NCBI RefSeq assembly: GCF_000443995.1 | Contig: NZ_AUMC01000010.1 | Span: 434,001-498,000 of the forward strand | Length of the DNA stretch: 64,000 nucleotides | Direction of reading: 5' to 3' | From: Bacteriovorax sp. BAL6_X | GTDB taxonomy: Bacteria; Bdellovibrionota; Bacteriovoracia; Bacteriovoracales; Bacteriovoracaceae | Part shown: in pieces, positions 1 to 64,000 of the stretch | Numbering within the stretch: position 1 is the first letter of the stretch | How the letters are laid out: each line of letters starts with the position of its first letter | Program-made: the position numbers and the translations under genes | The notes under the pieces: model-generated | What the model saw: only the letters and a program-made list of their open reading frames with translations | Database searches by the model: none | Told to the model about the DNA's origin: nothing

Positions 1-192
1 GTTTCCTCCGTTATCGACAGTTCCACTTAAAAGATAGCGGTTGTCTCCGGACTTAACAGCGTCAAGACCTCCTACCAACTCAGCAGAGTTTGGAAGTAGG
101 TTAGCACCTGTATTTGATCCGCTAAGCTCACCACATGAAATGAGTAGTGAGCTTAGAATAAAAATTGAAATTATATTGGCGATATATTTCAC
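1..192 (-). CDS. Lipoprotein, 3' part beyond the window
   Basis: Partial gene, 64 residues visible. It starts with GTG at 190-192, preceded by a good ribosome binding site (GGAGAAGTT on the minus strand). The N-terminus is a lipoprotein signal peptide: Lys-3, a hydrophobic stretch, then lipobox LLISC with the lipidated Cys at residue 20, followed by Gly-Glu. The mature part seen so far is Gly/Asn/Ser-rich with no recognisable domain. It lies 21 bases downstream of the His-rich secreted protein gene on the same strand, so the two are probably co-transcribed and may share a metal-related envelope role; that role is inference from context only. Confidence 0.75.
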   Translation of the reverse strand, partial: MKYIANIISIFILSSLLISCGELSGSNTGANLLPNSAELVGGLDAVKSGDNRYLLSGTVDNGGN

Positions 193-213
193 AACTTCTC
201 CAAAGGCCTTTTA

Positions 214-837
214 TTAAAGTGAAGGCTCGTTTTCACCACTTAGTCTGTAGTGGCAGCTGAAGTCTGCTTCATGACCATGAGTGTGGCAAAGAACGTAGAT
301 TGTTTGAGTTTTACCTGTAATGTTGTAATTAATTTTTGTCCAAACATCAGCGCCGTGATCATGGTCATCTGCTTTTGCTAGGTGATGGTGACCATGGTCG
401 TGGTCGTGATCATCTTCAATGCTAAGCCATACTTTTACAGCTTCAACTTTTGAAAGGTCATTTCCTTTGCGACTTAATGTTTTTTCAAATTTAGAAAGCG
501 CACTTTGATTTGCTGCTTTTATATAGTCTAGAGTAATCTGTGCATCTTTATGTTTGTGATCATCACCTTGAGTGTATGATTCTTCATGACATGCGGCCAC
601 TGGGCCATGGTAGTGACAACCATAAGTGATATTGATGTCGTGCTCATTAAGGACACTAACAACAACTTCATGACCTTCTAATTCTGCATTCCAAGCGATG
701 ATTGAATCTGCTCCAACTTCAATTGAAGCTTCTGTGAGGGCAGTCTCAGTTGTTTCAATAATATTTAATCCATTAAGTTCTGATGCGTTTACATTAGTAA
801 TTAATAGTAGTGAGATTAGCATTGAGAATAGTTTCAT
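214..837 (-). CDS. Secreted histidine-rich protein, probable metal binding
   Basis: A 207-residue protein with a Sec signal peptide (residues 1-19, cleavage near NAS-E). The mature protein has a His/Asp-rich loop at about 143-161 (DHDHDHGHHH and DDHDHG) and two similar Cys/His motifs, CHYHG near 74-78 and CHTHGH near 184-189, plus CH at 83 and 195. This density of His, Asp and Cys fits a periplasmic zinc- or nickel-binding protein. It resembles the general style of ZrgA/DUF2796-type proteins, but membership cannot be shown by eye. It is divergent from a Fur-family regulator with a perfect palindrome between them, so metal-controlled expression is likely. The start is supported by GGAGAAA upstream. 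Confidence 0.8.
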   Translation of the reverse strand: MKLFSMLISLLLITNVNASELNGLNIIETTETALTEASIEVGADSIIAWNAELEGHEVVVSVLNEHDINITYGCHYHGPVAACHEESYTQGDDHKHKDAQITLDYIKAANQSALSKFEKTLSRKGNDLSKVEAVKVWLSIEDDHDHDHGHHHLAKADDHDHGADVWTKINYNITGKTQTIYVLCHTHGHEADFSCHYRLSGENEPSL

Positions 838-899
838 ATTTTCTCCGTGTTTTTAGCTAGTTATTAACTTTGGTGAACAATTTCTACCATTGTAGGGAT

Positions 900-924
900 C
901 TTATTGCAAGTAGTTTGCAATAAG
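900..924. promoter_or_regulatory. Perfect 25-bp palindrome, likely Fur-family operator
   Basis: Arms CTTATTGCAA (900-909) and TTGCAATAAG (915-924) are exact reverse complements separated by five bases. It sits in the divergent region between the His-rich protein and the Fur-family regulator. The core TTGCAA-N5-TTGCAA matches the form reported for the nickel-responsive Nur box of Streptomyces as I recall it. That suggests a Nur- or Zur-like metal operator controlling both genes; the metal is not determined by the sequence. Confidence 0.75.
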
Positions 925-1010
925 GTTGGAGTGAGATTGATACAATGTGTAAAATTGATTACAATGGATAGGCTATATAATGAAGTTTGAATATTTGAGA
1001 GATGTATATA

Positions 1011-1466
1011 ATGAGTAGAGTTCAGGACTTAATTGAAATTCTTAAATCCCGTGGCCTAAGAATTACCCAGGCCCGTCAGGGGGTTGCTGCTGTTCTTGTG
1101 GTAAGTGAAGAGCACCCGTTAACGCCTGAAGAAATCTTTCAATCAATTAAAAAGTCTGATGAGTTTCAATGTGACCAGGCCTCAGTTTATCGAACTCTCT
1201 CTTCTTTTGAGGAGTTGGGAATAGTTAAAAAAAGTATCTTTCAAGGTGAGGCCGCAAGGTACTCTCTTTGCGGATGTGCCGAACATGGGGATGATCATGA
1301 TCACCACCACCATCACGAACATTATTTTAAATGTAATAGGTGTAATAAGATTGAGCCTCTTGATGGCTGCTTTCTTTCAAAAAAAGAAGAGGAGTTGAAG
1401 AAGGCCGGTTACACTGGACTTAAACATCATATTGAAATAACGGGAATTTGTCCTAGTTGCTCTTAG
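1011..1466 (+). CDS. Fur-family metalloregulator (Zur/Nur-like) with His-rich insert
   Basis: A 151-residue Fur-family repressor. It has the N-terminal winged helix (LKSRGLRITQAR, then QASVYRTLSSFEELGIV) and a dimerisation domain with two CxxC pairs, CNRC (108-111) and CPSC (147-150), the usual structural zinc site. The family's short HHDH metal loop is expanded here into a His/Asp run (about 92-104). An in-frame ATG at 1002 directly abuts GAGAG, whereas the ATG at 1011 lies nine bases from it, so 1011 is preferred. The gene is divergent from a His-rich secreted protein and next to a palindrome, so it probably controls that operon and itself. Zinc or nickel is likelier than iron (inference). 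Confidence 0.88.
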   Translation: MSRVQDLIEILKSRGLRITQARQGVAAVLVVSEEHPLTPEEIFQSIKKSDEFQCDQASVYRTLSSFEELGIVKKSIFQGEAARYSLCGCAEHGDDHDHHHHHEHYFKCNRCNKIEPLDGCFLSKKEEELKKAGYTGLKHHIEITGICPSCS

Positions 1467-1475
1467 GAAATAAAA

Positions 1476-1500
1476 AAGCCTCCGTAGTGGAGGCTTTCTT
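1476..1500. terminator. Bidirectional intrinsic terminator
   Basis: Stem AAGCCTCC / GGAGGCTT with a five-base loop, T-rich on the plus side and a T run on the minus side. It lies between the convergent fur-family gene and ileS and can serve both. Confidence 0.85.
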
Positions 1501-1511
1501 TTATATGCTGA

Positions 1512-4500
1512 TTAAGCTTTCGTAATTGTCATTTTAAGATTCTCATCATCAACCTTAAATTCATGATCTAAAGTCTCACTGCTAACATTTAGTGAGTTAG
1601 CAAGAGTTTCTTTTGTGATGTAATCAGTGTGAGTTTCAATTGCTTTTGCAAGAAGTTCTGTAGCAGCAAAGCTAACTTCGATACGATCTTCAACATTGAA
1701 ACCAGAATCCTTTCTTGTTCTTTGGATTCTATTAACAACCTCACGAGCAAGACCCTCAAGGATCAGATCCTCTGAAAGATTTGTGTCGATATCAATTGAG
1801 ATATAACGATTAGATAGGGCCTGTGTTCCTTCTTTCGCTTCTCTAAAGATTAGAATATCAGACGGTGCAAAAGTTTCACCTGCAAGCTCAAGGCTTCCTT
1901 TTTCTTCTAATTCACTAAGTTCGGCCGCACCAAGCTTTGAGATCATTCCCATAAACTTACCAAATTCTTTTCCAAGACGTTTTCCTAGAACTGGTGAGTT
2001 TGGTTTCGCGTAGAGCTTGATGTAATTATCTTCATCAGTTGTGTACTCAACAGATTTAACGTTAAGTTCTGATTGAATATAGCTTTCAAGTTTTTTGATT
2101 TCATCAAGGAGCGCTTGGTCTTTGTGAATAACACTTAGACGAGCAAGTGGTGTCTTAACCTTGATTTGTACTTGATTACGCTTTTGACGTCCAAGTAAGA
2201 TAATCTGTTGCATTCTATCAACTGCATCTTCTAGTACAGAGTTCTTTAGTTCTGTGTTTGCAACAGGGTAGTCACATAGGTGAACTGAAAGAGTTTCTTC
2301 GCTTGAATCAAATTTCTTAAGTTCAGCGAAGATATGCTCTGATAGGAATGGCGCAAATGGTGCCATGGCAATTGTTACTTCTTTTAGCGTTGTATATAAA
2401 GTTGTGTAAGCTTGCTTCTTGTCCGTTGTTAGTCCTTCTCCCCAAAAACGAGAACGGTTTAAACGAATATACCAATTTGTAAGATCTTCAATGAAGTTAA
2501 AAAGCGCTGGGACAACATTGTACAGTTGGTACTGTGCCATTTCCGCTTCAATATTCTCTTTTAGTGTTTGTAGCTTTGAGATAACCCAGTTGTCAGTGAT
2601 GTTGTCACCACTTTCTGCGTGCTCGTTAAAATTCCACCCATCAATTGATGCATATGTTTGGAAGAATTTAAAAGAGTTTTGCCATGGCAGTAGGGCACGA
2701 CGAACCATGTCCTTAACACCTGCATCGGTAAAGCGTTGTTCTTCACCTTTAACGAGACCTGAGTTGATTAGGTATAGTCTTAGAGCGTCTGAACCGAATT
2801 CTTCCATTAGCTCATCTGGAGCTGTGAAGTTTCTTAGAGACTTACTCATTTTCTTCCCATCTTCAGCAAGAACTAAACCGTTAACGATAACGTTCTTGAA
2901 AGCTGGCTTATCAAATAGGGCAGTTGAAAGAATTGTTAGTGTGTAGAACCAACCACGAGTTTGATCAAGTCCTTCAGCAATGAACTCAGCAGGGAATCCA
3001 TTTTCAAACATTTCTTTATTATCAAATGGGTAGTGAAGTTGTGCGTATGGCATTGAACCAGACTCAAACCAACAGTCGAAAACATCTGGGATACGCTTAT
3101 ACGTTCCTTCTTCACCTTCGATTGTAAATGTTACTTCATCAGTGAACTCACGGTGAAGATCTGTAAGTTCAACACCTGAAAGATCTTTTAGCTCTTCAAT
3201 TGAACCAAGGCACTTCATGCTTCCTGTTTCATCGTTGATCCAAACTGGAAGTGGAGTTCCCCAAACACGAGTACGAGAAACGGCCCAGTCACGAGCGTTC
3301 TCTAACCACTTACCAAAGCGACCTGCTTTGATATGTCCCGGTACCCAGTGAATTTCTTTGTTATTAGCTACAAGTTTGTCCACGATCTCTTCTACTTTTA
3401 CATACCACTGAGGGATTGTGCGATAGATGAGTGGAGTTCCTGAGCGGTAGCAGAATGGGTAGCTGTGCACGAGGTTTCCGTGATCGTATAACTTTGTATT
3501 ATCTTTTAATGCTTTAATGATTTCTTTATCAGCGTCTTTTACATACTTTCCTGCGTATGCTGGAACTTCCTTTGTGAATTGGCCAGCATCATCGATTGGG
3601 CAAACTTCGGCCATCATACCAGCTTCTTTACAGATTCTATTATCGTCTTCACCAAACGCTGGTGCTTGGTGAACAATACCTGTCCCACTATCAGTTGTTA
3701 CGTAGTCGTCATTAAAGATTGTAAACGCACCTTCTGCTTTAAGATTAGCGAAGAAGTCAAAGAGTGGCTCATAAGTAAGACCGAGAAGCTCAGTTCCTTT
3801 AAAAGACTCACCAACAACTTCAAGGTTACGCTTCTTAGCGAATGCCTCAACTCTAGCTTCAGCAAAGATAATTGTGACACCACGATCGTTGTCTTTTACG
3901 CGTACGTAGTCGATATCTGGGCCAACACAAAGAGCAAGGTTTGAAGGAAGAGTCCATGGAGTTGTTGTCCATGCTGCAACATAATCAGCACCTGCTTTTG
4001 CGGGATCATCTAATTTAAAAAGAACTGTGATGGCCGGATCTTGCACATCACGGTAATCAAGACCTGCTTCAAAATTTGAAAGTCCTGTACCAAGGCCTGT
4101 TGAGTAAGGAACAACTTTTGTTCCCTTATAAACCATGTCCTTATCCCAAAGAGACTTAAATACCCACCAACATGATTCCATGAAAGTTGGGTCCATTGTC
4201 TTATAGTCATTGTCGAAATCAACCCAACGTCCAAGTCGAGTAACTGTTTTACGCCACTCCGCTGTGTAGCGATCAACAATCGAGCGACATTCTTGGTTGT
4301 AACCAGCAACACCAAGTTTCTCTAGTGCTTCGTGTGCTGTCATTTCAAGCTTCTTATTAATTTCTTGCTCAATCGGAAGGCCGTGCGTATCCCATCCAAA
4401 TCTTCTTTGAACGTAGCGGCCTTTCATTGTCCAATATCTTGGAACGATATCCTTTAAAGTTCCCGCAAGTAGGTGACCGTGGTGAGGAAGGCCTGTGGCA

Positions 4501-4643
4501 AATGGAGGGCCATCATAGAAAATATATGGCTCTTTCTCTTTTGTTTGTTCTAGTGATTTTTGGAAGATTTCATTCTCTTCCCAAAATTTTAAGACTTCAT
4601 GTTCTGTGTTAACAAAAGAAAATTGTCCGTTATCCTGACTCAT
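1512..4643 (-). CDS. ileS: Isoleucyl-tRNA synthetase
   Basis: Class I aminoacyl-tRNA synthetase that charges tRNA-Ile in the cytoplasm. The first signature is HHGH (residues about 54-57, in PHHGHLLAGTLKDI) and the second is KMSKS near residue 597. At about 1,043 residues, with a long C-terminal region, it fits the IleRS type 2 ('eukaryotic-like') group, many members of which are naturally less sensitive to mupirocin; that property is family knowledge and is not shown here. The HxGH order is canonical, not the altered GxHH form. The reading frame is open 20 codons further upstream, but MSQDN at 4643 matches the usual N-terminus and has AAGG upstream, so it is the chosen start. Confidence 0.96.
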   Translation of the reverse strand: MSQDNGQFSFVNTEHEVLKFWEENEIFQKSLEQTKEKEPYIFYDGPPFATGLPHHGHLLAGTLKDIVPRYWTMKGRYVQRRFGWDTHGLPIEQEINKKLEMTAHEALEKLGVAGYNQECRSIVDRYTAEWRKTVTRLGRWVDFDNDYKTMDPTFMESCWWVFKSLWDKDMVYKGTKVVPYSTGLGTGLSNFEAGLDYRDVQDPAITVLFKLDDPAKAGADYVAAWTTTPWTLPSNLALCVGPDIDYVRVKDNDRGVTIIFAEARVEAFAKKRNLEVVGESFKGTELLGLTYEPLFDFFANLKAEGAFTIFNDDYVTTDSGTGIVHQAPAFGEDDNRICKEAGMMAEVCPIDDAGQFTKEVPAYAGKYVKDADKEIIKALKDNTKLYDHGNLVHSYPFCYRSGTPLIYRTIPQWYVKVEEIVDKLVANNKEIHWVPGHIKAGRFGKWLENARDWAVSRTRVWGTPLPVWINDETGSMKCLGSIEELKDLSGVELTDLHREFTDEVTFTIEGEEGTYKRIPDVFDCWFESGSMPYAQLHYPFDNKEMFENGFPAEFIAEGLDQTRGWFYTLTILSTALFDKPAFKNVIVNGLVLAEDGKKMSKSLRNFTAPDELMEEFGSDALRLYLINSGLVKGEEQRFTDAGVKDMVRRALLPWQNSFKFFQTYASIDGWNFNEHAESGDNITDNWVISKLQTLKENIEAEMAQYQLYNVVPALFNFIEDLTNWYIRLNRSRFWGEGLTTDKKQAYTTLYTTLKEVTIAMAPFAPFLSEHIFAELKKFDSSEETLSVHLCDYPVANTELKNSVLEDAVDRMQQIILLGRQKRNQVQIKVKTPLARLSVIHKDQALLDEIKKLESYIQSELNVKSVEYTTDEDNYIKLYAKPNSPVLGKRLGKEFGKFMGMISKLGAAELSELEEKGSLELAGETFAPSDILIFREAKEGTQALSNRYISIDIDTNLSEDLILEGLAREVVNRIQRTRKDSGFNVEDRIEVSFAATELLAKAIETHTDYITKETLANSLNVSSETLDHEFKVDDENLKMTITKA

Positions 4644-4789
4644 CGTATCAACCTTGTCTGTTATAGTTTTGTGTAAATTAATATTTGGCCCAAAATTTAT
4701 CACGAAACCTATGATTTTGACAGTTTGGATAGGGCATAAAGTGCCGAAAAAGTCTCAATTTCTTACAGATTTAGGGCCAGTGGCCGAAA

Positions 4790-6244
4790 TTGTCGATAAA
4801 GTTCATGATGCTACGTATTTTATTGATTTTAACTATTACACTTTCAACCCTCGCTGGGCCTTCAGATCTTGAAACTAAGTTCAAGGATGATAGAAAGTCC
4901 CTAATTAGGTGGGATCAAATTAAGGCCAAGAAATGGTTAGACTTTGATGAGTGGAAAGAAGAGCTACGCTTTAAGGAAAGTTACCCTTTATGGCGTGACC
5001 TTGAAAAAATCTCGGGCATTGATGAAGAAATAGGTCGTGTCATAAAATGCGTAGGTGAGTGTACTCTTTTTAGAGCTCTTGGGAATAACCAAGTTGGATA
5101 CCGATCACTTATAAAAGAAAATGATGATATTGAAACAGGAGTTGATAGCTATCTTTGGCTTATGCTCTTTGACGGTACCCTTATTCGCATGGCCCCTGAA
5201 AGCTCAATTTCACTTAAAGAAATGAATGTTCTAAAAAAAGAAGTTTTTTTCAATATTCGAATGAATGTCGGAAATATTCTTCTAATCTCACGCTCAAAAG
5301 AAAAACTTGCGGATCTCGAACAAAGAGATACAGATGCAGTTTTCTTTCCATTACCTATTAATAAAACGAATCCTGTCGTATTTGATAAAAATGTTTCAAT
5401 GAACGAATATCTTTTTAAAGATGGACTACGTTATAAGTCTCGTGCTCGCTTCATTAATGAGGCCATTGAAAAGAATAACAAGAGTGTTGTGAGAAAGAGT
5501 CGATTCTTTATTCAGTCGCCACTTTATTCTTTTGAGGCCTACGCTCCATCATTTGAAACATATGTTTCAATAGGTGGTGATAGCTACCTAAAGTTTAGAG
5601 ATGAAGAGCAACTTGGTTATAAGAATGAATTCGCAACGACTCCTAAAGTAAATCTACGCGGCTATGAAAATGATAGTTTTGAAGATCTAGAATATGGAAG
5701 CTGGTATAAGTTCTCATTCATTAATCGCAATATGTTTGTCACTAAAGACACTGAAGTTTTAAGTCAAAATGAATTATTTACTAAGCGTATTTATGGGATT
5801 TACTACACTCGTGAAATCTTTTTGGAGCGCTACGGAAAGCCTCTATTTGCTGAAGGTAATGAAGTTCAGCTTGCAAGAAATTTTGGCCTAAGACTGTGGA
5901 GTAAAGAAGAGCTTAAGAAGCGTCTCGATTTTTTATGGACTAACGTCAGGGAAGTTGAAACGACTAATCTCGCTATTGCTGATCGCTATCGAAAATCTGT
6001 CTTAAGTCGTGCCAATCGTCGCGATAAAGAGGTCTTACGAAAAGATTTTTACACGAAGGCGCAAGAAAGTTACTATAAAGTTGGTGCGATGGAGAATGCG
6101 AGAAGTTATTTTCCAAAGCTTAATTCTGAAAAACAAGAACTATGGAAGAAGTTAAATGGTATCTACACTGAAATTTATCCTGGCCTCAGGAAGTCCACGT
6201 CGCAAGGAACTACTCTCTTGGATGAAAGTTCCGATTCAAATTAA
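4790..6244 (+). CDS. Exported FecR-domain-like protein
   Basis: A 484-residue protein with an N-terminal signal sequence (MMLRILLILTITLSTLAG). Residues about 85-165 have the FecR-domain pattern: a VIKCVGECTLFR opening, an ENDDIETGVDSYLWLML block, then a DGTLIRMAPESSI turn. FecR domains often sit in the periplasm and sense or bind ligands. The remainder is charged and has no recognisable fold. The start could be the ATG at 4790 or the paired Met codons at 4805; the Shine-Dalgarno sequence is weak in both cases. Its 3' end overlaps maf by 89 bases, so the two are probably expressed together. Confidence 0.7.
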   Translation: MSIKFMMLRILLILTITLSTLAGPSDLETKFKDDRKSLIRWDQIKAKKWLDFDEWKEELRFKESYPLWRDLEKISGIDEEIGRVIKCVGECTLFRALGNNQVGYRSLIKENDDIETGVDSYLWLMLFDGTLIRMAPESSISLKEMNVLKKEVFFNIRMNVGNILLISRSKEKLADLEQRDTDAVFFPLPINKTNPVVFDKNVSMNEYLFKDGLRYKSRARFINEAIEKNNKSVVRKSRFFIQSPLYSFEAYAPSFETYVSIGGDSYLKFRDEEQLGYKNEFATTPKVNLRGYENDSFEDLEYGSWYKFSFINRNMFVTKDTEVLSQNELFTKRIYGIYYTREIFLERYGKPLFAEGNEVQLARNFGLRLWSKEELKKRLDFLWTNVREVETTNLAIADRYRKSVLSRANRRDKEVLRKDFYTKAQESYYKVGAMENARSYFPKLNSEKQELWKKLNGIYTEIYPGLRKSTSQGTTLLDESSDSN

Positions 6245-6776
6245 ACCATCTGATGTTGAAGAAATAACAACGAAAGTACATCCTAAAGATATTGTTGAAG
6301 AGTTGGCCGAGCTAAAAGGGCGAGACATCTTTTCACAAGAGTTTCCCAAAGATGACAATGTCTTTGTTGTCGCTTCTGACACTCTTGTGGCCCTTGGTGA
6401 TAAGGTTTTAGGAAAACCAAATGATCGAGAGCATGCAAGGCAGATGTTATTAGAGTTGTCTGGGAAAGAGCATGATGTTTTCACTGCTGTTTATATGGCA
6501 TGCGGTGATAAAGAATATACTTTTTCTAGATGCTCAAAAGTTAAATTTACAGATATCTCACCGGAGATCTTAGATCTCTATCTTGAAAGTGATGAGGCAC
6601 TCGATAAGGCCGGATCATATGGAATTCAAGGACAGGGCCTTCTCTTTGTTGAACATATGAGTGGCTCATATTCAAATGTTGTCGGTTTTCCTCTTGCTGA
6701 CTTTATTGCTGAGATGAAAGCCTTTCTTGATGAGATGGGTCTTGATAGCAAGAATTGGAGAGAGTTATTCGTATAA
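6156..6776 (+). CDS. maf: Maf-type nucleoside triphosphate pyrophosphatase
   Basis: A 206-residue Maf/HAM1-fold protein that hydrolyses non-canonical or excess NTPs to NMP and pyrophosphate. Family signatures are all present: ASGSPRRKELL at 10-20, the catalytic-Asp segment ASDTLVALGDKVLGKP near 72-87, and DKAGSYGIQGQG near 150-161. The YhdE (dTTP/UTP) subfamily is likeliest, but substrate is not certain. The N-terminal motif requires a start near 6156, placing the first 89 bases inside the upstream FecR-like gene in another frame, an unusually long overlap. The next gene overlaps its 3' end in turn. Confidence 0.92.
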   Translation: MVSTLKFILASGSPRRKELLSWMKVPIQIKPSDVEEITTKVHPKDIVEELAELKGRDIFSQEFPKDDNVFVVASDTLVALGDKVLGKPNDREHARQMLLELSGKEHDVFTAVYMACGDKEYTFSRCSKVKFTDISPEILDLYLESDEALDKAGSYGIQGQGLLFVEHMSGSYSNVVGFPLADFIAEMKAFLDEMGLDSKNWRELFV

Positions 6777-7123
6777 GTGATTTTCTACATTCAAAAAAAT
6801 TAAACTTCACTACTATTTCAAGTTGTGAAGAAGAATTGGTTTTGGAGGTTGAAGTCTGGGCGAAGCCTGGTGCAAAAGTTGAAAAGGTAAGTGTTGCTGA
6901 AACTGGACAACTTATTGTCAGCACTCAATCACCACCAGAGGATGGTAAGGCCAACGCCGGTATTGTAAAGCTTGTTGCAAAGAGATTTGGCGTAGCGAAA
7001 AATCAGGTTCAACTTACCTTTGGGCTTCAATCGAAGTTTAAAAAAATGGCCATAAGCTTCGTCTTTGCGCATAATAAAGATAGTGAATATTACTTATCAA
7101 AGATAAAGAAGGCCCTAAATTGA
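6755..7123 (+). CDS. YggU/DUF167 family protein
   Basis: Small protein of the UPF0235 (YggU, DUF167) family, of unknown function. The diagnostic core is visible: KPGAKVEKV, then PPEDGKANAGIVKLVAKRFGV. The longest frame starts with TTG at 6755, overlapping maf by 22 bases and giving 122 residues. The family is usually near 95-100 residues, so an internal TTG at 6836 (after GAAGAAGAA) is an equally good start and would give about 95. It is the third gene of a compact run with maf and the gene downstream. Confidence 0.82.
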   Translation: MERVIRISDFLHSKKLNFTTISSCEEELVLEVEVWAKPGAKVEKVSVAETGQLIVSTQSPPEDGKANAGIVKLVAKRFGVAKNQVQLTFGLQSKFKKMAISFVFAHNKDSEYYLSKIKKALN

Positions 7124-7614
7124 AATCAGTTTTAATGACTCTTTTATTCATACCGACTCTGACTATTTATGCTCAAGCAGAAAAAGGTGAGACTCCATCT
7201 GAAAAAGAGATGAGTAAGGCCATGTACGCAAAAATCGAAGAGGTGAAGAATATCCCACCAAAGGATTATGTGACAAAAACTCAGGTCATCAGAAAGGAAA
7301 TTGATAAGTATGTTGAGCTTAAAAAAGGTGTTTGTTCTGGGGATTACTCGACATTTGTCTTAGATCATAAGGATATCGAATCGAGTCAGCATAAGTTAAC
7401 GAAGATAGAGAAAGATCTATGCTACCGAGAGCTAAGAGCTTTTCAGGTTACTTATATCAATAATTTATTCATTGCCAAAAAGAATTACCTAAACCATTTA
7501 CATGATGAAAGGCTAAAGAAATTAGAAGAGATACGCGAGGAAACTCTACGTAGCTTAAAAGCTACGTACGACAAGCAGCTAATTTCGCCTAAGCGAAACC
7601 GCAAGAGAAGATAA
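7120..7614 (+). CDS. Exported charged coiled-coil protein, unknown
   Basis: Begins with TTG overlapping the TGA stop of the yggU-like gene (TTGA), a typical translational coupling arrangement. The product is 164 residues with a signal peptide (MKSVLMTLLFIPTLTIYAQA) and a Lys/Glu-rich, predominantly helical mature region. It has two Cys, at about 72 and 101, that could form a disulphide, and a basic tail (SPKRNRKRR). I recognise no family. Probably periplasmic. Confidence 0.65.
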   Translation: MKSVLMTLLFIPTLTIYAQAEKGETPSEKEMSKAMYAKIEEVKNIPPKDYVTKTQVIRKEIDKYVELKKGVCSGDYSTFVLDHKDIESSQHKLTKIEKDLCYRELRAFQVTYINNLFIAKKNYLNHLHDERLKKLEEIREETLRSLKATYDKQLISPKRNRKRR

Positions 7615-7641
7615 GTAGGAAGAAAGCTGTAAGCTTATTTC

Positions 7642-7833
7642 TTATTCCGCGTCTTCTTGAGTTGCTGTTCTACCAAGAACTGCGCGAGTTGGTCTTAAGC
7701 TTCTCACTTTTAAAAGTGATTTTCTTGGCTTAAGTGAAGCTGACTTACGAAGAGTCTGCTGCTTAATTTGCCCAATTACGCTGTTGTTAGTATTAGACGA
7801 TAATTTTTCATTAGATGTTTCTTGTGATGACAT
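7642..7833 (-). CDS. Small basic protein, unknown
   Basis: A 63-residue Ser/Lys/Arg-rich protein with no signal peptide or membrane segment. Two ATGs are possible. The ATG at 7837-7839 touches AAGGAG directly, whereas the ATG at 7831-7833 lies six bases from it, so the second is chosen. The basic C-terminal half (KPRKSLLKVRSLRPTRAVLGR) could bind nucleic acid or membrane, but this is a guess. The gene is convergent with the preceding operon. An inverted repeat lies just upstream. Confidence 0.5.
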   Translation of the reverse strand: MSSQETSNEKLSSNTNNSVIGQIKQQTLRKSASLKPRKSLLKVRSLRPTRAVLGRTATQEDAE

Positions 7834-7839
7834 CTCCAT

Positions 7840-8183
7840 CTCCTTATTAAACGATTAAAGGTTAAAAAATCACTTACCTTAATCGTAATAAGATTCAAGA
7901 GACTCCAGAACTCAAATCCGATTAGGTAAGTAGTTCATCTACTCGTAGAAAAACTACTCTCAATGGTCACTCCGTGACAAAGTTTAATAACTTAAATATC
8001 TACTCGGCACAATCTCGCTAGAAATTAAGCCTTTCCAAATATTTTCCAATTATATCACGAGGTTAGAAATGGTGCAACACAGCTATCACTAAGGGATTTG
8101 GGCGTCAATGAAAATGCATTAACCACTTGTAATTACTAAATAGATAAGGCAAATTACTACTATATTAATTATAAGGATGGGCC
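7840..8183. other. Divergent intergenic region with hairpins
   Basis: 344 bases between the small minus-strand gene and the TRAP operon. It contains an imperfect inverted repeat (7851-7886; ACGATTAA-a-GGT against ACC-TTAATCGT) just upstream of the small gene, a perfect GTCAC-tcc-GTGAC hairpin near 7963-7975, and an AT-rich stretch before 8184. It must carry both promoters. I could not fix convincing -35/-10 pairs. Confidence 0.5.
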
Positions 8184-9152
8184 GTGAATCGCAAAAAAAT
8201 ATTGGCAGTGGTGGTATTGTTCATAAATTTAGTTTCTTGCTCAAGTATCAAGAAAGTTGCCACGAATCAGATGGGGGATATGATTTTTGAAACATCTGAA
8301 GCCGTTTTTACTGAAGATAATTGGGACTTATTTGAGTCGACAATTAATAGCAATATTAAATTAGTTGAAAACCTTTACGCTGCTGATCGAGAAAATCCTG
8401 AATTCATTGTAACTCTAATGAAGGCCTATAGTGGTAAGGCATTTGCCATTGACGAAACTTACTATCTTAAGGATCAATTACAAGAACGATCAAATTCAAA
8501 GTATCGCACAAGTGCATTAGCAAACTACACACGTGCTCTTAAATACTCAGCTCTATTTTTTAAAGTGAAGGGTTTCAAAGATTTTGATTTTACTCGCTAT
8601 ATTTCATCGCCTGAGGAATTTCAAAAATTATTAAATGAGAACTTCAGCGATGATGCCACAGATATTGAAGGTGTTTTCTATACAGGACAAACACTTGCCG
8701 CAATTATTAATCTTCAAAGAGATAATATGCGTGCCGTAGCTTATCTGCCTCTTGCAAAAGTGATGTATGACTGGTCATGTGAGAAGAATGCTAACCTTGC
8801 TCAAGGGGCTTGTGATATCTTCAATGCTTCTTATGCAGCTTCAAGACCACGTGGTCTCGGCGGGGATCCAATTAAAGGCAAACGCTTATTTGAAGAGGCC
8901 ATCCAAAAGTGGCCAAATAATATGCTCGTTAGACTCTCGTATATTCAATTCTATGCAGTACCTATGTTTGAAGAAAATATTTACCGTGTGCAAAAGTTAG
9001 AAATGAATAAATTTAACAGAGAAAATATGGAGTCAACTTATTGGAGTGGTGGAAAAGTTGAACTACCAAAAGTTGATTACAATAACCTATTTAATTTAAT
9101 TGCACGTAAGAGATTAGAAATAATTGAAGGCTTAGAAGACGAGATCTTCTAA
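8184..9152 (+). CDS. TRAP transporter TatT-type lipoprotein
   Basis: A 322-residue lipoprotein (lipobox LVSC, Cys-19; GTG start after AAGGATGG). Its TPR-like helical repeats match the TatT family: RTSALANYTRALKYS, then the hallmark SRPRGLGGDPIKGKRLFEEAI. In Treponema pallidum the trimeric lipoprotein TatT partners the substrate-binding protein of a TRAP transporter. Here it is directly followed by genes for binding protein, small and large membrane subunits, so it is the accessory T component of the same transporter. Expected location is the outer or inner membrane facing the periplasm. Confidence 0.85.
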   Translation: MNRKKILAVVVLFINLVSCSSIKKVATNQMGDMIFETSEAVFTEDNWDLFESTINSNIKLVENLYAADRENPEFIVTLMKAYSGKAFAIDETYYLKDQLQERSNSKYRTSALANYTRALKYSALFFKVKGFKDFDFTRYISSPEEFQKLLNENFSDDATDIEGVFYTGQTLAAIINLQRDNMRAVAYLPLAKVMYDWSCEKNANLAQGACDIFNASYAASRPRGLGGDPIKGKRLFEEAIQKWPNNMLVRLSYIQFYAVPMFEENIYRVQKLEMNKFNRENMESTYWSGGKVELPKVDYNNLFNLIARKRLEIIEGLEDEIF

Positions 9153-9163
9153 TTGGAAAAATT

Positions 9164-10141
9164 ATGTCAAAAATGAAAGCACTACTAATTCTATTATTAA
9201 CGACTAATGTTATGGCCCTGACTTTGAAAGTTGGTGTTCTAACTCCCGAAGGAACGAATTGGGCGAAGAATTTAAAGAAGATGGCAAAGGCCATTAAAAA
9301 AGAAACTAATGGTGAAGTAAAAGTGAAATTCTACTTTGGTGGATCACAAGGAGACGAGCCTGATGTTTTAAGAAAGATTCGAGTTGGTCAACTTCACGGT
9401 GGTGTTTTTACTGCAAAGACATTAGGTGATATCAACGGCGATGTACGTGTTGTTGAAATTCCATTTAACTTTTTTCATAATCGCAAAAAGGCCCTTAAAA
9501 CTCTTGATGACTTAACACCTTTTTTAAATAAGAAAATTAATGAAAGTAATTTTGTTAATCTAGGCTTCTTTGATATTGGAATGGTTTATTTTGTTTCAAA
9601 AACAAAGATCTCTTCAATCGACAGTCTTAAAGGTGTAAAAATTTGGTCTTGGGAAGGGGATCCATTAGTCGAAACAATTCTAGAAGAAATGAAGCTTGTA
9701 TCAGTTCAGCTTCCTCTTCCAGATGTTCTCTCATCACTTTCTACTGGTATTATTGAGGCGGCTTATGCCCCGCCATTAGCGATTCTTTCAATGCAATGGA
9801 ATACAAAAGTAAAGTACCTAATCGATTTCCCTCTAACAATGTCTGTTGGGGCGTTTCTAGTTAATGATAAGGTATTTAAAAAGATTTCACCTGAAAATCA
9901 AAAGAAGGTTCTTAGGATTTCTAAGAAGTATATTGATCTTGTAAAGGCAACGAATGAAAAAGATAATCAAGATGCTCTCGATCTAATGAAGGCATCAGGT
10001 GTTGAATTTGTTAAATTCAGTGAAGCAGATATCAAGCGTGGCCATGAAGTTCGTGAAGTAACAATTAAAAAACTTAAGGGAAAGCTATTCTCTGAAGAAG
10101 CTTATCAGAGGTTAGAAAAGAGCTTAAAAGCTCAGAAGTAA
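9164..10141 (+). CDS. dctP: TRAP transporter substrate-binding protein (DctP family)
   Basis: A 325-residue periplasmic binding protein with a cleavable signal peptide (MSKMKALLILLLTTNVMA). DctP-family features include the N-terminal strand LTLKVGVLTPEGTNWAKNL, a long helical hinge, and the SLKGVKIWSWEGDPLVETI segment, where family members carry the Arg that binds carboxylate. That segment lacks the usual Arg, as in several TatT-associated (TPAT) binding proteins, so the ligand may not be a simple C4-dicarboxylate; this is inference. It lies 11 bases after the TatT gene and two bases before dctQ. Confidence 0.88.
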   Translation: MSKMKALLILLLTTNVMALTLKVGVLTPEGTNWAKNLKKMAKAIKKETNGEVKVKFYFGGSQGDEPDVLRKIRVGQLHGGVFTAKTLGDINGDVRVVEIPFNFFHNRKKALKTLDDLTPFLNKKINESNFVNLGFFDIGMVYFVSKTKISSIDSLKGVKIWSWEGDPLVETILEEMKLVSVQLPLPDVLSSLSTGIIEAAYAPPLAILSMQWNTKVKYLIDFPLTMSVGAFLVNDKVFKKISPENQKKVLRISKKYIDLVKATNEKDNQDALDLMKASGVEFVKFSEADIKRGHEVREVTIKKLKGKLFSEEAYQRLEKSLKAQK

Positions 10142-10143
10142 GT

Positions 10144-10638
10144 ATGATACAAAAAGTAGAAGAAGTTACAGATCAGGTTGTTGGTTGGCTCGTTGTAGTC
10201 AACGTTGCTGTTATGCTAGGACTAAGTGTCTTTGCCATTATCTTGCGTTGGTTTGATATTTCTTTTTCTTGGGTCGATCCTATTGTTCGCCATTTGGTTT
10301 TTGCTCTTGCTTTCTTAGGAGCAGCTCTTGCTAGTGGTAAGTCGAGGCATATCTCAATCGAAATTCTACCAAAATACTTGGAGAGTGAAGGTAAGTATCG
10401 TTCTTTATTCTTTTTAAGAAAGCTGACACAATTATGTATTATTGTGGGAACAACTTGGCTCATTGCCTCAGGTGTTCAGTTCTATAATGTTGAAAAACAA
10501 TTTGGAAATTTAACTTCACTTGGTCTACACTCATCTGTTTTAGTTGCAATTATTCCATGTGGATTCGCTTTGATCTTCTTTCGTACGATCTTGGCCTTTT
10601 TGAATTTTAAGGAAGAGTATGAGCCTCATAGCAATTAG
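10144..10638 (+). CDS. dctQ: TRAP transporter small permease (DctQ family)
   Basis: A 164-residue inner-membrane protein with four predicted membrane helices (about residues 15-37, 48-65, 90-112 and 132-155), the usual DctQ layout. It has the family WVDPIVRHLVFALAFLGAALASG segment, followed by an RHISIEIL motif. It pairs with the large DctM subunit to form the sodium-driven transporter. The gene overlaps dctM by 20 bases, indicating coupled translation. Confidence 0.88.
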   Translation: MIQKVEEVTDQVVGWLVVVNVAVMLGLSVFAIILRWFDISFSWVDPIVRHLVFALAFLGAALASGKSRHISIEILPKYLESEGKYRSLFFLRKLTQLCIIVGTTWLIASGVQFYNVEKQFGNLTSLGLHSSVLVAIIPCGFALIFFRTILAFLNFKEEYEPHSN

Positions 10639-11884
10639 TATTGCCGCACTTATTTTGGCACTAATTGGAGTGCCTTTATTTGTCGTTCTAGGCGGACTTG
10701 CACTTGCTGCATTCTTTCACAGTGGTATAGAGCCTTCGGCAGTTTCTGTTGAAATTTACCGGCTGGCATCTGCTCCAACAATTTTAACGATTCCACTTTT
10801 CACCTTTGCAGGTTATTTACTTGCTGAATCAAATGCACCAAAGAGATTATTTCGTTTCACAAATGCACTTCTTTCTTGGATGCCTGGTGGTGTTGCGATT
10901 GTAGGACTTGTACTTTGTGCCTTCTTTACCGCCTTTACTGGGGCAAGTGGGGTAACAATCGTTGCGCTTGGTGGACTTATTTATCCGATTCTTATGAATC
11001 GTGGCCATGATGATAAATTCACGATGGGGTTTATCACGACTTCGGGATCTTTAGGGCTACTCTTTCCGCCAAGCTTACCAATTATTCTTTATGGAATTGT
11101 AGCTGGTGTTGATATCGATCAACTCTTTAAAGCTGGAATTGTGCCAGGGATGCTTCTTATTATTGGACTTGCAATTTATTCAATTTTAAAGGCCCCAAAA
11201 GAGAATAGTGAAAAAGGGAAGTTTGATCTAAAAGAGGTTTTAGTTGGACTTAAAGGTGCGGCCTTTGAGTTATTTTTAGTACCGGCAGTTCTTGTAGGAA
11301 TTTACGGTGGGGTTGTAACAGTAACTGAAGCTGCCGCCTTTACTGCATTTTATATTTTAATGATTGAGTGCTTTGTCTACCGTGATCTTAGCTTTACTAA
11401 AGATGTCCCAAAAATTGTTGTGGACTCAATGACCATGGTAGGTGCTATCCTCATAATCCTCTGCTGTGCACTTGGACTAACAAATTTCTTAGTTGATGAA
11501 GAGATTCCAAATCAATTATTTGGTGCCTTCAATCATATCCTTACGAATAAATATGCTTTCTTAGCATTTTTGAACATCTTCCTCCTAATCGTAGGAAGTT
11601 TAATGGACATTTTTAGTGCGATAATTGTAGTTGTCCCACTTATCTTACCGCTGGCGCAAGAGTTTGATATTCATCCAATTCACTTGGCCATTGTCTTTTT
11701 AACAAATTTAGAAATTGGTTATATCACTCCTCCTGTGGGGATTAACTTGTTCATTAGTTCGATTCGATTTAAAAGACCTATTACTGAACTATATCGCTCG
11801 GCCTTGCCATTCCTCTTTATTTTACTAATTTGTTTGGCCATTATTACCTATGTTCCTGCTCTTAGTCTTATCTGGGTAAAATAA
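10619..11884 (+). CDS. dctM: TRAP transporter large permease (DctM family)
   Basis: A 421-residue polytopic inner-membrane protein, about 11-12 helices, close to the usual DctM length. Recognisable family elements are GAYLLAES-like FAGYLLAESNAP, the FTGASGVTIVALGGLIYPIL block, GSLGLLFPPSLPIILYGIVA, and the C-terminal EIGYITPPVGINLFI motif. It carries the transport path and uses the Na+ gradient to take up the ligand delivered by DctP. It overlaps dctQ and lies five bases before the next exported-protein gene. Confidence 0.92.
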   Translation: MSLIAISIAALILALIGVPLFVVLGGLALAAFFHSGIEPSAVSVEIYRLASAPTILTIPLFTFAGYLLAESNAPKRLFRFTNALLSWMPGGVAIVGLVLCAFFTAFTGASGVTIVALGGLIYPILMNRGHDDKFTMGFITTSGSLGLLFPPSLPIILYGIVAGVDIDQLFKAGIVPGMLLIIGLAIYSILKAPKENSEKGKFDLKEVLVGLKGAAFELFLVPAVLVGIYGGVVTVTEAAAFTAFYILMIECFVYRDLSFTKDVPKIVVDSMTMVGAILIILCCALGLTNFLVDEEIPNQLFGAFNHILTNKYAFLAFLNIFLLIVGSLMDIFSAIIVVVPLILPLAQEFDIHPIHLAIVFLTNLEIGYITPPVGINLFISSIRFKRPITELYRSALPFLFILLICLAIITYVPALSLIWVK

Positions 11885-11889
11885 AGAGG

Positions 11890-13353
11890 ATGAATATTTT
11901 TAAATACTTACAAATTTTAGCCTTGGGATTTTCAGCCTCTGCCCTAGATGTAAAAAAGGGTGAGTGGGACTTTGAGATTTATGAAGGTCCACTGGATCCA
12001 AGATTAGTTATTGATTATCAAAATGAAAAACAAGAATTCTTAGATGAGGTAACTGGCCGTACTTACTTTAGCCAAATGCTTGAGCCTGCTATCTTTGATT
12101 TAACACAAGAATTTGATCGCTATATCTATCCAAACTTTGCTTGCTCAAAGCATGAAATGGCCGAGAATATTGAGTATATGCGCTATCTTGTTCGTTTAAC
12201 AAGTATTGCTAGCTTATACGAGTTCTATCGTCAGTCGAGCATTGCTCTTTACCAATTAGGTGATGAAAAAAGCTGCTCTCTAAATTATGATGGTATCTTT
12301 AAGTCATGTAAACCAAAGTCAAAAGATATGAAGCTCTTCATTAAAAGGGTCTCAGATTATTTTCCAGATATTGTGGACTGGGGGAAGTACCCAATCAAGC
12401 TACAAACAGATCGTCGCTTTGACTTGGTCAATTACCACCCTAGCTTAGTTAAAATTTTAAATAAGAGCTTTGGTGGGGATAGTAAGTCTTCACTTATTAA
12501 AAGCTGCCAATTTGTTAAAAGTGAAATTCAAAGCTTATGTAGCGAAGAAGATTATTACTTATCTGCGATTAACGTTGAAGAAATTAAAAAAGAAATTCTA
12601 ACGACTAGTGCTTATAAAATCATTAATGCTAGAGGGAAGGGAGAAGCTTGTTTTTCTCGCTATGAAGAATTAACTAAGGATCAGGTTGCCATTGATAATA
12701 AGAGTGCTGAAATAATTCGTACTGCTTTAAAAGATGAGGATGATCTAAAGGTATTCTGGTTTGGTTCTCTACGTGAATTTGATGAGAAAGGAATTACTCT
12801 CGTTGAAGAAAAAGTTGTTAAGCAAGAGCCAAAGATCGTTGCCAAGGTTGAAGTTAAAAAGCCTAAAGTTGTAAAGACTGTTGATATTAAGACGATTAAG
12901 ATTGTCAGAAAGCCTAAGCCAGAACCAAAGAAGCCAGAACCTGTTAAGGAAATTGTTTTTTCTGCATTCGAAACGGCCGTCTTAAATTATGAGAAGTCAA
13001 AGAAGCAGACAGAAGTTGCCATGACTTCTTTTAAGAATGATTATAAGTTTTCAAAGAAGACTCTTGAGAGATTCAATGGTTCGTTAAGAAGTTATCAAAC
13101 AAGAAAGCAACTTTCTAAAATGAAGAGAATTGATAATTTAGGAAGTCTTCAAGCTCCAATGAGTTTAACTTTTATTAAGTATCTAATCGATTATAACCTT
13201 CATCAAGGTCTCTATAATATGACAAGTATTCTAGGTAATGAATTCTTTGTTATTAATGATCTCGAGGGGAGAAGTCGTCCTATTAAGATTGTTCTTGATA
13301 ATAATGAAGAGACAAAGTTTAGATGGAAGATATGGGTTACTCAAACTGAATAG
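11890..13353 (+). CDS. Exported protein with Lys/Pro-rich linker, unknown
   Basis: A 487-residue protein with a signal peptide (MNIFKYLQILALGFSASA). An N-terminal region of about 280 residues with six or more Cys is followed by a Lys/Pro/Val-rich, low-complexity linker (about 310-355, repeated KPK, PEPKKPEP), then a C-terminal helical domain. Linkers of this kind often span the periplasm or peptidoglycan. It is the last gene of the TRAP operon (5-base gap) and is followed by a strong terminator, so it may be an extra component of that system. No family recognised. Confidence 0.7.
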   Translation: MNIFKYLQILALGFSASALDVKKGEWDFEIYEGPLDPRLVIDYQNEKQEFLDEVTGRTYFSQMLEPAIFDLTQEFDRYIYPNFACSKHEMAENIEYMRYLVRLTSIASLYEFYRQSSIALYQLGDEKSCSLNYDGIFKSCKPKSKDMKLFIKRVSDYFPDIVDWGKYPIKLQTDRRFDLVNYHPSLVKILNKSFGGDSKSSLIKSCQFVKSEIQSLCSEEDYYLSAINVEEIKKEILTTSAYKIINARGKGEACFSRYEELTKDQVAIDNKSAEIIRTALKDEDDLKVFWFGSLREFDEKGITLVEEKVVKQEPKIVAKVEVKKPKVVKTVDIKTIKIVRKPKPEPKKPEPVKEIVFSAFETAVLNYEKSKKQTEVAMTSFKNDYKFSKKTLERFNGSLRSYQTRKQLSKMKRIDNLGSLQAPMSLTFIKYLIDYNLHQGLYNMTSILGNEFFVINDLEGRSRPIKIVLDNNEETKFRWKIWVTQTE

Positions 13354-13386
13354 ATCGGTACGTCGATACTTTTGAACATAAAAAAA

Positions 13387-13412
13387 GCCCGCTTTAAGCG
13401 GGCCTTGTTTTT
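13387..13412 (+). terminator. Intrinsic terminator of TRAP operon
   Basis: Stem GCCCGC-TTTAA-GCGGGC followed by CTTGTTTTT, preceded by a run of A on the plus strand, 33 bases after the last TRAP-operon gene. Confidence 0.9.
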
Positions 13413-13552
13413 GTGCTTTAATTTTCCCATTGCTCCTGAGTCGAACTGCTCGGGCTTGAACCCTCGATTTCGCTCCTATTGTCTAGCTAAAGAGCAGGGG
13501 AGCTAGCACTGCAAACAATAGACTGGCCTAAGCCAGTCAATTTTGCAGATGC
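13413..13552. other. Hairpin-rich intergenic segment
   Basis: This 140-base segment can fold extensively. Arms CTATTGT (13476-13482) and ACAATAG (13515-13521) enclose CTAGCT (13483-13488) and AGCTAG (13501-13506). A second perfect hairpin, GACTGGC-ctaa-GCCAGTC (13521-13538), is followed by AATTTT on the plus strand. The last hairpin may end transcription of the minus-strand lipoprotein gene, or of an unrecognised plus-strand RNA. A minus-strand GGGTTCAAGCCC looks like a tRNA T-loop, but no tRNA stem closes. Confidence 0.4.
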
Positions 13553-14185
13553 TTAGTATTTACGACTTAGTTTTTTAAGTCTCTTCTCGTATGCTGATTT
13601 AACAGATAGAGCTAGGAAGAAACCTGCGTTTTCACCATTCTCATCTTGACCAAATAGTGAGATATTTCCAACTCTCTTGTCACCAGCTTTGAATGATTTT
13701 GTCCATGCAAATCCGTAAAGGTTAAAGTTATGTAGTGGTACCCAAATACCAAAAACTTTTGGACCAACATAGAATGCCATGTTTTTAATTTTTTCTACAG
13801 TAAATGCTACTGCAGGTAGAGCACCTGCTGCTACACCAGGGATCATACGTCCACCAGGAAGAGTTTTAGGGTCTAGTCTGTTTACATCTGATGAGAAGAT
13901 ATCATCAAGTGAAACTGTAAAAGTAAGAACTGAACCAGCACCTTCAAGGTTAGGGTTAAGTCCGATGAATGACTTCTTGTACTTTGGTACTTTGTAAGTA
14001 GCACCTGCCATTATTGATACATCTTCAAGTACCATTGAAACAACAACATTATCTTCTAGAAGATTAACATTTGGTCCATCAACACCTGGGATGTCAACAT
14101 TTCCCTCTCCACATGAAACAGAGAAGAAAGAGAAGCTTAGTAGAGCAATGACTGTCAGTAGTCTTTTTCTTAATGTGATTTCCAT
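13553..14185 (-). CDS. Lipoprotein, paralogue of neighbouring lipoprotein
   Basis: About 210 residues with a lipoprotein signal (FSFFSVSC then GEGN). Next comes an IPGVDGP motif shared with the gene at 14357-15010. The two proteins align over their whole length: SLDDIF, RLDP-TLPGGR-IPGV, GALPAVAF, AFYVGP-IFGIWVP, KRVGN-SL-G-DENGEN-GFFLAL. This indicates tandem duplication. The predicted fold is mainly beta. ATG at 14185 is preferred over 14191 because GAGGT then lies six bases upstream. No known family; probably an outer-membrane surface or periplasmic lipoprotein. Confidence 0.75.
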   Translation of the reverse strand: MEITLRKRLLTVIALLSFSFFSVSCGEGNVDIPGVDGPNVNLLEDNVVVSMVLEDVSIMAGATYKVPKYKKSFIGLNPNLEGAGSVLTFTVSLDDIFSSDVNRLDPKTLPGGRMIPGVAAGALPAVAFTVEKIKNMAFYVGPKVFGIWVPLHNFNLYGFAWTKSFKAGDKRVGNISLFGQDENGENAGFFLALSVKSAYEKRLKKLSRKY

Positions 14186-14272
14186 ATCCATACCTCACTA
14201 GTTTATAGGAAAAAATTCTCTCGTATGTTCATCTATCGACAGATATGAAGGGGTTCTTAATTTTTTTTGAAG

Positions 14273-14306
14273 AAAAAAAAGCCCCTAGATTCCTAGGGGT
14301 ATTTTT
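14273..14306 (-). terminator. Intrinsic terminator of upstream lipoprotein gene
   Basis: Perfect stem CCCCTAG-attc-CTAGGGG (14282-14299), followed on the minus strand by CTTTTTTTT. It ends the 14357-15010 gene, so the two paralogues are separate transcription units. Confidence 0.85.
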
Positions 14307-14356
14307 CCTGTATAGAATGTTTTGGTCAGATATTACAGAAAGTTTTGGGCCGCTAA

Positions 14357-15010
14357 TTAGTATCTATCAGCAAGTTTTTCAAGTTTTCTCTCTTGTGAAC
14401 TTGAAACTGTTAGTGCTAAGAAGAAACCACCGTTTTCACCATTTTCGTCTTCACCAACTAGTGAAAGGTTACCAACTCTCTTACTACCTGTGTAGAAACG
14501 AGTTGTAAGCATTGCTCCTGCCATATTAAGTTTATTTACTGGTACCCAAATACCAAAGATTTGTGGACCTACGTAAAAAGCAATATTCTTAATACTTGGT
14601 ACTGAGAAAGCAACAGCTGGAAGGGCACCACCAGAAACACCTGGGATGGCACGTCCACCTGGTAGTGTAAGTGGATCTAAACGATCAACTTTGTCTCCAA
14701 AAATATCATCTAACGATACAGAAAACGCAAGTAGTGTACCGCTTGATTGAAGGTCTGGTGATATCTCAACATAAGAGTTATTGTAGTTAGGGATGTTGTA
14801 ACGTGCACCACCTTCTACAGAAATGTTTTCTAGAACGATATCAACTAAGATATCATCACCTAAAAGGACAACTGTTGGGCCATCAACACCTGGAATGTCT
14901 AAGTTTTTAGAACTGTCTCCTGAACCACATGACGTCGTTAGTAGCGACAGGGTCATAAGTGCAGATGTGATTAAAAGTTTCGATTGCTTAAATACTACAG
15001 AATTTTTCAT
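14357..15010 (-). CDS. Lipoprotein, paralogue of the downstream lipoprotein
   Basis: A 217-residue lipoprotein (signal ending LLTTSC, then GSGDSS). After it comes the same DIPGVDGP motif and conserved beta-rich body as the 13553-14185 product: SLDDIFGDKVDRLDP, LPGGRAIPGV, AFYVGPQIFGIWVP and GEDENGENGGFFLAL. The frame is open for 39 codons further upstream, but ATG at 15010 has GAGGTAATT immediately upstream and opens directly into the signal peptide. Function unknown. The pair differs mostly at the N-terminal spacer and in the loop before KRVGN. Confidence 0.77.
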   Translation of the reverse strand: MKNSVVFKQSKLLITSALMTLSLLTTSCGSGDSSKNLDIPGVDGPTVVLLGDDILVDIVLENISVEGGARYNIPNYNNSYVEISPDLQSSGTLLAFSVSLDDIFGDKVDRLDPLTLPGGRAIPGVSGGALPAVAFSVPSIKNIAFYVGPQIFGIWVPVNKLNMAGAMLTTRFYTGSKRVGNLSLVGEDENGENGGFFLALTVSSSQERKLEKLADRY

Positions 15011-15447
15011 AATTACCTCAAATGACTTTCTATTGATTAATAATTTTCCTTTTAATAGAAGTCTCTTTGAAGGCTTGTGCTCTTTTACAACTAATTGAAC
15101 TCCACTGACGTACGACAAAGACCACAAATCGTTCTCTCTTCAATTTCGATAAATGCATTATGAAGAAATCAAGAATTTAAACAAGGTGATGTTGGCCAGA
15201 ATTAACTTTTTTTGAAAAAAGTGTAAATTTTTTGAAAACTTCGTCAGTGATTTTAAAAGGTTAGGTGAGGTGTCGATGTTTTTTTTTGAGGGTGAAAATC
15301 TTGTGGGCTACTTGAGAGTTTTACTTTGAAAACTGCCGTAAAAAATGGACACCGCCTTGCTAACTAGTCGAAACCTTGTCTGATTAGAGGGGACCTCACG
15401 AAATTTTCCACCTAACATCCCATGATGGAAAAGGTTAAAATAGAAGG
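15011..15447. other. Intergenic region, promoter(s) expected
   Basis: About 437 bases without a convincing gene. It contains T tracts and a near-repeat of TTTTTTGAAAA (two copies around 15208-15236). A very short frame (ATG at 15425, eight codons) ends at the start of the next gene. It must hold the promoter of the minus-strand lipoprotein gene and that of the gene at 15448. No structured RNA was recognised. Confidence 0.4.
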
Positions 15448-15939
15448 GTGAGATTATTAAGTGACAGAACAAATTTACGAACGAATTCAACTCCGACAAC
15501 AAAAAGGGTTATTCGCAATGAGGTTTCTTCGGATTCAATCTCTTCTCGATCAAATAGTGGACAAAAGATAGTACGCCTGGAAAAGCCTTCTGAGCTTAGT
15601 CGCGGTGAAATTAAAGCAAAGATCGAAAATCACAAAAGAGAAAAAGAAGAGAAAATGAAAGCTGCTATTGCTGATCATAAGGCGAGTAAGCAGGCTCAAA
15701 AACTACCAAAGGTTCCGGCACCAACGCCTTCTCAAGAGCAAAAGAAAGCAGAGGTAATCGAAGAGGCAACAAAGGCGGAAGTGAAGATTACTCCAGAAGG
15801 TGAGCCATTTGGTGATATAGCAAAGAATGATCCAAAAGATCCGGCAACTCAAGAAAAGCTTAAGGGTGTGTTAACTGCAGGTGCATTTAATTTCTCTGAT
15901 AAGGAAAGAGATGTTCTGGCAAAAATTCTGAATCAATAG
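15448..15939 (+). CDS. Low-complexity charged protein, unknown
   Basis: A 163-residue soluble protein rich in Lys, Glu, Ala, Pro and Ser, without signal peptide or membrane segment. Residues about 50-85 form a highly charged helix (ELSRGEIKAKIENHKREKEEKMK), followed by a Pro-rich linker (PKVPAPTPSQEQ) and a short C-terminal helical domain (FNFSDKERDVLAKILNQ). The GTG start lies directly after AGAAGG, so the true start may differ. It converges on nrnA with only six bases between the stop codons. Confidence 0.55.
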   Translation: MRLLSDRTNLRTNSTPTTKRVIRNEVSSDSISSRSNSGQKIVRLEKPSELSRGEIKAKIENHKREKEEKMKAAIADHKASKQAQKLPKVPAPTPSQEQKKAEVIEEATKAEVKITPEGEPFGDIAKNDPKDPATQEKLKGVLTAGAFNFSDKERDVLAKILNQ

Positions 15940-15945
15940 GGCCTA

Positions 15946-16923
15946 CTACTCAATCATTAATTCAATTTTTTCAATGACCTCTGGAATAACTTTAGCAAGG
16001 TTTCCATCAATGATTGTCGCTGCAGAGTGGTTGTGACCTCCACCTCCAAGGGCCTGTGCAATGACACCAACATCTACAGTCTGATTAACTGAGCGAAATG
16101 AAATTTTAACCTTATCGCCAACTTCTCTAAACATACAAGCAACTTCAATTCCTTCAAGAATAAGAAGGTGATTGATAAAGCCATGCGTGTCCTCAGTTTC
16201 ACAACCAAAGCTTTCAATCTCTTCTTCTGTTAAAGAAATCCAAGCGACCTTACCATTTGGGCTCATTTGACAGGATGAGAGTACCTTTCCAATTAGCTTC
16301 ATATACTCAACTTGTTTAACACCGTTGATTTGATTAAATGCTTGTGGAGGCGAGATCCCTGTATCCATGAGCTTGGCGACAATTCGGTGAGTGTTACCTG
16401 TTACTGTAGGGTACCTAAACGAACTTGTATCGATAATAATTGAAGTATAAAGGGCCAAGGCCATTTTCTTATCAAGTTTTACTCCAAGCGCCTCAATAAG
16501 TTCTCCAACCAACTCACCTGTAGCTGCCTTAGTTGAATCCACACAATGAATGGCCGCGATCTCTTTTGGGCAAGGGTGATGGTCAATGAATAGAAGCTCA
16601 CTTGATTTTAAAACAAGCTCCTGTACATTCTTTCCAATTCTTGGAAGAGCGTTAGTATCTGTTACGATAAATAGATCGATTTTATCAAAGTAGTCTTTTG
16701 AATCATTGTAATTTGTAATCACACCATCTGGATCTAGGTAGCGATAGCGATCGAATAATTTTTCTTCGTTAATACAAATTGCATTCTTACCTAATTTTCT
16801 TAAGGCCATGCACAGGGCAATCTCACTTCCAATACCATCGGCATCTGGAAAGATGTGAGTTGTAATAACAATATTATTAGCTTTTTCAATAAGCTTTTTG
16901 AAGCGATCTATATTTCTGGTCAT
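15946..16923 (-). CDS. nrnA: DHH-family nanoRNase / pAp phosphatase
   Basis: A 325-residue DHH/DHHA1 phosphoesterase. NrnA-type enzymes degrade 2-5-nucleotide RNA and dephosphorylate 3'-phosphoadenosine 5'-phosphate in the cytoplasm. Motifs are complete: THIFPDADGIGS (DADG 27-30), VTDTN near 88-92, the catalytic FIDHH (DHH 114-116), IDTSSFR near 164-170, and the DHHA1 ALGGGGHNHSA (GGGGH 293-297). Length matches the family. Start has AGGATAAAT upstream. Confidence 0.93.
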   Translation of the reverse strand: MTRNIDRFKKLIEKANNIVITTHIFPDADGIGSEIALCMALRKLGKNAICINEEKLFDRYRYLDPDGVITNYNDSKDYFDKIDLFIVTDTNALPRIGKNVQELVLKSSELLFIDHHPCPKEIAAIHCVDSTKAATGELVGELIEALGVKLDKKMALALYTSIIIDTSSFRYPTVTGNTHRIVAKLMDTGISPPQAFNQINGVKQVEYMKLIGKVLSSCQMSPNGKVAWISLTEEEIESFGCETEDTHGFINHLLILEGIEVACMFREVGDKVKISFRSVNQTVDVGVIAQALGGGGHNHSAATIIDGNLAKVIPEVIEKIELMIE

Positions 16924-17034
16924 ATTTATCCTAGTCGGCAGAGTTAGGTAAATGATTAAATTTTAAGACTTTTCTTATTGTTTCATTTTTTGTTAGGATT
17001 TTAAAGAAGGATTTTTAATTTAAGGACTTATAGA

Positions 17035-17943
17035 ATGAGTGACAATAACCTTGTAGAGTTGTCGGACATTAGAAAAACATTTCCTGGTAAAGATGTTCTC
17101 AAAGGGGTGAATCTCACAATCGGTCGAAAAGGTGTCTTAGGATTTCTTGGGCCAAATGGTGCAGGTAAGTCGACCCTTATGAAGATTATTCTTGAAGAGC
17201 AGGAGTATACAACTGGTGGCCTTACTAAAGATAGTGAGCTTACGATTGGATACCTTCCGGAAGAGCCTGCTTTATATCGTCATATGTGCGTTAGGCCATT
17301 TCTAGAATTTGTCCAAGAAATTTACCAAATTGCAGATAATACTTATGCAATTGAGGAAGTCATCGAAAAGTGTGGACTTAAAGAAGTAGCACACCAAAGA
17401 ATTGAAAATTTATCCAAAGGATATAAACAAAAAGTAGGGATTGCTGCGGCAATTTGCCACAACCCAAAGCTTCTTGTGCTAGATGAGCCACTTGTTGGAC
17501 TTGATCCCCATGCCATTATACAAATTAAAGATGTGATCAAAGAGCTTTCAAAAGATCATACGATTTTTATTTCTTCTCATCAATTGAGTGACCTTGCTTC
17601 AATATGTGATGATATCGCAATTTTACACGAAGGAGTCATTGTTGCTCACGGGCCAATTAAAGATATTGAGAAGAAACTTGAGGTCTCTCAAAGAGTTGAA
17701 GTAGAGTTTGAGTCAGTTGATGAAGACAAGCTTCAGGGCCTAAAAGAGATGGGAATAAACTTTAGTAATAAGGATGGCATTTACGAATTTAGTGGGCAAA
17801 CTCAAGATAGTGATTTAAGAATTACTCTTTCAAAATACTTTGCTCAAAATGATCTCGCTATCTTATCGCAACAAAATATCAAAGTTGGGCTTGAGGATAT
17901 TTTCAAGAAGCTAACCGCAAAGAAGGAGGAGATTCGTGAATAA
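17035..17943 (+). CDS. ABC transporter ATP-binding protein (GldA-like)
   Basis: A 302-residue ATPase: Walker A GPNGAGKST (39-47), signature LSKGY (126-130), Walker B LLVLDEP (146-152), and the switch His in FISSHQ. The C-terminal 70 residues form the accessory domain common to GldA/NosF/CcmA-type ATPases. The next genes encode a GldF-like permease, a GldG-like protein and a small anchored protein, so this is the energy module of a Gld-type ABC complex. In Bacteroidetes GldAFG is linked to gliding; outside that group the substrate is unknown. Confidence 0.9.
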   Translation: MSDNNLVELSDIRKTFPGKDVLKGVNLTIGRKGVLGFLGPNGAGKSTLMKIILEEQEYTTGGLTKDSELTIGYLPEEPALYRHMCVRPFLEFVQEIYQIADNTYAIEEVIEKCGLKEVAHQRIENLSKGYKQKVGIAAAICHNPKLLVLDEPLVGLDPHAIIQIKDVIKELSKDHTIFISSHQLSDLASICDDIAILHEGVIVAHGPIKDIEKKLEVSQRVEVEFESVDEDKLQGLKEMGINFSNKDGIYEFSGQTQDSDLRITLSKYFAQNDLAILSQQNIKVGLEDIFKKLTAKKEEIRE

Positions 17944-18688
17944 GAAACTTCCACTCCTTAAAGGCATTAAACTTATTTATAAGAAAGAAATTAGCGAAAG
18001 TTTTTCTTCGCCAATTATTTATATCTTTGCGGCCATTTCAAACTTTATTATGTCTGCAATCTTTTATAATAATTTACAAATGGCCCCACAGTTAACTAAT
18101 AAGACAATAGTAGACTTTGTGATTGCTCCGACATTCTCAGCACTCAATTTTATTCTACTTTTCTTCGCTCCAATGCTTACGATGGGCGCATTCGTTAAAG
18201 AGAAGAGAGAAAATACTTTTGGACTCTTAAAGCTTTCAAACTTAACAGATGACTCAATCTTCTTTGCTAAGTATTTGGCCGCTGCTACAAAGCTCATTTT
18301 TATTACCTTACCAATCTTTATTATTCCACTTTTCTTAGCACCAAAAGGCTTTAATGACTTTGCTATTTTATTTACAAATATGTTGGGAATTTACGGCCTA
18401 GGTTTATGCTACTTAATTGTTGGTCTTAATGCTTCGTTATTGAGTCGATCTTATATTGCATCTATTGTTATTTCATTTGGTGCACTATTTTCTTTCTTAA
18501 TTGTTTATGCAAGCTCGAATGTTATTGATAATGAAATGATTCAGGCCATGATGAGATACTTTAGTTTCAGTTCACATATCTTCTATTTCGCTAGAGGAGC
18601 AGTTTCAAGCTTTGACTTAGTTTATATATTCTCTTTTATTGGCCTTTTTAGTTTCATTGGCATTCGCAACTTGGGGGTTAGAAAATGA
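17936..18688 (+). CDS. ABC-2 type permease (GldF-like)
   Basis: A 250-residue inner-membrane protein with about six membrane helices. It opens with the ABC-2 permease pattern IYKKEISESFSSPIIYIFAAI and has the family segment FFAPMLTMGAFVKEKRENTFGLLKLS. It overlaps the ATPase gene by eight bases and the next gene by four (ATGA), so the operon is translationally coupled. It provides the membrane path for the Gld-like complex. Confidence 0.85.
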   Translation: MNKKLPLLKGIKLIYKKEISESFSSPIIYIFAAISNFIMSAIFYNNLQMAPQLTNKTIVDFVIAPTFSALNFILLFFAPMLTMGAFVKEKRENTFGLLKLSNLTDDSIFFAKYLAAATKLIFITLPIFIIPLFLAPKGFNDFAILFTNMLGIYGLGLCYLIVGLNASLLSRSYIASIVISFGALFSFLIVYASSNVIDNEMIQAMMRYFSFSSHIFYFARGAVSSFDLVYIFSFIGLFSFIGIRNLGVRK

Positions 18689-20196
18689 AAAAGATTTCCC
18701 TAAGCCTATGTGCAATTTTCTATTTAATTGCTTGCTTCTTATTTCTTATCATCCCTGAGCATATATTCTTAGTTGGTGCGACATTTATTATCGCTCTTTG
18801 CCTAACGCTGCTAACTTTCTACTTTCATCTTGAAGAAATTAGAAATTTTGTAAGGAGTACCTTTGGAAAGAATCTTCTTTCTAATTTTACCGCGTTCTTC
18901 TTACTATTTTGTATCCTTGCTGTTTTAAACCTAATTGTCTTTAAACGCGGGCCAATTTGGGATTTAAGCAAGAGGCAACTCAATACTCTTTCTGAACTTA
19001 CTGTAAAGACAGTAAAGAAAATTGATAATAAGGTTGAGATGGTGGTCTTTTCTAATAAAGACTCAAAGAATGCCATTCTTTCTCTTCTTGAACTTTATAA
19101 AAATCAAAATTCATCAATTGTGACAAAATTCTATGACCCAGAGTTAAGGCCAGATATGATTGCTCAGTATGGAGTAACAGTTTCACCTTCAATTGTTTTA
19201 GCAAAGCAGAATGGTGAAGAGCTTAAGAAAGTCGTGGTGACTCGAATCTTAGAATTAGGAATTACCAATGGCCTAATTCGTCTTGAAAGAGATAAAGATC
19301 CTGCAATCTGTTTTAACTATAATGCAAAATTTCAAGATAGTTCTGACAACGGTTTTACAGGACTATTACACGTATTAAAGCAATCTGCTTATCGCTTAAA
19401 TATAGTGGACCTTCTTAAAGCAAATGAAATTCCTAAATCATGTGATGTCTTCACAATACTTGAGCCTACGAATGATTTTTCAAAGGAAGATATTTCAAAA
19501 TTAGAAAACTACTATTTTAATGGTGGGCGTATTTTTGCTGCGTTAATGCCAAATTTTCATGGTGAGAAACTTCCAAATCTTAAGAAGTTCTTCTCTTCAA
19601 ATGGTCTTAATATAGCAAATGATATTGTGATGGATCCAGTAAATGGGCTTGAGTCATCAAAGGGAACAGCGCCAATTATTTCTCGTTTTGATTCTTTAAA
19701 TATTAACTCTGATTTTAAAGAGAGAGTTTTCTTTCCTCTTGTCGCATCAATTTCATCAACTCTTTCACAAGAAGAACAAGGGAATTATCACGCTTTAGCT
19801 ACATCCACTCCAGAGAGCTGGGCGGAGAAGAAGATGATCTCTGTAATTGCAGGGGATGTAAAAAAAGATAGTGAAGATATTGAAGGGCCTATTGATATGG
19901 CAGCGGCAATTACAAGAGATGGTGTACCAGCAATGGTGGCCATTGGGAACTCGGCCTTTATTTCTAATAAATTCTTTAGCTACCAAAGTAACTTTAAGTA
20001 TATTTCAAACCTTTATCACTGGTTATCAGGTCAAGGACAATTAACTTCACTTAATTCAGTGGTGTTTAAAGAGGTTCCACTTTTAGTTTCAGATATTGAA
20101 AAGAAAGTGATCTTTTACTTTTCGATTGTTGTTCTGCCTCTTGCTTACCTTGTCATTGCTCTGGTTCTTTTCCAGAGAAGGAAATTTTCAGCTTAA
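18685..20196 (+). CDS. GldG-like ABC auxiliary membrane protein
   Basis: A 503-residue protein with three N-terminal membrane helices (about 5-25, 30-48, 70-92), a large extracytoplasmic domain, and one C-terminal helix (about 475-497). After the third helix come the SKRQLNTLSELTVKTVKKI and VVFSNKDSKNAILSLLELYK segments typical of GldG/ABC_transp_aux proteins, then a YYFNGGRIFAALMP turn. This domain probably acts in the periplasm with GldF. Its stop and the next gene's start overlap by one base. Confidence 0.85.
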   Translation: MKKISLSLCAIFYLIACFLFLIIPEHIFLVGATFIIALCLTLLTFYFHLEEIRNFVRSTFGKNLLSNFTAFFLLFCILAVLNLIVFKRGPIWDLSKRQLNTLSELTVKTVKKIDNKVEMVVFSNKDSKNAILSLLELYKNQNSSIVTKFYDPELRPDMIAQYGVTVSPSIVLAKQNGEELKKVVVTRILELGITNGLIRLERDKDPAICFNYNAKFQDSSDNGFTGLLHVLKQSAYRLNIVDLLKANEIPKSCDVFTILEPTNDFSKEDISKLENYYFNGGRIFAALMPNFHGEKLPNLKKFFSSNGLNIANDIVMDPVNGLESSKGTAPIISRFDSLNINSDFKERVFFPLVASISSTLSQEEQGNYHALATSTPESWAEKKMISVIAGDVKKDSEDIEGPIDMAAAITRDGVPAMVAIGNSAFISNKFFSYQSNFKYISNLYHWLSGQGQLTSLNSVVFKEVPLLVSDIEKKVIFYFSIVVLPLAYLVIALVLFQRRKFSA

Positions 20197-20744
20197 TGAA
20201 GAATCGTTATCTCTTTATCATATTAGTTCTTTCAATATTTGCAGCTTACTTCTTAGTTGAAAAAGATGAACAAAAAGAAGTGGCATTAATAAATCAAAAA
20301 AGAAGTATTCTAAGTTTCTCAACTTATGGAAAAATTAATTCAATTAGTGTCGCCGGAAATACTATTATTGTTAAAGACGCAATTGAGGAAAATCTTAATC
20401 TTTTTTACGATGAACTTCAGAAGCTAAAGGTTGATCGAATACTTGAAAGTGAAGAGGTTAACGAGGACTTATTAAAGTTTGATGGGGCAGAGACTATCAC
20501 ATTTAATTTTGCTAATGGTAAAATTGTTAGCTTCATGGTGGGCAAAAAGATTGAATTAAATCAATCATTTTATTTGGCGGTTGTAGATGGTGCAAAGACG
20601 ACGTGGCTTATTGCTCGCTTTGAAACGGCTTTCCCAGCAGATGCAAAGGATAAGAATCGCGATCGCTCAAGTATTCCATACGAGAAATTTCGTGAAGTTT
20701 TACAAACACCAAAAGAGTTCTTCTTTACTGAACTGAAAAAGTAG
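20196..20744 (+). CDS. Membrane-anchored DUF4340-like protein
   Basis: A 182-residue protein with an N-terminal membrane anchor (YLFIILVLSIFAAYFLVEK) and a periplasmic domain resembling DUF4340: INSISVAGNTIIVKD, then ITFNFANGKIVSFMVGKK and YLAVVDGAKTTWLIARF. DUF4340 proteins commonly follow GldFG-type genes, as here (one-base overlap). It completes the four-gene ABC operon. It is short, with a single repeat unit where many relatives have several. Confidence 0.7.
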   Translation: MKNRYLFIILVLSIFAAYFLVEKDEQKEVALINQKRSILSFSTYGKINSISVAGNTIIVKDAIEENLNLFYDELQKLKVDRILESEEVNEDLLKFDGAETITFNFANGKIVSFMVGKKIELNQSFYLAVVDGAKTTWLIARFETAFPADAKDKNRDRSSIPYEKFREVLQTPKEFFFTELKK

Positions 20745-20791
20745 GTCATTGCCTAGTTTCAATTTATTAGGAACTCGATTAAAATAAAGAC

Positions 20792-21463
20792 GTGCTAGAA
20801 ATATATATTCAATACATTAAATATCTTCTTTACCCTAAACTTGTGAACTCAAATATTGCTGAGCATAGATTAGAGATTGATCGTATTAAAGAAGCTAGGC
20901 TTTTTGAGATCGTAAAAGAGGAGAGTGAGCGCGGAATTAATTTAAAATTCGCTGACTTCGCTCTAGCTTCTTGGCCATTTGTTTTTATCTATGGCCTTTA
21001 CTCTTTAGCACAAATTCATATTGGAATTAATTTAGCAGGCAAGATGGCCGAAGATGGATATTTACCCGCTGTTTTTTCTTCGAGTGAGTTCCAACAAAAA
21101 CTTTTTCTCTTTTCGACACTATTTAAAGTCGTGTTCTTTCCACTTTCTGCTTGGGTATTTGTAAAGTTTTGGCGTCTGATTATCACAATATTTGCTAGTC
21201 TCTTTGATAAAGACCTAAAGGATATTGAGTTAGAAGACGTAATTGCAGGTGCGTTAGTTGGGAACTTCTTCTTAATTATTCCAATCTTTGGAGATTTTTT
21301 AAAATTTATTTCTCAGGCAATCTACCTATACTTTGGACTGCGTTATAACCTGCGCTTCTCATTTGTGCAGAGCTTCTTTATTCTTATGTCTCCGATTTTA
21401 CTCATTGTAGGCTTCATGCTCTTTATGATGATGTACCTGATGTTGATGATAAGCTTTATTTAG
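20792..21463 (+). CDS. Polytopic membrane protein, unknown
   Basis: A 223-residue inner-membrane protein starting with GTG. An N-terminal cytoplasmic helix (about 1-50) is followed by about five hydrophobic segments (about 55-75, 105-135, 148-170, 175-190, 193-220). The last segment is very Met/Phe/Leu-rich. A DLKDIELEDVIAGALVGNFFLIIPIFGDFLKF stretch recalls Yip1-like proteins, but this is weak. It lies 47 bases after the Gld-like operon and may be an added member. No function assigned. Confidence 0.6.
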   Translation: MLEIYIQYIKYLLYPKLVNSNIAEHRLEIDRIKEARLFEIVKEESERGINLKFADFALASWPFVFIYGLYSLAQIHIGINLAGKMAEDGYLPAVFSSSEFQQKLFLFSTLFKVVFFPLSAWVFVKFWRLIITIFASLFDKDLKDIELEDVIAGALVGNFFLIIPIFGDFLKFISQAIYLYFGLRYNLRFSFVQSFFILMSPILLIVGFMLFMMMYLMLMISFI

Positions 21464-21595
21464 TCTTTACGCGTTGAGCGCGTTGCCTTCCAGTTTTGAA
21501 AGAAGATGTAAGTGGCCTAAAACTGGCCCGGCCGTCATAATAGAATATAGAGACACAACACAAAAAATATCTGACATTAAGAGGAGTTTAAGTCA

Positions 21596-22258
21596 ATGTA
21601 CGCAAGTCACGCACACGCAACTGGTGGCATTGAAGTCGTATGCGGCCCAATGTTTTCTGGAAAAACGGAAGAGCTTATCCGTCGAGTAACTAGAGCACAA
21701 ATTGCTCGTCAAAAAGTTCAAATTTTCAAACCTGTTATTGATGATCGCTATCACAAAACGAATGTCGTAAGTCATTCAGAGAGACACGTGGAAGCTGAAC
21801 CAGTTAAAGACGCTGTTGAAATCTTACAGAAGGTATATGATTCAACTCGTATTGTGGCCATTGATGAGGTTCAATTCTTTGATGCAACAATTATTAAGGT
21901 TGTTTCGAAGTTAGCACGTCGTGGAATTCGCGTTATTTGTGCTGGCCTAGATCAGGATTTCAAATCAAAGCCATTTGGTCCAATGCCTGAGTTACTATGC
22001 ATTGCTGATGATGTGATGAAGATTCAAGCGATCTGTACTGTTTGTGGGGCACCTGCTTCGAAGTCATACAGACTACCAACTGACAATTCAAAAACAGTTT
22101 TAGTAGGTGAAGCTGATCTTTACGAAGCACGTTGTCGTGCTCACTTTGATTACTACGAAGAAGATGAAGATGTTAAGGCATTTTCGATTTCACTTGGAGG
22201 CCTAAAAGAGGTAAACTCTATTGGCGAGGTGAAATTGAATAATGAAAACACAATCTAA
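21596..22258 (+). CDS. tdk: Thymidine kinase
   Basis: A 220-residue type II thymidine kinase, which phosphorylates thymidine to dTMP for salvage. It has Walker A GPMFSGKT (17-24), Walker B-like AIDEVQFF (88-95), the GLDQDFKSKPFGPM lasso segment (117-130), a zinc-finger CTVC (147-150) and the second half CRAH (180-183), where His replaces the commoner Cys. It is preceded by AAGAGGAGTTTAAG. It opens an operon of nucleotide-salvage genes and overlaps the next by 17 bases. Confidence 0.95.
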   Translation: MYASHAHATGGIEVVCGPMFSGKTEELIRRVTRAQIARQKVQIFKPVIDDRYHKTNVVSHSERHVEAEPVKDAVEILQKVYDSTRIVAIDEVQFFDATIIKVVSKLARRGIRVICAGLDQDFKSKPFGPMPELLCIADDVMKIQAICTVCGAPASKSYRLPTDNSKTVLVGEADLYEARCRAHFDYYEEDEDVKAFSISLGGLKEVNSIGEVKLNNENTI

Positions 22259-23057
22259 AAATTCGAATCATTACAAAATAAGTCAAATCGAACACAAATA
22301 TGGAGAGAATGTTTTTATTCTCTCCAATCCTCTTGCTGAAAGCTTATTAGCGCGCTTTTCCAGTGAAGGTGTGATTCAGCCGGAATTAAATCATTTAATC
22401 CACAAACTCTATTTTATTCTTCTTGAATCAGTACTTGGAAACTCTTTTCCAAAAGAGGTTGTTGAGGTTCGATCTCGAATGGCCGGGCTCACTGATAAGG
22501 CAATTTTTAAGCAAGAAGTTATAAAGAGGGACCAACCTGTTCTATGTGTTGACCTTGCTCGGGCCGGAACATTTCCAAGTCACGTTTGTTTTGAAAACTT
22601 AAACTATTTTTTAAATCCAGAGCTTATACGTCAAGATCATTTCTATGTTCAACGTAAGGTTGATGAGAACGAACAGGTGATTGGTGTTGATGTTTCAGGA
22701 TCAAAGATTGGTGGTGGACAAGAGAACGCTATCGTTCTTCTTCCTGATCCAATGGGGGCCACTGGTGGTTCAATGTCATTTGCGATTAATCACTATAAAG
22801 ACAAAATTAAGGGGCGTGCTCTTAAGTATATTTCACTTAATCTTATCGTCACTCCTGAGTATATTAAGAGAATGCAAAAAGATCATCCAGATGTTGAGAT
22901 CTATGCTCTACGCTTGGATCGTGGATTATCTCCTGATCACGTCTTAAAGACGGCCCCAGGGACTTTGTGGGATGAAGAAGTTGGCCTTACTGGAAAACAG
23001 TATATTGTTCCTGGCGCAGGTGGCGTTGGAGAAATTTTAAATAATTCATTTGTATAG
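22242..23057 (+). CDS. Uracil phosphoribosyltransferase-like protein
   Basis: A 271-residue type I phosphoribosyltransferase. The PRPP loop LLPDPMGATGGSMSF (about 167-181) matches the DPMLATGGS signature of uracil PRTase. Upstream, RDQPVLCVDLARAGTF aligns with the enzyme's LRAG region, and C-terminal PGAGGVGEILNN stands where Upp has PGLGDAGDRLFG. It is about 60 residues longer than Upp, with an N-terminal extension. Conversion of uracil and PRPP to UMP is the likely reaction, but the altered uracil-binding tail makes the base specificity uncertain. It lies between tdk and hpt. Confidence 0.75.
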   Translation: MKTQSKNSNHYKISQIEHKYGENVFILSNPLAESLLARFSSEGVIQPELNHLIHKLYFILLESVLGNSFPKEVVEVRSRMAGLTDKAIFKQEVIKRDQPVLCVDLARAGTFPSHVCFENLNYFLNPELIRQDHFYVQRKVDENEQVIGVDVSGSKIGGGQENAIVLLPDPMGATGGSMSFAINHYKDKIKGRALKYISLNLIVTPEYIKRMQKDHPDVEIYALRLDRGLSPDHVLKTAPGTLWDEEVGLTGKQYIVPGAGGVGEILNNSFV

Positions 23058-23074
23058 GAATTAAGGAAGAACTC

Positions 23075-23587
23075 ATGGCAATCGAAACTTATTTCTCTGA
23101 AGAGAAAATTAATGAAAGAATTAAAGAATTAGCCGCTAAGATTGATTCAGACTTTCAAGGAGAGGAGGTTGTCGTCATTGGAGTTTTAAACGGTGCTTTC
23201 ATCTTCGTCGCCGACCTCATTCGCCAAATGAATTCTCCTGTATATTTTGATTTCATTGGAGCGAGCTCTTATAAGGGGACTGAAAGTACTGGAAAGATTT
23301 CAATCACCAAAGATATTAAAGTCGATATCAAAGATAAGAATGTGATTCTTGTGGAAGATATTGTGGACACTGGATTAACAATTAGTGAGCTTACTAAGAT
23401 GTTAAAAGAGAGAGGACCTAAGACAATTAAATTAGCGACTCTTTTACATAAGAAAGTTAAAACACAACATAATGTTGAAATCGATTACCTCGGTTTTGAG
23501 ATTGAAGATAAATTTGTTATCGGTTACGGACTTGATTTTGATGGCCGCTACCGAGAGCTTCCGTATATTGGAATTTATAATGGATAA
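23075..23587 (+). CDS. hpt: Hypoxanthine phosphoribosyltransferase
   Basis: A 170-residue purine salvage enzyme (hypoxanthine/guanine plus PRPP to IMP/GMP). The PRPP-binding signature VILVEDIVDTGLT (90-102), the flexible-loop segment SSYKGTESTGKI (64-75) and the C-terminal FVIGYGLDFDGRYRELPYIG are all canonical. It has a clear AAGGAAG ribosome binding site. It overlaps the following GHMP kinase gene by eight bases. Confidence 0.95.
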   Translation: MAIETYFSEEKINERIKELAAKIDSDFQGEEVVVIGVLNGAFIFVADLIRQMNSPVYFDFIGASSYKGTESTGKISITKDIKVDIKDKNVILVEDIVDTGLTISELTKMLKERGPKTIKLATLLHKKVKTQHNVEIDYLGFEIEDKFVIGYGLDFDGRYRELPYIGIYNG

Positions 23588-24602
23588 TAAGATTGCTAGA
23601 GCCGAAGGATCAGTTCGCGTTGACCTTCTTGGTGGAACACTTGATATCGTTCCACTAAATCAGGTTTTAAGACATACAATAACTCTAAACCTTGCAACCT
23701 CTCTTAAGGCCAAGGTTATGGTTGAAGAGATTGAATTTGAAGGTGTTGAGTTTGTTTCAATAGATTACGACTCTGTTACTAGACACTCAAGCGTTGATTT
23801 TACATATGAAGATTTTGATAGTGATACTTTTGGACCACTGTCTTTTCTTGCTCAAATCCTTCATCACTTTAAGTTAACAACAGGTATTCGTTTAACTACT
23901 GAGTCAGGTTCTCCTCCAGGGGCAGGCCTTGGTGGTTCATCATCAATGGGAGTAACTGTTTATAAAGCACTATGTGAATACGCTGGTATTGAGTTTGATC
24001 GTCAAATTGCGATTAATACAGTTCAAAATATTGAGGCAAAGATTTTAAATAAGGGCCCATGTGGATACCAGGATTACTATCCTGCTCTTTACGGAGGCGT
24101 GCTTGCATTAATAGCGACAAATAGTTGTATTGAAGTTGAGCAACTTTACAATGAAGAGTTTAAAACCTTTGTGGAGTCACACTTAACACTTGTGTACTCG
24201 GGACAACTTAGACTGTCGGCAATTAATAATTGGCAAGTTTATAAAGACTTCTTTGATAACCAAAATGGTGTAAGAGAAGGGCTTGGGAAAATTCGTGATC
24301 TGACTTTTAGTGCTTACAATGCAATTCGAAATGGTGAGTACGATGACTTCCTCGGAATGCTTTGCCAAGAAGGTGTCCAAAGAGAGAAACTTTTCTCAGG
24401 TATCGTCACAGATGATATGCGTGAGGTCTATAATAAATTACGTGAAAAAGATTTGGTTATTGGAATGAAGGTATGTGGAGCAGGTGGAGGCGGATGCTTC
24501 TTACTTGCACATGGACCTCAACATAAGGCCCAAGTTTTAAAAGAGCTCTCACGTGCAAAAGATATGCAGGTGTTAGAGTTTAGTGTAGAGAAGCCATTAT
24601 GA
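23580..24602 (+). CDS. GHMP-family sugar kinase (HddA-like)
   Basis: A 340-residue small-molecule kinase. The GHMP ATP-binding motif is SPPGAGLGGSSSMGV (111-125); motif 3 is KVCGAGGGGCFLLAH near the C-terminus. The N-terminus ARAEGSVRVDLLGGTLDI matches the sugar-kinase 'RxDLxGG' pattern seen in D-glycero-D-manno-heptose 7-phosphate kinases (HddA) and fucokinases. The true substrate is unknown. A longer frame runs upstream through hpt, but the GHMP alignment begins at 23580, so that ATG is chosen. It overlaps hpt by eight bases and the next gene by four. Confidence 0.82.
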   Translation: MDNKIARAEGSVRVDLLGGTLDIVPLNQVLRHTITLNLATSLKAKVMVEEIEFEGVEFVSIDYDSVTRHSSVDFTYEDFDSDTFGPLSFLAQILHHFKLTTGIRLTTESGSPPGAGLGGSSSMGVTVYKALCEYAGIEFDRQIAINTVQNIEAKILNKGPCGYQDYYPALYGGVLALIATNSCIEVEQLYNEEFKTFVESHLTLVYSGQLRLSAINNWQVYKDFFDNQNGVREGLGKIRDLTFSAYNAIRNGEYDDFLGMLCQEGVQREKLFSGIVTDDMREVYNKLREKDLVIGMKVCGAGGGGCFLLAHGPQHKAQVLKELSRAKDMQVLEFSVEKPL

Positions 24603-25573
24603 GTTTAAGCTTCAATCGTGTAGCAGGACTTTCAATGAAGGGTGGGCGAAGAGATAATTTCTTCTTCTGTCTTCTTGATCACCACGAGGGAAGCGGACGC
24701 TGGTTTCTTAAGTCGATTCTTCATGTAAAAGACGAAGTTCGTGATGAAGATGTTGAGGATGGTGACGATATCCTCAACCAGTGGATTGATAAGTATAACC
24801 TTGAGCATGTTATTATCGATTTTCCACTTTCAAAGCCTCCTTGTCATAACTGTGATCTTAAGTGCCCTGGAGTTGCGAAGTGTCCTGTAGGAGACGTGCA
24901 GAAGGTTCGCGAAGATATTGCATCAATCCTAGAGATGGATCGCAAGATGGAAGAATCGAGTCCAAAAGAGTATGAACGAAAAAGAAATTTTGAGGACCTC
25001 ACTCACTTTGATCGCGACACATTCGGAAAAGACTCAAATGACTTTATGCTTTCTAAATCTTTTAAGAGAAGACTTAAGAAAGGCTTTATTCCTTATTGGA
25101 ATCGCTCACTTGATTTTTGGATTTGGTGTTCTTACCACGACCAACTCTTAGAGCTATTTAATACAACTTTCGATTCATTTGGAAATACATCTCTTATGAT
25201 GCTTTCACGTTTTTCTTATATGAAGAGACACTTTCCTGAAGAGTGCCAATTCTATGAAGGGCATGTGAATCTAATTCTACTAGAATTACTAAAGAGTCGA
25301 ATCATTCTTAAAAAGAATATTCAAAACCTAACGGATCTTGATCTTGGAGTTGAGGCCCGCCTTGATATTGTTAAAAAGATTGAAAATAAATTGGGAATCT
25401 TTATTTACGACAATGACCTAGAGGTTATTGTAAAGAATGTAAGGGCCTTTGATTCATTCTTACTAGCAGTTTGTGGGCTACAAAAAGCTAAGGGGCAAGC
25501 TCGTAGCATGCCAGATTGGACCCTTCCTCACTTAACAAACTTTATTCTTCCTTCATTTGACTCTCGTGCTTAA
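24599..25573 (+). CDS. Unknown protein with a Cys cluster
   Basis: A 324-residue soluble protein overlapping the GHMP kinase by ATGA. Residues about 60-100 contain EHVIIDFPLSKPPCHNC followed by DLKCPGVAKCPVG. Four Cys in this spacing could bind a metal. The VIIDFPLSKP strand with the charged N-terminus loosely recalls DUF429/RNase H-like proteins, but the similarity is too weak to assign. The rest is helical with SMPDWTLP near the end. It is the last gene of the salvage operon, and its 3' end overlaps the convergent gene by 32 bases. Confidence 0.6.
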   Translation: MSLSFNRVAGLSMKGGRRDNFFFCLLDHHEGSGRWFLKSILHVKDEVRDEDVEDGDDILNQWIDKYNLEHVIIDFPLSKPPCHNCDLKCPGVAKCPVGDVQKVREDIASILEMDRKMEESSPKEYERKRNFEDLTHFDRDTFGKDSNDFMLSKSFKRRLKKGFIPYWNRSLDFWIWCSYHDQLLELFNTTFDSFGNTSLMMLSRFSYMKRHFPEECQFYEGHVNLILLELLKSRIILKKNIQNLTDLDLGVEARLDIVKKIENKLGIFIYDNDLEVIVKNVRAFDSFLLAVCGLQKAKGQARSMPDWTLPHLTNFILPSFDSRA

Positions 25574-26057
25574 ATCCCAGTGCGTTAAAGAGTAGAAGTA
25601 ATCCAGGAATTAAAAACATGGCAACCCTTGGTGTTTCAAGGTTGAAGAGCGCTGTAATTGTCATGAGAACTCCTCCTGTCCAGGCATAGAGTTTAATATA
25701 GCCGTAAGCAAATTTCTTATTATAGATTCGGAATATATAAACAATAAAGTGAATGATAAGGTAGATACAAATAATTGAAATCACTGTTTGGATCATCAGT
25801 TGAATAAGCTGATTTTGAAAATTTGGATCCTTAATTCCATCTGCAATACTTGGGTCAACTAGTCTTAGTGATTGATAAGCAATTTTGAAGCTTTCGTGAT
25901 AGGTCTTCGGGTTAGCGTAAACTAAATAAAGATAAAAAGCGACAAAGGTATCCGCAATCAAGCATGTCGAAATATTTAGATATTTGAATGTCTTTTTGTT
26001 AAACTTAGAAAAAATGTCATTGAGACTTTTATTAGATGTCTTATTTGAATTAGTCAT
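25542..26057 (-). CDS. Four-helix membrane protein, unknown
   Basis: A 171-residue protein with a polar N-terminus (about 25 residues) and four hydrophobic segments (about 28-48, 85-110, 123-137, 144-160). I recognise no family. Its stop lies inside the convergent upstream gene (32-base overlap), and its ATG is only 23 bases from that of the divergent exchanger gene, so its promoter must reach into that neighbour. Confidence 0.6.
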   Translation of the reverse strand: MTNSNKTSNKSLNDIFSKFNKKTFKYLNISTCLIADTFVAFYLYLVYANPKTYHESFKIAYQSLRLVDPSIADGIKDPNFQNQLIQLMIQTVISIICIYLIIHFIVYIFRIYNKKFAYGYIKLYAWTGGVLMTITALFNLETPRVAMFLIPGLLLLFNALGFKHESQMKEE

Positions 26058-26080
26058 AAGCTAATTATTGGAAATAAAAT

Positions 26081-27019
26081 ATGGTTTTACAAGTTGTGTT
26101 ATTAATTCTTGCTATTGTTATGCTTTATTATGGTGCAGAGTTCGCTCTGGAATCTGCAGAAAAGATTGGACTGGCCCTTGGATTATCACCACTTGTTATT
26201 GGACTCCTGATTGTTGGTTTCGGAACATCTCTTCCAGAGTTCTTTGTTTCTCAGTTGGCAAGTTATCGCGGTGAGCCGGGTATTGCCCTGGGAAATATTG
26301 TGGGTTCAAATATTGCAAACCTCTTTCTGATTCTAGGTGTATCTGGCCTTATGGGCCGACTTTTTATCTCTGGGAAAGAGATTAAGAAACAGCTCCTGCT
26401 ACATCTAGCTCTTACGGCCATTCTTGCGCTTGTTCTTCTACAAGATCAAGTTTATTGGTGGGGAAGTGCTCTTCTTATTGGATTTATGGCCTTCTATCTA
26501 TGGGATACATTCGCTTCTATGAAAAAGGATCGTGCTCACCTTGGAGACCAGAAGCAGCCTCAAAGTCAGGAAGAGAAAGTTGGGCCAAAAGAAATCATTC
26601 ATCTCTTTGCTGGATTTGCTCTTTTATATGGTGGGGGGGAGCTACTTGTTAAGAGTGGTACGGCCGTCGCTCTCGAGTTTGGAATTTCGAGCTATGTTAT
26701 TTCGGCCATCTTTGTTGCCTTTGGAACTTCATTTCCTGAACTTGTTACGGCCATCATGACAAGCAAGAAGGGGAAGAACTCGGATATTATCACTGGAAAT
26801 ATTATCGGTTCAAATATTTTCAATGCCGCTTTTGTTCTAGGAAGTTTGGTATTTTACAAAATTAAAATTGCAGAAAATTTTATACCTGAGATGTCTGCTC
26901 TAATATTTGCGGCACTATTTTTACTCGTACTTTGTTTTGCAAAAAGGGCCTTCTATCGTATTGCTGGCGCTATCTTTTTAAGCTGTTATATCGCCATGGT
27001 TCTTTACTGGGTACGCTAA
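26081..27019 (+). CDS. CaCA-family sodium/calcium exchanger (YrbG-like)
   Basis: A 312-residue inner-membrane exchanger with about ten helices in two inverted halves. The first half holds GFGTSLPEFFVSQLASYRG and GNIVGSNIANLFLILG; the second holds AFGTSFPELVTAIMTSKKG and GNIIGSNIFNAAFVLG. These are the paired alpha repeats with the GT-S-PE and GN-GSN ion-binding motifs. The central loop (about 150-175) is polar. It probably exchanges Ca2+ for Na+ or H+. A run of seven G near 26632-26638 lies inside the coding sequence. Confidence 0.92.
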   Translation: MVLQVVLLILAIVMLYYGAEFALESAEKIGLALGLSPLVIGLLIVGFGTSLPEFFVSQLASYRGEPGIALGNIVGSNIANLFLILGVSGLMGRLFISGKEIKKQLLLHLALTAILALVLLQDQVYWWGSALLIGFMAFYLWDTFASMKKDRAHLGDQKQPQSQEEKVGPKEIIHLFAGFALLYGGGELLVKSGTAVALEFGISSYVISAIFVAFGTSFPELVTAIMTSKKGKNSDIITGNIIGSNIFNAAFVLGSLVFYKIKIAENFIPEMSALIFAALFLLVLCFAKRAFYRIAGAIFLSCYIAMVLYWVR

Positions 27020-27070
27020 AGCACAAAGTTCCTTCTAGTTTATAACCATGGAAGTGTTAAAATAGCCTCT

Positions 27071-28405
27071 ATGAGTTTTAACGTATTAGTGGCCGAACCA
27101 GATTTTGAACTTAGTGATATTTATGTCTTGGGAATTGAGAACGCTTTCCAAGGTGTGAATGTCGTTCGTGTTTCTAACTTTAAGGAATTAAAGGCGAAGC
27201 TTCAGTCATCTAAAAATTATAAGCTTATCATTTCTGATTACTTCCGAGAAGGGGATGAAGATATCTTCTCTTTTTGTGATGCGATTGATTGTAATATTCC
27301 ATCACTTATCATTACTTCTTATACGGAAGCAGAATTTATTAATTTTGAAAGAGATATTACTTATCACAAGAAAAGAGAGCATCTGCCAAAGCCATTTTCA
27401 TTTGTTAAATTTGAAAAACTCTTAACACAACTTGGTGGGATTTCGACTTTTGTTCAATCCAGTAGTGCGTATAAGAAGATCAACACTGAGTACTTCCTTA
27501 GAGGTACACTGGCCATTTGTGATACTTACGTAAAACTTAGCGATTCAAAATTTGTAAAAGTTATTCATCGCGGAGACACATTCACAATTTCTCAAATTGA
27601 AAGCTACCTCGATCGTGATATTAATTATCTCTATATAAATAAAGACGATATTGATGAATACGTGAAGAAGGCCGGAGAGGTTTCATTTTTAAAATATGAC
27701 CCTTCCACTCCAGCTGAGCACTTAGATATTGCTCAAAAGTCTATGATGACACTTAAGCGTCTGGTTGGCCGCTACGGAATTAGCACTGGAACGAGCACTG
27801 TGGTAGATAGCTATGTTTCAAATATTTCAAAACTTTCGCAGGGAAGTCTTAAGCTTAAGGCCCTTTTAAAAGAGCGCGAGAATATGACTAACTACCTCTA
27901 TGACCACTGCTATCTGACAAGCCTCTTTGGGGTTGAGATTTTAAAGCAGCTAGCATGGGGGAAAAAAGATAATATAGAAACCATAATCCGTACATCAGTG
28001 TTTCACGATCTTCTTCTTGAAGATGAAAGCTTGGCCCGTATTTCTTCCCAAGAAGAGCTACTTAAGGCGGAGTTGTCTGATTATGATAAGAATGTGGTTC
28101 TGGGACATGGCCGCTTAATGAGTGAGATACTTGAGAAGGAAGGCCTAACTGATCAGAATATGTATGAGATTCTAATCAATCATCATGAAAGGCCAGATGG
28201 TTCAGGTTTTCCTCGTGGATTATATGCCAATCAAATCAAGCCACTAACGGCCGTCTTTATTGTCGCCCATGAGCTTGCTAAGCAAATAGAGCTGCGCAAC
28301 TACAACCTCGACGAAAACCGTTCAATTTATCAGTACTTAGCGGATCATTTCGGACAGGATCACTTTGAAAAAATCATCAAAATTGTCGATAAAATCTTAA
28401 AATAA
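27071..28405 (+). CDS. Receiver-like plus HD-GYP-type protein
   Basis: A 444-residue protein. Residues 1-125 resemble a response-regulator receiver domain (acidic FNVLVAEPD, LIISDYF carrying the likely phospho-accepting Asp, and LPKPF carrying the conserved Lys). After a linker domain, residues about 285-440 form an HD-type phosphohydrolase: FHDLL near 311 and NHHERPDGSGFPRGL near 368. The last motif is HD-GYP's HHERxDGxGYP with Phe for Tyr. HD-GYP domains hydrolyse cyclic di-GMP, so this may be a signalling phosphodiesterase; the G-F-P variant and unusual context leave activity unproven. Confidence 0.8.
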   Translation: MSFNVLVAEPDFELSDIYVLGIENAFQGVNVVRVSNFKELKAKLQSSKNYKLIISDYFREGDEDIFSFCDAIDCNIPSLIITSYTEAEFINFERDITYHKKREHLPKPFSFVKFEKLLTQLGGISTFVQSSSAYKKINTEYFLRGTLAICDTYVKLSDSKFVKVIHRGDTFTISQIESYLDRDINYLYINKDDIDEYVKKAGEVSFLKYDPSTPAEHLDIAQKSMMTLKRLVGRYGISTGTSTVVDSYVSNISKLSQGSLKLKALLKERENMTNYLYDHCYLTSLFGVEILKQLAWGKKDNIETIIRTSVFHDLLLEDESLARISSQEELLKAELSDYDKNVVLGHGRLMSEILEKEGLTDQNMYEILINHHERPDGSGFPRGLYANQIKPLTAVFIVAHELAKQIELRNYNLDENRSIYQYLADHFGQDHFEKIIKIVDKILK

Positions 28406-28450
28406 TGATAGGGTGCATCTTATTATTTACTCGTAAGATCGGAATATTTC

Positions 28451-29533
28451 GTGGCCACTAAATATATTTTAGGTATTGAAACAAGTTGTGATGACACATC
28501 AGTTGCAGTTCTCAAAGGAGATCCTGATAAGATTTCTCTAGGTGAGGTTCCTGAAGTGTTGGCCTTTGAGTTATTTTCTCAAGAACAAATGCTTGCTCAA
28601 TGGGGCGGTGTTGTTCCAGAAATTGCCTCACGAAATCACCTTGAAAAGCTAGCTCCTCTTATTAAGCAAACAATTGCTAAGGCGGGTGTGAATCTTTCAG
28701 ATATCGACCTTGTTGGCGTGACAACTTTTCCAGGGCTTCTTGGGCCACTTTTAACGGGACTTAATGCTGCTAAGACAATTTCTCTTTTAAAGAAAGTTGA
28801 TCTCTTTGCAGTAAACCACCTCTTTGCTCACCTTGAAGCGATTCATCTGACAGAGAAAGTCTCATATCCATATTTAGGACTTTTAGTCAGCGGGGGACAT
28901 AGTCTCTACACTCTTGTGACAGCAAGTGATGAGATTGAAGTTCTTGGCTCGACAATTGATGATGCCGCAGGTGAAGCCTATGACAAGGGTGGAAAGCTTA
29001 TGGGGCTTGGATATCCAGCTGGCCGTATTATTGATGACCTTGCTAAAGAAGGTGATATCAATCGCTTCGAATTCCCAATTGGCCTAAAGGCATCAAAAGA
29101 TTGTAACCTAAGCTTTTCGGGAGTGAAGACGTCTTTAAGAACATTCCTTGATAAGAATCCTCAGTATCTTGTGAAGTCGCCGGAAGATATCAATCAAGAT
29201 ACTAAAGATATTTGTGCTTCTTATCAGCACGCCATTGTTTCAGCTCTTAAGCTTAAACTTCGCTACGCCCTTGAGGCCGCAAAAGAGAAGGGATTTAATA
29301 ACCTTCCAATTGTTGTTGGAGGTGGAGTTGCTTGCAATAGCTATCTAAGACAAGTTTTAAAAGAAAAGTATAAGCAAGTGCATTTTGTGCAGCCAAAATT
29401 CTGTACTGACAACGGTGCCATGATCGCAAATTATGCTTTTAGAAATTATAGTAGTCGTATTCAATATCCGGACACGCTAAGTATCGATGCGAGATCACGA
29501 TTTATTAATAAGAAAGAACATAGGAAGGCCTAG
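28451..29533 (+). CDS. tsaD: tRNA N6-threonylcarbamoyladenosine transferase TsaD
   Basis: A 360-residue TsaD/Kae1/YgjD protein. With TsaB and TsaE it places the threonylcarbamoyl group on A37 of ANN-decoding tRNAs. Signatures: GIETSCDDTSVAV (8-20), metal-binding HLFAH (His-123 and His-127), SGGHSLYTLV, GEAYDKGGKLMGLGYPAG and GGGVACNSYLR. It starts with GTG. It is two bases from rsmA, with smpB next, forming a translation-related operon. Confidence 0.97.
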   Translation: MATKYILGIETSCDDTSVAVLKGDPDKISLGEVPEVLAFELFSQEQMLAQWGGVVPEIASRNHLEKLAPLIKQTIAKAGVNLSDIDLVGVTTFPGLLGPLLTGLNAAKTISLLKKVDLFAVNHLFAHLEAIHLTEKVSYPYLGLLVSGGHSLYTLVTASDEIEVLGSTIDDAAGEAYDKGGKLMGLGYPAGRIIDDLAKEGDINRFEFPIGLKASKDCNLSFSGVKTSLRTFLDKNPQYLVKSPEDINQDTKDICASYQHAIVSALKLKLRYALEAAKEKGFNNLPIVVGGGVACNSYLRQVLKEKYKQVHFVQPKFCTDNGAMIANYAFRNYSSRIQYPDTLSIDARSRFINKKEHRKA

Positions 29534-29535
29534 TC

Positions 29536-30342
29536 ATGGATGAGTCAAAAACAAAACTACCTTGGGCCAATAAAGATCTCGGTCAGCACTTTTTAAATAA
29601 TCAAAATATTATTTCAAAAATTACAGACGACTTTGCTGGTTCAGCTGGCAATATTATTGAAGTCGGGCCAGGCCCAGGAATTTTAACTAAGAATTTAGCT
29701 GCTCATAATGAAAATCTTCATGTGGTTGAAAAAGATGAGCGCATGATTGAATATCTTGCGCCAATAGTTAAGGCCGAAAATATTAATTTTACAGATGCCT
29801 TGGCGTTTGATTTTGAAGCCTTCATCGTTGAAAAGGGATTAGGGGATAAGACATGGCTAGTTTCAAACCTACCGTATAATATTTCGACCCCACTTCTTCT
29901 AAAATTCTTACAGACACCGTCTATTAAATATATGACACTGATGTTTCAAAAAGAAGTCGCTGATAAGGTCTTTGCCTTTGCTTCAAAGAAGAACTTCATG
30001 GGTTCACTAATGGCCTTATCACAAACATATTTTAAGACTTCTCTTCTTGTAAAAGCGCCTCCCGGTGCCTTTACTCCTCCGCCAAAGGTTGACTCAGCTG
30101 TTATTAGTTTTGAGCGCTTGGAGAGTCCAGTAATTCCTCTTTCTGAGTTTACGAAGTTTGAGAAGTTTTTAAGAGCAGTCTTTCAATTTAAGAGAAAACA
30201 GCTTGGAAAGGTTCTAAAGACTTATGCTCCAGTGGATAAAATTGAACAGGCCTTGGCCAAAATCAATCAGCCTTTGACAGTTAGAGCAGAAGCGCTAAAA
30301 TTAGAGGACCTTCAAAATTTATATAAGCATTTAAATGAGTAA
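29536..30342 (+). CDS. rsmA: 16S rRNA dimethyladenosine transferase
   Basis: A 268-residue KsgA/RsmA methyltransferase that dimethylates the two adjacent adenines in the 3' hairpin of 16S rRNA, using SAM, during 30S assembly. Motif I IIEVGPGPGILT (about 40-51), the acidic VVEKDERM of motif II and motif IV NLPYNIST (111-118) are intact. N-terminal LGQHFL is the usual KsgA opening. It lies between tsaD and smpB with 2-3-base gaps. Confidence 0.97.
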   Translation: MDESKTKLPWANKDLGQHFLNNQNIISKITDDFAGSAGNIIEVGPGPGILTKNLAAHNENLHVVEKDERMIEYLAPIVKAENINFTDALAFDFEAFIVEKGLGDKTWLVSNLPYNISTPLLLKFLQTPSIKYMTLMFQKEVADKVFAFASKKNFMGSLMALSQTYFKTSLLVKAPPGAFTPPPKVDSAVISFERLESPVIPLSEFTKFEKFLRAVFQFKRKQLGKVLKTYAPVDKIEQALAKINQPLTVRAEALKLEDLQNLYKHLNE

Positions 30343-30345
30343 ATA

Positions 30346-30795
30346 ATGGGAAAGAAAATCATAGCCAAAAATAAGAGAGCGAAGTTCGATTATCAATTAC
30401 TTGAACTTTACGAAGCAGGAATGTCCTTAGTGGGAACTGAGGTAAAGTCCCTACGTGCGGGAAAGGTCTCAATTGGTGAGGCCCATATTACAATTGATAA
30501 GAACGGCGAAGTTTGGGCCAATAATATCAAAATTCCTGAATATGAATTTGGAAATCAATTCAATCACGAAGAAGCGAGAAAGAGAAAGCTACTTTTACAT
30601 GAAAAAGAGATTGCTGAGATTGCTCACCGTGCAAAGGCCGAAAGGCTTACTATTGTTCCAACGATTATCTATTTTAAAGGCTCACGTGTTAAGCTTGAAA
30701 TCGCCCTAGCAAAAGGGAAGAAGCTTCATGATAAGAGATCTGATCAGCAGAAAAAAGATGTGGAAAGAAAGTTAAGAAGAGGGGACTATCAGTAA
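30346..30795 (+). CDS. smpB: SsrA-binding protein SmpB
   Basis: A 149-residue RNA-binding protein that delivers tmRNA to stalled ribosomes. Family elements are present: KNKRAKFDY near the start, GMSLVGTEVKSLRAGKVSIGEAH, RKRKLLLHEKEI, and C-terminal LAKGKKLHDKRSDQQKKD followed by the basic tail needed for decoding-centre contact. Its RNA partner ssrA is in the same window about 14 kb away. It is the last gene of the tsaD-rsmA-smpB operon. Confidence 0.97.
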   Translation: MGKKIIAKNKRAKFDYQLLELYEAGMSLVGTEVKSLRAGKVSIGEAHITIDKNGEVWANNIKIPEYEFGNQFNHEEARKRKLLLHEKEIAEIAHRAKAERLTIVPTIIYFKGSRVKLEIALAKGKKLHDKRSDQQKKDVERKLRRGDYQ

Positions 30796-30820
30796 AAACT
30801 GAGGCCCCCTTATTATTTTT
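30781..30820 (+). terminator. Probable intrinsic terminator after smpB
   Basis: Inner hairpin CAGT-aaaa-ACTG, with outer GGGG and CCCC arms, then TTATTATTTTT. The stem begins inside the last codons of smpB. It may also help terminate the convergent multihaem gene. Confidence 0.5.
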
Positions 30821-32423
30821 AGTGTGTCATTTTTTGATACATTTTATCGAAGTACTCGTCGTTTACCCCTGAATAAATTCCATCGCGATCTTTTTTATAC
30901 CACTCAGGTGATTGGTCACTTGTATGGCAACCAAGACACTTATTCTTAATAGCGGCCTTTGTATGGGCCTTCTTTTGAGTCTCATCTTCAATTGCAAAGG
31001 GATGATCTGTAACCATAGCGTGACAGTTTAGACATTGTACATTGGCAAATGAGTGTTCCACTTTGTGTTTCTCATTGGCCTTATCCCATGCAACGCGAAT
31101 TGATTTAATCTTCTTAGAGTCAAGCTTACGAACAGAGGTCACACCACTAAAGGCCTTTGTTACATCCTGCCAGTACTTGTCTTTGTGGGCCTTAAATTTA
31201 GCATCACTTGTTTTTAAATCTTTAAAGTGCACAATATCATTATGATTGATATAACCACCTTCTTCATTCATTCCAAGAGAGTGGCATTGCATACAGCTTG
31301 TTTTATTCTCTTCCTTGGCAATTATAAGTGTTCCAAAAGATATCGCGTGAGGTGTCTTTGCCCAATGATCACCTTGATCAGAGTGACACTCAAGACAGCT
31401 CTTAGTATCTGCAAGCTTCTTGATTCCAGTGTCAGCAAAACTTAGACTCTTTTGTTCCTGGTCACGAATCTTATCAAGCTCTTGCTTGTGATTATTAATA
31501 AATGTTGTGAATGGATTATTTGGAATTTTTTCTCCCAATTGCTCGCGCATCTCATGGTAAGAGAATTCCTTTTCTAGCTTTTCAGCTCCTGCAGAGAAGG
31601 CGACTTCTCCTAAGTAGTGATTCTTAGAAAGAACTTGTACAATTTGGGTATTTCCTACATCGATTGAGTAATTTGTGAAGCTTTGTGAGTGAGAGCCAAT
31701 AATCCAGTCAATGACAGGATATGCTTCAGCAAATTTCTTATCATAATCAAGTCCAGCGTGAGACATTAAAACCAGCTTATGAAGTGGATTCTTTTCGTCA
31801 AAGCCTGCTTCTTTAAGTTTGGCTATTGTGTCCTTAAAGCTCTTAACTGGGTTAACAAATAGGTTTCTGTACTCAGGTTGTAAAGTGCCCCCGGCCACGA
31901 TACCTGTTAGAAAAATTGTACTCTTTCCAAAGCTAATCTTAGCAAATTCTTGATGGGGTAGAGTGTTTTTATCAGCAAGGTTTGAAACGAGAACTTTAAA
32001 GCTGACTTGAGAAAGAACTTCTTTGTAGAAATCGAGTCCCGCCGCTAAATCCTGATCACCTGGAAGTGTATACTTAAGTCCCAGTTTATCTAAACCCTTT
32101 GCTAGTGAGACCGCTGCAAACTTTTGAGACTTTTCAATATGTCCTGGTACAACAGATGAAGGAAAGAGCATATCTCCTGTATCGATATAGAGGTATTGAT
32201 GATCTTTTTTAAATTCACTCATAAAGCCCGCTACCTGAGGGAGGCCTCCTAGTGGAAATTGGCGACATCCACACGGGTGTGTTTCGCCTGAGATTGAGTG
32301 AGAAAATAGAATGGAAAACTTCGGTCCTTCAATCTTTATCTCTTCACTGTCTCGGTCTAAGTCAATAATACTTTGGCAAGAAAGTGCAAAGGTTAAGCTT
32401 AGGAGTCCTAAAATTCGTTTCAT
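30819..32423 (-). CDS. Metallophosphoesterase-like / tetrahaem cytochrome c lipoprotein
   Basis: A 534-residue lipoprotein (lipobox ALSC, Cys-16). The N-terminal ~300 residues follow the UshA-like calcineurin fold in the 'PCGC...GGL' subgroup: THPCGCRQFPLGGLPQVAGF, YIDTGD, then SHAGLDYDKK and IIGSHSQSF. Some metal ligands look altered (GDQD where most have GNHE), so activity is doubtful. The C-terminal part has four c-type haem sites: CLECH, CMQCH, CLNCH and CLGCH, with several distal His. Such fusions could move electrons in the periplasm. It ends the pal operon. Confidence 0.85.
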   Translation of the reverse strand: MKRILGLLSLTFALSCQSIIDLDRDSEEIKIEGPKFSILFSHSISGETHPCGCRQFPLGGLPQVAGFMSEFKKDHQYLYIDTGDMLFPSSVVPGHIEKSQKFAAVSLAKGLDKLGLKYTLPGDQDLAAGLDFYKEVLSQVSFKVLVSNLADKNTLPHQEFAKISFGKSTIFLTGIVAGGTLQPEYRNLFVNPVKSFKDTIAKLKEAGFDEKNPLHKLVLMSHAGLDYDKKFAEAYPVIDWIIGSHSQSFTNYSIDVGNTQIVQVLSKNHYLGEVAFSAGAEKLEKEFSYHEMREQLGEKIPNNPFTTFINNHKQELDKIRDQEQKSLSFADTGIKKLADTKSCLECHSDQGDHWAKTPHAISFGTLIIAKEENKTSCMQCHSLGMNEEGGYINHNDIVHFKDLKTSDAKFKAHKDKYWQDVTKAFSGVTSVRKLDSKKIKSIRVAWDKANEKHKVEHSFANVQCLNCHAMVTDHPFAIEDETQKKAHTKAAIKNKCLGCHTSDQSPEWYKKDRDGIYSGVNDEYFDKMYQKMTH

Positions 32424-32435
32424 TATTTACATACC

Positions 32436-33221
32436 TTATTTTTTATAACTCGCTAATAACTTCTTAGCAGTAGGGACGTGACGGCTTTTTGGAAATGATT
32501 TAAGCATTTCTTCAAGAGTCACAATTGCCTGTTCTGTTTGGCCTTGTCTCTTAAACGTTCTTGCTAGATATACTAGCCCGTTACCGTTGTAAGCAGAATT
32601 TGGCATTGATGTATAAAGAGTTGAGAAATATGTGACTGCATCGTCATTTCTCTTTTGAATATAAGAAATCATTCCTAGATTGTGAATGATACGACCGCGT
32701 CTCTTTCCTTTAATTTTACCTTCTTTAAAAAGTTTCTCTAGAATCGGACGTGCTTCGCTATACTTGCCTTTTCCATAAAGGAACATTGCCTGATCATAAG
32801 GTGAGCGGTTCTTTGCTTTTGCTAATTTTTTTCGCTTACTTTCTTTTTTTTTTAACAGTGCGAGCACTTCTTTAATGAATTTATCCTGTTCTTCGATCTT
32901 AGCAGTAAGCTTTGTAACTTCATCTGTTAGGGCAGTATTTTGTTCTTCAAGTTTTAGAAGTTTTTGATCAACAATTTCAAGCTTTTGATCTTTTCCATTA
33001 GTGTACTCTTCAAGTTGTCCTTGGAATTGGAGAACACTGTCTTGCAGTTCCTGCATTTTTGAAAGAGAGTCTGCATTAAGCTTTTGGCTCTGTTGCATTT
33101 GGACAGACATTGTATTTATTTTTTGTTCGCGCTCAATTTGTTCTTGCGTTTTACAAGAGGTCATTGAAGCGGCCATTAATGTAGTTAATGTAATTGTAGT
33201 AATTAGGGAAGTTTTCTTCAT
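32436..33221 (-). CDS. CpoB/YbgF-like coiled-coil TPR lipoprotein
   Basis: A 261-residue protein with a lipobox ending MTSC (Cys-23), a long coiled coil (about 40-135) and three or so C-terminal TPR repeats beginning SPYDQAMFLYGKGKYSEARPILEKL. This order matches CpoB/YbgF, the Tol-Pal partner that links outer-membrane constriction with peptidoglycan synthesis, although CpoB is usually not lipidated. It is in one operon with Pal, which supports that role. A run of ten A encodes Lys near residue 125 and could be slippage-prone. Confidence 0.8.
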   Translation of the reverse strand: MKKTSLITTITLTTLMAASMTSCKTQEQIEREQKINTMSVQMQQSQKLNADSLSKMQELQDSVLQFQGQLEEYTNGKDQKLEIVDQKLLKLEEQNTALTDEVTKLTAKIEEQDKFIKEVLALLKKKESKRKKLAKAKNRSPYDQAMFLYGKGKYSEARPILEKLFKEGKIKGKRRGRIIHNLGMISYIQKRNDDAVTYFSTLYTSMPNSAYNGNGLVYLARTFKRQGQTEQAIVTLEEMLKSFPKSRHVPTAKKLLASYKK

Positions 33222-33245
33222 GAGAAATTCTCCGAATAAGATATA

Positions 33246-33557
33246 TTAAATGCTATCGAGTGTTTTCTTACGATATGCCTTGAACTCGGCCTTTTCTGAG
33301 AATTGCTTAGAAAGAATGGCGTACTTCTTAGCTTTATTAAAGAATTTTCTCTTGTAGCTTGATTTCGCTTTTAAGTAGTAGAATTCGGCCTTTCGGTAGA
33401 GGTTAGGAGCGAGTGTTTGTCCGCCAGCTTCCTTGGCCGCAAGGAAAGCAACCTGTGCATAAGTCATTTCTAACTTCGGGCGTACGGTCGTAAGACCGCA
33501 GCTTCCCAAAGATAGAAGTAAAATTAAAAATGTGATCTTATTTTTTAATTTTTTCAT
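33246..33557 (-). CDS. Small lipoprotein, DUF4398-like
   Basis: A 103-residue lipoprotein (LLLSLGSC, Cys-20) made of two to three amphipathic helices: QVAFLAAKEAGGQTLAPNLYRKAEFYYLKAKSSYKRK, then a similar FFNKAKKYAILSKQFSEKAEFKA. Helical repeats of this A-x-x-x-Y-x-A kind are typical of DUF4398 envelope lipoproteins commonly encoded beside Pal/OmpA-domain genes. The family assignment is by pattern only. It lies ten bases after pal and 24 before the CpoB-like gene. Confidence 0.75.
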   Translation of the reverse strand: MKKLKNKITFLILLLSLGSCGLTTVRPKLEMTYAQVAFLAAKEAGGQTLAPNLYRKAEFYYLKAKSSYKRKFFNKAKKYAILSKQFSEKAEFKAYRKKTLDSI

Positions 33558-33567
33558 TTTTTAAAGA

Positions 33568-34059
33568 TTACTTTGCAATAATTACGAAGTTTCCTCTTCT
33601 GTTTTGTGACCAAGAATCTTCATTGTGACCAAAAGAAATAGGTCTCTCTTTCCCGTAAGAAGTAGTTGAGATTCTAGATGCATCAACACCAAGAGCTACC
33701 AGGTAGTTCTTAATTGCACGTGCACGGTTTTCACCAAGTGCCATGTTGTACTCACGTCCACCTCTTTCATCAGCGTGACCTTCTACTTGTACTTCAACAG
33801 AAGTATTTTCTTTTAAGAAGTCAGCATTTGCTTCAAGAGTGGACTTTGTTGATGAGCTTAGTCCTGAAGAGTTAAATGCGAAATAAACAGTTCTAAGAGT
33901 ACCTGCTTTACCAGAGTCTGAGTCACCATTTACTTCAAGTGAAGCATTGTTGTAATCAACAGATTCTACAGAAGATGTTTCATCAGTTTTTGACGATGAA
34001 CCACATGAAGTCATAACTAGTGCAGAACCTAAAAGTAATAGTGTAAAAAGCTTTTTCAT
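33568..34059 (-). CDS. pal: Peptidoglycan-associated lipoprotein (Pal)
   Basis: A 163-residue outer-membrane lipoprotein: signal ending VMTSC (Cys-19), a Ser/Asp-rich linker, then an OmpA domain with VYFAFNSSGLSS, VEVQVEGHADERGGREYNMALGENRA and SYGKERP. The EGHADERG/NMALGENRA block supplies the Asp and Arg that grip meso-diaminopimelate in peptidoglycan. It heads a minus-strand envelope operon. Ribosome binding site GGGGGAACAA is strong. Confidence 0.95.
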   Translation of the reverse strand: MKKLFTLLLLGSALVMTSCGSSSKTDETSSVESVDYNNASLEVNGDSDSGKAGTLRTVYFAFNSSGLSSSTKSTLEANADFLKENTSVEVQVEGHADERGGREYNMALGENRARAIKNYLVALGVDASRISTTSYGKERPISFGHNEDSWSQNRRGNFVIIAK

Positions 34060-34111
34060 TTGTTCCCCCTTTCCATTTATGTAGAGTTTTTATTGTAAAT
34101 TGGAAAATAGC

Positions 34112-34128
34112 TATACTTTAAAAGTATA
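34112..34128. promoter_or_regulatory. Perfect 17-bp palindrome upstream of pal
   Basis: TATACTTT-A-AAAGTATA, arms exact, 53 bases upstream of the pal start. It also contains -10-like TATACT on either strand, so it may be an operator, a promoter core, or both. Confidence 0.45.
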
Positions 34129-34384
34129 TAATAAATTTAGGTGTTTAGATACCGGCAGAAAAGGAGATTTCATTGGAGTGTTTTACTCTGTTTATTAATA
34201 ACCCGTACTTAATTGTGTTTCTTTTAATAAAATTGTCTATTTTTCAAAACAAGAAAATTTTCTAATATCTGCCAAGAATTTAAGTAAAGAAAAGTTAAAG
34301 TTTGAGAAGAGCTATTTACAATGTGAATCAGTCAAAATAATGTTTATTTGAGGTTATTGAAAAGTCCTTATCTTGTGTGTAAAA

Positions 34385-34437
34385 GCCTGGCCGCCGTCTT
34401 TTCCTGTCTCTGCTTAAGTTGCGGCCAGGCATTTTTT
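34385..34437 (+). terminator. Orphan long-armed hairpin with T run
   Basis: Ten-base perfect arms GCCTGGCCGC (34385-34394) and GCGGCCAGGC (34421-34430), a 26-base pyrimidine-rich loop, then ATTTTTT on the plus strand. No annotated plus-strand gene lies upstream, as the nearest gene is divergent. It may be the 3' end of a small RNA or a leader attenuator for the coiled-coil gene 144 bases downstream. Confidence 0.6.
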
Positions 34438-34580
34438 CAATCCTCAAAATTTAAATTTAATCTCAAATTGCTTTAATACTCCTCACAAATTTTAGACGCA
34501 AATGAGACTGTTGGTTTTACCAATGGCCTTGTATTTGTGCACTAAGTTAGTCTTTTGATCTACTAAAAGAAGGGGAGAAT

Positions 34581-37500
34581 ATGAGTACAATCGGAATTAG
34601 TAAAAAATTAGTTATTTTATCACTTATGGCCGTTGCTTCACATGCAACATTACCTGATGAGATCGATTATCAAAAGTATTCAAAACTTTATGATAATTCA
34701 AAAACTCAAAGTCAGTCAGCGAAAATCAAAGTAGAAGAGCTTAAATCTGAAGTCTTAAAGATGACAGAGATGCTTGAAGTAAATACTCAAGATCTTGAGT
34801 TAACGATGAAGATTGTTGCAGATGCTACCGCTATGATCGATGAGTTGAGTGGAGAGAGTGAAATTCTTGAAGTGAACTTAAGTGAATTAGTAAGAGAGCA
34901 AGGGCAAATTGAAGAAATCTTAGCTTCTGTTAAAAAGGAGCTTAGTGAAGGTAGGGTTATCGTTAATAATAATGAGGCCATGCTAGCGTCATTAAAGAAG
35001 AGTGTTGAGGTTGAACAGTCTATCTTAAAAGAAGTAATGACGGAGTTAGAGTCCAATAAGACTTTAAGTAAAGAGAACGAAGATAAGCTTATTTCTCTAA
35101 AAGCAAGAGTGACACTCTTAGGAAAACAAACAGAAAATAAAGCAGTTGAAGTAAAGAGTTTAACGAAAGACTATAGTAGTATTTTAAAGGAAGTATCTGC
35201 TAATAAGAAGAAACTAGGGCTCGTGGTACCAAAGGTAAGACCTCTAGAGTTAGAAATGGAAAAGCTTGATACTTATATTGTAAGAAAGAGAGAGATCTAT
35301 CGTGCAGCAAAGCTAAGAGCGGAAGATATCAATATTGAATATAATGAGCAAACAAGCTCAATTCGTCCTTTACTGAGAAAGAGAGATACTATTCTATCTA
35401 ATATCAGTGTCGAAAAAAAAGAATATGCAAAATCACATGTCGCACTAATTAAGTACCAAGAAGTAATGGACTCAATTAAGGTTGAAGCCAGTGCATACAA
35501 AGCGGAGATGGAACGAATCGATGCTGATCAATCAATTAAGAAGCATGAATTAGAAAAAATTGAAATCGACTTACTTCAATTAGGTGATAATCAAACTTCT
35601 GAAAGAAGAATTCTTTTGGCCAAGAAGCTTGAAGTAGAAGGGGAGATTAAGGTCTTAGATGATGAATATGATGTCATTAAGAGTAAACTTTCAGTTGTTG
35701 AATATAAGATTAAAGATGGTGGTTTAAAGTTAATGCATCTTGGAAAGCAATATGAAAGTGCTGAAAAGAAGCTTAGATATCAGGAATCTCTTCTTGTGGC
35801 AGTTGATAAAAGGATTATTAGGGCGGCCCCAAAGTTTAAACAGCTTGAAGCTTCTTTAGAAGAAGCAAGGCTTGAGTTAAAGCGTTCACAAGATGACCTT
35901 GGTGTTTCGATAGCAGAATACGAAGAGGTAAAGCATCAGCTTAGACTTGTGAATGGAGAAATTGAAGCCCTTAATGAGGAGAAAGATACTCTTAGAAAGA
36001 AAGAGCTTCTTGCTAAAGATAAGCTAAGAGTTGTTCAAGTATCTCTTAAAGAATTAAAAGAAGATCATCTTAATACTCAAAACAAATTAGTTGAAACTGA
36101 AGTGAACTCTGGCAAACTTGCTAGAAATCACACGACGCTTGAAGCAAAGCGTGACTTACAACAGAAGAAAATCGCTGGTATTAATGATAAGATTTTCGAA
36201 ACACAAAAAATGTCTCAAGATGCTCTTAAGAGAAGCGAAGAGTTAAATATTATCGCATCGACAAAAGAGAAGAGAATGTCTGAGCTTGTGGATGAAGTCT
36301 TAACGACTCGTTCTCGTCTAAGAACGAATACTGCTGCAATTGTAGAAAACCAGGCCGAGTTAAATGCAGGTCTAGAATTAATTGATAAACTTGAAAAAGA
36401 AAATGCTGAACTTACGTTAAGAAGAACGAATGCTGAAGATACCCTAATTATTTCTGAAGCAAGAGCTAATGAATTAGAGCAAACAACACAGGATGCTCGT
36501 ATTCAGTATGAAACTCGTCAAAACCTATACAATGAATATGTTAGTGAATCAAAAGTTCTCGGACAAGTCGATGCTATCACTGACGGTGCAAGTATAGGTT
36601 CAGAGACAGCATCTGCTGATGCAATGGCCGATGCTAATAAATATGGTGGCATGAATGGGCAAAATGTTGGTGCGCTTGATAGCTACCTTGTTGGGCTAAG
36701 TGAAGGTCTAGAACAAGGTAAGACTGATGGTTATAATCAAGGTGTAAACTCACAAGAGGACTATGATCTTGGCCATGAGGAAGGTTATGCAATCGGATTA
36801 CAGAATGCTAAGAATATTGCAATGGAAGAAGATTTTCATGCTGCCTTTACGCAAGCTAAAGAATTAAAAATGTCAGTCCTTCCAAATGATCATGTTGTTC
36901 TTACAAATAAGGTTCAGGAAAGAGAATTCTTTATGAGCACTTCTGAGCTGCTAAATTTTGTAAGTTTCGAAGAAGACGGCCACTCAGATGATGTACCTTT
37001 TAATTTAGGTGATTCAAAAGAAACATATGAAGAAGAGGTTGTTCGTATTGAAAATCAGATTGAAGCTCTTACAAGTAATATCGAAGAGATTAAAGGAAGC
37101 GCGGAATATGTTTATACTGCTCCGACTAAGATTACTGAAGGGAAGGCGAAGTTACGTTGTCAAAGCGTATATAAACAAGTCTCAGAATTAAGAGCGATTT
37201 GTGAAGATTCATATCATGAAATTTATGGCCAAGAATTCTTAGCCTCACACCGTAAGGTTTATTTTGAAGAGTATGACCAATTATTTGTTGATGCCAGAGA
37301 AGAAGCGAGAACTAATGATCACGCAGAAGCTCATAAGCAAGGTCTTGATCGTGGTCACCGTTATGGGTTTGGTGATGCAATGATTGAAGGTCAGAGAGTT
37401 GCATTTGAAAATGGCAAGAAAGATGGTGCGGCACTGGCCCAAGATGAAAACCTAGGTACACTTCGTGAGCAAATGGCCATTGAAGGGAAGGAAAAAGGGA

Positions 37501-38243
37501 CTACTCTTTTTGAAGATCATGCTGTTGTAAGAATTGATAAATCTAGAGGAGCGATTCTAACAAGTGGTGATCCTAGAGGACTTGCTCAAGATAGTAATTT
37601 TGGAGTTGGTCTAGGACTTGTGAACTTTGGAAAGGTTGCAAGTGAGAAAGGTGTTATCTCTGCGAAGGTTATTTCAACAAGTGATAATATTGAGGTCTTT
37701 GATAAGAAGGTTAATCTAGCTGAACTTCCAGCCGAATCAAAGATTGATCTAAAAGATGTTATCTTTGCAAAGATTACCAATAATGCAAAACCTGGCTCTA
37801 TTGTAAGTATGGATATTGAGCTGACTTATCCTGGTGATAGCTTAAAGGATAAGTATACAGAAGTGACAACTTTCAAATCTGTTGTTCTGCCTAATCCAGA
37901 TATTAGATATGCAGTTGCTTTTGATGAGACTGTTGAGTATGGAAAGTGTTGGCTAGTTTGTAAGTATAAATCTCACGATATTAAGTTCCAACTCAAAGGA
38001 GTTCGTGACAATATTCCAGGTGAATTTCAAGTTAAACTTGATGTTCTTGAAGGTGGTAAGTACCTTGAATTAAACGAGACTATTGCAAAAATGCCAGTTC
38101 CTGGTCAAGGCAAGATCGAGTCAGGTAAATTCTCTTATAAGTTTAAAGAGAAGGCCGCAGGGAAAGAGTTAAAGTTCAAAATGGATGTCCTCTATAAGGG
38201 GAGCGTACTGCATACCAAAGTTTTCAATGTTAAAGTGAAGTAA
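34581..38243 (+). CDS. Giant secreted coiled-coil protein, copy 1
   Basis: A 1,220-residue protein with a Sec signal (cleavage after SHA, then TLPDEIDY). Residues about 30-660 form an almost continuous charged coiled coil. Around 675-750 lies a region dominated by Gly every four residues (GLEQGKTDGYNQG, then LGHEEGYAIGLQNAK), followed by a mixed domain. A C-terminal ~250-residue beta-rich region (FGVGLGLVNFGKVASEKG, then KCWLVCKYKSHDIKFQLKGVRD) follows. It lacks a membrane anchor. The next gene is a full-length paralogue. Probably a periplasmic or extracellular structural protein; no known family recognised. Confidence 0.85.
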   Translation: MSTIGISKKLVILSLMAVASHATLPDEIDYQKYSKLYDNSKTQSQSAKIKVEELKSEVLKMTEMLEVNTQDLELTMKIVADATAMIDELSGESEILEVNLSELVREQGQIEEILASVKKELSEGRVIVNNNEAMLASLKKSVEVEQSILKEVMTELESNKTLSKENEDKLISLKARVTLLGKQTENKAVEVKSLTKDYSSILKEVSANKKKLGLVVPKVRPLELEMEKLDTYIVRKREIYRAAKLRAEDINIEYNEQTSSIRPLLRKRDTILSNISVEKKEYAKSHVALIKYQEVMDSIKVEASAYKAEMERIDADQSIKKHELEKIEIDLLQLGDNQTSERRILLAKKLEVEGEIKVLDDEYDVIKSKLSVVEYKIKDGGLKLMHLGKQYESAEKKLRYQESLLVAVDKRIIRAAPKFKQLEASLEEARLELKRSQDDLGVSIAEYEEVKHQLRLVNGEIEALNEEKDTLRKKELLAKDKLRVVQVSLKELKEDHLNTQNKLVETEVNSGKLARNHTTLEAKRDLQQKKIAGINDKIFETQKMSQDALKRSEELNIIASTKEKRMSELVDEVLTTRSRLRTNTAAIVENQAELNAGLELIDKLEKENAELTLRRTNAEDTLIISEARANELEQTTQDARIQYETRQNLYNEYVSESKVLGQVDAITDGASIGSETASADAMADANKYGGMNGQNVGALDSYLVGLSEGLEQGKTDGYNQGVNSQEDYDLGHEEGYAIGLQNAKNIAMEEDFHAAFTQAKELKMSVLPNDHVVLTNKVQEREFFMSTSELLNFVSFEEDGHSDDVPFNLGDSKETYEEEVVRIENQIEALTSNIEEIKGSAEYVYTAPTKITEGKAKLRCQSVYKQVSELRAICEDSYHEIYGQEFLASHRKVYFEEYDQLFVDAREEARTNDHAEAHKQGLDRGHRYGFGDAMIEGQRVAFENGKKDGAALAQDENLGTLREQMAIEGKEKGTTLFEDHAVVRIDKSRGAILTSGDPRGLAQDSNFGVGLGLVNFGKVASEKGVISAKVISTSDNIEVFDKKVNLAELPAESKIDLKDVIFAKITNNAKPGSIVSMDIELTYPGDSLKDKYTEVTTFKSVVLPNPDIRYAVAFDETVEYGKCWLVCKYKSHDIKFQLKGVRDNIPGEFQVKLDVLEGGKYLELNETIAKMPVPGQGKIESGKFSYKFKEKAAGKELKFKMDVLYKGSVLHTKVFNVKVK

Positions 38244-38251
38244 TGTCAAAA

Positions 38252-38281
38252 GGGCCCACTTAATAATAGGTGGGCCTTTTT
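38252..38281 (+). terminator. Intrinsic terminator of coiled-coil gene 1
   Basis: GGGCCCAC (38252-38259) and GTGGGCC (38270-38276) arms, followed by TTTTT. It separates the two paralogues into different transcription units. Confidence 0.9.
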
Positions 38282-38440
38282 GGCCTTTATTTCTTGTAAA
38301 TAATTCAAACAATAATGTCATTTTCTTATAAAATCTTACAATTGTATTAGTTAATTAATTTCTTTTTAAAGAACCCTCAACATTCCCAAAAGGGAATTAT
38401 AAAACACTTCTTATCAAAGTGATCAAAAGGAGAGGGAATC

Positions 38441-41400
38441 ATGATGAGATCAAATGCACTAAGCAGAAATGTTGTTTTATTGTCAGTTATGGCCATGGCG
38501 GCCAGTGCACATGCGGGGCTACCAGACGAAATTGACTACCGTACTTATCTTTCGACTTACAACTCAGCTAAATCCCAAAGTGATGCGGCCAGAATGTCTG
38601 CCACTCAAATCAGTGATCTTATCCAAGAACTAGCGGCCAGACTTGAGGCCAATGGAAGCGAAATTTCAATCTCTAAGAGAGAGATCGAAGAGGCCATCGC
38701 TGTTGTTTCAGACTTAAATGCACAGAATATGAACCTAGAGACAACAATCTCTGAATTAAGTTTTGAAAACCAAGGGCTAGAGCAGGAGCTTCAAAGACTT
38801 GCTGATTCGCTCGATGATGTAAATAGCGATATCAATCGCACTGAGTCTGAGCTTGCAGGTCCTCGAAATACAGCTCGTAACCTAAGGCGTGCCCTCGATT
38901 CAGTTCTTTCAAGCCTTAGAACAAATGATGATCGCCTAGGCAACGCGCAAAAGAAATTAGATCGTACAAGAAATGAGATCAAATCATTAGAGTCAAATAT
39001 CTCAAAAGCAATTGATGAGCGTGACCGCTTAAATATCAAGCTTCCAAAAATCCAAGAAGAAATGAAATCGAAGAAACAAGACCTTACTCAGGCAACTTCT
39101 AAGGTTTCAACGTTTGAGTCACAAGTAGCAAATGCTCGCACAAAACTTCAAGCTGCAAATACTGAAGTAAGTGAGGCCCAAGCTAAGGTTACTCAAATCG
39201 AAAATAAAATCTCAAAGCAAGAGCAAGCTGTTAAGCCTCTTGTTCAGAAGAGAAGTAATTTACAATCTCAATTAAGTTCAGCTCAAACAGCTCTCTCTGC
39301 TAAATCAAGTGAGCTAGAAAAGGCGAAGAGTGAGCTTGAGAGTGCCAAATCACAAATTGATGGCCTTAAATCACAAAGAGAAACTCTTGCTTCTCAAAAG
39401 ACTAATCTTGAAAAGAAGAGATCGGCACTAGAAGCTGAAATGCAACAAGTAGAACAGGCCCTTAGGGATTTAATGGCAGGTGATCGAAATGACCGTGGAA
39501 ATGCTAATCAAATTAAGAACCTGAGAGAGCGTCGTAAAATTCTAAGAGACAAAATTCAACAAACGAAAACACGTCTAACAAAGGTTGTTGGTGATTTTGA
39601 ACAAGTTAATAAGAAGATTACGAAGGCACAAAGTACAATCAATGGAGGAAGTAGTAAGATTGCTATCCTTGAGTCAGAAGTTAATAGAAAAAAAGGTGAG
39701 GTTAGAAACCTACGTCAAGATATCAAGGCCGTTGAGGCCGAAATCGCGCAAGCCGCTCCTCAGCTTGAAAAGCTTAAGCAAAGGCTTACTTCTGCAAAGA
39801 GTGATCTAAATTCAACTAAGACTGCTCAAGCATCAGCAAAGTCAACTCTTGAAAAGGCACAAGCTAAGCTTGCACAGGTGAAGTCAGATATCAAACGCAT
39901 TGAAGGTGATATTGCTTCTCTTAGAGATCAAAAGCAAAAAGCAACACAAAGAGTTGCACTAATCGACTCTGATCTTAAGAAATTTAGAAACGAGCTTAAT
40001 CGCGAAAAGAATCAGTTTGAAACTCAACGCCGTGAAGTTGGCACTCTAAGAAATACGCAAAAGGCACTTGTTGCGGAACGTGATTCATACCAGAGAAGAC
40101 TTTCTGTGGTTGAGTCAGATATTAAGCTACTTGTTGATCGTCTTGATTCACTTCACGTAACAAGACTTGAATTTGAAGAACAATCTCAAGCCAGAAGTGA
40201 AAGACTGGTTGCTAATCAAAATATCATCGCTGACTCATCTCAGCGAATCATGCAAAACTCAAGTGTTATCGCATCGAAAAGATCTCAGATGGCAAGTAAC
40301 GAAGATCGCATCGCTGATCTTGAAACTGAAAGAAGCCGTCTATTAGAAGACAAGCTTGTCAAAGAAGAAGAGTTTGCAAGAGCAGATACTGTAGCAAGTG
40401 ATCTTGAAGATATCACGAATGAGAAGTACCAAGCTTACCAAAGCCGTAGCAATCTTTATGTTCAATATGAAAGAGATGCAAAAGCTCTTGGAGCATCTCA
40501 AGGTGAGGCTGCTGGAGCAACAGCAGGAGAGTATAAGGCAAGTGCCGATGTCCAAGAAGATGCAAACTTCTTTGGAAGTGCAAACGGTAAAAAACTAGGT
40601 GAGCTACGTGGCTACCTTGCAGGCCTTAAAGACGGTAAAGAAGACGGGCTAACAAAAGGTTATGAAGCCGGTGTTAACTCTCAAGCAAGTTATGATGAAG
40701 GTTTTGCAAAGGGGTATGAGGCCGGTGTTGCTAAGGCCAAGAGTCTAGCAAAAGCACAAGAATTCCCAAGAGGATATGAGCAAGTTAAGAGTGAGTCTTT
40801 CTCAAGTAAACCAGCAAATAGAGTGATGTTATCAAATAGTGTTAACGGAAGTCTTTTCTTAGAAAAAGCCTTCTCAGTGGCACAAGAATTTGTTTCAACA
40901 AGCTTTGAAGCATTTGATTTTGTCGCTCCTGAATATTCTGCATCTCCTGAGTCTTTAAGCTCAGCTTTCAACTCTAAAGTTGATCAAGAGATCGCAAAGA
41001 CAAAAAGAGAGATTGAATCTTATGAAAATGATCGTGCAAAAACAAAAGCGCTTCCTCAATATGCGTACACTGCGCCAACTCGCATCGATATCGATGAAGA
41101 CTTCAAAAATTGCTTTGATGTTTACAAAGGTGTTAATGAGTTCAAGAAAGCATGTGGCGCCTCTTACGATGCCGCTTATAAAGCTGAATTTAATGTTAGC
41201 CACAAAGATACTTACTTCGCAGGCTATGTGGACTTCTTTGAGAGTTCTCGTGATGCCGCTGCCGCTGGTGATTTTGGGGCCGAAACGCAAAAAGGTTTCG
41301 ACAAGGCCTACAAGACTGCCTTTGCTGAAGCTCGCTTAGAAGGTGAGGGTGTTGCCTTCAAAAATGGTGCAGCTGATGGCCAGGAAGCTGGATTTGATGA

Positions 41401-42205
41401 GAATATCCAAGCAGCTAAAGAAGAAATGCTTGCTCTTGGTAAGTCACAAGCAAAGAAGCTATTTGCTAGTAACGCTGTTGTTCGCCTAAATCAAGCAGCT
41501 CAAACAAGTGTTAAAACTGAAGATGCAAAAGGTCTTACTCAAGATGGAAAATTCTCTGTCGGACTTGGGCTTGTAAACTTCGGAAAGCTTTCTTCAAACC
41601 GTGGGGCAATCAGTGCAAAAGTTGTAGCAGCGACTTCAAATGTTGAGATCGTAAATTCTCGAGCAAACTTAAGAGTACTACCTGCACAAGCACAAATTGA
41701 ACTAACGGATGTTATTCAAGCTAAGGTTGCAAATAACGCTCGCCCGGGATCAGATATCGAAATGAAGATAGAGTTAACTTACCCTGGAGATGAGCTAAGT
41801 GGAAGCTACACTGAAATCGCGACATTTAATGCAAATGTTGTGGTTAACCCAGAAGTTCAAGTGGCCCTTGATTTTGAAGATAAGGTTAAGGATCGCAAGT
41901 GTACGCTAGGTCTATTTAACTGTAAGTTTAGAAGCCACGATGTAAAAGTGAAACTAACAGGATTACGTGATTTTGTTCCTGGAAGTTATGATGTTGCAAT
42001 CAGCGTTCTAGAAGGTGACAAGTTTGTTGAACTAAAGAAGGGATCAACTAAGGTTGCAGCTCCTGGTCGCGGAGTAACAGCAACTGGTGCACTAACTTAC
42101 AAGTTTAAGAAAAAGACAAAAGACGATAAGCTTAAGTTTAAAGTCGATGTTTCTTACAAAGGCGAGCTACTTCAGTCCAAAGTATTCGATGTAAGAGCAA
42201 AATAG
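38441..42205 (+). CDS. Giant secreted coiled-coil protein, copy 2
   Basis: A 1,254-residue paralogue of the preceding gene, similar over its full length. Signal peptide cleaved after AHA, then GLPDEIDYRTY. The coiled coil spans about 35-690. The four-residue Gly repeat is at about 723-766 (AGLKDGKEDGLTKGYEAG, then YDEGFAKGYEAGVAKAK), and the beta-rich C-terminus keeps FSVGLGLVNFGKLSSNRG and KCTLGLFNCKFRSHDVKVKLTGLRD. It is richer in Ala/Ser/Gln and lower in Glu than copy 1, so the two have diverged in surface charge. AAGGAGAGGG is a strong ribosome binding site, and a TTCCC-aaaa-GGGAA dyad lies at 38383-38396. Confidence 0.85.
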   Translation: MMRSNALSRNVVLLSVMAMAASAHAGLPDEIDYRTYLSTYNSAKSQSDAARMSATQISDLIQELAARLEANGSEISISKREIEEAIAVVSDLNAQNMNLETTISELSFENQGLEQELQRLADSLDDVNSDINRTESELAGPRNTARNLRRALDSVLSSLRTNDDRLGNAQKKLDRTRNEIKSLESNISKAIDERDRLNIKLPKIQEEMKSKKQDLTQATSKVSTFESQVANARTKLQAANTEVSEAQAKVTQIENKISKQEQAVKPLVQKRSNLQSQLSSAQTALSAKSSELEKAKSELESAKSQIDGLKSQRETLASQKTNLEKKRSALEAEMQQVEQALRDLMAGDRNDRGNANQIKNLRERRKILRDKIQQTKTRLTKVVGDFEQVNKKITKAQSTINGGSSKIAILESEVNRKKGEVRNLRQDIKAVEAEIAQAAPQLEKLKQRLTSAKSDLNSTKTAQASAKSTLEKAQAKLAQVKSDIKRIEGDIASLRDQKQKATQRVALIDSDLKKFRNELNREKNQFETQRREVGTLRNTQKALVAERDSYQRRLSVVESDIKLLVDRLDSLHVTRLEFEEQSQARSERLVANQNIIADSSQRIMQNSSVIASKRSQMASNEDRIADLETERSRLLEDKLVKEEEFARADTVASDLEDITNEKYQAYQSRSNLYVQYERDAKALGASQGEAAGATAGEYKASADVQEDANFFGSANGKKLGELRGYLAGLKDGKEDGLTKGYEAGVNSQASYDEGFAKGYEAGVAKAKSLAKAQEFPRGYEQVKSESFSSKPANRVMLSNSVNGSLFLEKAFSVAQEFVSTSFEAFDFVAPEYSASPESLSSAFNSKVDQEIAKTKREIESYENDRAKTKALPQYAYTAPTRIDIDEDFKNCFDVYKGVNEFKKACGASYDAAYKAEFNVSHKDTYFAGYVDFFESSRDAAAAGDFGAETQKGFDKAYKTAFAEARLEGEGVAFKNGAADGQEAGFDENIQAAKEEMLALGKSQAKKLFASNAVVRLNQAAQTSVKTEDAKGLTQDGKFSVGLGLVNFGKLSSNRGAISAKVVAATSNVEIVNSRANLRVLPAQAQIELTDVIQAKVANNARPGSDIEMKIELTYPGDELSGSYTEIATFNANVVVNPEVQVALDFEDKVKDRKCTLGLFNCKFRSHDVKVKLTGLRDFVPGSYDVAISVLEGDKFVELKKGSTKVAAPGRGVTATGALTYKFKKKTKDDKLKFKVDVSYKGELLQSKVFDVRAK

Positions 42206-42210
42206 AAAAA

Positions 42211-42238
42211 AAGCCTCCGCAAGGGGGCTTTTTTTTTG
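42211..42238 (+). terminator. Intrinsic terminator of coiled-coil gene 2
   Basis: AAGCCTCC-gcaa-GGGGGCTT stem followed by a long T run. Confidence 0.93.
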
Positions 42239-42251
42239 CTAAGATTTTCCC

Positions 42252-43067
42252 ATGAAAAAAATAATTCTCACTTCTTTATTTAGTCTTGCATCTTTTGCAA
42301 ATAACTGTTCAAACCTTGAGGCCATTGCTGACACTTTTAAAAGTGACTTAAAGGCCGAGCTTGAAAAGACATTCTATCCTGAGGATGCTCGTGGCCAGGA
42401 GCAGTTTCGCGTGAAAGTGGGACAGAAGTTAGATTATTTAAAAAGTCTAAAGCACCAAGTTGATGTCTGCTATCAAGATTATCAAATGAAAGATGAAGTT
42501 TATAATTGTAGTCTCTCGGCAGATCTACTTAAGTCTCGACATCCAGGTGGCCTTACGACAAGTTACACCAATGCTCTTTCAACAGACGGGGATTGCATGG
42601 CCTATCTTTTTCTAGGCCATACCATGACTCGTAACTCTTCGGGCAAGGTGATTTTAAAAAGCCTTGGTGGAAAATTTGAAATCAACACGCTTTATAAGTG
42701 TCATGGTGATTACACCAATGAGGAAAACTCATTTCGTAAAATGATTCTCTCTGGGGATAATTTCTTTGTGATGGATCAGTATGTGATTTATCGAACAGAT
42801 GTGAAGGTACTTGGAAAGAAGTATGTGTCACAAAATCTTCTTGCCGTGGAGTATATGGATGAGGAGATTGTCTTTAACTACGGCAGCGCTGAACTTGTCA
42901 TTTCAACAAAGGATGGTAGTGTGACTCGCACTAATTTCCTGACGATGGATGAGGTGAGTGAAGGAAAGTGTCAGACGGCCTTTAGTGAGAAAAATAATTC
43001 GATCTATCCGCGTACAAATATCGATGAAGCGCTCTGGGGATTTAGGTTAGAGTATGTCTCATACTAG
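42252..43067 (+). CDS. Exported protein, unknown
   Basis: A 271-residue protein with a short signal peptide (MKKIILTSLFSLASFA, then NNCSN). The mature part has seven or so Cys at spaced positions (for example NNC, VDVCYQDY, YNCSL, GDCMAY, YKCHGD, GKCQT), suggesting disulphides in the periplasm. The C-terminal half looks beta-rich (FGSAELVISTKDGSVTRTNF-like strands). I recognise no family. Its last codons overlap the start of pcp by 14 bases. Confidence 0.7.
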   Translation: MKKIILTSLFSLASFANNCSNLEAIADTFKSDLKAELEKTFYPEDARGQEQFRVKVGQKLDYLKSLKHQVDVCYQDYQMKDEVYNCSLSADLLKSRHPGGLTTSYTNALSTDGDCMAYLFLGHTMTRNSSGKVILKSLGGKFEINTLYKCHGDYTNEENSFRKMILSGDNFFVMDQYVIYRTDVKVLGKKYVSQNLLAVEYMDEEIVFNYGSAELVISTKDGSVTRTNFLTMDEVSEGKCQTAFSEKNNSIYPRTNIDEALWGFRLEYVSY

Positions 43068-43650
43068 TATGCGAATGAAGAAGGTTTTAATCACAGGCTT
43101 TGATGCCTTTGGAAATAATCTCATTAACCCTAGTGGCGAGGTGGTGGAAGCAACCACGGCCAATTACTCACATCTTGAGGTTCACAAATTAATTCTTCCG
43201 ACGGTTTTTGAAAAGAGTCTGTCGATTCTTAAAAAGGAAGCCTTCTTCTTAAACCCCGATTTTATCATCTGCTTTGGCCTCAATGAAAAGGCGGCCGAGG
43301 TGAACCTCGAGGTCATCGCCCATAATTTAAATGATGCCAGAATTGCTGATAACGAAGGCAATTGTCCGGTGGGAGAGGCGATCTTTAAGGACGGGCCAGT
43401 AACGTATGATTCAACACTTCCACTAGGTGAGATTGAAGATGCCCTTTTGGCCGCGCAGATTCCTGTTGCCATCTCTCGCGACTGTGGCCGCTTTGTGTGC
43501 AATCACGTCTTCTACGGCATTCGCCACATTACCCAAGAGAAGGGCATGCGCGCCAAGGCCGGCTTCGTTCATCTACCAAGCTTTGAGACCATGGCGATGG
43601 CCCAGCAGGTTGAGGCGCTTGAGGTGATTCTCGCCGCGCTAAATTACTAG
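43054..43650 (+). CDS. pcp: Pyroglutamyl-peptidase I
   Basis: About 198 residues, C15-family cysteine peptidase that removes N-terminal pyroglutamate from peptides in the cytoplasm. It shows VLITGFDAFGNNLINPSGE (11-29), the DARIADNEGNCP segment, and a likely triad of Glu-86, Cys-149 (GRFVCNHVFYGIRH) and His-173 (GFVHLP). The start may be 43054 or one of the Met codons at 43069 or 43075; the family usually begins close to the GF-FG motif. The last third of the gene is visibly GC-richer than its surroundings. Confidence 0.9.
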   Translation: MSHTSMRMKKVLITGFDAFGNNLINPSGEVVEATTANYSHLEVHKLILPTVFEKSLSILKKEAFFLNPDFIICFGLNEKAAEVNLEVIAHNLNDARIADNEGNCPVGEAIFKDGPVTYDSTLPLGEIEDALLAAQIPVAISRDCGRFVCNHVFYGIRHITQEKGMRAKAGFVHLPSFETMAMAQQVEALEVILAALNY

Positions 43651-43755
43651 AGTCTTTTCTCTTTTAAAATTTCTTATTTCATTTTGGGAATATTTCGTTT
43701 TTGGAATGAGATTGGAGTAGCTTTCGTTAAATTCAATGTTTACGAGGGAGACTCT

Positions 43756-43794
43756 ATGAAGAATTTGATGATTATTTTAAAGACTAGGAAATAG
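43756..43794 (+). CDS. Possible 12-residue leader peptide
   Basis: ATG at 43756, five bases after GAGGGAG, encodes MKNLMIILKTRK and stops at 43792-43794, three bases before the next ATG. The strong ribosome binding site belongs to this mini-frame rather than to the membrane-protein gene. It may couple translation of that gene, or be a decayed gene start. No direct evidence that it is expressed. Confidence 0.35.
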   Translation: MKNLMIILKTRK

Positions 43795-43797
43795 AAA

Positions 43798-44262
43798 ATG
43801 AAATTTTCAAATAAAACGAGCTTATATTTATGGCCATGCCTTTTACTCTCACCAGTACTAGGATATTTCTATTCAATTAATTATTTACAGGGGAAGTTTA
43901 GCATAAGCATTTCAATCTTATTCTTTCTCATTGCATTTATGATTATCGTTTCAATATTTGGCCTCATTTACAATTCAATATTAGGACATGAGAGTGGGGT
44001 TAGTGTAGGAAAAATAACCCAATTTAATCAAGTTCGTTCACTATTGGATTTACTAGAATATTATGCTGGCGTTTCACATATTGTTGGTGCGATTACTGTT
44101 GCAGGTATAACTTTTTATTGTCTTGCTCTGAAAGGTACAAGTTTTGAATTAGGAATGGCCTTGGCCGTAATTGCTTCACTTTTTAGTGGTCTACTTTATC
44201 TCTTTGTTTCCCAGTTACTTGTGGATTTATTTAATTATAGATCAAAGAAAACTAAGGAGTAA
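43798..44262 (+). CDS. Four-helix membrane protein, unknown
   Basis: A 154-residue inner-membrane protein with four hydrophobic segments (about 9-26, 36-60, 92-112, 118-140) and a basic C-terminus (RSKKTKE). It shares layout and an xGLIYNS / xGIIYNT motif after the second helix with the gene at 44327, so the two may be distant paralogues. No family recognised. Confidence 0.55.
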   Translation: MKFSNKTSLYLWPCLLLSPVLGYFYSINYLQGKFSISISILFFLIAFMIIVSIFGLIYNSILGHESGVSVGKITQFNQVRSLLDLLEYYAGVSHIVGAITVAGITFYCLALKGTSFELGMALAVIASLFSGLLYLFVSQLLVDLFNYRSKKTKE

Positions 44263-44326
44263 TAAGATGAAGGGGATGCATCACAGAAACTCTGGTAGGC
44301 TACAGCTTGGAAACTTGGAATAAATT

Positions 44327-44815
44327 ATGAGAAATAAAACAATGAACAGCTTAATGGTTTACACTCCACTTATTGCAGCAGCATATTCTATGATAAAAAG
44401 TTATAGTGAGTATTCAACCCATGACAACTCAATTCTCATATGGATTTTTATTTTACTTGAGGCTTTGCTTTCTCTGTTTTCTGTATTTGCAATAGAACTC
44501 ATTATTCTAGGGATAATCTATAACACTGTAAGAATTATGAAGCCTACAGTAAGAAATGATATAGAAAATTGTAATGAACTTGGCCCTCTATTTAAAAAGG
44601 TGGTTTTAAATTCTCACAATGTGGAAATACTTGGTTATATTTTGCTACTCAATCTATACCTATATAAGAATGTCGATTTAGAGCTCGGTTATATTCATGG
44701 AATTATTCAACCGCTACTTGCTGCAATTTTATTAGTATGTGCCCTAGTTCTAATTAAGAACCTGATCTACTTTGGTGCTTCTTTAGTTAATCTAGAAAAT
44801 GTAGATGAAAAATAA
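44327..44815 (+). CDS. Four-helix membrane protein, unknown
   Basis: A 162-residue protein with four hydrophobic segments (about 8-24, 36-64, 98-112, 122-148). The arrangement matches the preceding membrane protein. It is the last chromosomal gene before ssrA. No function assigned. Confidence 0.55.
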   Translation: MRNKTMNSLMVYTPLIAAAYSMIKSYSEYSTHDNSILIWIFILLEALLSLFSVFAIELIILGIIYNTVRIMKPTVRNDIENCNELGPLFKKVVLNSHNVEILGYILLLNLYLYKNVDLELGYIHGIIQPLLAAILLVCALVLIKNLIYFGASLVNLENVDEK

Positions 44816-44848
44816 AGATGTGCACAGCGTTGATTGTCGATGGATTTC

Positions 44849-44877
44849 TTTCCAGATATGAAATGCTGTGCTATACT
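44849..44877 (+). promoter_or_regulatory. Likely sigma-70-type promoter of ssrA
   Basis: TTTCCA (44849-44854), 17 bases, then TATACT (44872-44877) preceded by TGC. The predicted start lies about 40 bases before the mature tmRNA 5' end, consistent with a leader removed by RNase P. Confidence 0.6.
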
Positions 44878-44924
44878 GCCGCTTACGAATATTTGTTCCA
44901 AATATCCGCTAGTCAAAATCTCAT

Positions 44925-45292
44925 GGGGGTGCCCTGGTTTCGACGGGATGGTTGACAGGTATCCGGGCGTGTCCAGGTTGGTCTCCACGGTCCTGGTAAA
45001 AAGGAGTCCACCGTTAATTGCAGACGATTATGCAATGCCAATGGCTGCCTAATTAATTAGGATTAGTCTTGTGAGGCGCTACTGCCAAGAAACAGAATGT
45101 AGCAATCCAGTTGAATCTGCTGGTTAACTAGGTTTCGAGCCTGCCGGGGCATCTCGTTAATCACTCACCGGGGTTCGCCGAGGTCACGTATCACGGACAG
45201 TCTTGTCTTCTGACGATAACCGAAGACTACGCACGTAGGCCGCTATCAAGACGTCATTTCGGACGTGGGTTCGATTCCCACCACCTCCACCA
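44925..45292 (+). ncRNA. ssrA: Transfer-messenger RNA (tmRNA)
   Basis: One-piece tmRNA of about 368 nt. The 5' end GGGGGTG pairs with CACCTCC at the 3' end (one G-U), followed by encoded ACCA. TGGTTTCGACGGGAT after the 5' strand and GGGTTCGATTCCC in the T-arm are diagnostic of the tRNA-like domain. The tag frame at 45020-45052 reads GCA GAC GAT TAT GCA ATG CCA ATG GCT GCC TAA, giving ADDYAMPMAA. The central region has GC-rich pseudoknot-like pairings. With SmpB it rescues stalled ribosomes. Its 3' end is also the insertion site of the mobile element. Confidence 0.97.
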
Positions 45293-45309
45293 TCGGATTC
45301 CGGTGGTGG
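45270..45309. other. Probable left attachment site at the ssrA 3' end
   Basis: The tRNA-like 3' end of ssrA (T-arm to CCA) is immediately followed by phage/ICE-type genes and a tyrosine integrase, the classical ssrA integration site. An 8-bp perfect inverted repeat (CCACCACC at 45278-45285, GGTGGTGG at 45302-45309) straddles the junction. The matching right copy is not in the window, so the core length is unknown. Confidence 0.65.
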
Positions 45310-45414
45310 AAGCCCTCTTTCCTTAAACATTATTAAAATCAGCTGCTTAATTACAGTAACTTGCGTTTAAATCGGACGTTGAGACCTGTCTGAACTTGTC
45401 TCAAACTGTCCCGA

Positions 45415-45444
45415 TGTGGCTATTTGTGGCTAACTTTTTGGCTA
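45415..45444. repeat. TGTGGCTA repeats near integrase
   Basis: TGTGGCTA at 45415-45422 and 45425-45432, then TGGCTA at 45439-45444. Such short tandem repeats beside an att site are typical of integrase arm-binding sites. A CTGTCTGAACTTGTCTCAAA stretch with repeated GTC lies just upstream. Confidence 0.5.
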
Positions 45445-45460
45445 CATGCATTTTTGATGG

Positions 45461-45539
45461 ACTATTCAGTGTAGCAAAATGCCAAAAAACGGCCAAAAAA
45501 CGCAGTTAAGTTTCTGATTTTAAACAACTACTCAGTGTA
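45461..45539. repeat. Pair of ACTAYTCAGTGTA direct repeats
   Basis: ACTATTCAGTGTA (45461-45473) and ACTACTCAGTGTA (45527-45539) are 12/13 identical and 66 bases apart; two copies of GCCAAAAAACG lie between them. The second copy is 46 bases before the HTH gene start. They could be arm sites for the integrase or operators for the HTH protein. Confidence 0.5.
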
Positions 45540-45585
45540 TCGGTCTGGGCCATTTAAACGGCGTTTTTACACAAAAGGAGTAGTT

Positions 45586-45966
45586 ATGACGGCCAAGAAA
45601 AACGAGAAAAAACAGACAAAGAAAAAGAACAGAAGATGCGATCTAAAGGTCGAAACGAGAGAAGGGAAGCTTCTTAAGTACCTTCGAGAATCACGAAATT
45701 TATCAGTCAGAGCCGTAGGCAGAATCATGGGAATTTCTGAGTCTACGGTTTGCCATTCAGAAAATGGAAGGCGAGACCTCACTAAACAAATCATCGCAAG
45801 CTATCTTGATGTTTATGGTTACAGCTATGACGAATTCGAGAAGATGCTCCACGGCGATATTATTCTTCCTGAGAATATGCGTGGCGAATGTATCGAAATA
45901 ATTAAAAGGCTTGAACCATCTAAACTAAGAGCTGTTAAGGCTTTTTTAAATACCTTCATCGGTTAA
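45586..45966 (+). CDS. HTH (XRE-like) transcriptional regulator
   Basis: A 126-residue protein. A Lys-rich N-terminus (TAKKNEKKQTKKKNRR) precedes a helix-turn-helix at about 28-80: KLLKYLRESRNLSVRAVGRIMGIS then ESTVCHSENGRRDL. The C-terminal half is helical. ATG at 45586 has GGAGTAGTT upstream, so the earlier in-frame start is rejected. It sits directly before the integrase gene (12-base gap to the chosen integrase start) and probably controls excision or integrase expression. Confidence 0.8.
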   Translation: MTAKKNEKKQTKKKNRRCDLKVETREGKLLKYLRESRNLSVRAVGRIMGISESTVCHSENGRRDLTKQIIASYLDVYGYSYDEFEKMLHGDIILPENMRGECIEIIKRLEPSKLRAVKAFLNTFIG

Positions 45967-45978
45967 TTGGAGGTAGCA

Positions 45979-47025
45979 ATGGGAATTAAATACGACAGAG
46001 AAAAGAAACATTACGTGGTCACATACCATAGAAGGCATCCTGTAACGAAGCAATCTAAAAGCATAAGGCGTCAGGGAATTAAGACTAAGTATGAAGCGGA
46101 AAGGGTCTACAAAGAATTAATAATCAAGATGGGGGAGAAGTTTAACGAGAACCTTCATCCTCTTTGGCCCGATCTCGTTGAAAAGTTTTTAGACTACTAC
46201 GCCAATTGTGGAATCGCTAAGAACACGCTTAAAAATTACGAGCAATGTATAAAAGCCAATACTTTTCATATTTGGGGAAAGAAAAGAATTAACGAATTTA
46301 GTACTTCTGAAATTAGAGATTTTATTTTAGATGACTGTGCTAAGTTTTCTGAGGCCCATCGAAAAAGTATGCTTAAGTATTTACGAGCTGTCTTTAGGTA
46401 TGCAGTAGAGCATGACATCATTTATCGCGATCCTTGTCCCAGGCTTAAATTTAAAAAGAATGAGAAAATCAAAAAAATGCTTAAGGAAGAAGAAATAAAG
46501 ATCCTTCTTAGAGAAGCACAAGAGAGAAACCATGAATGGTTTCCTGTCTGGGCAGTGGCCTGTTACACAGGACTTCGCAACGGAGAACTCTATGCTCTTA
46601 AGTGGGAGAACGTCGATTTTCAAAATAGGCTTATCTATATCACTCATTCTTGGAATAAGATTAATGGCCTTAAGACCACCAAGTCGGGGGATGATAGGGT
46701 CGTAGAAATTGCTCCTAGCCTTATGCCAGTTATCAAAGAGCTTTATGATAATAAAGAAGGGGAGTTTGTTCTTCCAAGGATTAGAGACTGGGAAACTGGC
46801 ACTCAGGCAAAACCGTTAAAAGATTTCTTAAAAGAATTAAATCTCCCTCTTATTCGCTTTCATGATCTAAGAGCTTCATGGGCGACGATCATGCTTTCTA
46901 AAGGAATAGAGCCAATTAAGGTTATGTCTATGGGAGGTTGGAAGGATTTGAAGACGATGCAGATTTATATTCGCAAGTCAGGGATTCATATTCAGGGGAT
47001 TACTAATAATTTAGATTTTTTATAG
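45979..47025 (+). CDS. int: Tyrosine recombinase integrase
   Basis: A 348-residue phage-type integrase. An N-terminal arm-binding region (MGIKYDREKKHYVV then RRQGIKTKYEAE) precedes a SAM-like core-binding domain (about 60-150) and the catalytic domain with Arg-200 (TGLRNGEL), Lys near 232-235, HxxR at 295-298 (FHDLRASWAT), Trp-321 in the His/Trp position (MGGWKDLKTM) and nucleophile Tyr-330. The motifs are complete, so it is probably active. GGAGGT lies before the chosen ATG. It likely recombines the ssrA 3' end with the element's own site. Confidence 0.94.
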   Translation: MGIKYDREKKHYVVTYHRRHPVTKQSKSIRRQGIKTKYEAERVYKELIIKMGEKFNENLHPLWPDLVEKFLDYYANCGIAKNTLKNYEQCIKANTFHIWGKKRINEFSTSEIRDFILDDCAKFSEAHRKSMLKYLRAVFRYAVEHDIIYRDPCPRLKFKKNEKIKKMLKEEEIKILLREAQERNHEWFPVWAVACYTGLRNGELYALKWENVDFQNRLIYITHSWNKINGLKTTKSGDDRVVEIAPSLMPVIKELYDNKEGEFVLPRIRDWETGTQAKPLKDFLKELNLPLIRFHDLRASWATIMLSKGIEPIKVMSMGGWKDLKTMQIYIRKSGIHIQGITNNLDFL

Positions 47026-47126
47026 GAACCTTTTATGAGTGTTATTGTTTTTATTCTATTTTTTTTTAGGCTACGAAGATTATCATCGAGTTATGTTCCA
47101 TTGCTAATATCTATCTACATGGGGTG

Positions 47127-47140
47127 GGCGTTTATACGCC
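47127..47140. terminator. Hairpin between convergent genes
   Basis: GGCGT-ttat-ACGCC, perfect, between integrase and the convergent McrBC operon. It lacks a clear T run on either strand, so its role as a terminator is tentative. The 47026-47165 interval has no other feature. Confidence 0.35.
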
Positions 47141-47165
47141 TATCTCTTTGTATAATGTTTTAGAG

Positions 47166-47675
47166 CTATTTTTGAATGATCCAAACTTTTATGTCTAGGT
47201 TGGAATATTTAATAACTTCCTTCAAAAGCTTTAAGTATTCTCTATCTTTTTGAGACTTAGAGGTTATCAATGCTATACCTGGCTTCTTTTTTGATAAATA
47301 GGCATATTGAAGTGATTGGCCTATGGCTTCTCGCCATTTCTTAGCTCTGTCTACTTCGATTGCGTAAACATTCGTCACGCAGTCAATTCTTTTCAATTCC
47401 GTAATACCTCCTTGTAATTTACAAAATTTCTCATTGTAGGAGTCTTCACTTTTTCCTGTTGTGAGAATTTTAAGATGGGGATAATTACGATTTACATAGT
47501 CTTTAAAGTCTTTTCCATTACAGGTTTTCTTCCCAACTATATTTGATATCTTTTTTGCTAATGGAGAGGTGGGGTAGTCCCATCTCCCCTTTCTCTGTTT
47601 ACATTCAATTAGGTCATTAGCACTGATATTAAGTGATAGTAGAGATGTAAACACTATAAAAAGAAAGTATTTCAT
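47166..47675 (-). CDS. Secreted PD-(D/E)XK-like nuclease-related protein
   Basis: A 169-residue protein with a Sec signal (FLFIVFTSLLSLNISA). The mature part has four Cys and a block RIDCVTNVYAIEVDRAKKWREAIGQSLQYA. That pattern (acidic strand, then E-V-D, then an Ala/Lys/Trp helix ending in EAIGQ) is what I recognise in small proteins with a restriction-endonuclease-like fold; the usual Lys of E-x-K is Asp here. It is the last gene of the mcrBC operon (one-base gap). Fold by pattern only; activity and substrate are unknown. A periplasmic site would be unusual for a restriction partner. Confidence 0.55.
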   Translation of the reverse strand: MKYFLFIVFTSLLSLNISANDLIECKQRKGRWDYPTSPLAKKISNIVGKKTCNGKDFKDYVNRNYPHLKILTTGKSEDSYNEKFCKLQGGITELKRIDCVTNVYAIEVDRAKKWREAIGQSLQYAYLSKKKPGIALITSKSQKDREYLKLLKEVIKYSNLDIKVWIIQK

Positions 47676-47676
47676 A

Positions 47677-48177
47677 TTAACCTTCAAATAGGTTAAGAAA
47701 GCCATCGTTATAATATGAAGAGTTTCTTTCTTTTTCTCTTTTTACAACTTTCTTTAAGAAAAATGAGTATTTGTACCAATCTTGCATACCTTTATGCCAA
47801 CAGCTCCATACTTGTTTATCTATAAAACCTTTCTTGTACCAATAATATTGCTCGGAACATAAATTGATGTAGTCAAAAGTGGCAGCAATGTATGGAGGGA
47901 TACGGCAGGGTTCGTCTTCAAACAAGTACTCCCATACTTCATCAAGTGACCTCTCGTTATTAACTTGGCTATTAATCTGTGTTTCAAATTCGATATGCAA
48001 GAGTTCTTCTAGGTGATCATTTAGCTCATCATAGCGTTCATTTAGTTGTGTGAACAATTCTCTCTTTGCATTTTCTTTATCAAGCTTATACTTCTGCCAA
48101 TAGTATCCAAGTGCAATTAATGACGCTACAAATGAAGCAATTAATGTTTGATAATCTTTTATAGTATAATTAGACAT
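47677..48177 (-). CDS. Single-pass membrane protein, unknown
   Basis: A 166-residue protein with one N-terminal membrane helix (about 10-26, LIASFVASLIALGYYWQ), then a charged helix starting NERYDELNDHLEELL and an aromatic/Cys-containing domain with SCWHKGMQDWYKY. Such one-helix proteins with a helical cytoplasmic domain (similar in style to DUF4760) are common beside defence genes. Its start overlaps the previous stop by one base. Function not assigned. Confidence 0.6.
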   Translation of the reverse strand: MSNYTIKDYQTLIASFVASLIALGYYWQKYKLDKENAKRELFTQLNERYDELNDHLEELLHIEFETQINSQVNNERSLDEVWEYLFEDEPCRIPPYIAATFDYINLCSEQYYWYKKGFIDKQVWSCWHKGMQDWYKYSFFLKKVVKREKERNSSYYNDGFLNLFEG

Positions 48178-48572
48178 TACTTATCCTTGAGTTCCTCTAT
48201 TATTGAACCAAGTAACGCACCTCCTGCCGATGTGAGAATATATATTGGTATTCCGACTCCTATTCCTGCTGTAGCTACTCCAGCCATTTTAGTTCCACCA
48301 ACGGTAGCCCCAATCGTCAGTCCTGCTAAAGCAAATCTAGCTGGCCATGCACGATCATCCCATGAATGCTTTTTTAGTAATCTGAAAAATCTGACTATTA
48401 CATTAGAGGTAACTTTACTTCTTATAGTGATTTTTGTGATTCGTTTGATTTTTTCAGTGCGAGATATATCGTTACTATTTCTAATTACGTAAGCTTCATC
48501 TGCCCATGACTTTAATTCTTTTTGCTCTTCTTCTGTTAGGTTGCTAACTATTTTCTTGGCAAGATTACTCAT
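48177..48572 (-). CDS. Glycine-rich membrane protein in mcrBC operon
   Basis: A 131-residue protein. The first 75 residues are charged and helical (EEEQKELKSWADEAYVI); residues about 78-124 form a Gly/Ala-rich hydrophobic hairpin (ARFALAGLTIGATVGGTKMAG, then GIGVGIPIYILTSAGGALLGS) like small-residue membrane helices that oligomerise. In a defence operon such a protein could be a membrane-damaging effector; that is inference. It lies 27 bases after mcrC and overlaps the next gene by one base. Confidence 0.6.
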   Translation of the reverse strand: MSNLAKKIVSNLTEEEQKELKSWADEAYVIRNSNDISRTEKIKRITKITIRSKVTSNVIVRFFRLLKKHSWDDRAWPARFALAGLTIGATVGGTKMAGVATAGIGVGIPIYILTSAGGALLGSIIEELKDK

Positions 48573-48599
48573 AACTTCCTCTTTTCGTCTTTATTTCGC

Positions 48600-49682
48600 T
48601 TAGGCTGCCTTCTGGGCGTAAGTATTCTTGAATACTTCCACCTTTGTAATAAGGTTTATTAAGTTAGATTTTATTGAAGACCAGTCTTCTGATAGGTCTA
48701 TATTCATAATATGGATATTATAGTCCCAAATATTATTTGAAACTTCGTAGGTCTGGTCAATCGTTGGATATAAAAGAATCCCTATTGCCTTTTCTTTACA
48801 ACTCCGTCTTCTGTTTTCAAGATATGTCATGAGTTGCATTAAATATTTAGAATGAATCTTTTCTTGGCCATACATATTTTTAGTTAAAGTCTCTTTCTCG
48901 AATTTAGTGTCAATGATAATTCTTTGACCTGTTTTAAGAGAAACTAGTTCAATATCTGTTATTAAATAAGGAATAGTCTTGCTGTTTTTCAATGAGTTTT
49001 CGATCCCAACATATTGAGATTTACTGTTTTCAACTTTATGAGTTCCACTCAGTTCTTTTTGATAGAAGTTATAAACGAACTTCTCATATAACTTCCTCAT
49101 TTTGTGAGGGGAACGGATAAAATCTATAAACTCATACTTACCGTTGGACTCGTTTTGAGATGTATTAGTTAAAATAAATGAACTTACAGATAGTAATAAT
49201 TTATAAAATTGAAAGTTCTTAGGAAGTCTTATTGTTTCTATGTCTTTAGGTGCACTTGATAGGAGACTAACATTTTTTAATATTGAAAGAGTATTTTTAA
49301 TTTCTATCGCAAGTTTAGGACATAAGTTATCAGAGCAGAACACTCTGTATAGGGCCGTTTTAATAATTCTATTTGGTTGATTATCTTCAGTGTATTCATC
49401 AAATTCACAAATTGCTTGGCATTTCAGAAATGTTTGCTTTTTTAGAGAATCACTAAAGTTTATCTTCCCTTTTATTGTCGCCGTTTGTTCGCTTCTTAAA
49501 AGATAATCTTTATAGAGACCTCTTTTAAGTTGGTAATTAACAGAAGAGTTTAGAATACTTCCAAGGAAGTCTAGGTCTTGTTCGTAACTATCTTTTGAGA
49601 TTTGAATCTTATCTGCTTCGTCTAGGATATCCCAAGCGTATGTTAACATGTAATATAGGTTCTTTATTGGAATTTTACTCAT
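48600..49682 (-). CDS. mcrC: McrC-type restriction endonuclease subunit
   Basis: A 360-residue McrC. The N-terminal segment IPIKNLYYMLTYAWDIL is characteristic. A middle domain precedes the PD-(D/E)XK nuclease: DIELVSLKTGQRIIIDTKFEKE, with Asp-243, Asp-258 and Lys-260 the likely catalytic residues, followed by the YLMQLMTY helix. McrC is recruited by the McrB GTPase ring and cleaves modified DNA. It overlaps mcrB by one base (TAATG). The nuclease motif is intact. Confidence 0.9.
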   Translation of the reverse strand: MSKIPIKNLYYMLTYAWDILDEADKIQISKDSYEQDLDFLGSILNSSVNYQLKRGLYKDYLLRSEQTATIKGKINFSDSLKKQTFLKCQAICEFDEYTEDNQPNRIIKTALYRVFCSDNLCPKLAIEIKNTLSILKNVSLLSSAPKDIETIRLPKNFQFYKLLLSVSSFILTNTSQNESNGKYEFIDFIRSPHKMRKLYEKFVYNFYQKELSGTHKVENSKSQYVGIENSLKNSKTIPYLITDIELVSLKTGQRIIIDTKFEKETLTKNMYGQEKIHSKYLMQLMTYLENRRRSCKEKAIGILLYPTIDQTYEVSNNIWDYNIHIMNIDLSEDWSSIKSNLINLITKVEVFKNTYAQKAA

Positions 49683-51397
49683 TAACCAGCTCGTAGAAGT
49701 TCTTCAATCTCTTGTGTTGCTGTAGCCTCATTATCAAACCAATACTCTCGCAGGAGTGGTGCGATTTCTGTTTTTATTACTGATTGATACCATTTAAAAT
49801 TATATGGTATATCCTCAGGAAGTGATGAGAAAAAGCTATGTCCGATAGCAAAACCTTCTCCCAGTTGTTTGTATTTGTTAATTATTTTTTCATTCAAACT
49901 GGTCATTCTTTGCACTATCATATTTGCGACATCGCTTGGCACACCATTGTCAATAAGATGACTGTGAAACTTTTTACTTTGGTATTCTGGTGATAGAGAA
50001 ATAAAAGCAAATCGTCGTCTAAGTGCAAAATCAACCATCGCAAGTGATCTGTCTGCTGTATTCATCGTACCAATGACGTAGACATTATCAGGTATGAAGA
50101 AAGATTCATCATCTTCTGAATAAGTGAGCTTTATTGAATATTCTTCAAACCTTTTATCTGATTCAAGTAGCATCATAAGTTCACCAAATATTTTAGAAAG
50201 GTTCCCTCTGTTTATTTCATCAATAATAAAGAAGAACTTTTTATTTTTATTTTTACTAGCAGTTTTGCAAAAGTTGTAAAAAACACCGTCTCTTACTTCA
50301 AAAGTTCCATCTTTATTAGGTCGAATTCCTTGAATAAAGTCTTCATAAGAGTATGATTGATGAAACTGAACCATTTCAGTGACACTTGTATCTTTAGTCC
50401 CGTTAAAGAGCCAAGCGATTTTTTGTGCGATGAATGTTTTCCCAACACCCGGTGGCCCTTGAAGAATAATATTCTTTTTAATATTTAAAGCATCTATAAT
50501 TGATTTAAGCTTGTTTTCTCCTAAAAACATAGTTTCAAGGGCCAGTTCAAAGTCATATACTGATTCTGCTTCTTCTTCAATCTCCTCTTCGAGTTGATGC
50601 TCCTTTTCTCCTTTTAGGGGTTCCTTAAGTGATATATTGTCATTGTAGGAAAGTAGTTCTTCTTTGTGTTTCCATATATTTTCGATAGCCTGTTCTGCTG
50701 AATGAAATTCTTCAAAGTTATCTTTGTTGATCTTAACATTTGAACCTGTTGCGATACCTGAATGAAAAGCATCTCCTCGTATGCTGAGAAAAAGCTGGTA
50801 AGCATGTTTATGTTTTGTTGATTCAGTAGGGTAGAGAGCTATCCAGCAGCGTTCTGAGCCGAATTGTGTAGAGCCTTTGAAGTTGTTGTAGTGATAACTA
50901 TAGTCTTTGAGCCCTGACTGCTCTTTTAAAAAGTTCCCAATATTTTCGAGGTGGTTGTTAATTTTAGATTCTACTTCTTCATGGAAGTAGAAGGTATTAA
51001 ACATTCTCGCAGGCTTTTTCCAATTAGAGAAAGAATCTCTTTTTTTTTCTTTGAACTCTTTAATAGCTTGTCTTGTGTCGCTAGGAGAATTTATAAATAA
51101 TTTGGTATTATTATCTCGAATATTATCCATCATGTTATTAACAAGTTCTATAGTAATAGTCTCTCTTTTCTGGAGACGTAGTAAAACCTCCAGCCGAACA
51201 GCATTTACCATCCTAAGCTTTCCTTTTCTATTTACGCCTTTATCTCTGTATATGTTAGTAAGACTTACTATAAGCTCCTTATCCATATTGTTGATAAAAT
51301 CGATTACTGCTTGAGGTTCTTGAAAATAGTGTTGAATCTTTTTTGCTTCTCTCTGTACATCAAGAATATGCTCTAAGATTTGGCTATTGTTGGTCAT
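49682..51397 (-). CDS. mcrB: McrB-type GTP-dependent restriction ATPase
   Basis: A 571-residue AAA+ GTPase. Residues 1-130 are a helical N-terminal region; about 135-225 form a candidate DNA-reading domain (CWIALYP, AYQLFLSIRGDAFHSGIATG). The motor has Walker A GPPGVGKT (314-321), Walker B FFFIIDEINRGN (388-399) and the McrB signature MNTADRSLAMVDFALRRRF (445-463), which marks GTP specificity. It forms a ring that drives McrC. The reading domain is not that of E. coli McrB, so the recognised modification is unknown. It starts the five-gene operon. Confidence 0.9.
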   Translation of the reverse strand: MTNNSQILEHILDVQREAKKIQHYFQEPQAVIDFINNMDKELIVSLTNIYRDKGVNRKGKLRMVNAVRLEVLLRLQKRETITIELVNNMMDNIRDNNTKLFINSPSDTRQAIKEFKEKKRDSFSNWKKPARMFNTFYFHEEVESKINNHLENIGNFLKEQSGLKDYSYHYNNFKGSTQFGSERCWIALYPTESTKHKHAYQLFLSIRGDAFHSGIATGSNVKINKDNFEEFHSAEQAIENIWKHKEELLSYNDNISLKEPLKGEKEHQLEEEIEEEAESVYDFELALETMFLGENKLKSIIDALNIKKNIILQGPPGVGKTFIAQKIAWLFNGTKDTSVTEMVQFHQSYSYEDFIQGIRPNKDGTFEVRDGVFYNFCKTASKNKNKKFFFIIDEINRGNLSKIFGELMMLLESDKRFEEYSIKLTYSEDDESFFIPDNVYVIGTMNTADRSLAMVDFALRRRFAFISLSPEYQSKKFHSHLIDNGVPSDVANMIVQRMTSLNEKIINKYKQLGEGFAIGHSFFSSLPEDIPYNFKWYQSVIKTEIAPLLREYWFDNEATATQEIEELLRAG

Positions 51398-51590
51398 GTA
51401 TACAGTTCCCTTTTTCAGATGAAATCTTAATCCCTTATCGGATTAGTTCTGTATTTATTTAGTCAATTTAACAGCATAACTTACTGGAAATATGTTAAGG
51501 TGCTTTTTTTGTACTGATAGAAATTACCTATTTCTGTGCAATATTAAGTAGTTCCTAAACACTAAATAATAATTCACGAAAAGATTCAAT
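51398..51590. promoter_or_regulatory. Shared divergent promoter region of two defence operons
   Basis: Only 193 bases separate mcrB from the methyltransferase operon. Two dyads are visible: TAATCC-cttatc-GGATTA (51428-51445) and AGAAAT-tacct-ATTTCT (51519-51535). Both could be operators for a regulator that coordinates the operons. Promoter elements could not be fixed. Confidence 0.55.
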
Positions 51591-52382
51591 ATGTTAAAAA
51601 ATTGGAGAGAAGTAGTGGAAAATATCATAAGCCTAGAATCATTATTTCATAGAAGTAAAGAGCGAATAAAAGATTTAGGAGAAGTCTTTACTCCTGATAA
51701 ATATGTTGAAGAAATGTTAGACATGCTCTCAAAAGACAGAAAGAATTTTTGGAATGATGAAAGAAATGTCTTTTTTGAGCCCTGTTGTGGCCATGGAAAT
51801 ATTGTACTTGCTATTTACAAGAGAAGATTAGAGTCAATATTTGTAAAGGCCTCTAAAGAATATTCAAATGAAGCATCTCTGTATGCAGTTTCTAATTCTC
51901 TAAATACCCTATGGGCAATCGATATTGATCCTGAGAATATTGAGAGTTGTAGAACTAGGGTTTTACATATTACACTTCAATTTCTCAAGTCTAAGTTAGG
52001 CTATGATTCGGAGTATTCAATCATAGAAGAACATCAAGAGTTTTTTTGTCATATTATATCAGCTATTAAATGGCAGATTTATGTAAATGAGACACTTACA
52101 TCGTTAAGCTGCTCTGAGAGTTATGAAAAGCAAGCATTGAAGACCAAGGCAAGTAAGCTGTGGGCATGTGAAAATGAACATCAACCCGTGGAGTTTCATA
52201 CTACATGGGCTCAGTTTTTTGATGAATGTGAGACTAACGATCTTTTACCTCTTGAGTACGAAAGAGCATCGAAGCTTATAGAGTCTTATTTGGATGGAAG
52301 TAGGAAGAATGTTAAAGATTTTAAGTTTGCGGAGATTTTATATAAATATAATGGTGGTAATTATATGGAAGTGAGTGCGTAA
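51591..52382 (+). CDS. Methyltransferase-like protein with SAM motif only
   Basis: A 263-residue protein. The GEVFTPDKYVEEML opening (30-43) and SAM-binding motif I FFEPCCGHGNIVLAIY (61-76), with the acidic motif AIDIDPENIESC (about 109-120), are those of N6-adenine DNA methyltransferases. The catalytic motif IV (NPPY or DPPY) is absent from this chain, but it is present in the next gene. It may therefore be one subunit of a split enzyme, or a decayed one. It opens a three-gene operon and overlaps the next frame by eight bases. Confidence 0.75.
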   Translation: MLKNWREVVENIISLESLFHRSKERIKDLGEVFTPDKYVEEMLDMLSKDRKNFWNDERNVFFEPCCGHGNIVLAIYKRRLESIFVKASKEYSNEASLYAVSNSLNTLWAIDIDPENIESCRTRVLHITLQFLKSKLGYDSEYSIIEEHQEFFCHIISAIKWQIYVNETLTSLSCSESYEKQALKTKASKLWACENEHQPVEFHTTWAQFFDECETNDLLPLEYERASKLIESYLDGSRKNVKDFKFAEILYKYNGGNYMEVSA

Positions 52383-53841
52383 AATGGGGGCTTTATTAAA
52401 GACTAATGCACATGTTGTAGATGTTTTAGGTAATGTTATTGGTCGAGATCAGCCAATTCTTAGGATGGAGAAAGCTGTAGAGATGGTTTCCCTTATAGGT
52501 AAAGAAAACTTTATGAACAAAGATGTAGTTTTCTTTGATCCTTTCTGTAAAGCAGGGGAACTCTTGCTCTCCTGTGCGTATCAGTCCTGCCTAAGTCTAT
52601 TGAAGGAAGAATCCAGATTAATGAATACTCAAGAGATATTTGAAGAAATTTTCATGTCCAAAAGGTATTATGCATTAGCACCAGATGAACGTCATCATAA
52701 ACTTAGTTTAAGAACATTTTTAGGTAATGAAAATTCTCATCGGGATGAATTTAATCATGTAATTAGAAATGGGAATTATTTATCAGAAGTTGATGGGACA
52801 CTAAACAGAGCAGTATTTAAAAAGGAGTTTGAAGATATGATTAACTATATTAAAAAAGATTCGGGTGCTAAAAAGATAATCGCTGTGGGTAACCCTCCTT
52901 ATCAAGAGTCTGATTCTGGTTTTGGTGGAAGTGCAAGAGCAATTTATAATCATTTTGTTGAGGCCTTAATGGATTCTGATGATATTGATGAGTTTGTGGT
53001 TGTTATACCATCTAGGTGGTTTGCAGTGGGGAAAGGGGTTGATAAGTTTCGAGAAAGGATTCTCGCATCATCTGAAATAAAGTCCTTACACTATTTCAGC
53101 AAGTCGAAGACGGTATTTCCAACTGTTGATGTTCTTGGAGGAGTTTGTTTTTTTCATTATTCTAGTTCTCATAGTGGAAAGACATCATTTGTTGAAGGTG
53201 ATGTGGTTTCTAAGATAGATATTTCTCAGTTTGATATTATTCCAGATGATCCAAAAGCATACTCTATTATTAATAAAATTATGAGTAATCATAATGTGTT
53301 TATTAATGAGATTGCATGGAGTCGAAACCCATACGGACTTCCTAGTACTTTCTTTAGAGATAACGAAGAGGCAGATAGTAATGATGTTAATTCAATTAAA
53401 TGTTATTCAAGAGGAAGGAAAATTAAACTGACAACGACGAATGAGATTCGTAAAAACAATGATAAGGTCAATTTTTATAAGGTAGTGATCCCGTCTGCTT
53501 ATGCCCCAGGTTCGAAAACAGGAGTGAGAAGAGTAACACTTCCTGTGAATCAGTTTTTTATTTTAAATAAAGATGAAATCACGACGGAAACTTATAGTGT
53601 CATTGATATTTTTAAAACAAAGACTGAGGCTGAAAGGTTTGTTAAGTATTTACAAACTGACTTTGCAAGATACCTGTTGGGACTAAGAAAAATTACTCAA
53701 CATATACCAAAGGACAGATGGGCATGGGTACCTTATTTAGATATGAAGAGTGAATGGACTGATGAGAAGCTCTTTGAGAAATTTAACCTTACATCTTCTG
53801 AAATTGCAAATATTAAGAAAAAGGTCGAGGAGTGGTCTTAG
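52375..53841 (+). CDS. Eco57I-type DNA methyltransferase (NPPY)
   Basis: A 488-residue protein. It carries a second SAM-type motif, VVFFDPFCKAGELLLS (51-66), and the catalytic IAVGNPPYQ (169-177) of N6-adenine methyltransferases, followed by an Eco57I-like fold (VVVIPSRWFAVGKGVDKFRE) and a C-terminal domain that could read DNA (YLQTDFARYLLGLRKITQHIP). The GTG at 52375 and the ATG at 52384 are both plausible starts. Two SAM motifs in consecutive genes but one NPPY suggests a two-subunit enzyme. It is directly adjacent to the helicase gene. Confidence 0.85.
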   Translation: MRKMGALLKTNAHVVDVLGNVIGRDQPILRMEKAVEMVSLIGKENFMNKDVVFFDPFCKAGELLLSCAYQSCLSLLKEESRLMNTQEIFEEIFMSKRYYALAPDERHHKLSLRTFLGNENSHRDEFNHVIRNGNYLSEVDGTLNRAVFKKEFEDMINYIKKDSGAKKIIAVGNPPYQESDSGFGGSARAIYNHFVEALMDSDDIDEFVVVIPSRWFAVGKGVDKFRERILASSEIKSLHYFSKSKTVFPTVDVLGGVCFFHYSSSHSGKTSFVEGDVVSKIDISQFDIIPDDPKAYSIINKIMSNHNVFINEIAWSRNPYGLPSTFFRDNEEADSNDVNSIKCYSRGRKIKLTTTNEIRKNNDKVNFYKVVIPSAYAPGSKTGVRRVTLPVNQFFILNKDEITTETYSVIDIFKTKTEAERFVKYLQTDFARYLLGLRKITQHIPKDRWAWVPYLDMKSEWTDEKLFEKFNLTSSEIANIKKKVEEWS

Positions 53842-56301
53842 ATGTCGTGTTTAGAGTTATATGCATATTCAACTGATCAATATTTAAAAGAAGGAATAAT
53901 AAAGGTCGGCCATACAAAATTAGGGCGAACTGATCAGAGGGTTAAAGAACAATTTGGTACTAGCAACCCAGAAGTGCCGAAATATGTTCTTATTGGTACA
54001 CTTCCTCGTAATATCACTGACAAGGATATTCATAATGCTATGATTATGAATGATTGTGAGCATATTAAAGATGCACCGGGAAAAGAGTGGTTTAAGGTAA
54101 AAAATAAAGCAGACCCCTTTGAGGAAGTAAAAAAAGCTTACAATAAGGTTGTTTATGGGAGCAATAGACCTGACAATTTTACATTAAGAGAAGAGCAGGA
54201 AAGTGCTGTGAATAAGGCAAAAAAATGGCTGCTAAAAGAATATAGTGAAGATGTAATTCGGTCAGCTACTCACCCGGAGCGATTTTTAATAAATGCTAAA
54301 ATGAGGTTTGGAAAATGTTTTACAAGTATTCATCTTGCAAAATCTTTAAATTCTAAAAATACTCTAATTGTAACGTATAAGCCTGATGTTATTGGTGAGT
54401 GGATTGATACTGTAAATAATCAAGTCGCATTTGATAAGTGGAAAGGAATAAGAGCTAAGAAGAAAAAGGGGAGACACGATCCTTGTCTTTCAGATAATGG
54501 TGAATTTCCTTCTTCGGATGGGCCTATTGTAATGTGTGTATCTCTTCAAGATTTATGGATTGGAAATAATGGTGAAACAAAGAAGAGACTACATAAAATT
54601 CCAAATATTTCTTGGGATTTGATAATTTTTGATGAAGTTCATTATGGTAGTAGAACTGAAAGAGCTAAAGATATTTTAGATAAATTGGATTATAAATATC
54701 GTTTGGATCTTTCTGGAACACCTTTTCGCTTGATTGAGCAGGATGACTTCTGTTCTCAACAGGTTTTTACATATAGTTACTTGGATGAACAGGAGAGAAA
54801 GAATAAGGAAGCAGAGAACGATCCAAATGAAGAACTAGAAGGTGTTTATAGGCAACTTCCAGATTTAAGTATTGCAACAATTGAAATTACAGAAAGAGAT
54901 ATTCAAGAGCAGAGGGATAAGTTTGAAACTGATGATATCGACTTTTCCTTGAATGCCCTATTTGAAACTCAAAATGGTGAATTTATACACGAGGATGCTG
55001 TAAGTCACTTTATTGACGGTCTATGTAAAAGAGATCATGATGCGAGAGCTGTGAGTGTATTTGGTAAACTCGGAGAGCAGTTAGGCTGTCCTGCAAAGAG
55101 ACATAGTGTATGGTGGATGAATAGAGTTGACTCAATCTCTGCACTAATTGAAAAACTAAAGAAACATCCATATTTTTCTAGATTTGAACTAATTAATGCT
55201 TCAGGAAGTGATAGTAAGAAAAATGATGATGACAATAATATTATTGCTAGGGATAAGTCTGTTGTTCAGCAAGCAATACAAAGAGTTGACTTGGATTCGT
55301 CAAAACTTGGCACGATAACGTTTACTTGTGGAAGGTTTTTAACCGGTGTAACCATCAGAGAGTGGGAAAGTATCATGATATTATCAGATGTTCAGTCAGC
55401 AGAGTCCTACTATCAAGCTATTTTTAGAGTCCAATCTGCTTGGGTTGATAAAAAATCAGGTCAAATAATGAAAAGGAAGGCATGGGTATTCGATTTTGCG
55501 ATAACACGTTGCTTGAAGGTTACATATGATTGTGCTTCCAATATCGCAGATCAAGTAGATCAACAGGAAAGTTTTGAGCAGAAAACGGATGCTAATAGAA
55601 ATAACTTGGAAATCATTACAGAGGGGTTATGTGAATCCTTAGATATAAAAAGATTTTATCAAGGAAGACTTATTGGAGATTCAACTAGTGCGAAAGATAT
55701 TTTTGAAGTTCTGAATCACGAGGGGTCAAAGATCGCTCTTGCAAGAAGGATAACTTCAAATGTTCTTGTTAATTTTAGTTGTTTGAAAATGCTAGAAAGT
55801 AATCCTGAACTTCTTGATATATTAAAAAAGGTAAAAGGCTATAGAACGCAGGAAGTTGCAGGTATTACTGCGGAAGAACTTGTGAAGATAGGGGTTGATG
55901 CATCTGATTTAGAAGATGTTAAGAATGACCCAAATACAGCTCCAGAAGAAAAAGAAAAAGCTATTGAAGACTTTATGGAAAAGGAGAAGGATAAGGAGAG
56001 ACAAAGTAGAAAGAAGTGGTATGCAACACAAATTAAAAGACTTGCAATTTGTATGGCAGACTTTATTTATATGACAATGGAGAGAGAGTATAATATTGAT
56101 GATGTCATACAAACAAAATCGCCGGAATTTTTCGAAGTGATGACTGGAATATCTAAAGATGACTTTGTGTTGTTGTGTGATTTAGGCTTTATGAATAGGT
56201 TCGCATTAAACAGAATTGTAAGAGAGTTTAGAGATCAAGAGGATACCTCTCTGAACCCTGAGGAATATATTTATGAGAGTCTTAAGCAATTAATTGCTTA
56301 A
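53842..56301 (+). CDS. GIY-YIG-like (T5orf172) / SF2 helicase fusion
   Basis: An 819-residue protein. Residues 1-88 match the T5orf172 type of GIY-YIG domain: LYAYS (6-10), IIKVGHT (19-25), Arg-33 region, DIHNAM (62-67), EWFKV (82-86). A superfamily 2 motor follows: Walker A variant AKMRFGKCFTS (152-162), DEVH box (264-267), SGTPFR (291-296), TCGRFLTGVTI (495-505) and ESYYQAIFRVQSAW (521-534). The C-terminal ~250 residues are charged and helical. It resembles a restriction translocase in which a GIY-YIG domain replaces the usual PD-(D/E)XK nuclease. The usual catalytic Glu of that domain is not obvious. Confidence 0.85.
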   Translation: MSCLELYAYSTDQYLKEGIIKVGHTKLGRTDQRVKEQFGTSNPEVPKYVLIGTLPRNITDKDIHNAMIMNDCEHIKDAPGKEWFKVKNKADPFEEVKKAYNKVVYGSNRPDNFTLREEQESAVNKAKKWLLKEYSEDVIRSATHPERFLINAKMRFGKCFTSIHLAKSLNSKNTLIVTYKPDVIGEWIDTVNNQVAFDKWKGIRAKKKKGRHDPCLSDNGEFPSSDGPIVMCVSLQDLWIGNNGETKKRLHKIPNISWDLIIFDEVHYGSRTERAKDILDKLDYKYRLDLSGTPFRLIEQDDFCSQQVFTYSYLDEQERKNKEAENDPNEELEGVYRQLPDLSIATIEITERDIQEQRDKFETDDIDFSLNALFETQNGEFIHEDAVSHFIDGLCKRDHDARAVSVFGKLGEQLGCPAKRHSVWWMNRVDSISALIEKLKKHPYFSRFELINASGSDSKKNDDDNNIIARDKSVVQQAIQRVDLDSSKLGTITFTCGRFLTGVTIREWESIMILSDVQSAESYYQAIFRVQSAWVDKKSGQIMKRKAWVFDFAITRCLKVTYDCASNIADQVDQQESFEQKTDANRNNLEIITEGLCESLDIKRFYQGRLIGDSTSAKDIFEVLNHEGSKIALARRITSNVLVNFSCLKMLESNPELLDILKKVKGYRTQEVAGITAEELVKIGVDASDLEDVKNDPNTAPEEKEKAIEDFMEKEKDKERQSRKKWYATQIKRLAICMADFIYMTMEREYNIDDVIQTKSPEFFEVMTGISKDDFVLLCDLGFMNRFALNRIVREFRDQEDTSLNPEEYIYESLKQLIA

Positions 56302-56321
56302 TTTGTAAAAGTTCAGGCTTG

Positions 56322-56371
56322 ATCTGACAGTTCCTCCTTCAAAACCCACTGTCAGATTATTATAGTTATTT
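56322..56371 (+). terminator. Terminator of the methyltransferase-helicase operon
   Basis: Perfect ten-base arms ATCTGACAGT (56322-56331) and ACTGTCAGAT (56348-56357), followed by TATTATAGTTATTTTG. It is just after the helicase stop codon. Confidence 0.75.
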
Positions 56372-56404
56372 TGTAAGCAGGCTCTCTAAAACTTAGATGA
56401 CTTT

Positions 56405-56788
56405 TTAGGTTCCCCCCTCGCCACCAAGAGTCATGCGAAAGTTATGCATAGACTGCTCTAGTTGCTCCATTTTCTCAACTGGAATCTGAATTCTACCTCC
56501 ACCATCAACACCATTTAAAGGCTTGAGAATAACCGTATCAATCTCACCCGAGATAGGTAAATCTTTTATCTTAAGAGCTTCTGAGACCTTTGAAGACGGG
56601 ACATATAGTCTATTATCAAAAGAACGGATATATTTAACGTCTTTTAGCTTCACATCTTCCACGTTGTAAAAAACTTCACTTTCAAGCTCTTTGTAAGAAA
56701 GGGCCACGTTAGCTTCTTTGAAAGTTAGAGGACTATTTGCAAAACTGCTAAGACTTAAAAGCATTAATACTGGAAATAGAGGTTTCAT
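56405..56788 (-). CDS. Small exported protein, unknown
   Basis: A 127-residue protein with a signal peptide (MKPLFPVLMLLSLSSFA). The mature part is beta-rich (LYVPSSKVSEALKIKDLPISGEIDTVILKPL), ending with a GGRIQIPVEKMEQLEQSMHNFRM helix and a Gly-rich tail. The ATG overlaps the stop of the upstream regulator-like gene (ATGA), so they are coupled. No family recognised. Confidence 0.65.
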   Translation of the reverse strand: MKPLFPVLMLLSLSSFANSPLTFKEANVALSYKELESEVFYNVEDVKLKDVKYIRSFDNRLYVPSSKVSEALKIKDLPISGEIDTVILKPLNGVDGGGRIQIPVEKMEQLEQSMHNFRMTLGGEGGT

Positions 56789-57615
56789 TGTAATTCTCCT
56801 AAATCTGGCGCAGTGATGGTATCAGCAAGAATTGTAGTAAAATCTGGTATTCCATCCTCTGTTTCGTGTGTGTTGTAAATTTCTCTAAGCTCTGCAATAT
56901 ACTTTTGAGTCACTTCTTTTCTCTTTCTAATCCCCTCTGGTGTTAAAGAACCCCAGAAAACTTTAATATCGTTTTGGCCTTTTTCAATCTCAGACGTTTT
57001 AGCAAAATGAGATAAATATGCAACAGCTGATTTCGTTTGCTCTGCATCTAAGTATAGACTTTCGACATGACCAGTAATTTTCCCATTATCTTCTTTCAGG
57101 ACTTCGGCTGATAGCATTTTCTCTAGTTCTTGTAATGCAAAACCATCTAGTAGCTCTTTGATCTCACTTCTTGTTGTACCTGATTTGTTGTGGGCCAATA
57201 AAGCAATGATCATTGCGTTTTTATTTGTTAGGTATTTATCCAGTTCCGGCTCAGTCGAGAGTTTATTTGGCATTAATAGAGACTGATAAGCAGACTTTAG
57301 GAGTGCTCCGACCTCGCCCTTAGCTTCTTGAATAACTGAGGCTGGATTTTTAGAACCACTTACTCCACAGGCAACTTTAAGGACTAAATCAGCTTTAATC
57401 TTGCTCCGTCTATCTGATTTTTTCAGATAATAGAGAGAGCTTGGCGAGATGCCATTCTTCTCAGCAAATCCATTAATGGTAATGTTGGAGTGTTTCTCAA
57501 GGTAGTCATCCAGAAGGCTTAAAATTTCACTTCCTAAGACTTCATAGTTAATCGGCCTACATAGCTTTTCAACTTTTCCTACTACCGTTGCCTCCACATC
57601 ATGAATAGAAATCAT
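56785..57615 (-). CDS. Putative HTH regulator
   Basis: A 276-residue protein with a probable N-terminal helix-turn-helix: residues about 45-75, with NGFAEKNGISPSSLYYLKKSDRRSK. The rest is helical, with EVTQKYIAELREIY near the end. The overall plan (N-terminal HTH, long helical region, repressor-like C-terminus) recalls TIGR02147-type regulators common in Bdellovibrio relatives, but the match is loose. The region upstream contains two of the four 16-bp operator-like sites, so it may regulate itself. Its stop overlaps the next gene's start. Confidence 0.65.
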   Translation of the reverse strand: MISIHDVEATVVGKVEKLCRPINYEVLGSEILSLLDDYLEKHSNITINGFAEKNGISPSSLYYLKKSDRRSKIKADLVLKVACGVSGSKNPASVIQEAKGEVGALLKSAYQSLLMPNKLSTEPELDKYLTNKNAMIIALLAHNKSGTTRSEIKELLDGFALQELEKMLSAEVLKEDNGKITGHVESLYLDAEQTKSAVAYLSHFAKTSEIEKGQNDIKVFWGSLTPEGIRKRKEVTQKYIAELREIYNTHETEDGIPDFTTILADTITAPDLGELQ

Positions 57616-57699
57616 AAAGGCCTCTCAAGGTATGTTTGGCATTGTGTTATCGGCCAGAAAACCTACTGTTAAGCAAAATAAATTTAGGCGTGAAAAAAG

Positions 57700-57779
57700 T
57701 TCACTAATTTGCAAAGTGTATTGCTAAAGGATTTTGTGTTTTTAACTGCTTACAAATGAGATGTTTGCAAATTTGCGAA
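57700..57779. promoter_or_regulatory. Two copies of a 16-bp operator-like element (regulator side)
   Basis: TTCACTAATTTGCAAA at 57700-57715, and the reverse complement of TTCGCAAATTTGCAAA at 57764-57779. They lie upstream of the 56785-57615 regulator-like gene. The core 8-mer TTTGCAAA is palindromic. Confidence 0.65.
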
Positions 57780-57796
57780 TAAGACCACTTAGGCAA

Positions 57797-58129
57797 TTAT
57801 TTCTTCGCAAAGTTACAAGATAGTGCTTCGACTTGAATAACGGCCTCAGAAGCTCCCCCATAACCTTGATATGCATTATTACTAGAAATAACTTTCATTC
57901 CATTGCCACCAAGCTCAGCAACTTTATTGCGAGCATCATTCATCGCATTTTGACTATCATGAGCAGCATCCCAGCCTAGCTCATTTGATGTGGTGATTAT
58001 ATCTAAAGTTTTACAGTGTTTTTCTTTTTGGTTTTCTGTTACCAAACGAACATTTTTTCCACTTTTAGTAAGTTGTGTAGAACAAGAAGAAAAGAAAAGA
58101 ATTAAAGTTACGAAAGAAATTATTTTCAT
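57797..58129 (-). CDS. DUF4156-like lipoprotein
   Basis: A 110-residue lipoprotein (LILFFSSC, Cys-16). The mature region VRLVTENQKEKHCKTLDIITTSN, then NAMNDARNKVAELGGNGMKVIS, follows the DUF4156 pattern of small outer-membrane lipoproteins of unknown function, with an Asn-Asp-Ala-rich helix then a GGN turn. It has operator-like sites on both sides and probably shares control with the neighbouring regulator. A site-like sequence also falls in its last codons (57804-57819), which may be chance. Confidence 0.75.
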   Translation of the reverse strand: MKIISFVTLILFFSSCSTQLTKSGKNVRLVTENQKEKHCKTLDIITTSNELGWDAAHDSQNAMNDARNKVAELGGNGMKVISSNNAYQGYGGASEAVIQVEALSCNFAKK

Positions 58130-58180
58130 AAAATATCCTGTTATTAATTAAGCTAGTATTACTATAAATTATAAAATGGA

Positions 58181-58237
58181 TTCGTAAATTTGCAAAGATT
58201 CGGCAAACCAAAGCCCGAGTCTTCGCAAACTTGTAAT
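58181..58237. promoter_or_regulatory. Two copies of the 16-bp operator-like element (lipoprotein side)
   Basis: TTCGTAAATTTGCAAA at 58181-58196 and TTCGCAAACTTGTAAT at 58222-58237, in the same orientation, upstream of the 57797-58129 lipoprotein gene. Together with the copies near 57.7 kb they define consensus TTCGYAAATTTGCAAA. Confidence 0.7.
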
Positions 58238-58309
58238 CTTTCTTCTCTAAATTATAAATTGAACTTGTAATTTTAAAAATTAAATTGGTAAGACATTTTT
58301 TATTGAACA

Positions 58310-58353
58310 AGAGGCCAGATCATCCTGCCGGCAAGCTGAGTAATCTGACCTCT
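58310..58353. other. Eleven-base-pair hairpin with one mismatch
   Basis: AGAGGCCAGAT (58310-58320) and ATCTGACCTCT (58343-58353) pair with one mismatch around a 22-base loop containing GCCGGC. No T run follows on either strand, so it is not a clear terminator. Role unknown. Confidence 0.4.
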
Positions 58354-58450
58354 AAAGAGCTATTAAACTCTTGTCCTTGTTATATCTTTTAATGATTTCC
58401 AAGACAAGATGTTTGTATCTTTCCATGTAATAAATGAAGGAGAAAAAACT

Positions 58451-58924
58451 ATGGAAAATGTCATGCCTTTGGAAATTATTAGAAATGGATTTATTCCACC
58501 AATTACCAATCCAGATTTAAACAAAGAGAAAGAATTAAAAAATGTCTGTGCAGAAATGATAAGAAAAGACATTGAACTATTAGTTCTTCAGCACAAGCTT
58601 CAAGATATCTTTCACTCTTGTCAGTTCTATAGTGTCACAGGTGATGATTTTTCCTGTATCGAGCACTCAATAATTATAGCCTCTCAGAACGGTTTCAATT
58701 CGGTAGATCAGATAATTACTGAGAACATCAAAGAGGAAGCTACCAATCTTATTTTTGACTTATTTGAGCGAGGGAATACTTCGTTATATGAGATCAATGT
58801 CGTTGCGATAAAAATAGCAAAAGTAATTTTCGATATTCTGAAACAAGAACATGTTGAATTTGCCCTAATGGAAACCCAAAGACAGTTCACAAGTATTCAA
58901 CAGTTTTTAGATCGAGAAGTATAG
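58451..58924 (+). CDS. Small soluble protein, unknown
   Basis: A 157-residue cytoplasmic protein. The N-terminal ~20 residues are extended (MPLEIIRNGFIPPITNP); the rest is a helical bundle with YEINVVAIKIAKVIFDILKQEH. It lacks a signal or membrane segment. ATG at 58451 has AAGGAG eight bases upstream, so an in-frame earlier start is rejected. Lying just before the secretion cluster it may be a regulator or small relaxosome-type protein, but nothing in the sequence proves this. Confidence 0.6.
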   Translation: MENVMPLEIIRNGFIPPITNPDLNKEKELKNVCAEMIRKDIELLVLQHKLQDIFHSCQFYSVTGDDFSCIEHSIIIASQNGFNSVDQIITENIKEEATNLIFDLFERGNTSLYEINVVAIKIAKVIFDILKQEHVEFALMETQRQFTSIQQFLDREV

Positions 58925-59011
58925 AAACTAGAAAATAACTAACAAAGGCTTTCCTATAATAAAAGCAAAAAAGCTTTAAGGGATTCCTGCGTCCAAAAAA
59001 GGAGATTAAAT

Positions 59012-60910
59012 ATGAAATACCTACTAATTATGTGCCTAACTCTACTAGCGAGTTGTGGCTTTAACTCTTCCGATGAAGAAGGAAGTAAGGAACAGCGTAG
59101 CATTGATACGCTTAATGCCCAGAGGTCAAGCCAAGACTCTGACGGCGATCTTGTAAACGATCAAGAAGAAATCAATAAAGGAAGAAGTCCTTATGTCGCA
59201 GACATTCCCAAAGTTAAGGTTAACTTTCTTCAAAACTATAATATTAAGCAAATATATGAGGATCAAATGATCTTTGAAATTGATACTCGTACGGCCAAAG
59301 ATGATCCCGATTTTAAGTATCGTGTCGGTGAGCTTTTCCTTAAAGAAAATAGCATTGACAATACGGCAAAACTTGGGCGCTTCTCTGGTGTGACTTGGGG
59401 AAATATTCGACAAGAAGACTATTCGTGGGTGAAGTACCCTGAGATTGACGAAAAGTTCTATTTCTCTAAGCGTGCCGAGTACGAGGACTTTAAAAAGAAA
59501 AAGCTTTCTGAATCACAGATCATACTTGAAAATACCCTTAAGCTTGTTGAATCGCCTTACTTTAATTCTATAGAAGGCCTTGAGCTAAACTTCTATTACT
59601 ACAGCTACTCAAAAGAAACTTATATCCAGCTTCACACTCAAAAGATTGAGCAGTCCTTTCAAAGTGGGGTGCGTGAAGATTTTGTAATTACTATTACCAA
59701 TCCACCAAAAGAGCTTCTTGATGACACTTATATGAGACATGGTGAGTTTATTATCTCAGAGGTAAAAGATTTCTATATACCAGACCTTAAGATGACTTAT
59801 AGAGAGCTTTTAGCGTCTGTTAAGGCCAAAACTGTACCAGTCTATAAAACAAACCCATTTGAGAACGATCTAAACTATGTAGCCGTATCAAAAGATGGCG
59901 ACTCTCTTATAAATGTTCTCTCTCATCTTTATTCAGAGAAGTTTGAGATTCAAGAAGACAAACTTACAAGGCTTGAACAGTTCTCTAACAACCTTCCAAG
60001 CTTCAAATACCTTCATGAGCTAAAGGCCGAGGATAAAAGCGGTCAATGGTTTGTGATGACCAATCCATTGAAACAGCACTATCTAAAACACAAGTTCAAG
60101 AATAAGGACTCGATTACGCTTTCTTTCATTATGGGGAGCGACTTAGCTAAAAGAGAAGCAGAAGTTATTCCTAGCTTTAGAAATTCAGTTTATAGCGGAA
60201 GCAAGGATAAAACTTTACCTTTAGGTAATATCACCAAAAATTCAAAATTATCTCTATCACTTTATTTAAAATCAATTAAAGGAGTTAAGCTTTTAACAAC
60301 GAATGAACAATTTGCTTATGCTCCAAATTGTAGAAAAAACTGTGTTGGAGCGAGGTGGAATGTTTGGGCAAAATTCTCTAACAACCGATTCCAAGAAATG
60401 GAATCTAGTTGGAGTGCAAATCATTATAGCGAAGTCCTACCTTCATTTGATCTCTACATTAATAATACTAAATTAAATTTAGATGATCTCCTAAAGCAAA
60501 ATATACTTTCAATCAGTCTGCAAAAAGACAATCTGGGACAATTCTTATTTTTAGAAATTTCTAATTTAGAAGATATCGATGCAATTAAGCTTGGTCAGGA
60601 AAATACTGCTTTCATTAAGATTAAGCCATTAAGTGAAGGTTATGCAGGAGAAGGCCTAGAGATAACCGACATCGGTGGGAATAATATTGATAAAAATTGG
60701 CATGCAGGCCTTATCTGTATCAGAGAAGCAGACGCTCGAAAAGTTCCTCTCGCTGTCACAAGCTGGGGGTTTGATAAATGGAAACAAAACGTTCAATGGG
60801 GTGTCAAAAATCCTCAAACTGGTTTCACTCCAACACGTGGTGAAAAGAAGAAGTACTTCAATGGCGTTGTCGTGGACATCATCTCTAAAGTCACAAATTT
60901 TTATAACTAA
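59012..60910 (+). CDS. Large lipoprotein, unknown, upstream of the secretion genes
   Basis: A 632-residue lipoprotein (LTLLASC, Cys-15). After a Ser/Glu spacer comes one calcium-binding thrombospondin type 3-like motif, QDSDGDLVNDQEEINKG. The body (about 70-620) is beta-rich with many Tyr/Phe and a CRKNCVG pair near 447-451. A good AAAAAGGAG site precedes the ATG. It lies ten bases before the pilin-like gene on the same strand, so it likely joins that operon, perhaps as a cell-surface adhesin or channel part. No conjugation family recognised. Confidence 0.65.
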   Translation: MKYLLIMCLTLLASCGFNSSDEEGSKEQRSIDTLNAQRSSQDSDGDLVNDQEEINKGRSPYVADIPKVKVNFLQNYNIKQIYEDQMIFEIDTRTAKDDPDFKYRVGELFLKENSIDNTAKLGRFSGVTWGNIRQEDYSWVKYPEIDEKFYFSKRAEYEDFKKKKLSESQIILENTLKLVESPYFNSIEGLELNFYYYSYSKETYIQLHTQKIEQSFQSGVREDFVITITNPPKELLDDTYMRHGEFIISEVKDFYIPDLKMTYRELLASVKAKTVPVYKTNPFENDLNYVAVSKDGDSLINVLSHLYSEKFEIQEDKLTRLEQFSNNLPSFKYLHELKAEDKSGQWFVMTNPLKQHYLKHKFKNKDSITLSFIMGSDLAKREAEVIPSFRNSVYSGSKDKTLPLGNITKNSKLSLSLYLKSIKGVKLLTTNEQFAYAPNCRKNCVGARWNVWAKFSNNRFQEMESSWSANHYSEVLPSFDLYINNTKLNLDDLLKQNILSISLQKDNLGQFLFLEISNLEDIDAIKLGQENTAFIKIKPLSEGYAGEGLEITDIGGNNIDKNWHAGLICIREADARKVPLAVTSWGFDKWKQNVQWGVKNPQTGFTPTRGEKKKYFNGVVVDIISKVTNFYN

Positions 60911-60919
60911 GAGGAAAAT

Positions 60920-61240
60920 ATGAAAATTTTAACAAAAAAGAACCAGAAACAAATTGATATTGCCTGTCCTTTGACGTGGACAATGGCAATAACGAGTTTG
61001 ATCTATTCTCCCCATACTTTTGCGTTCAGTAAGCTCAAGAATGGTTTTGAAACCATTACCTCCACCTATCTCATCCCCCTTGCGGGGGCGGTGGCCGGAG
61101 CTTCTTTTATTATGTTCGTCACTCTTTCATTTTTTAAGCAGGACGAATATCAAAAGAAAGCGGCAAATGTGGCGATTCTATCAATCTTTGCTGGCTCAGG
61201 CCTCGAGCTGATTAGAAACCTAATTCAGAGCTTTAGCTAG
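60920..61240 (+). CDS. VirB2/TrbC-like pilin candidate
   Basis: A 106-residue protein. A basic N-terminus and a hydrophobic signal-like segment end at HTFAFS; two hydrophobic segments follow (about 47-67 and 79-98) with a GAVAGASFIMFVTLSFF core and a short charged loop KQDEYQKKA. Small pilins of type IV secretion systems have exactly this layout: long leader, two helices, cytoplasmic loop. Its place before VirB3- and VirB4-like genes supports the call. Confidence 0.7.
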   Translation: MKILTKKNQKQIDIACPLTWTMAITSLIYSPHTFAFSKLKNGFETITSTYLIPLAGAVAGASFIMFVTLSFFKQDEYQKKAANVAILSIFAGSGLELIRNLIQSFS

Positions 61241-61249
61241 GAGTCTTAG

Positions 61250-61516
61250 ATGAGTAGAAATCAATTTCCAACATTGCTAAACCAGAAGGCCACCATGCTC
61301 GCAAGTCTTACAAGAATTGATCTTCTCGTAGTTGGTTCAAGTTACCTGATCCTTTCATGGATGAAAGTTTCAGGTCTTTATTCACTCGCAACTATTGCTT
61401 TGATTCTAGTGTTTCTTAAGTTTGTAAATAAGAGATTAAAACAAGGTTTTTTTGCTCATTTAAAAGATGACAAGAAGCTTTCTTGGCAATTTAAGCTTGG
61501 AGGTCGTCATGAGTAA
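61250..61516 (+). CDS. VirB3/TrbD-like inner-membrane protein
   Basis: An 88-residue protein with two adjacent hydrophobic segments (about 23-40 and 44-58) flanked by a basic N-terminus and a polar C-terminus (KLSWQFKLGGRHE), the usual VirB3/TraL form. It overlaps the VirB4-like gene by eight bases, the common virB3-virB4 coupling. It would anchor the VirB4 ATPase. Confidence 0.72.
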   Translation: MSRNQFPTLLNQKATMLASLTRIDLLVVGSSYLILSWMKVSGLYSLATIALILVFLKFVNKRLKQGFFAHLKDDKKLSWQFKLGGRHE

Positions 61517-63467
61517 ATCAACTTTTCCAGTATTAGAAGTTCAAGGTAATAGGCTGACCTCAATCCATGGTGACGTATCTTGGTTCTACTCAATGCTACC
61601 ATCAGATACTTCTCAAATGGATGATGTTGAACGAGCTGGATTCTTTGAATCCTTGGCCCGTGGGCTTAACAACCTAAATCTTGAGAGTTATTTCAAGTTC
61701 TACAAGATTAGTGATTGTTCTTTCCTAGAAACTAACGGAACTCAGCTTCCGAGCTTTTCAGGGATTGAATTCAAGGAGCAAGATAGGCCCTTAGAGTGTT
61801 TCTTTCAAACTAGAGAGATATTTTCAGAAGTTGGAATCTATGATGACTACCTAAGTTTTAACGGGAAATACCTAAGAGTATTTTCGGTAAGTGAGTTTTC
61901 AGATGATGAAGCCCATGAGCACCTAATCCCTCAAGACGTTGATTACGTCCTAAGCTTTAAAAAGAAAGCTAAAGATAAGTCCATTAATAAGCTTGAGCTA
62001 ATTAGAACAGGACACCTTACTAGCTTTCTTAAATCTAAAAGAGATATTTCAAGTGAAGGAGCCTATTCTCAAGCAGAAGACCTCATGCACGATCTTATTC
62101 ATGGTAGTGAATCCATGTTTGAAATGGAGATGTTCTTTCTTTTGCGTAGTAACTCACTAGAAGAGCTAAATTCTATGAGCGAGGCCTTTGTTAGTGAAAT
62201 GCTTTCACGTGGAATCAAGGTCTTCGCAGAAGGACAGTCTCTAAGGCATTTCAAATCAGGTCTTACTTCTATCTTTAACGAGCTTATTCCTGGAGTTAAG
62301 TCTCGTCTTGGTCTTAGAACGCTACCAAATAAAACAAGTCATCTTCGCTACCTCTTACCTGTAGAGAGAAGCTTTCTTATGGATGAAGGAATGGAGCTTC
62401 ATGATAACTCTGGGAGGCCAATATACTTTGATCCTTTTACAGACGCTATTAAAAATAGAAATATGCTCGTAACTGGCATAAGTGGTGGTGGGAAGTCTGT
62501 TTTCGTAAATAAGATTGTCCATCACCTTATTGAGGATCACCCAACTGTAATCCTTGATAAGGGAGGCTCTTTTCGTAAGCTCACAAAGTATTACGGAGGA
62601 AGCAATTTAGAGCATGAATTTAATCCTTTCCAATTTAAAGACCCGATGTATCTACGCGAGATTATTCTCTCTGTTGTTGATGTAGAAAGGTTTGGAAAGC
62701 TAGAAAAAGGAAAGCTTTTAAGGGCCATTAAAGAGACCCTACCTAAAAGCGAATCCTTTTTTGGTCTTATAGATAATCTAAAAGAAGATTTCCCTGAAAT
62801 TGATCTCTATTTTGAAGATTTCAAAGATTATATCTGTGATGATCATATAGATACAAAGAGTATTCTATATGTTGACGTAGAAAACTATCCAAAGAGTGTT
62901 ATTGCGCCAATTATCATCTTTATCTTGGAATACTTTAAAAATATTCCAGAAAAAGAAAAGATTCTCGTCTTTGATGAGTGTTGGAGCTTTCTTGGGGATC
63001 ACAGCTCATATATTGATGAATGTTTTAGGACATTTAGGAAAACAGGTGCTTTTCCTATCGCTATTTCCCAATCTTTAAAAGACTTTTCTAGTCTTGGAGA
63101 TGATCTAGCTAATTCAATAACAAATAACTGCTATTTTAAAGTCTTCTTTCCTCAAGAGATGGAAGAAAGGCACGACATCAATTCTTTTGATGTCGAAAAT
63201 ATTGGAGCCCTAGAGTTTCAAAAGGGAGTCTTCTCAGAGTGCTATCTGAAATCCACAGATAATCGTTTTAGAAAGATCATTAGAAACTACTTAACTCCCT
63301 TGGAGTTGGAGCTATTTCATACAGAAGCAGGCAAAGACAAGAAGCTTGAAAGCTTTCTTTCTAAGTTTGAAGAGTTCTTTGATTCAAGTAAAGAGGCCAT
63401 TGAGGCCTATGTGAGGTTACGACATGAAAATTTTCAAAATAACAATGTCATTTATTTTGATATTTAG
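61509..63467 (+). CDS. VirB4/TrbE-family type IV secretion ATPase
   Basis: A 652-residue cytoplasmic ATPase energising pilus assembly and DNA transfer. The C-terminal motor has Walker A GISGGGKSVFVNKI (323-336), a VILDKGGSFRKLTKYYGG segment typical of VirB4, Walker B KILVFDECWSFLG (484-496), and a FRKTGAFPIAISQSLKDF motif with the conserved Gln. The N-terminal half carries the Phe/Tyr-rich VirB4 domain. It is short for VirB4 (usual near 800). The frame is open further upstream, but ATG 61509 has GGAGGTCGTC just before it and fits the coupling with the VirB3-like gene. Confidence 0.9.
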   Translation: MSKSTFPVLEVQGNRLTSIHGDVSWFYSMLPSDTSQMDDVERAGFFESLARGLNNLNLESYFKFYKISDCSFLETNGTQLPSFSGIEFKEQDRPLECFFQTREIFSEVGIYDDYLSFNGKYLRVFSVSEFSDDEAHEHLIPQDVDYVLSFKKKAKDKSINKLELIRTGHLTSFLKSKRDISSEGAYSQAEDLMHDLIHGSESMFEMEMFFLLRSNSLEELNSMSEAFVSEMLSRGIKVFAEGQSLRHFKSGLTSIFNELIPGVKSRLGLRTLPNKTSHLRYLLPVERSFLMDEGMELHDNSGRPIYFDPFTDAIKNRNMLVTGISGGGKSVFVNKIVHHLIEDHPTVILDKGGSFRKLTKYYGGSNLEHEFNPFQFKDPMYLREIILSVVDVERFGKLEKGKLLRAIKETLPKSESFFGLIDNLKEDFPEIDLYFEDFKDYICDDHIDTKSILYVDVENYPKSVIAPIIIFILEYFKNIPEKEKILVFDECWSFLGDHSSYIDECFRTFRKTGAFPIAISQSLKDFSSLGDDLANSITNNCYFKVFFPQEMEERHDINSFDVENIGALEFQKGVFSECYLKSTDNRFRKIIRNYLTPLELELFHTEAGKDKKLESFLSKFEEFFDSSKEAIEAYVRLRHENFQNNNVIYFDI

Positions 63468-64000
63468 CATGAGAATAAACGCAAGTACGTTCTTTATGCC
63501 AGACAGTGATACAGCGGCCCTTGTGATGCTTGTCTCTAATACGGCGTCAACCGTTTCAAACACTCTTAAAATCCTAGAGGTCGCTAAGAAAACAAGTGAT
63601 CAGATAGATAAATATAATTTTATCGCAATGAGGCGTTATTTCATTGCTCGTCGAATCGAACAACACGTTGTCGATATCGCAGAAGCTAACAAGATGAAAC
63701 CTAAGAATCTTCAAGAGCTAAACCAAGTAATGCTTAGGCTTAAGATGAATCTACAAGGCTTAAAGAGCAATATCGACTTTATGGCAAAAGACGTTTTGGA
63801 AGCTCAAGACTTTACTGATCGGTACTGGGAGAAAGTCGTAAATTCAATGGCCGATGAACGAGAAGCTCATAATCAAGAGTTAATAAGTGCAAGCGAAGGT
63901 TCAATTAGTAAACATACGCAAAACACTGCCATGAATACGGCCCTTAATGGGAAAGTTCTATCTAAAATTAGACGAGACAACCTTGAATACCAAAAGGTTG
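63424..64000 (+). CDS. VirB5/TrbJ-like exported protein, partial
   Basis: Runs off the right edge; about 192 residues are visible. It starts with ATG at 63424, overlapping virB4 by 44 bases. A signal peptide (MKIFKITMSFILIFSMRINA) is followed by a short loop and long charged helices (VMLVSNTASTVSNTLKILEVAKK and IEQHVVDIAEANKMKPKNLQ), matching the coiled-coil plan of VirB5/TrbJ minor pilus proteins. The order virB2-B3-B4-B5 supports the call, and trbC-D-E-J in Ti plasmids runs the same way. Confidence 0.65.
   Translation, partial: MKIFKITMSFILIFSMRINASTFFMPDSDTAALVMLVSNTASTVSNTLKILEVAKKTSDQIDKYNFIAMRRYFIARRIEQHVVDIAEANKMKPKNLQELNQVMLRLKMNLQGLKSNIDFMAKDVLEAQDFTDRYWEKVVNSMADEREAHNQELISASEGSISKHTQNTAMNTALNGKVLSKIRRDNLEYQKV

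Follow-up and report, generated by a model that had tools for sequence, protein, structure and literature searches.

Two adjacent genes within the window, a 64,000-nucleotide stretch of the genome of Bacteriovorax sp. BAL6_X, a marine bacterium resembling Halobacteriovorax, encode large exported proteins in which a long coiled coil is very probably folded, as judged from sequence statistics and a structure model, into an intramolecular antiparallel hairpin of ~47 to 50 nm (copy 1, ~47 nm; copy 2, ~48 nm). The hairpin appears to be stiff and to stand on a compact base. The proteins are members of a family, so far unnamed, of this bacterial group; on balance we favor a role for both proteins as an exported stalk or spacer of the cell envelope or surface. 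To our knowledge, envelope spacing and contact organelles have been little studied in predatory Bdellovibrionota outside Bdellovibrio, and a large exported hairpin family in which length is conserved and sequence is not provides a concrete, testable candidate for a structural element of the envelope.

A pair of genes with a common plan

Both open reading frames described in a first-pass annotation of this DNA were recovered (Table 1). They are, as it had claimed, two adjacent large genes of shared plan, 31% identical overall and 41% identical across the last 580 residues, and each product carries an LPDEI-like motif, a centrally turned coil, a glycine ladder, a cysteine pair, and two C-terminal beta domains. 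The reported LPDEIDY start is identical in both copies, and the coiled coil, put at ~630 residues, measures 628 and 648 residues from LPDEI to the ladder, with a heptad period of 3.50. The divergence in charge also stands: mature copy 1 has a pI of 5.2 and a net charge of -40, and mature copy 2 has a pI of 8.6 and a net charge of +8. The sequences further support the view that the proteins look secreted and structural rather than enzymatic. Separate promoters and terminators had been proposed for the two genes; the intrinsic terminators are strong after both, but promoter-like matches do not exceed chance (18 observed versus 18.5 in shuffled sequence). Rfam gave no match within positions 33900 to 34700.

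Table 1. Features of the two genes, in window coordinates
Feature	Position	Strand	Basis
Copy 1, secreted protein with predicted coiled-coil hairpin, 1,220 aa	34581..38243	+	ORF, homologues
Copy 1, putative Sec signal peptide, residues 1-22, SHA before TLPDEIDY	34581..34646	+	By-eye reading of sequence
Copy 1, mature N-terminal LPDEIDY motif	34650..34670	+	Same in both copies
Copy 1, predicted hairpin N-arm, precursor residues 30-333	34668..35579	+	AlphaFold helix 7-310, mature chain
Copy 1, predicted hinge/tip turn, precursor residues 334-338, coil midpoint	35580..35594	+	Midpoint statistics, AlphaFold
Copy 1, predicted hairpin C-arm, precursor residues 339-656	35595..36548	+	AlphaFold helix 316-633, mature chain
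Copy 1, GxxxG ladder, residues ~661-747	36561..36821	+	Sequence
Copy 1, conserved Cys860/Cys874 pair (C-x13-C)	37158..37202	+	Homologue comparison
Copy 1, two predicted C-terminal beta-sandwich (Ig-like) domains, residues ~983-1220	37527..38240	+	AlphaFold, structure overlay
Copy 1, 3' intrinsic terminator, 18-bp stem	38245..38284	+	
Copy 2, secreted protein with predicted coiled-coil hairpin, 1,254 aa	38441..42205	+	ORF, homologues
Copy 2, putative Sec signal peptide, residues 1-25, AHA before GLPDEIDY	38441..38515	+	By-eye reading of sequence
Copy 2, LPDEIDY motif and predicted coiled-coil hairpin, residues 27-674	38519..40462	+	Anchors, midpoint statistics
Copy 2, predicted hinge/tip loop AGDRNDRGNANQ, residues 346-357, at midpoint	39476..39511	+	
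Copy 2, GxxxG ladder, residues ~684-772	40490..40756	+	Sequence
Copy 2, conserved Cys891/Cys905 pair	41111..41155	+	Homologue comparison
Copy 2, two predicted C-terminal beta-sandwich (Ig-like) domains, residues ~1014-1254	41480..42202	+	AlphaFold, fold search
Copy 2, 3' intrinsic terminator	42203..42238	+	

The glycine ladder, another feature of the first-pass annotation, is far above chance in both copies: glycine pairs at a spacing of four number 9 in copy 1 and 13 in copy 2, versus shuffle means of 1.9 and 2.4 and maxima of 6 and 8 in 2,000 shuffles, and no pairs occur within it at spacings of 2, 5, or 6. Strict LPDE[IV][DN] is present in 33 of the 54 members complete at the 5' end and a relaxed form in 46. 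Two cysteines at a spacing of 10 to 13 were found in 52 of the 57 loci examined as well as in both copies, and most mature chains have no cysteine beyond this pair, which fits an oxidizing compartment. AlphaFold supports the beta-rich C-terminus that had been noted, modeling it in the monomer as two beta sandwiches (pLDDT mostly 85 to 96). A fold search with this region returned only generic Ig-like matches, such as the Vpr fibril domain (Z 11.2) and the Ig-like domains of the S-layer proteins SbsB (Z 9.1, rmsd 10.3) and SbsC; the S74 domain had no match among the Pfam families listed.

The suggestion that the proteins lie outside known families was borne out, in that neither copy passed a curated Pfam or NCBIfam cut-off and no curated family of either collection covers them. 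A PDB sequence search yielded nothing convincing (4dgu, E 0.084). A match of the glycine ladder alone to pyridoxal kinase (6su9, E 2.3e-5) was taken as compositional, and PHROGs phrog_4785, which matched the glycine-repeat stretch (1.7e-4 and 5.1e-3), was rejected as compositional too. No paper on the hairpin family was found in the literature searched; in PMC11656739, a term search for "coiled" gave zero occurrences.

A turn at the middle of the coil

Coil length was taken from the LPDEI-like motif to the start of the glycine ladder, and both anchors are present in 44 of the 54 5'-complete members; of the other 10, which were left out of the midpoint test, 3 lack the motif and 7 the ladder anchor. 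Among these 44 full-length homologues, which have 22 different coil lengths of 403 to 990 residues, a proline or glycine lies within three residues of the exact coil midpoint in 42, against a random-center null with a mean of 9.1 (SD, 2.6; maximum, 20 in 5,000 draws). When each coil length is represented by one member, the count is 20 of 22 (null mean, 4.7). The monomer structure prediction that the first-pass annotation had proposed, run on mature copy 1 with an alignment depth of only six sequences, gave a long hairpin composed of a helix (residues 7 to 310), a loop (311 to 315), and a second helix (316 to 633), with pLDDT mostly 70 to 85 in the arms. The base is not modeled, since pLDDT falls below 50 over most of the glycine ladder and the cysteine region. 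The arms overlay the Pyrococcus SMC arm (5xg2) with a Z of 13.1 and an rmsd of 3.6 Å over 237 residues, although long helices can reach a Z of 13 through no more than a common arrangement; the overlay spans model residues 192 to 434, whose center is residue 313. Together, the midpoint turn, the AlphaFold turn, and the SMC-arm overlay point to an intramolecular antiparallel hairpin, and folding back was one of three options offered in the first-pass annotation, alongside a course along the surface and departure from the cell.

Comparisons between members bear on the same question. Length changes are balanced in two comparisons: relative to one homologue (L023), copy 2 is 14 residues shorter over the N-arm and 13 shorter over the remainder, with mostly heptad-sized gaps, and L083 lacks ~175 residues around the tip relative to L081, to which it is 51% identical. 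In L094, prolines mirror each other best about the coil midpoint (5 pairs; mean over centers, 0.87). In a loop-propensity scan made without a midpoint prior, the top-scoring break fell no more than 15 residues from the coil center in only 19 of 44 members (expected, ~2.8), so other breaks exist in the coil. Mirror symmetry of prolines and glycines over all members, a result that would have reinforced the hairpin reading, was weak and not significant (P 11 versus a mean of 6.1; SD, 4.2). One-sided gaps in two further pairs (L034 versus L031 and L095 versus L099, 26 to 27% identity) are probably alignment error.

Distribution and length conservation

A profile that included the coil (A2) matched 146 of 368 genomes; because it also matched coils, a profile was rebuilt from the cysteine pair onward (A7), which at 1e-5 matched 137 of 368 genomes, ~65 of them at E<1e-40 by hand count and the remainder partial or distant. 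At E<=1e-40 the family is present in 51 of the 129 genomes of the window's bacterial family and in all 6 of its genus, and elsewhere in the phylum its occurrence is sporadic. Genus g71 of family f6, whose name we infer to be Bdellovibrio, had no A7 match at 1e-5. Most carrier genomes hold a single copy, and the tandem arrangement arose by duplication specific to one lineage; a two-component system is therefore not supported.

A Pal/DUF4398/YbgF-like cluster flanks the gene in four loci (the window, L023, L024, and L025), all in the window's genus; neighbors differ outside that genus, and no conserved neighbor hinting at function was found. A response regulator and a 400-residue secreted protein ("PKGVR") recurrently adjoin the gene in other genera; the latter was rejected as a partner, because the window's genome lacks it and because most genomes encode it at another locus (it is present in 22 of the 29 searched). 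A mobile-element origin was likewise rejected, as a plasmid search gave no match and a pattern scan of viral contigs gave 14 stretches with 0 relatives.

Ten members from several genera have a coil of exactly 675 residues at a median ungapped coil identity of 20.2% (range, 14.7 to 69.1%); their C-termini are better conserved (34.1%), yet range from 555 to 599 residues in length. A fixed 675-residue coil at ~20% identity is the pattern of a length-constrained spacer, and length-constrained spacing is supported by this retention of length in the face of divergent sequence. The window's copies (628 and 648) lie off the usual 667 to 690 residues, so coil length is not absolutely fixed. A more speculative proposal, to which we assign a low probability, is a phylum-specific length gauge: selection acting only on length would hold the arms of the secreted hairpin at 334 to 345 residues (~50 nm) across families, and the hairpin would thereby define a constant gap, either in the Bdellovibrionota envelope or separating the surface of the predator from that of its prey. 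The hairpin would then perhaps fold at a mid-arm elbow; dips in model confidence are roughly symmetric, near residues 160 to 190 and 440 to 490 of mature copy 1. If this proposal is true, the window's lineage holds duplicated hairpins of 47 and 48 nm with opposite charge.

Proposed role and comparison with known systems

In the stalk or spacer role that we favor, the signal peptide would be removed, and the chain from LPDEIDY on would run outward as a single long helix, turn at its exact middle through a loop of ~5 to 12 residues, and run back, producing a rigid hairpin. The base would consist of the mature N-terminus, the GxxxG-lined helical region, a helical segment probably locked by a disulfide between the paired cysteines, and the two Ig-like domains; its most likely task is assembly of the protein or its anchoring in the cell envelope, with the hairpin keeping the tip at a fixed distance. 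No anchor signal (lipobox, LPXTG, SLH, or beta-barrel) was seen in either protein, so the location and attachment of both are guesses; the proposed anchoring in the envelope, like any view of the compartment, the oligomeric state, or the partner bound, is inference.

A predation-specific surface stalk, its base fixed in the outer membrane and its hairpin reaching ~48 nm outward to touch or sense prey, seems to us unlikely. Its appeal is that the family occurs throughout the window's genus, which has Bacteriovorax sp. DB6_IX among its named relatives, that Ig-like domains are common in adhesins, and that cell-surface PrgA is among the best overlays of the copy 1 model (Z 12.9, but with an rmsd of 13.3 Å over 326 residues). 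However, an outer-membrane export or anchor signal was not found, the tip is a short turn of unconserved sequence that can be lost (L083 versus L081), and the genomic distribution is patchy, extending at E<=1e-40 to only 51 of 129 family genomes and at 1e-5 to none in the genus that is probably Bdellovibrio. Quite unlikely, in our judgment, is a periplasmic filament or skeleton in which the GxxxG ladders would join hairpins sideways or end-on, building a sheet or cable that resembles a cytoskeleton. The strongly periodic ladder and long rigid coils would suit lateral packing, and a fixed length would give a repeat, but one gene is enough in most genomes, and the weak, below-cut-off matches of copy 2 to crescentin and intermediate-filament models are of a kind that any coiled coil yields.

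Two further readings concern the coil itself. The continuous rod of ~90 nm calculated in the first-pass annotation, a parallel coiled coil, draws on a heptad pattern that extends over 630 to 650 residues; it is contradicted by the helix-breaking turn at the exact center of 42 of 44 members, whatever their length, and by the fold-back in the AlphaFold model, and we regard it as highly improbable. The midpoint-turn test offers a sequence-only way to show that a long coil folds back, and it revises how "giant coiled-coil rods" in genomes of this kind should be interpreted. That the proteins are degenerate or exported SMC/Rad50-type proteins acting on nucleic acid is scarcely credible: the modeled arm geometry overlays SMC arms and NCBIfam SMC models matched below cut-off (37.3 and 89.6 bits versus 567), but these matches are limited to coil stretches, and where ATPase heads would be expected the proteins have instead LPDEIDY, Ig-like domains, and, as read by eye, a signal peptide.

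The envelope stalk or spacer that we favor can be set beside several described systems. GxxxG-repeat helices of FliH and Yae1 gave weak, composition-driven ladder matches below cut-offs, and the hairpin proteins differ in being exported. Positions 480 to 779, in the C-terminal half of TIGR03900 (MXAN_5808 family serine peptidase), match the glycine helix and beta domains of L097 (E 2.7e-10; 38.9 bits versus a cut-off of 661), whereas 39 of 40 homologues scanned had no match at 0.01, and the peptidase domain is absent from hairpin proteins. A phylum search with this model returned mostly ordinary S41 peptidases. Bdellovibrio MATs (PMC10769870) are large fibrous secreted proteins linked to a CpoB vesicle, forming trimeric beta-fibers of ~55 nm with a beta-rich domain of ~130 residues right after the signal peptide and a beta-prism/beta-helix C-terminus that may or may not carry an S74 domain; that N-terminal domain has no counterpart in the present model, where a helix begins at mature residue 7 and the fiber would be alpha-helical.

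The stalk of PrgA is an intramolecular hairpin. This SEC10/PgrA surface exclusion protein of Enterococcus (PDB 6z9l) is also secreted and works as a stalk, as is proposed here, through a long coiled coil comparable in size to the hairpin (~40 nm; PMC10588982). It has a tip protease domain and an LPXTG end, both absent here (the sequences end in VFNVKVK and VFDVRAK), and the host here is Gram-negative; the family model TIGR04320 gave copy 2 27.9 bits against a cut-off of 70, and copy 1 is not among its listed matches. The arms of SMC, Rad50, and MukB are likewise intramolecular antiparallel coiled coils, of ~50 nm, and the predicted turn (42 of 44) and 5xg2 overlay reproduce that arm feature. 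Unlike them, the hairpin proteins are exported, lack ATPase heads, and would have a bare turn at the tip in place of a hinge or zinc-hook domain. Omp-alpha of Thermotoga and SlpA of Deinococcus use SLH cell-wall domains, for which copy 1 had no Pfam match at E<=1 and copy 2 none among the best 25 of 32 families. Both are coiled coils that fix an envelope distance, as is proposed here for the hairpin, Omp-alpha as a rod of 50 nm (PMC5082667) and SlpA as an envelope spacer (PMC9388160).

A tandem pair within a patchily distributed family

The two tandem genes, copy 1 and copy 2, encode proteins that are 31% identical overall and share a signal peptide (recognized by eye), the motif LPDEIDY, a coil reaching the ladder anchor after 628 (copy 1) or 648 (copy 2) residues, a GxxxG glycine ladder, a C-x13-C cysteine pair, and a beta-rich end. 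Their 3.23-Mb genome, whose bacterium we term Halobacteriovorax-like because its named close relatives are Bacteriovorax sp. MedPE-SWde, Bacteriovorax sp. DB6_IX, Halobacteriovorax sp. ARS37, and a Halobacteriovoraceae bin, holds no third full-length copy. A distant 805-aa relative in the same genome has the glycine, cysteine, and beta parts without the long coil and adjoins a gene for a 296-aa secreted protein.

Features of the tandem pair, its neighborhood, and two homologues (window coordinates unless a contig or locus is named)
Feature	Coordinates	Strand	Detail
UshA-like 5'-nucleotidase-type protein	30819-32423	-	C-terminal half multihaem cytochrome-like
Pal, DUF4398 lipoprotein, YbgF/CpoB-like TPR protein	32436-34059	-	divergent beside copy 1
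Stand-alone terminator-like hairpin	34385-34437		T-runs on both strands
Copy 1	34581-38243	+	ORF, 1,220 aa
Terminator after copy 1	38245-38284		strong, -28.8 kcal/mol
Copy 2	38441-42205	+	ORF, 1,254 aa
Terminator after copy 2	42203-42238		strong, -20.8 kcal/mol
Secreted protein	42252-43067		271 aa, 46 bases past copy 2, behind terminator
Distant relative in own genome	C8:63671-64486 (L115 1000-3417)		805 aa
Long-coil homologue L094	L094 2472-7256		1,594 aa

Of 368 genomes of the phylum, a profile running from the cysteine pair to the end (A7), built from 40 sequences, matched 137 at 1e-5 and, by a hand count of the table, about 65 at E < 1e-40. Within the window's own taxonomic family, the gene was found at 1e-40 in 51/129 genomes and 22/48 genera, nearly always once per genome, and at this threshold all six genomes of the window's genus carry it. 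Two strong copies also occur in G009, G024, G079, and G136, far apart or on separate contigs. In a tree of 54 sequences, copies 1 and 2 are sisters (support, 100/99) with the longer branch leading to copy 1 (0.93 versus 0.41); judged from these sequences, the tandem pair is a lineage-specific duplication. Neither copy scored over the cutoff of any Pfam or NCBIfam family, and no such family matched a majority of the 40 profile members, the widest being FliH (10/40, below cutoff). Genera without the main family (e.g., g14 and g56) commonly carry a second, diverged one (L110, L111, and L112, in G088:C9, G016:C35, and G087:C10), whose proteins run to about 1,230 aa and show two ladder-like stretches; it also accompanies the main family in G016 and G109.

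The first-pass annotation gave each gene its own promoter and terminator. A strong terminator does stand behind each gene; separate promoters are unproven, since promoter-like sites are no commoner here than in shuffled DNA. The stand-alone hairpin lies in the stretch that separates copy 1 from the divergent pal gene, roughly 145 bases 5' of the copy 1 start codon; it folds with RNA z scores of -4.2 and -4.0, has no Rfam match, and is possibly a small RNA end or leader. Among the neighbors, Pal scores over the Pal_lipo cutoff, the TPR protein weakly matches the CpoB vesicle family NF053852 (20.7 bits versus 250), and the 271-aa protein has no Pfam or NCBIfam match.

Evidence for a hairpin coil

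Coil length was taken as the stretch between the LPDEI-like motif and the ladder anchor in each 5'-complete member; 44 of 54 had both anchors, and 10 were left out, three for want of the motif (L038, L042, and L098) and seven of the anchor. Lengths span 403 to 990 residues in 22 distinct values, and the exact midpoint reads as a turn in nearly all sequences (e.g., GPQ/TPQ, MPD/SPT, and GDN/QTS). A proline or glycine lies no more than 3 residues from the midpoint in 42/44 members, against 9.1 ± 2.6 of 44 expected for random centers (maximum, 20 in 5,000 draws); with one sequence per coil length, the figure is 20/22 versus 4.7 expected. Because the turn stays central while coil length varies, kinship alone cannot explain it. 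An antiparallel hairpin, folded back at its midpoint, is strongly supported.

In a less favorable test, an unguided search, the strongest break fell within 15 residues of the center in 19/44 members (about 2.8 expected), and mirroring of other breaks about the midpoint was not significant over the whole set. Prolines mirror best at the center in L094 (5/8 on the N-arm), whose 990-residue coil would form a hairpin of about 74 nm. Aligned with L081 (51% identical), L083 shows a loss of about 175 residues around the tip, the turn of the hairpin; the three gap runs are confined to roughly the middle third. Relative to L023, copy 2 has lost 14 and 13 residues, a balanced change. Gaps are one-sided in the low-identity pairs L034/L031 and L095/L099, alignments that we distrust.

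An AlphaFold model of mature copy 1 (six sequences; mean pLDDT, 66.5; pTM, 0.30) has helices at 7-310 (briefly interrupted at 162-166) and at 316-633, joined by a loop at 311-315, followed by low-confidence helices in the ladder and cysteine regions and then two beta sandwiches. The modeled arms overlay a Pyrococcus SMC arm (Z 13.1, 3.6 Å over 237 residues; model 192-434, center 313) and, second best, enterococcal PrgA (Z 12.9; rmsd, 13.3 Å). Such Z scores may be a common arrangement for long helices, and we therefore rank the model below the midpoint statistics. Confidence dips, roughly symmetric at about 160-190 and 440-490, are where, speculatively, a bend could sit. For copy 2, the last 591 aa were modeled as a pair of beta sandwiches (pLDDT mostly 85-96), which drew generic Ig-like matches only.

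The glycine ladder noticed at first reading is borne out: its 110-residue region contains 9 (copy 1) and 13 (copy 2) glycine pairs at spacing 4, against means of 1.9 and 2.4 and maxima of 6 and 8 in 2,000 shuffles, and none at spacing 2, 5, or 6. Ladder columns 73, 77, and 81 of the first family profile, which includes the coil (A2), are glycines without exception in 22 sequences.

Coil length, compartment, and possible working

Exactly 675 coil residues are found in 10 members, four congeners and six from four other genera, at a median ungapped coil identity of 20.2%; for L023 and L073 of this class, identity is 19.0% in register, and the best alternative shift gives 16.1% and shuffling 7.7%. 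Their C termini are more alike (34.1%) yet range from 555 to 599 aa. Another seven members have exactly 462 residues (median identity, 17.5%), and one member each of families f6, f12, and f7 has 686 to 690, but the coil is 577 residues long in a further f7 member and 506 in two f11 members. Retention of length as sequence diverges is described as the hallmark of coiled-coil molecular spacers (PMC5082667). Both window copies are shortened (628 and 648), which argues against an absolute ruler.

The cysteine pair is present in 52/57 loci and both window copies, and most mature chains have few or no other cysteines; together with the Sec-type signal peptide, this fits an oxidizing compartment. Neither a lipobox nor an LPXTG or SLH element was seen in copies 1 and 2, which may therefore be periplasmic, exposed on the surface, or released. 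At the coiled-coil rise of 1.485 Å per residue, the arms come to 46.6 nm (copy 1), 48.1 nm (copy 2), and 50.1 nm (675 class). The usual Gram-negative periplasm is about 20 to 30 nm wide, and a 48-nm hairpin would therefore have to be tilted, bent, laid along the envelope, or projecting.

Beyond the export signal, hairpin coil, ladder, cysteine pair, Ig-like end, and family conservation, which are directly seen or strongly supported, the base of the protein probably anchors or assembles in the envelope, with the hairpin probably serving as a stalk or spacer of fixed length. Were the pair linked to prey contact, as the first-pass annotation suggested, mutants would lose attachment or entry. The patchy spread of the family (51/129 genomes, and no match to A7 at 1e-5 in genus g71, inferred to be Bdellovibrio) argues against a general role in predation.

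Comparison with known systems

In one of 40 homologues, L097, the C-terminal module is also that of TIGR03900 peptidases, in their C-terminal half (E = 2.7e-10), a lead to where the module came from. In stalk geometry the proteins resemble PrgA and SMC arms, but curated scores place them in neither group, and they lack an LPXTG end and ATPase heads, respectively; Omp-alpha is alike as a spacer but differs in that no SLH domain was seen here. The family is real and undescribed in the libraries and literature searched, and its architecture is of a known kind.

What the first reader, a model, noticed from the sequence alone, without database searches (positions are those of the whole stretch)
51591..56301. 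Split methyltransferase plus GIY-YIG-helicase fusion as a restriction-like system
Gene 1 has SAM motif I and GEVFTP but no NPPY; gene 2 has a second SAM-type motif and the single NPPY; gene 3 fuses a T5orf172 GIY-YIG domain to an SF2 motor. The overlaps imply a complex. It looks like a translocating restriction-modification system whose usual PD-(D/E)XK nuclease has been replaced by GIY-YIG and whose methyltransferase is divided in two. The Walker A is MRFGKC rather than GKT/S.
Basis: partly seen in the sequence, partly recalled or inferred. Interest (0 to 1): 0.8.

Follow-up and report, generated by a model that had tools for sequence, protein, structure and literature searches.

The report
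DrdVI-type split-methylase restriction system
Three adjacent genes encode a DNA restriction-modification system of an already described kind (prototype DrdVI): a two-part methyltransferase that marks the cell's own DNA and a motor fused to a GIY-YIG nuclease that probably cuts unmarked DNA; the point worth following is that in the main branch of this family the cofactor-binding and the catalytic signatures sit on different proteins.

Summary
The trio is real: 51591-52382 (M1, 263 aa), 52375-53841 (M2, 488 aa), 53842-56301 (R, 819 aa). It is not a new R-M type. Same order and domains occur on plasmid pDrdVI of Deinococcus wulumuqiensis (31/25/27% identity for R/M2/M1), whose M1-M2 pair was cloned and makes m6A in GCAGCC (PMC6430315). 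[quoted passage not shown] One scan found 571 relatives of R; 104 of 139 fetched loci are M1-M2-R. GIY-YIG and motor residues are nearly invariant, so the window copy looks intact. MRFGKC is a family variant (MRFGK in 104/104, then T in 98, C in 6). New here: reciprocal loss. M1 keeps SAM motifs X, I and the motif-II acid but has no NPPY (predicted half fold). M2 keeps NPPY and the complete fold plus recognition domain, but motif I is DPxxKxG and the motif-II acid is A/G/S throughout the M1-M2-R set. Methyl transfer probably needs both chains. The trio sits beside McrBC, downstream of an integrase next to tmRNA; 2 of 58 related genomes, the window's own included, carry it.

The parts
51591..52382 (+). 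M1 subunit, 263 aa: SAM-binding half of a gamma-class N6-adenine MTase, no catalytic NPPY
   Evidence: N6_Mtase E 0.015, below Pfam cut-off; 27% identical to the pDrdVI first gene; AF2 model shows strands 1-3 only, best match CamA residues 13-159
51678..51695 (+). motif X GEVFTP in M1 (residues 30-35)
   Evidence: E, V and T in at least 99 of 101 relatives
51771..51800 (+). motif I FFEPCCGHGN in M1 (residues 61-70)
   Evidence: both glycines 101/101
51921..51923 (+). motif II acid of M1 (D111)
   Evidence: D 63 / E 38 of 101
52375..53841 (+). M2 subunit, 488 aa: Eco57I-type MTase with NPPY and C-terminal recognition domain
   Evidence: Pfam Eco57I E 7e-14; PADLOC PDLC03375 E 1e-37; 25% identical to pDrdVI M2; AF2 complete Rossmann fold, pLDDT 88; residues 11-472 match CamA 6-577, Z 18.2, rmsd 5.8
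52531..52557 (+). altered motif I FFDPFCKAG in M2, Lys in place of the first Gly
   Evidence: K59 in 100 of 102 relatives, the other two a gap and an X
52678..52680 (+). motif II position of M2, acid replaced (A102)
   Evidence: A 74 / G 20 / S 6, no D or E, in 100 ungapped relatives
52891..52902 (+). catalytic motif IV NPPY in M2
   Evidence: N 101, P 100, P 101, Y 100 of 102
53842..56301 (+). R subunit, 819 aa: GIY-YIG nuclease fused to SF2 motor
   Evidence: ResIII E 2e-13; 31% identical to DrdVI R, 98% of the length covered
53842..54126 (+). GIY-YIG (T5orf172-type) domain, key residues Y7, K21-V22-G23, R33, E82-W83
   Evidence: relatives; conservation
54292..54318 (+). Walker A NAKMRFGKC
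   Evidence: NAKMRFGK: each residue in at least 101 of 104; then T 98 / C 6
54631..54642 (+). SF2 motif II DEVH
   Evidence: D, E, H 104/104
54712..54726 (+). SF2 motif III SGTPF
   Evidence: S, G, T, F 104/104; P 103/104
55414..55434 (+). SF2 motif VI QAIFRVQ
   Evidence: Q, F, R, Q 103/104
49682..51397 (-). neighbour, not part of the trio: McrB-like AAA+ protein, divergently transcribed
   Evidence: E 5e-99
48600..49682 (-). neighbour, not part of the trio: McrC
   Evidence: E 3e-84
45967..47025 (+). neighbour, not part of the trio: tyrosine integrase near the tmRNA gene (44925-45292)

Best explanation
A complete, apparently intact restriction-modification system of the DrdVI ('split methylase', Type IIG-like) kind. 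M1 and M2 together form one site-specific m6A methyltransferase whose recognition domain is in M2; it marks one strand of an asymmetric site. R is an ATP-driven DNA translocase carrying a GIY-YIG nuclease that cuts DNA whose sites are unmethylated, presumably guided by M1-M2. In detail (inference): M1 supplies the cofactor site and M2 the catalytic loop and DNA recognition, so neither works alone. Shown here: gene order, motifs, conservation, predicted folds. Shown elsewhere for DrdVI: m6A at GCAGCC by the M1-M2 pair. Inferred: methylation and cleavage by the window's own proteins, R joining the complex, translocation, SAM donated by M1.
For: Same three-gene order and domains on pDrdVI, R 31%, M2 25%, M1 27% identical, 98% coverage of R. 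M1-2.DrdVI cloned and expressed, GCAGCC, m6A (PMC6430315). [quoted passage not shown] 104 of 139 loci are M1-M2-R; most M2-R cases without M1 have M2 close to a contig end. Catalytic residues of all domains conserved. PADLOC model PDLC03626 (a Type IIG REase-MTase, 1359 aa) matches both M2 and R; R and M2 are fused in Lactobacillales and Paenisporosarcina. Patchy presence among related genomes.
Against: No activity has been tested for the window's proteins. The papers read report methylation by DrdVI, not cleavage. Pfam does not find GIY-YIG in the window protein itself. Two AF2 monomer models cannot show a complex. The motif X region of M2 is lost in the window's clade (GRDQPI instead of SNDEVFTP).
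Confidence: 0.9

Rival explanations
1. M2 alone is the methyltransferase and M1 is an accessory or allosteric SAM sensor.
For: The M2 model is a complete MTase fold matching CamA and M.TaqI nearly from end to end. In two phage loci with order R-M2-M1 (L096, L131) M2 keeps CGRG and the motif-II Asp although M1 is also present.
Against: In the M1-M2-R set, M2 has Lys in place of the motif-I Gly in 100 of 102 and no acid at motif II, while M1 keeps both. This holds for the active DrdVI pair too.
Confidence: 0.3
2. A decayed remnant: methylation only, or nothing, with an inactive nuclease, like the B. subtilis DnmA-YeeB-YeeC cluster.
For: DnmA-YeeB-YeeC, with a related part list, showed no phage restriction in B. 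subtilis (PMC9973331); Bibersteinia DrdVI-like genes are broken; relative L014 has M2 and R each in two frames.
Against: All three window ORFs are full length with the family-invariant catalytic residues, and relatives 45-67% identical (M2 or R) keep them open.
Confidence: 0.1
3. A new R-M type unrelated to described ones (the implied first reading).
For: GIY-YIG plus SF2 plus two MTase proteins is unusual in standard typing, and Pfam, NCBIfam and PADLOC have no model for the trio as such.
Against: The DrdVI prototype and its published relatives have these parts.
Confidence: 0.02

Closest known systems
DrdVI of Deinococcus wulumuqiensis NEB 479 (M1.DrdVI, M2.DrdVI, DrdVI; GCAGCC)
   Same: Gene order M1-M2-R; motif distribution; GIY-YIG-SF2 fusion; reciprocal motif pattern in M1 and M2
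   Different: 25-31% identity; window M2 lacks the SNDEVFTP motif X; window R has GKC instead of GKT; recognition site unknown
MaeIV of Methanococcus aeolicus (M1/M2.MaeIV, GCACY)
   Different: Archaeal; not compared by sequence here
Legionella adelaidensis and L. bononiensis loci (L002, L012) and Bdellovibrionales MAGs (L013, L014)
   Same: Same trio, R 56-64% identical; same degenerate M2 motif X in L002, L012 and L013
   Different: L014 has broken frames; none characterised
Fused form in Lactobacillales (L006, L009; compare PADLOC PDLC03626)
   Same: Separate M1, same motor and M2
   Different: R and M2 are one protein of about 1420-1450 aa; in L006 the N-terminus lacks the GIY-YIG residues and differs from the rest
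Type ISP (LlaGI, LlaBIII)
   Same: SF2 motor plus gamma-class MTase plus one recognition domain; M2 model matches LlaGI 834-1566, Z 17.7, rmsd 6.0, 391 aligned
   Different: ISP is one polypeptide with an Mrr-type nuclease and a complete MTase (established knowledge)
DnmA-YeeB-YeeC / OspHL35III
   Same: MTase plus SF2 motor plus GIY-YIG (T5orf172) nuclease
   Different: MmeI-like single-chain MTase; motor and nuclease are separate proteins

Membership tests
DrdVI-type split-methylase R-M | Three genes in order M1, M2, R | tested here: met
DrdVI-type split-methylase R-M | M1 with SAM motifs and no NPPY; M2 with NPPY and recognition domain | tested here: met
DrdVI-type split-methylase R-M | R is a translocase fused to a GIY-YIG endonuclease | tested here: met
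   the GIY-YIG call rests on alignment to relatives
DrdVI-type split-methylase R-M | m6A at an asymmetric site by the M1-M2 pair | not testable with these tools
   known for DrdVI and MaeIV, not for the window
DrdVI-type split-methylase R-M | Restriction of unmethylated DNA | not testable with these tools
   no assay; no cleavage data seen in the papers read
Type ISP | Single polypeptide nuclease-motor-MTase-TRD | tested here: not met
   three ORFs
Type III (Mod/Res) | One Mod protein with all MTase motifs, plus Res | tested here: not met
   canonical motifs divided over M1 and M2; M2 has motif I before motif IV with a C-terminal TRD
Type I (HsdRMS) | Separate HsdS specificity subunit | tested here: not met
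   no HsdS among the neighbouring genes scanned on either side
DnmA-YeeB-YeeC / OspHL35III | MTase complete in one chain; separate motor and nuclease proteins | tested here: not met
   motor and nuclease fused in gene 3

The most novel reading that the evidence does not exclude
In this family methyl transfer occurs in trans: SAM is held by M1, a half-Rossmann subunit, and transferred at the NPPY loop of M2, whose own cofactor site has been eliminated (Gly to Lys, acid to Ala/Gly/Ser). This would require a composite or domain-swapped active site, for instance with M1's strand 1 edge docking on M2.
Probability: 0.35. Interest if true: 0.55.

Novelty: new member of a known kind. Interest (0 to 1): 0.33.

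Why it matters
It removes a supposed new R-M type and connects an uncharacterised defence locus to a family with a known methylation product. It also turns the loose term 'split methylase' into a sharp, cheap test: in the main branch of a very widespread family (bacteria, phages, at least one archaeon) the only canonical cofactor site and the only catalytic loop lie on different proteins. If catalysis is in trans, either protein could be a point of control or of anti-restriction attack.

Tried and rejected
Pfam, NCBIfam and PADLOC on the window R protein did not name its nuclease domain; solved by scanning relatives. Sequence search of R against PDB gave nothing useful. No natural M1-M2 fusion was found among the loci, so no single-chain model of the pair was possible. 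No second copy of the tmRNA 3' end was found in the genome, so the right end of the island stays undefined. A second viral scan added no new members to the R-M2-M1 phage lineage, so that contrast rests on few loci. The promoter count was at chance and no terminator-like site was found.

Full report
Observation. The three genes are present as described. Gene 1 (51591-52382) carries GEVFTP and FFEPCCGHG but no NPP[YFW]. Gene 2 (52375-53841) carries FFDPFCKAG and the only NPPY. Gene 3 (53842-56301) has a ResIII motor. The junctions are tight but less so than stated: an 8-bp overlap that depends on a GTG start (an ATG lies 1 base past the stop), then direct abutment.

The nuclease domain. Pfam gives no nuclease hit for the window protein. 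Among 36 aligned N-termini of relatives, T5orf172 matches 32. In 104 R proteins Y7, K21, G23, D60 and E82 are identical in all and R33 in 103. The second Tyr of the GIY-YIG signature is Lys throughout. The motor signatures NAKMRFGK, DExH, SGTP and QAxFRVQ are nearly invariant; the residue after GK is Thr in 98 and Cys in 6. MRFGKC is therefore a minor variant of the family motif.

Identity. tblastn against plasmids found the same trio widely. One hit is plasmid pDrdVI of Deinococcus wulumuqiensis NEB 479, with the same order of three genes. The genome paper assigns GCAGCC m6A, Type IIG, to M1-2.DrdVI, cloned and expressed in E. coli (PMC6430315). [quoted passage not shown] The window's proteins are 31% (R), 25% (M2) and 27% (M1) identical to those of pDrdVI. 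That the three genes on pDrdVI are the ones named M1, M2 and DrdVI follows from the plasmid's name, the paper's table and the absence of another MTase gene in the stretch shown; REBASE itself was not available.

Spread. Of 139 loci examined, 104 have M1-M2-R. In Lactococcus, Pediococcus, Enterococcus and Paenisporosarcina R and M2 are fused, with M1 separate. In the search of relatives of the host genome, 2 of 58 genomes had R: the host itself and one other of the same phylum, 67% identical; five others of the genus and 30 of the family lack it. Close R proteins also occur in Legionella (61-64%) and Bdellovibrionales (56-57%). This patchy pattern fits horizontal transfer.

Division of labour. 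In 101 M1 proteins both motif-I glycines are invariant, the motif-II position is always D or E, and NPP[YFW] never occurs. In 102 M2 proteins NPPY is kept, the first motif-I glycine is Lys in 100, and the motif-II position is A, G or S in all 100 ungapped. The DrdVI pair shows the same pattern. AF2 gives M2 a complete seven-strand MTase fold (pLDDT 88) matching CamA over nearly its whole length (Z 18.2, rmsd 5.8, 413 aligned). M1 has only strands 1-3 (pLDDT 81) and matches only CamA 13-159 (Z 11.9, rmsd 3.4, 134 aligned), which by my recollection ends just before CamA's NPPY. M1 and the N-terminal half of M2 detect each other with profiles, so they are probably paralogous. Inference: since the DrdVI pair methylates, and its only canonical cofactor site is in M1 while its only NPPY is in M2, both chains probably build the working enzyme. 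Caveats: some active MTases tolerate changes of the first motif-I glycine (my recollection: M.TaqI has Ala there), so M2 may still bind SAM; and M2's own strand 1 already flanks its strand 4 in the monomer model, so a composite site would need a rearrangement. In two phage loci with order R-M2-M1 both proteins keep canonical SAM motifs, so the loss in M2 is not universal and may be derived.

Setting. The trio is divergent from an McrBC pair, downstream of a tyrosine integrase that follows the tmRNA gene, with a TraG-like ATPase gene further on. This looks like an integrated element, but no second att copy was found. McrBC homologues also follow the trio in L014.

Verdict. Ordinary as a system, new only as a member; the interesting residue is the reciprocal loss of MTase motifs, which is directly testable. 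I found no paper on it in the library, which does not hold most subscription journals.

Noticed in passing
L139:2646-8491 (IMG/VR 3300035698_002605): Phage-type variant with R fused to M2, followed by two extra ORFs of 308 and 327 aa holding only NPPY plus recognition domain, then a 141-aa M1. The starts of the ORFs repeat each other (192-nt direct repeats, 60-88% identical). They look like spare specificity cassettes that could be swapped in by recombination.
   Followed up: partly
L006:3518-7876 (Lactococcus pCV56A): In this fused relative the N-terminus is not GIY-YIG; the single DUF4145 hit in the scan may belong to it. The nuclease module may have been exchanged.
   Followed up: no
L096:6902-10682 and L131:6893-10768: Phage loci with order R-M2-M1 in which both M1 and M2 keep canonical SAM motifs.
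   Followed up: partly
window 44925-47025: tmRNA gene followed by an HTH gene and a tyrosine integrase: likely left end of an integrated element carrying McrBC and the trio; right end not found.
   Followed up: partly
window 61467-63467: TraG P-loop / HerA-like ATPase (666 aa) downstream of the trio, perhaps a conjugation part of the element.
   Followed up: no
L014:4647-9573: Bdellovibrionaceae relative with M2 and R each split over two frames, and McrBC homologues just downstream: a decayed copy or assembly errors.
   Followed up: no
window 56405-57615: Two minus-strand genes, 276 aa and 127 aa, directly downstream of and convergent with the trio, with no convincing family match.
   Followed up: no
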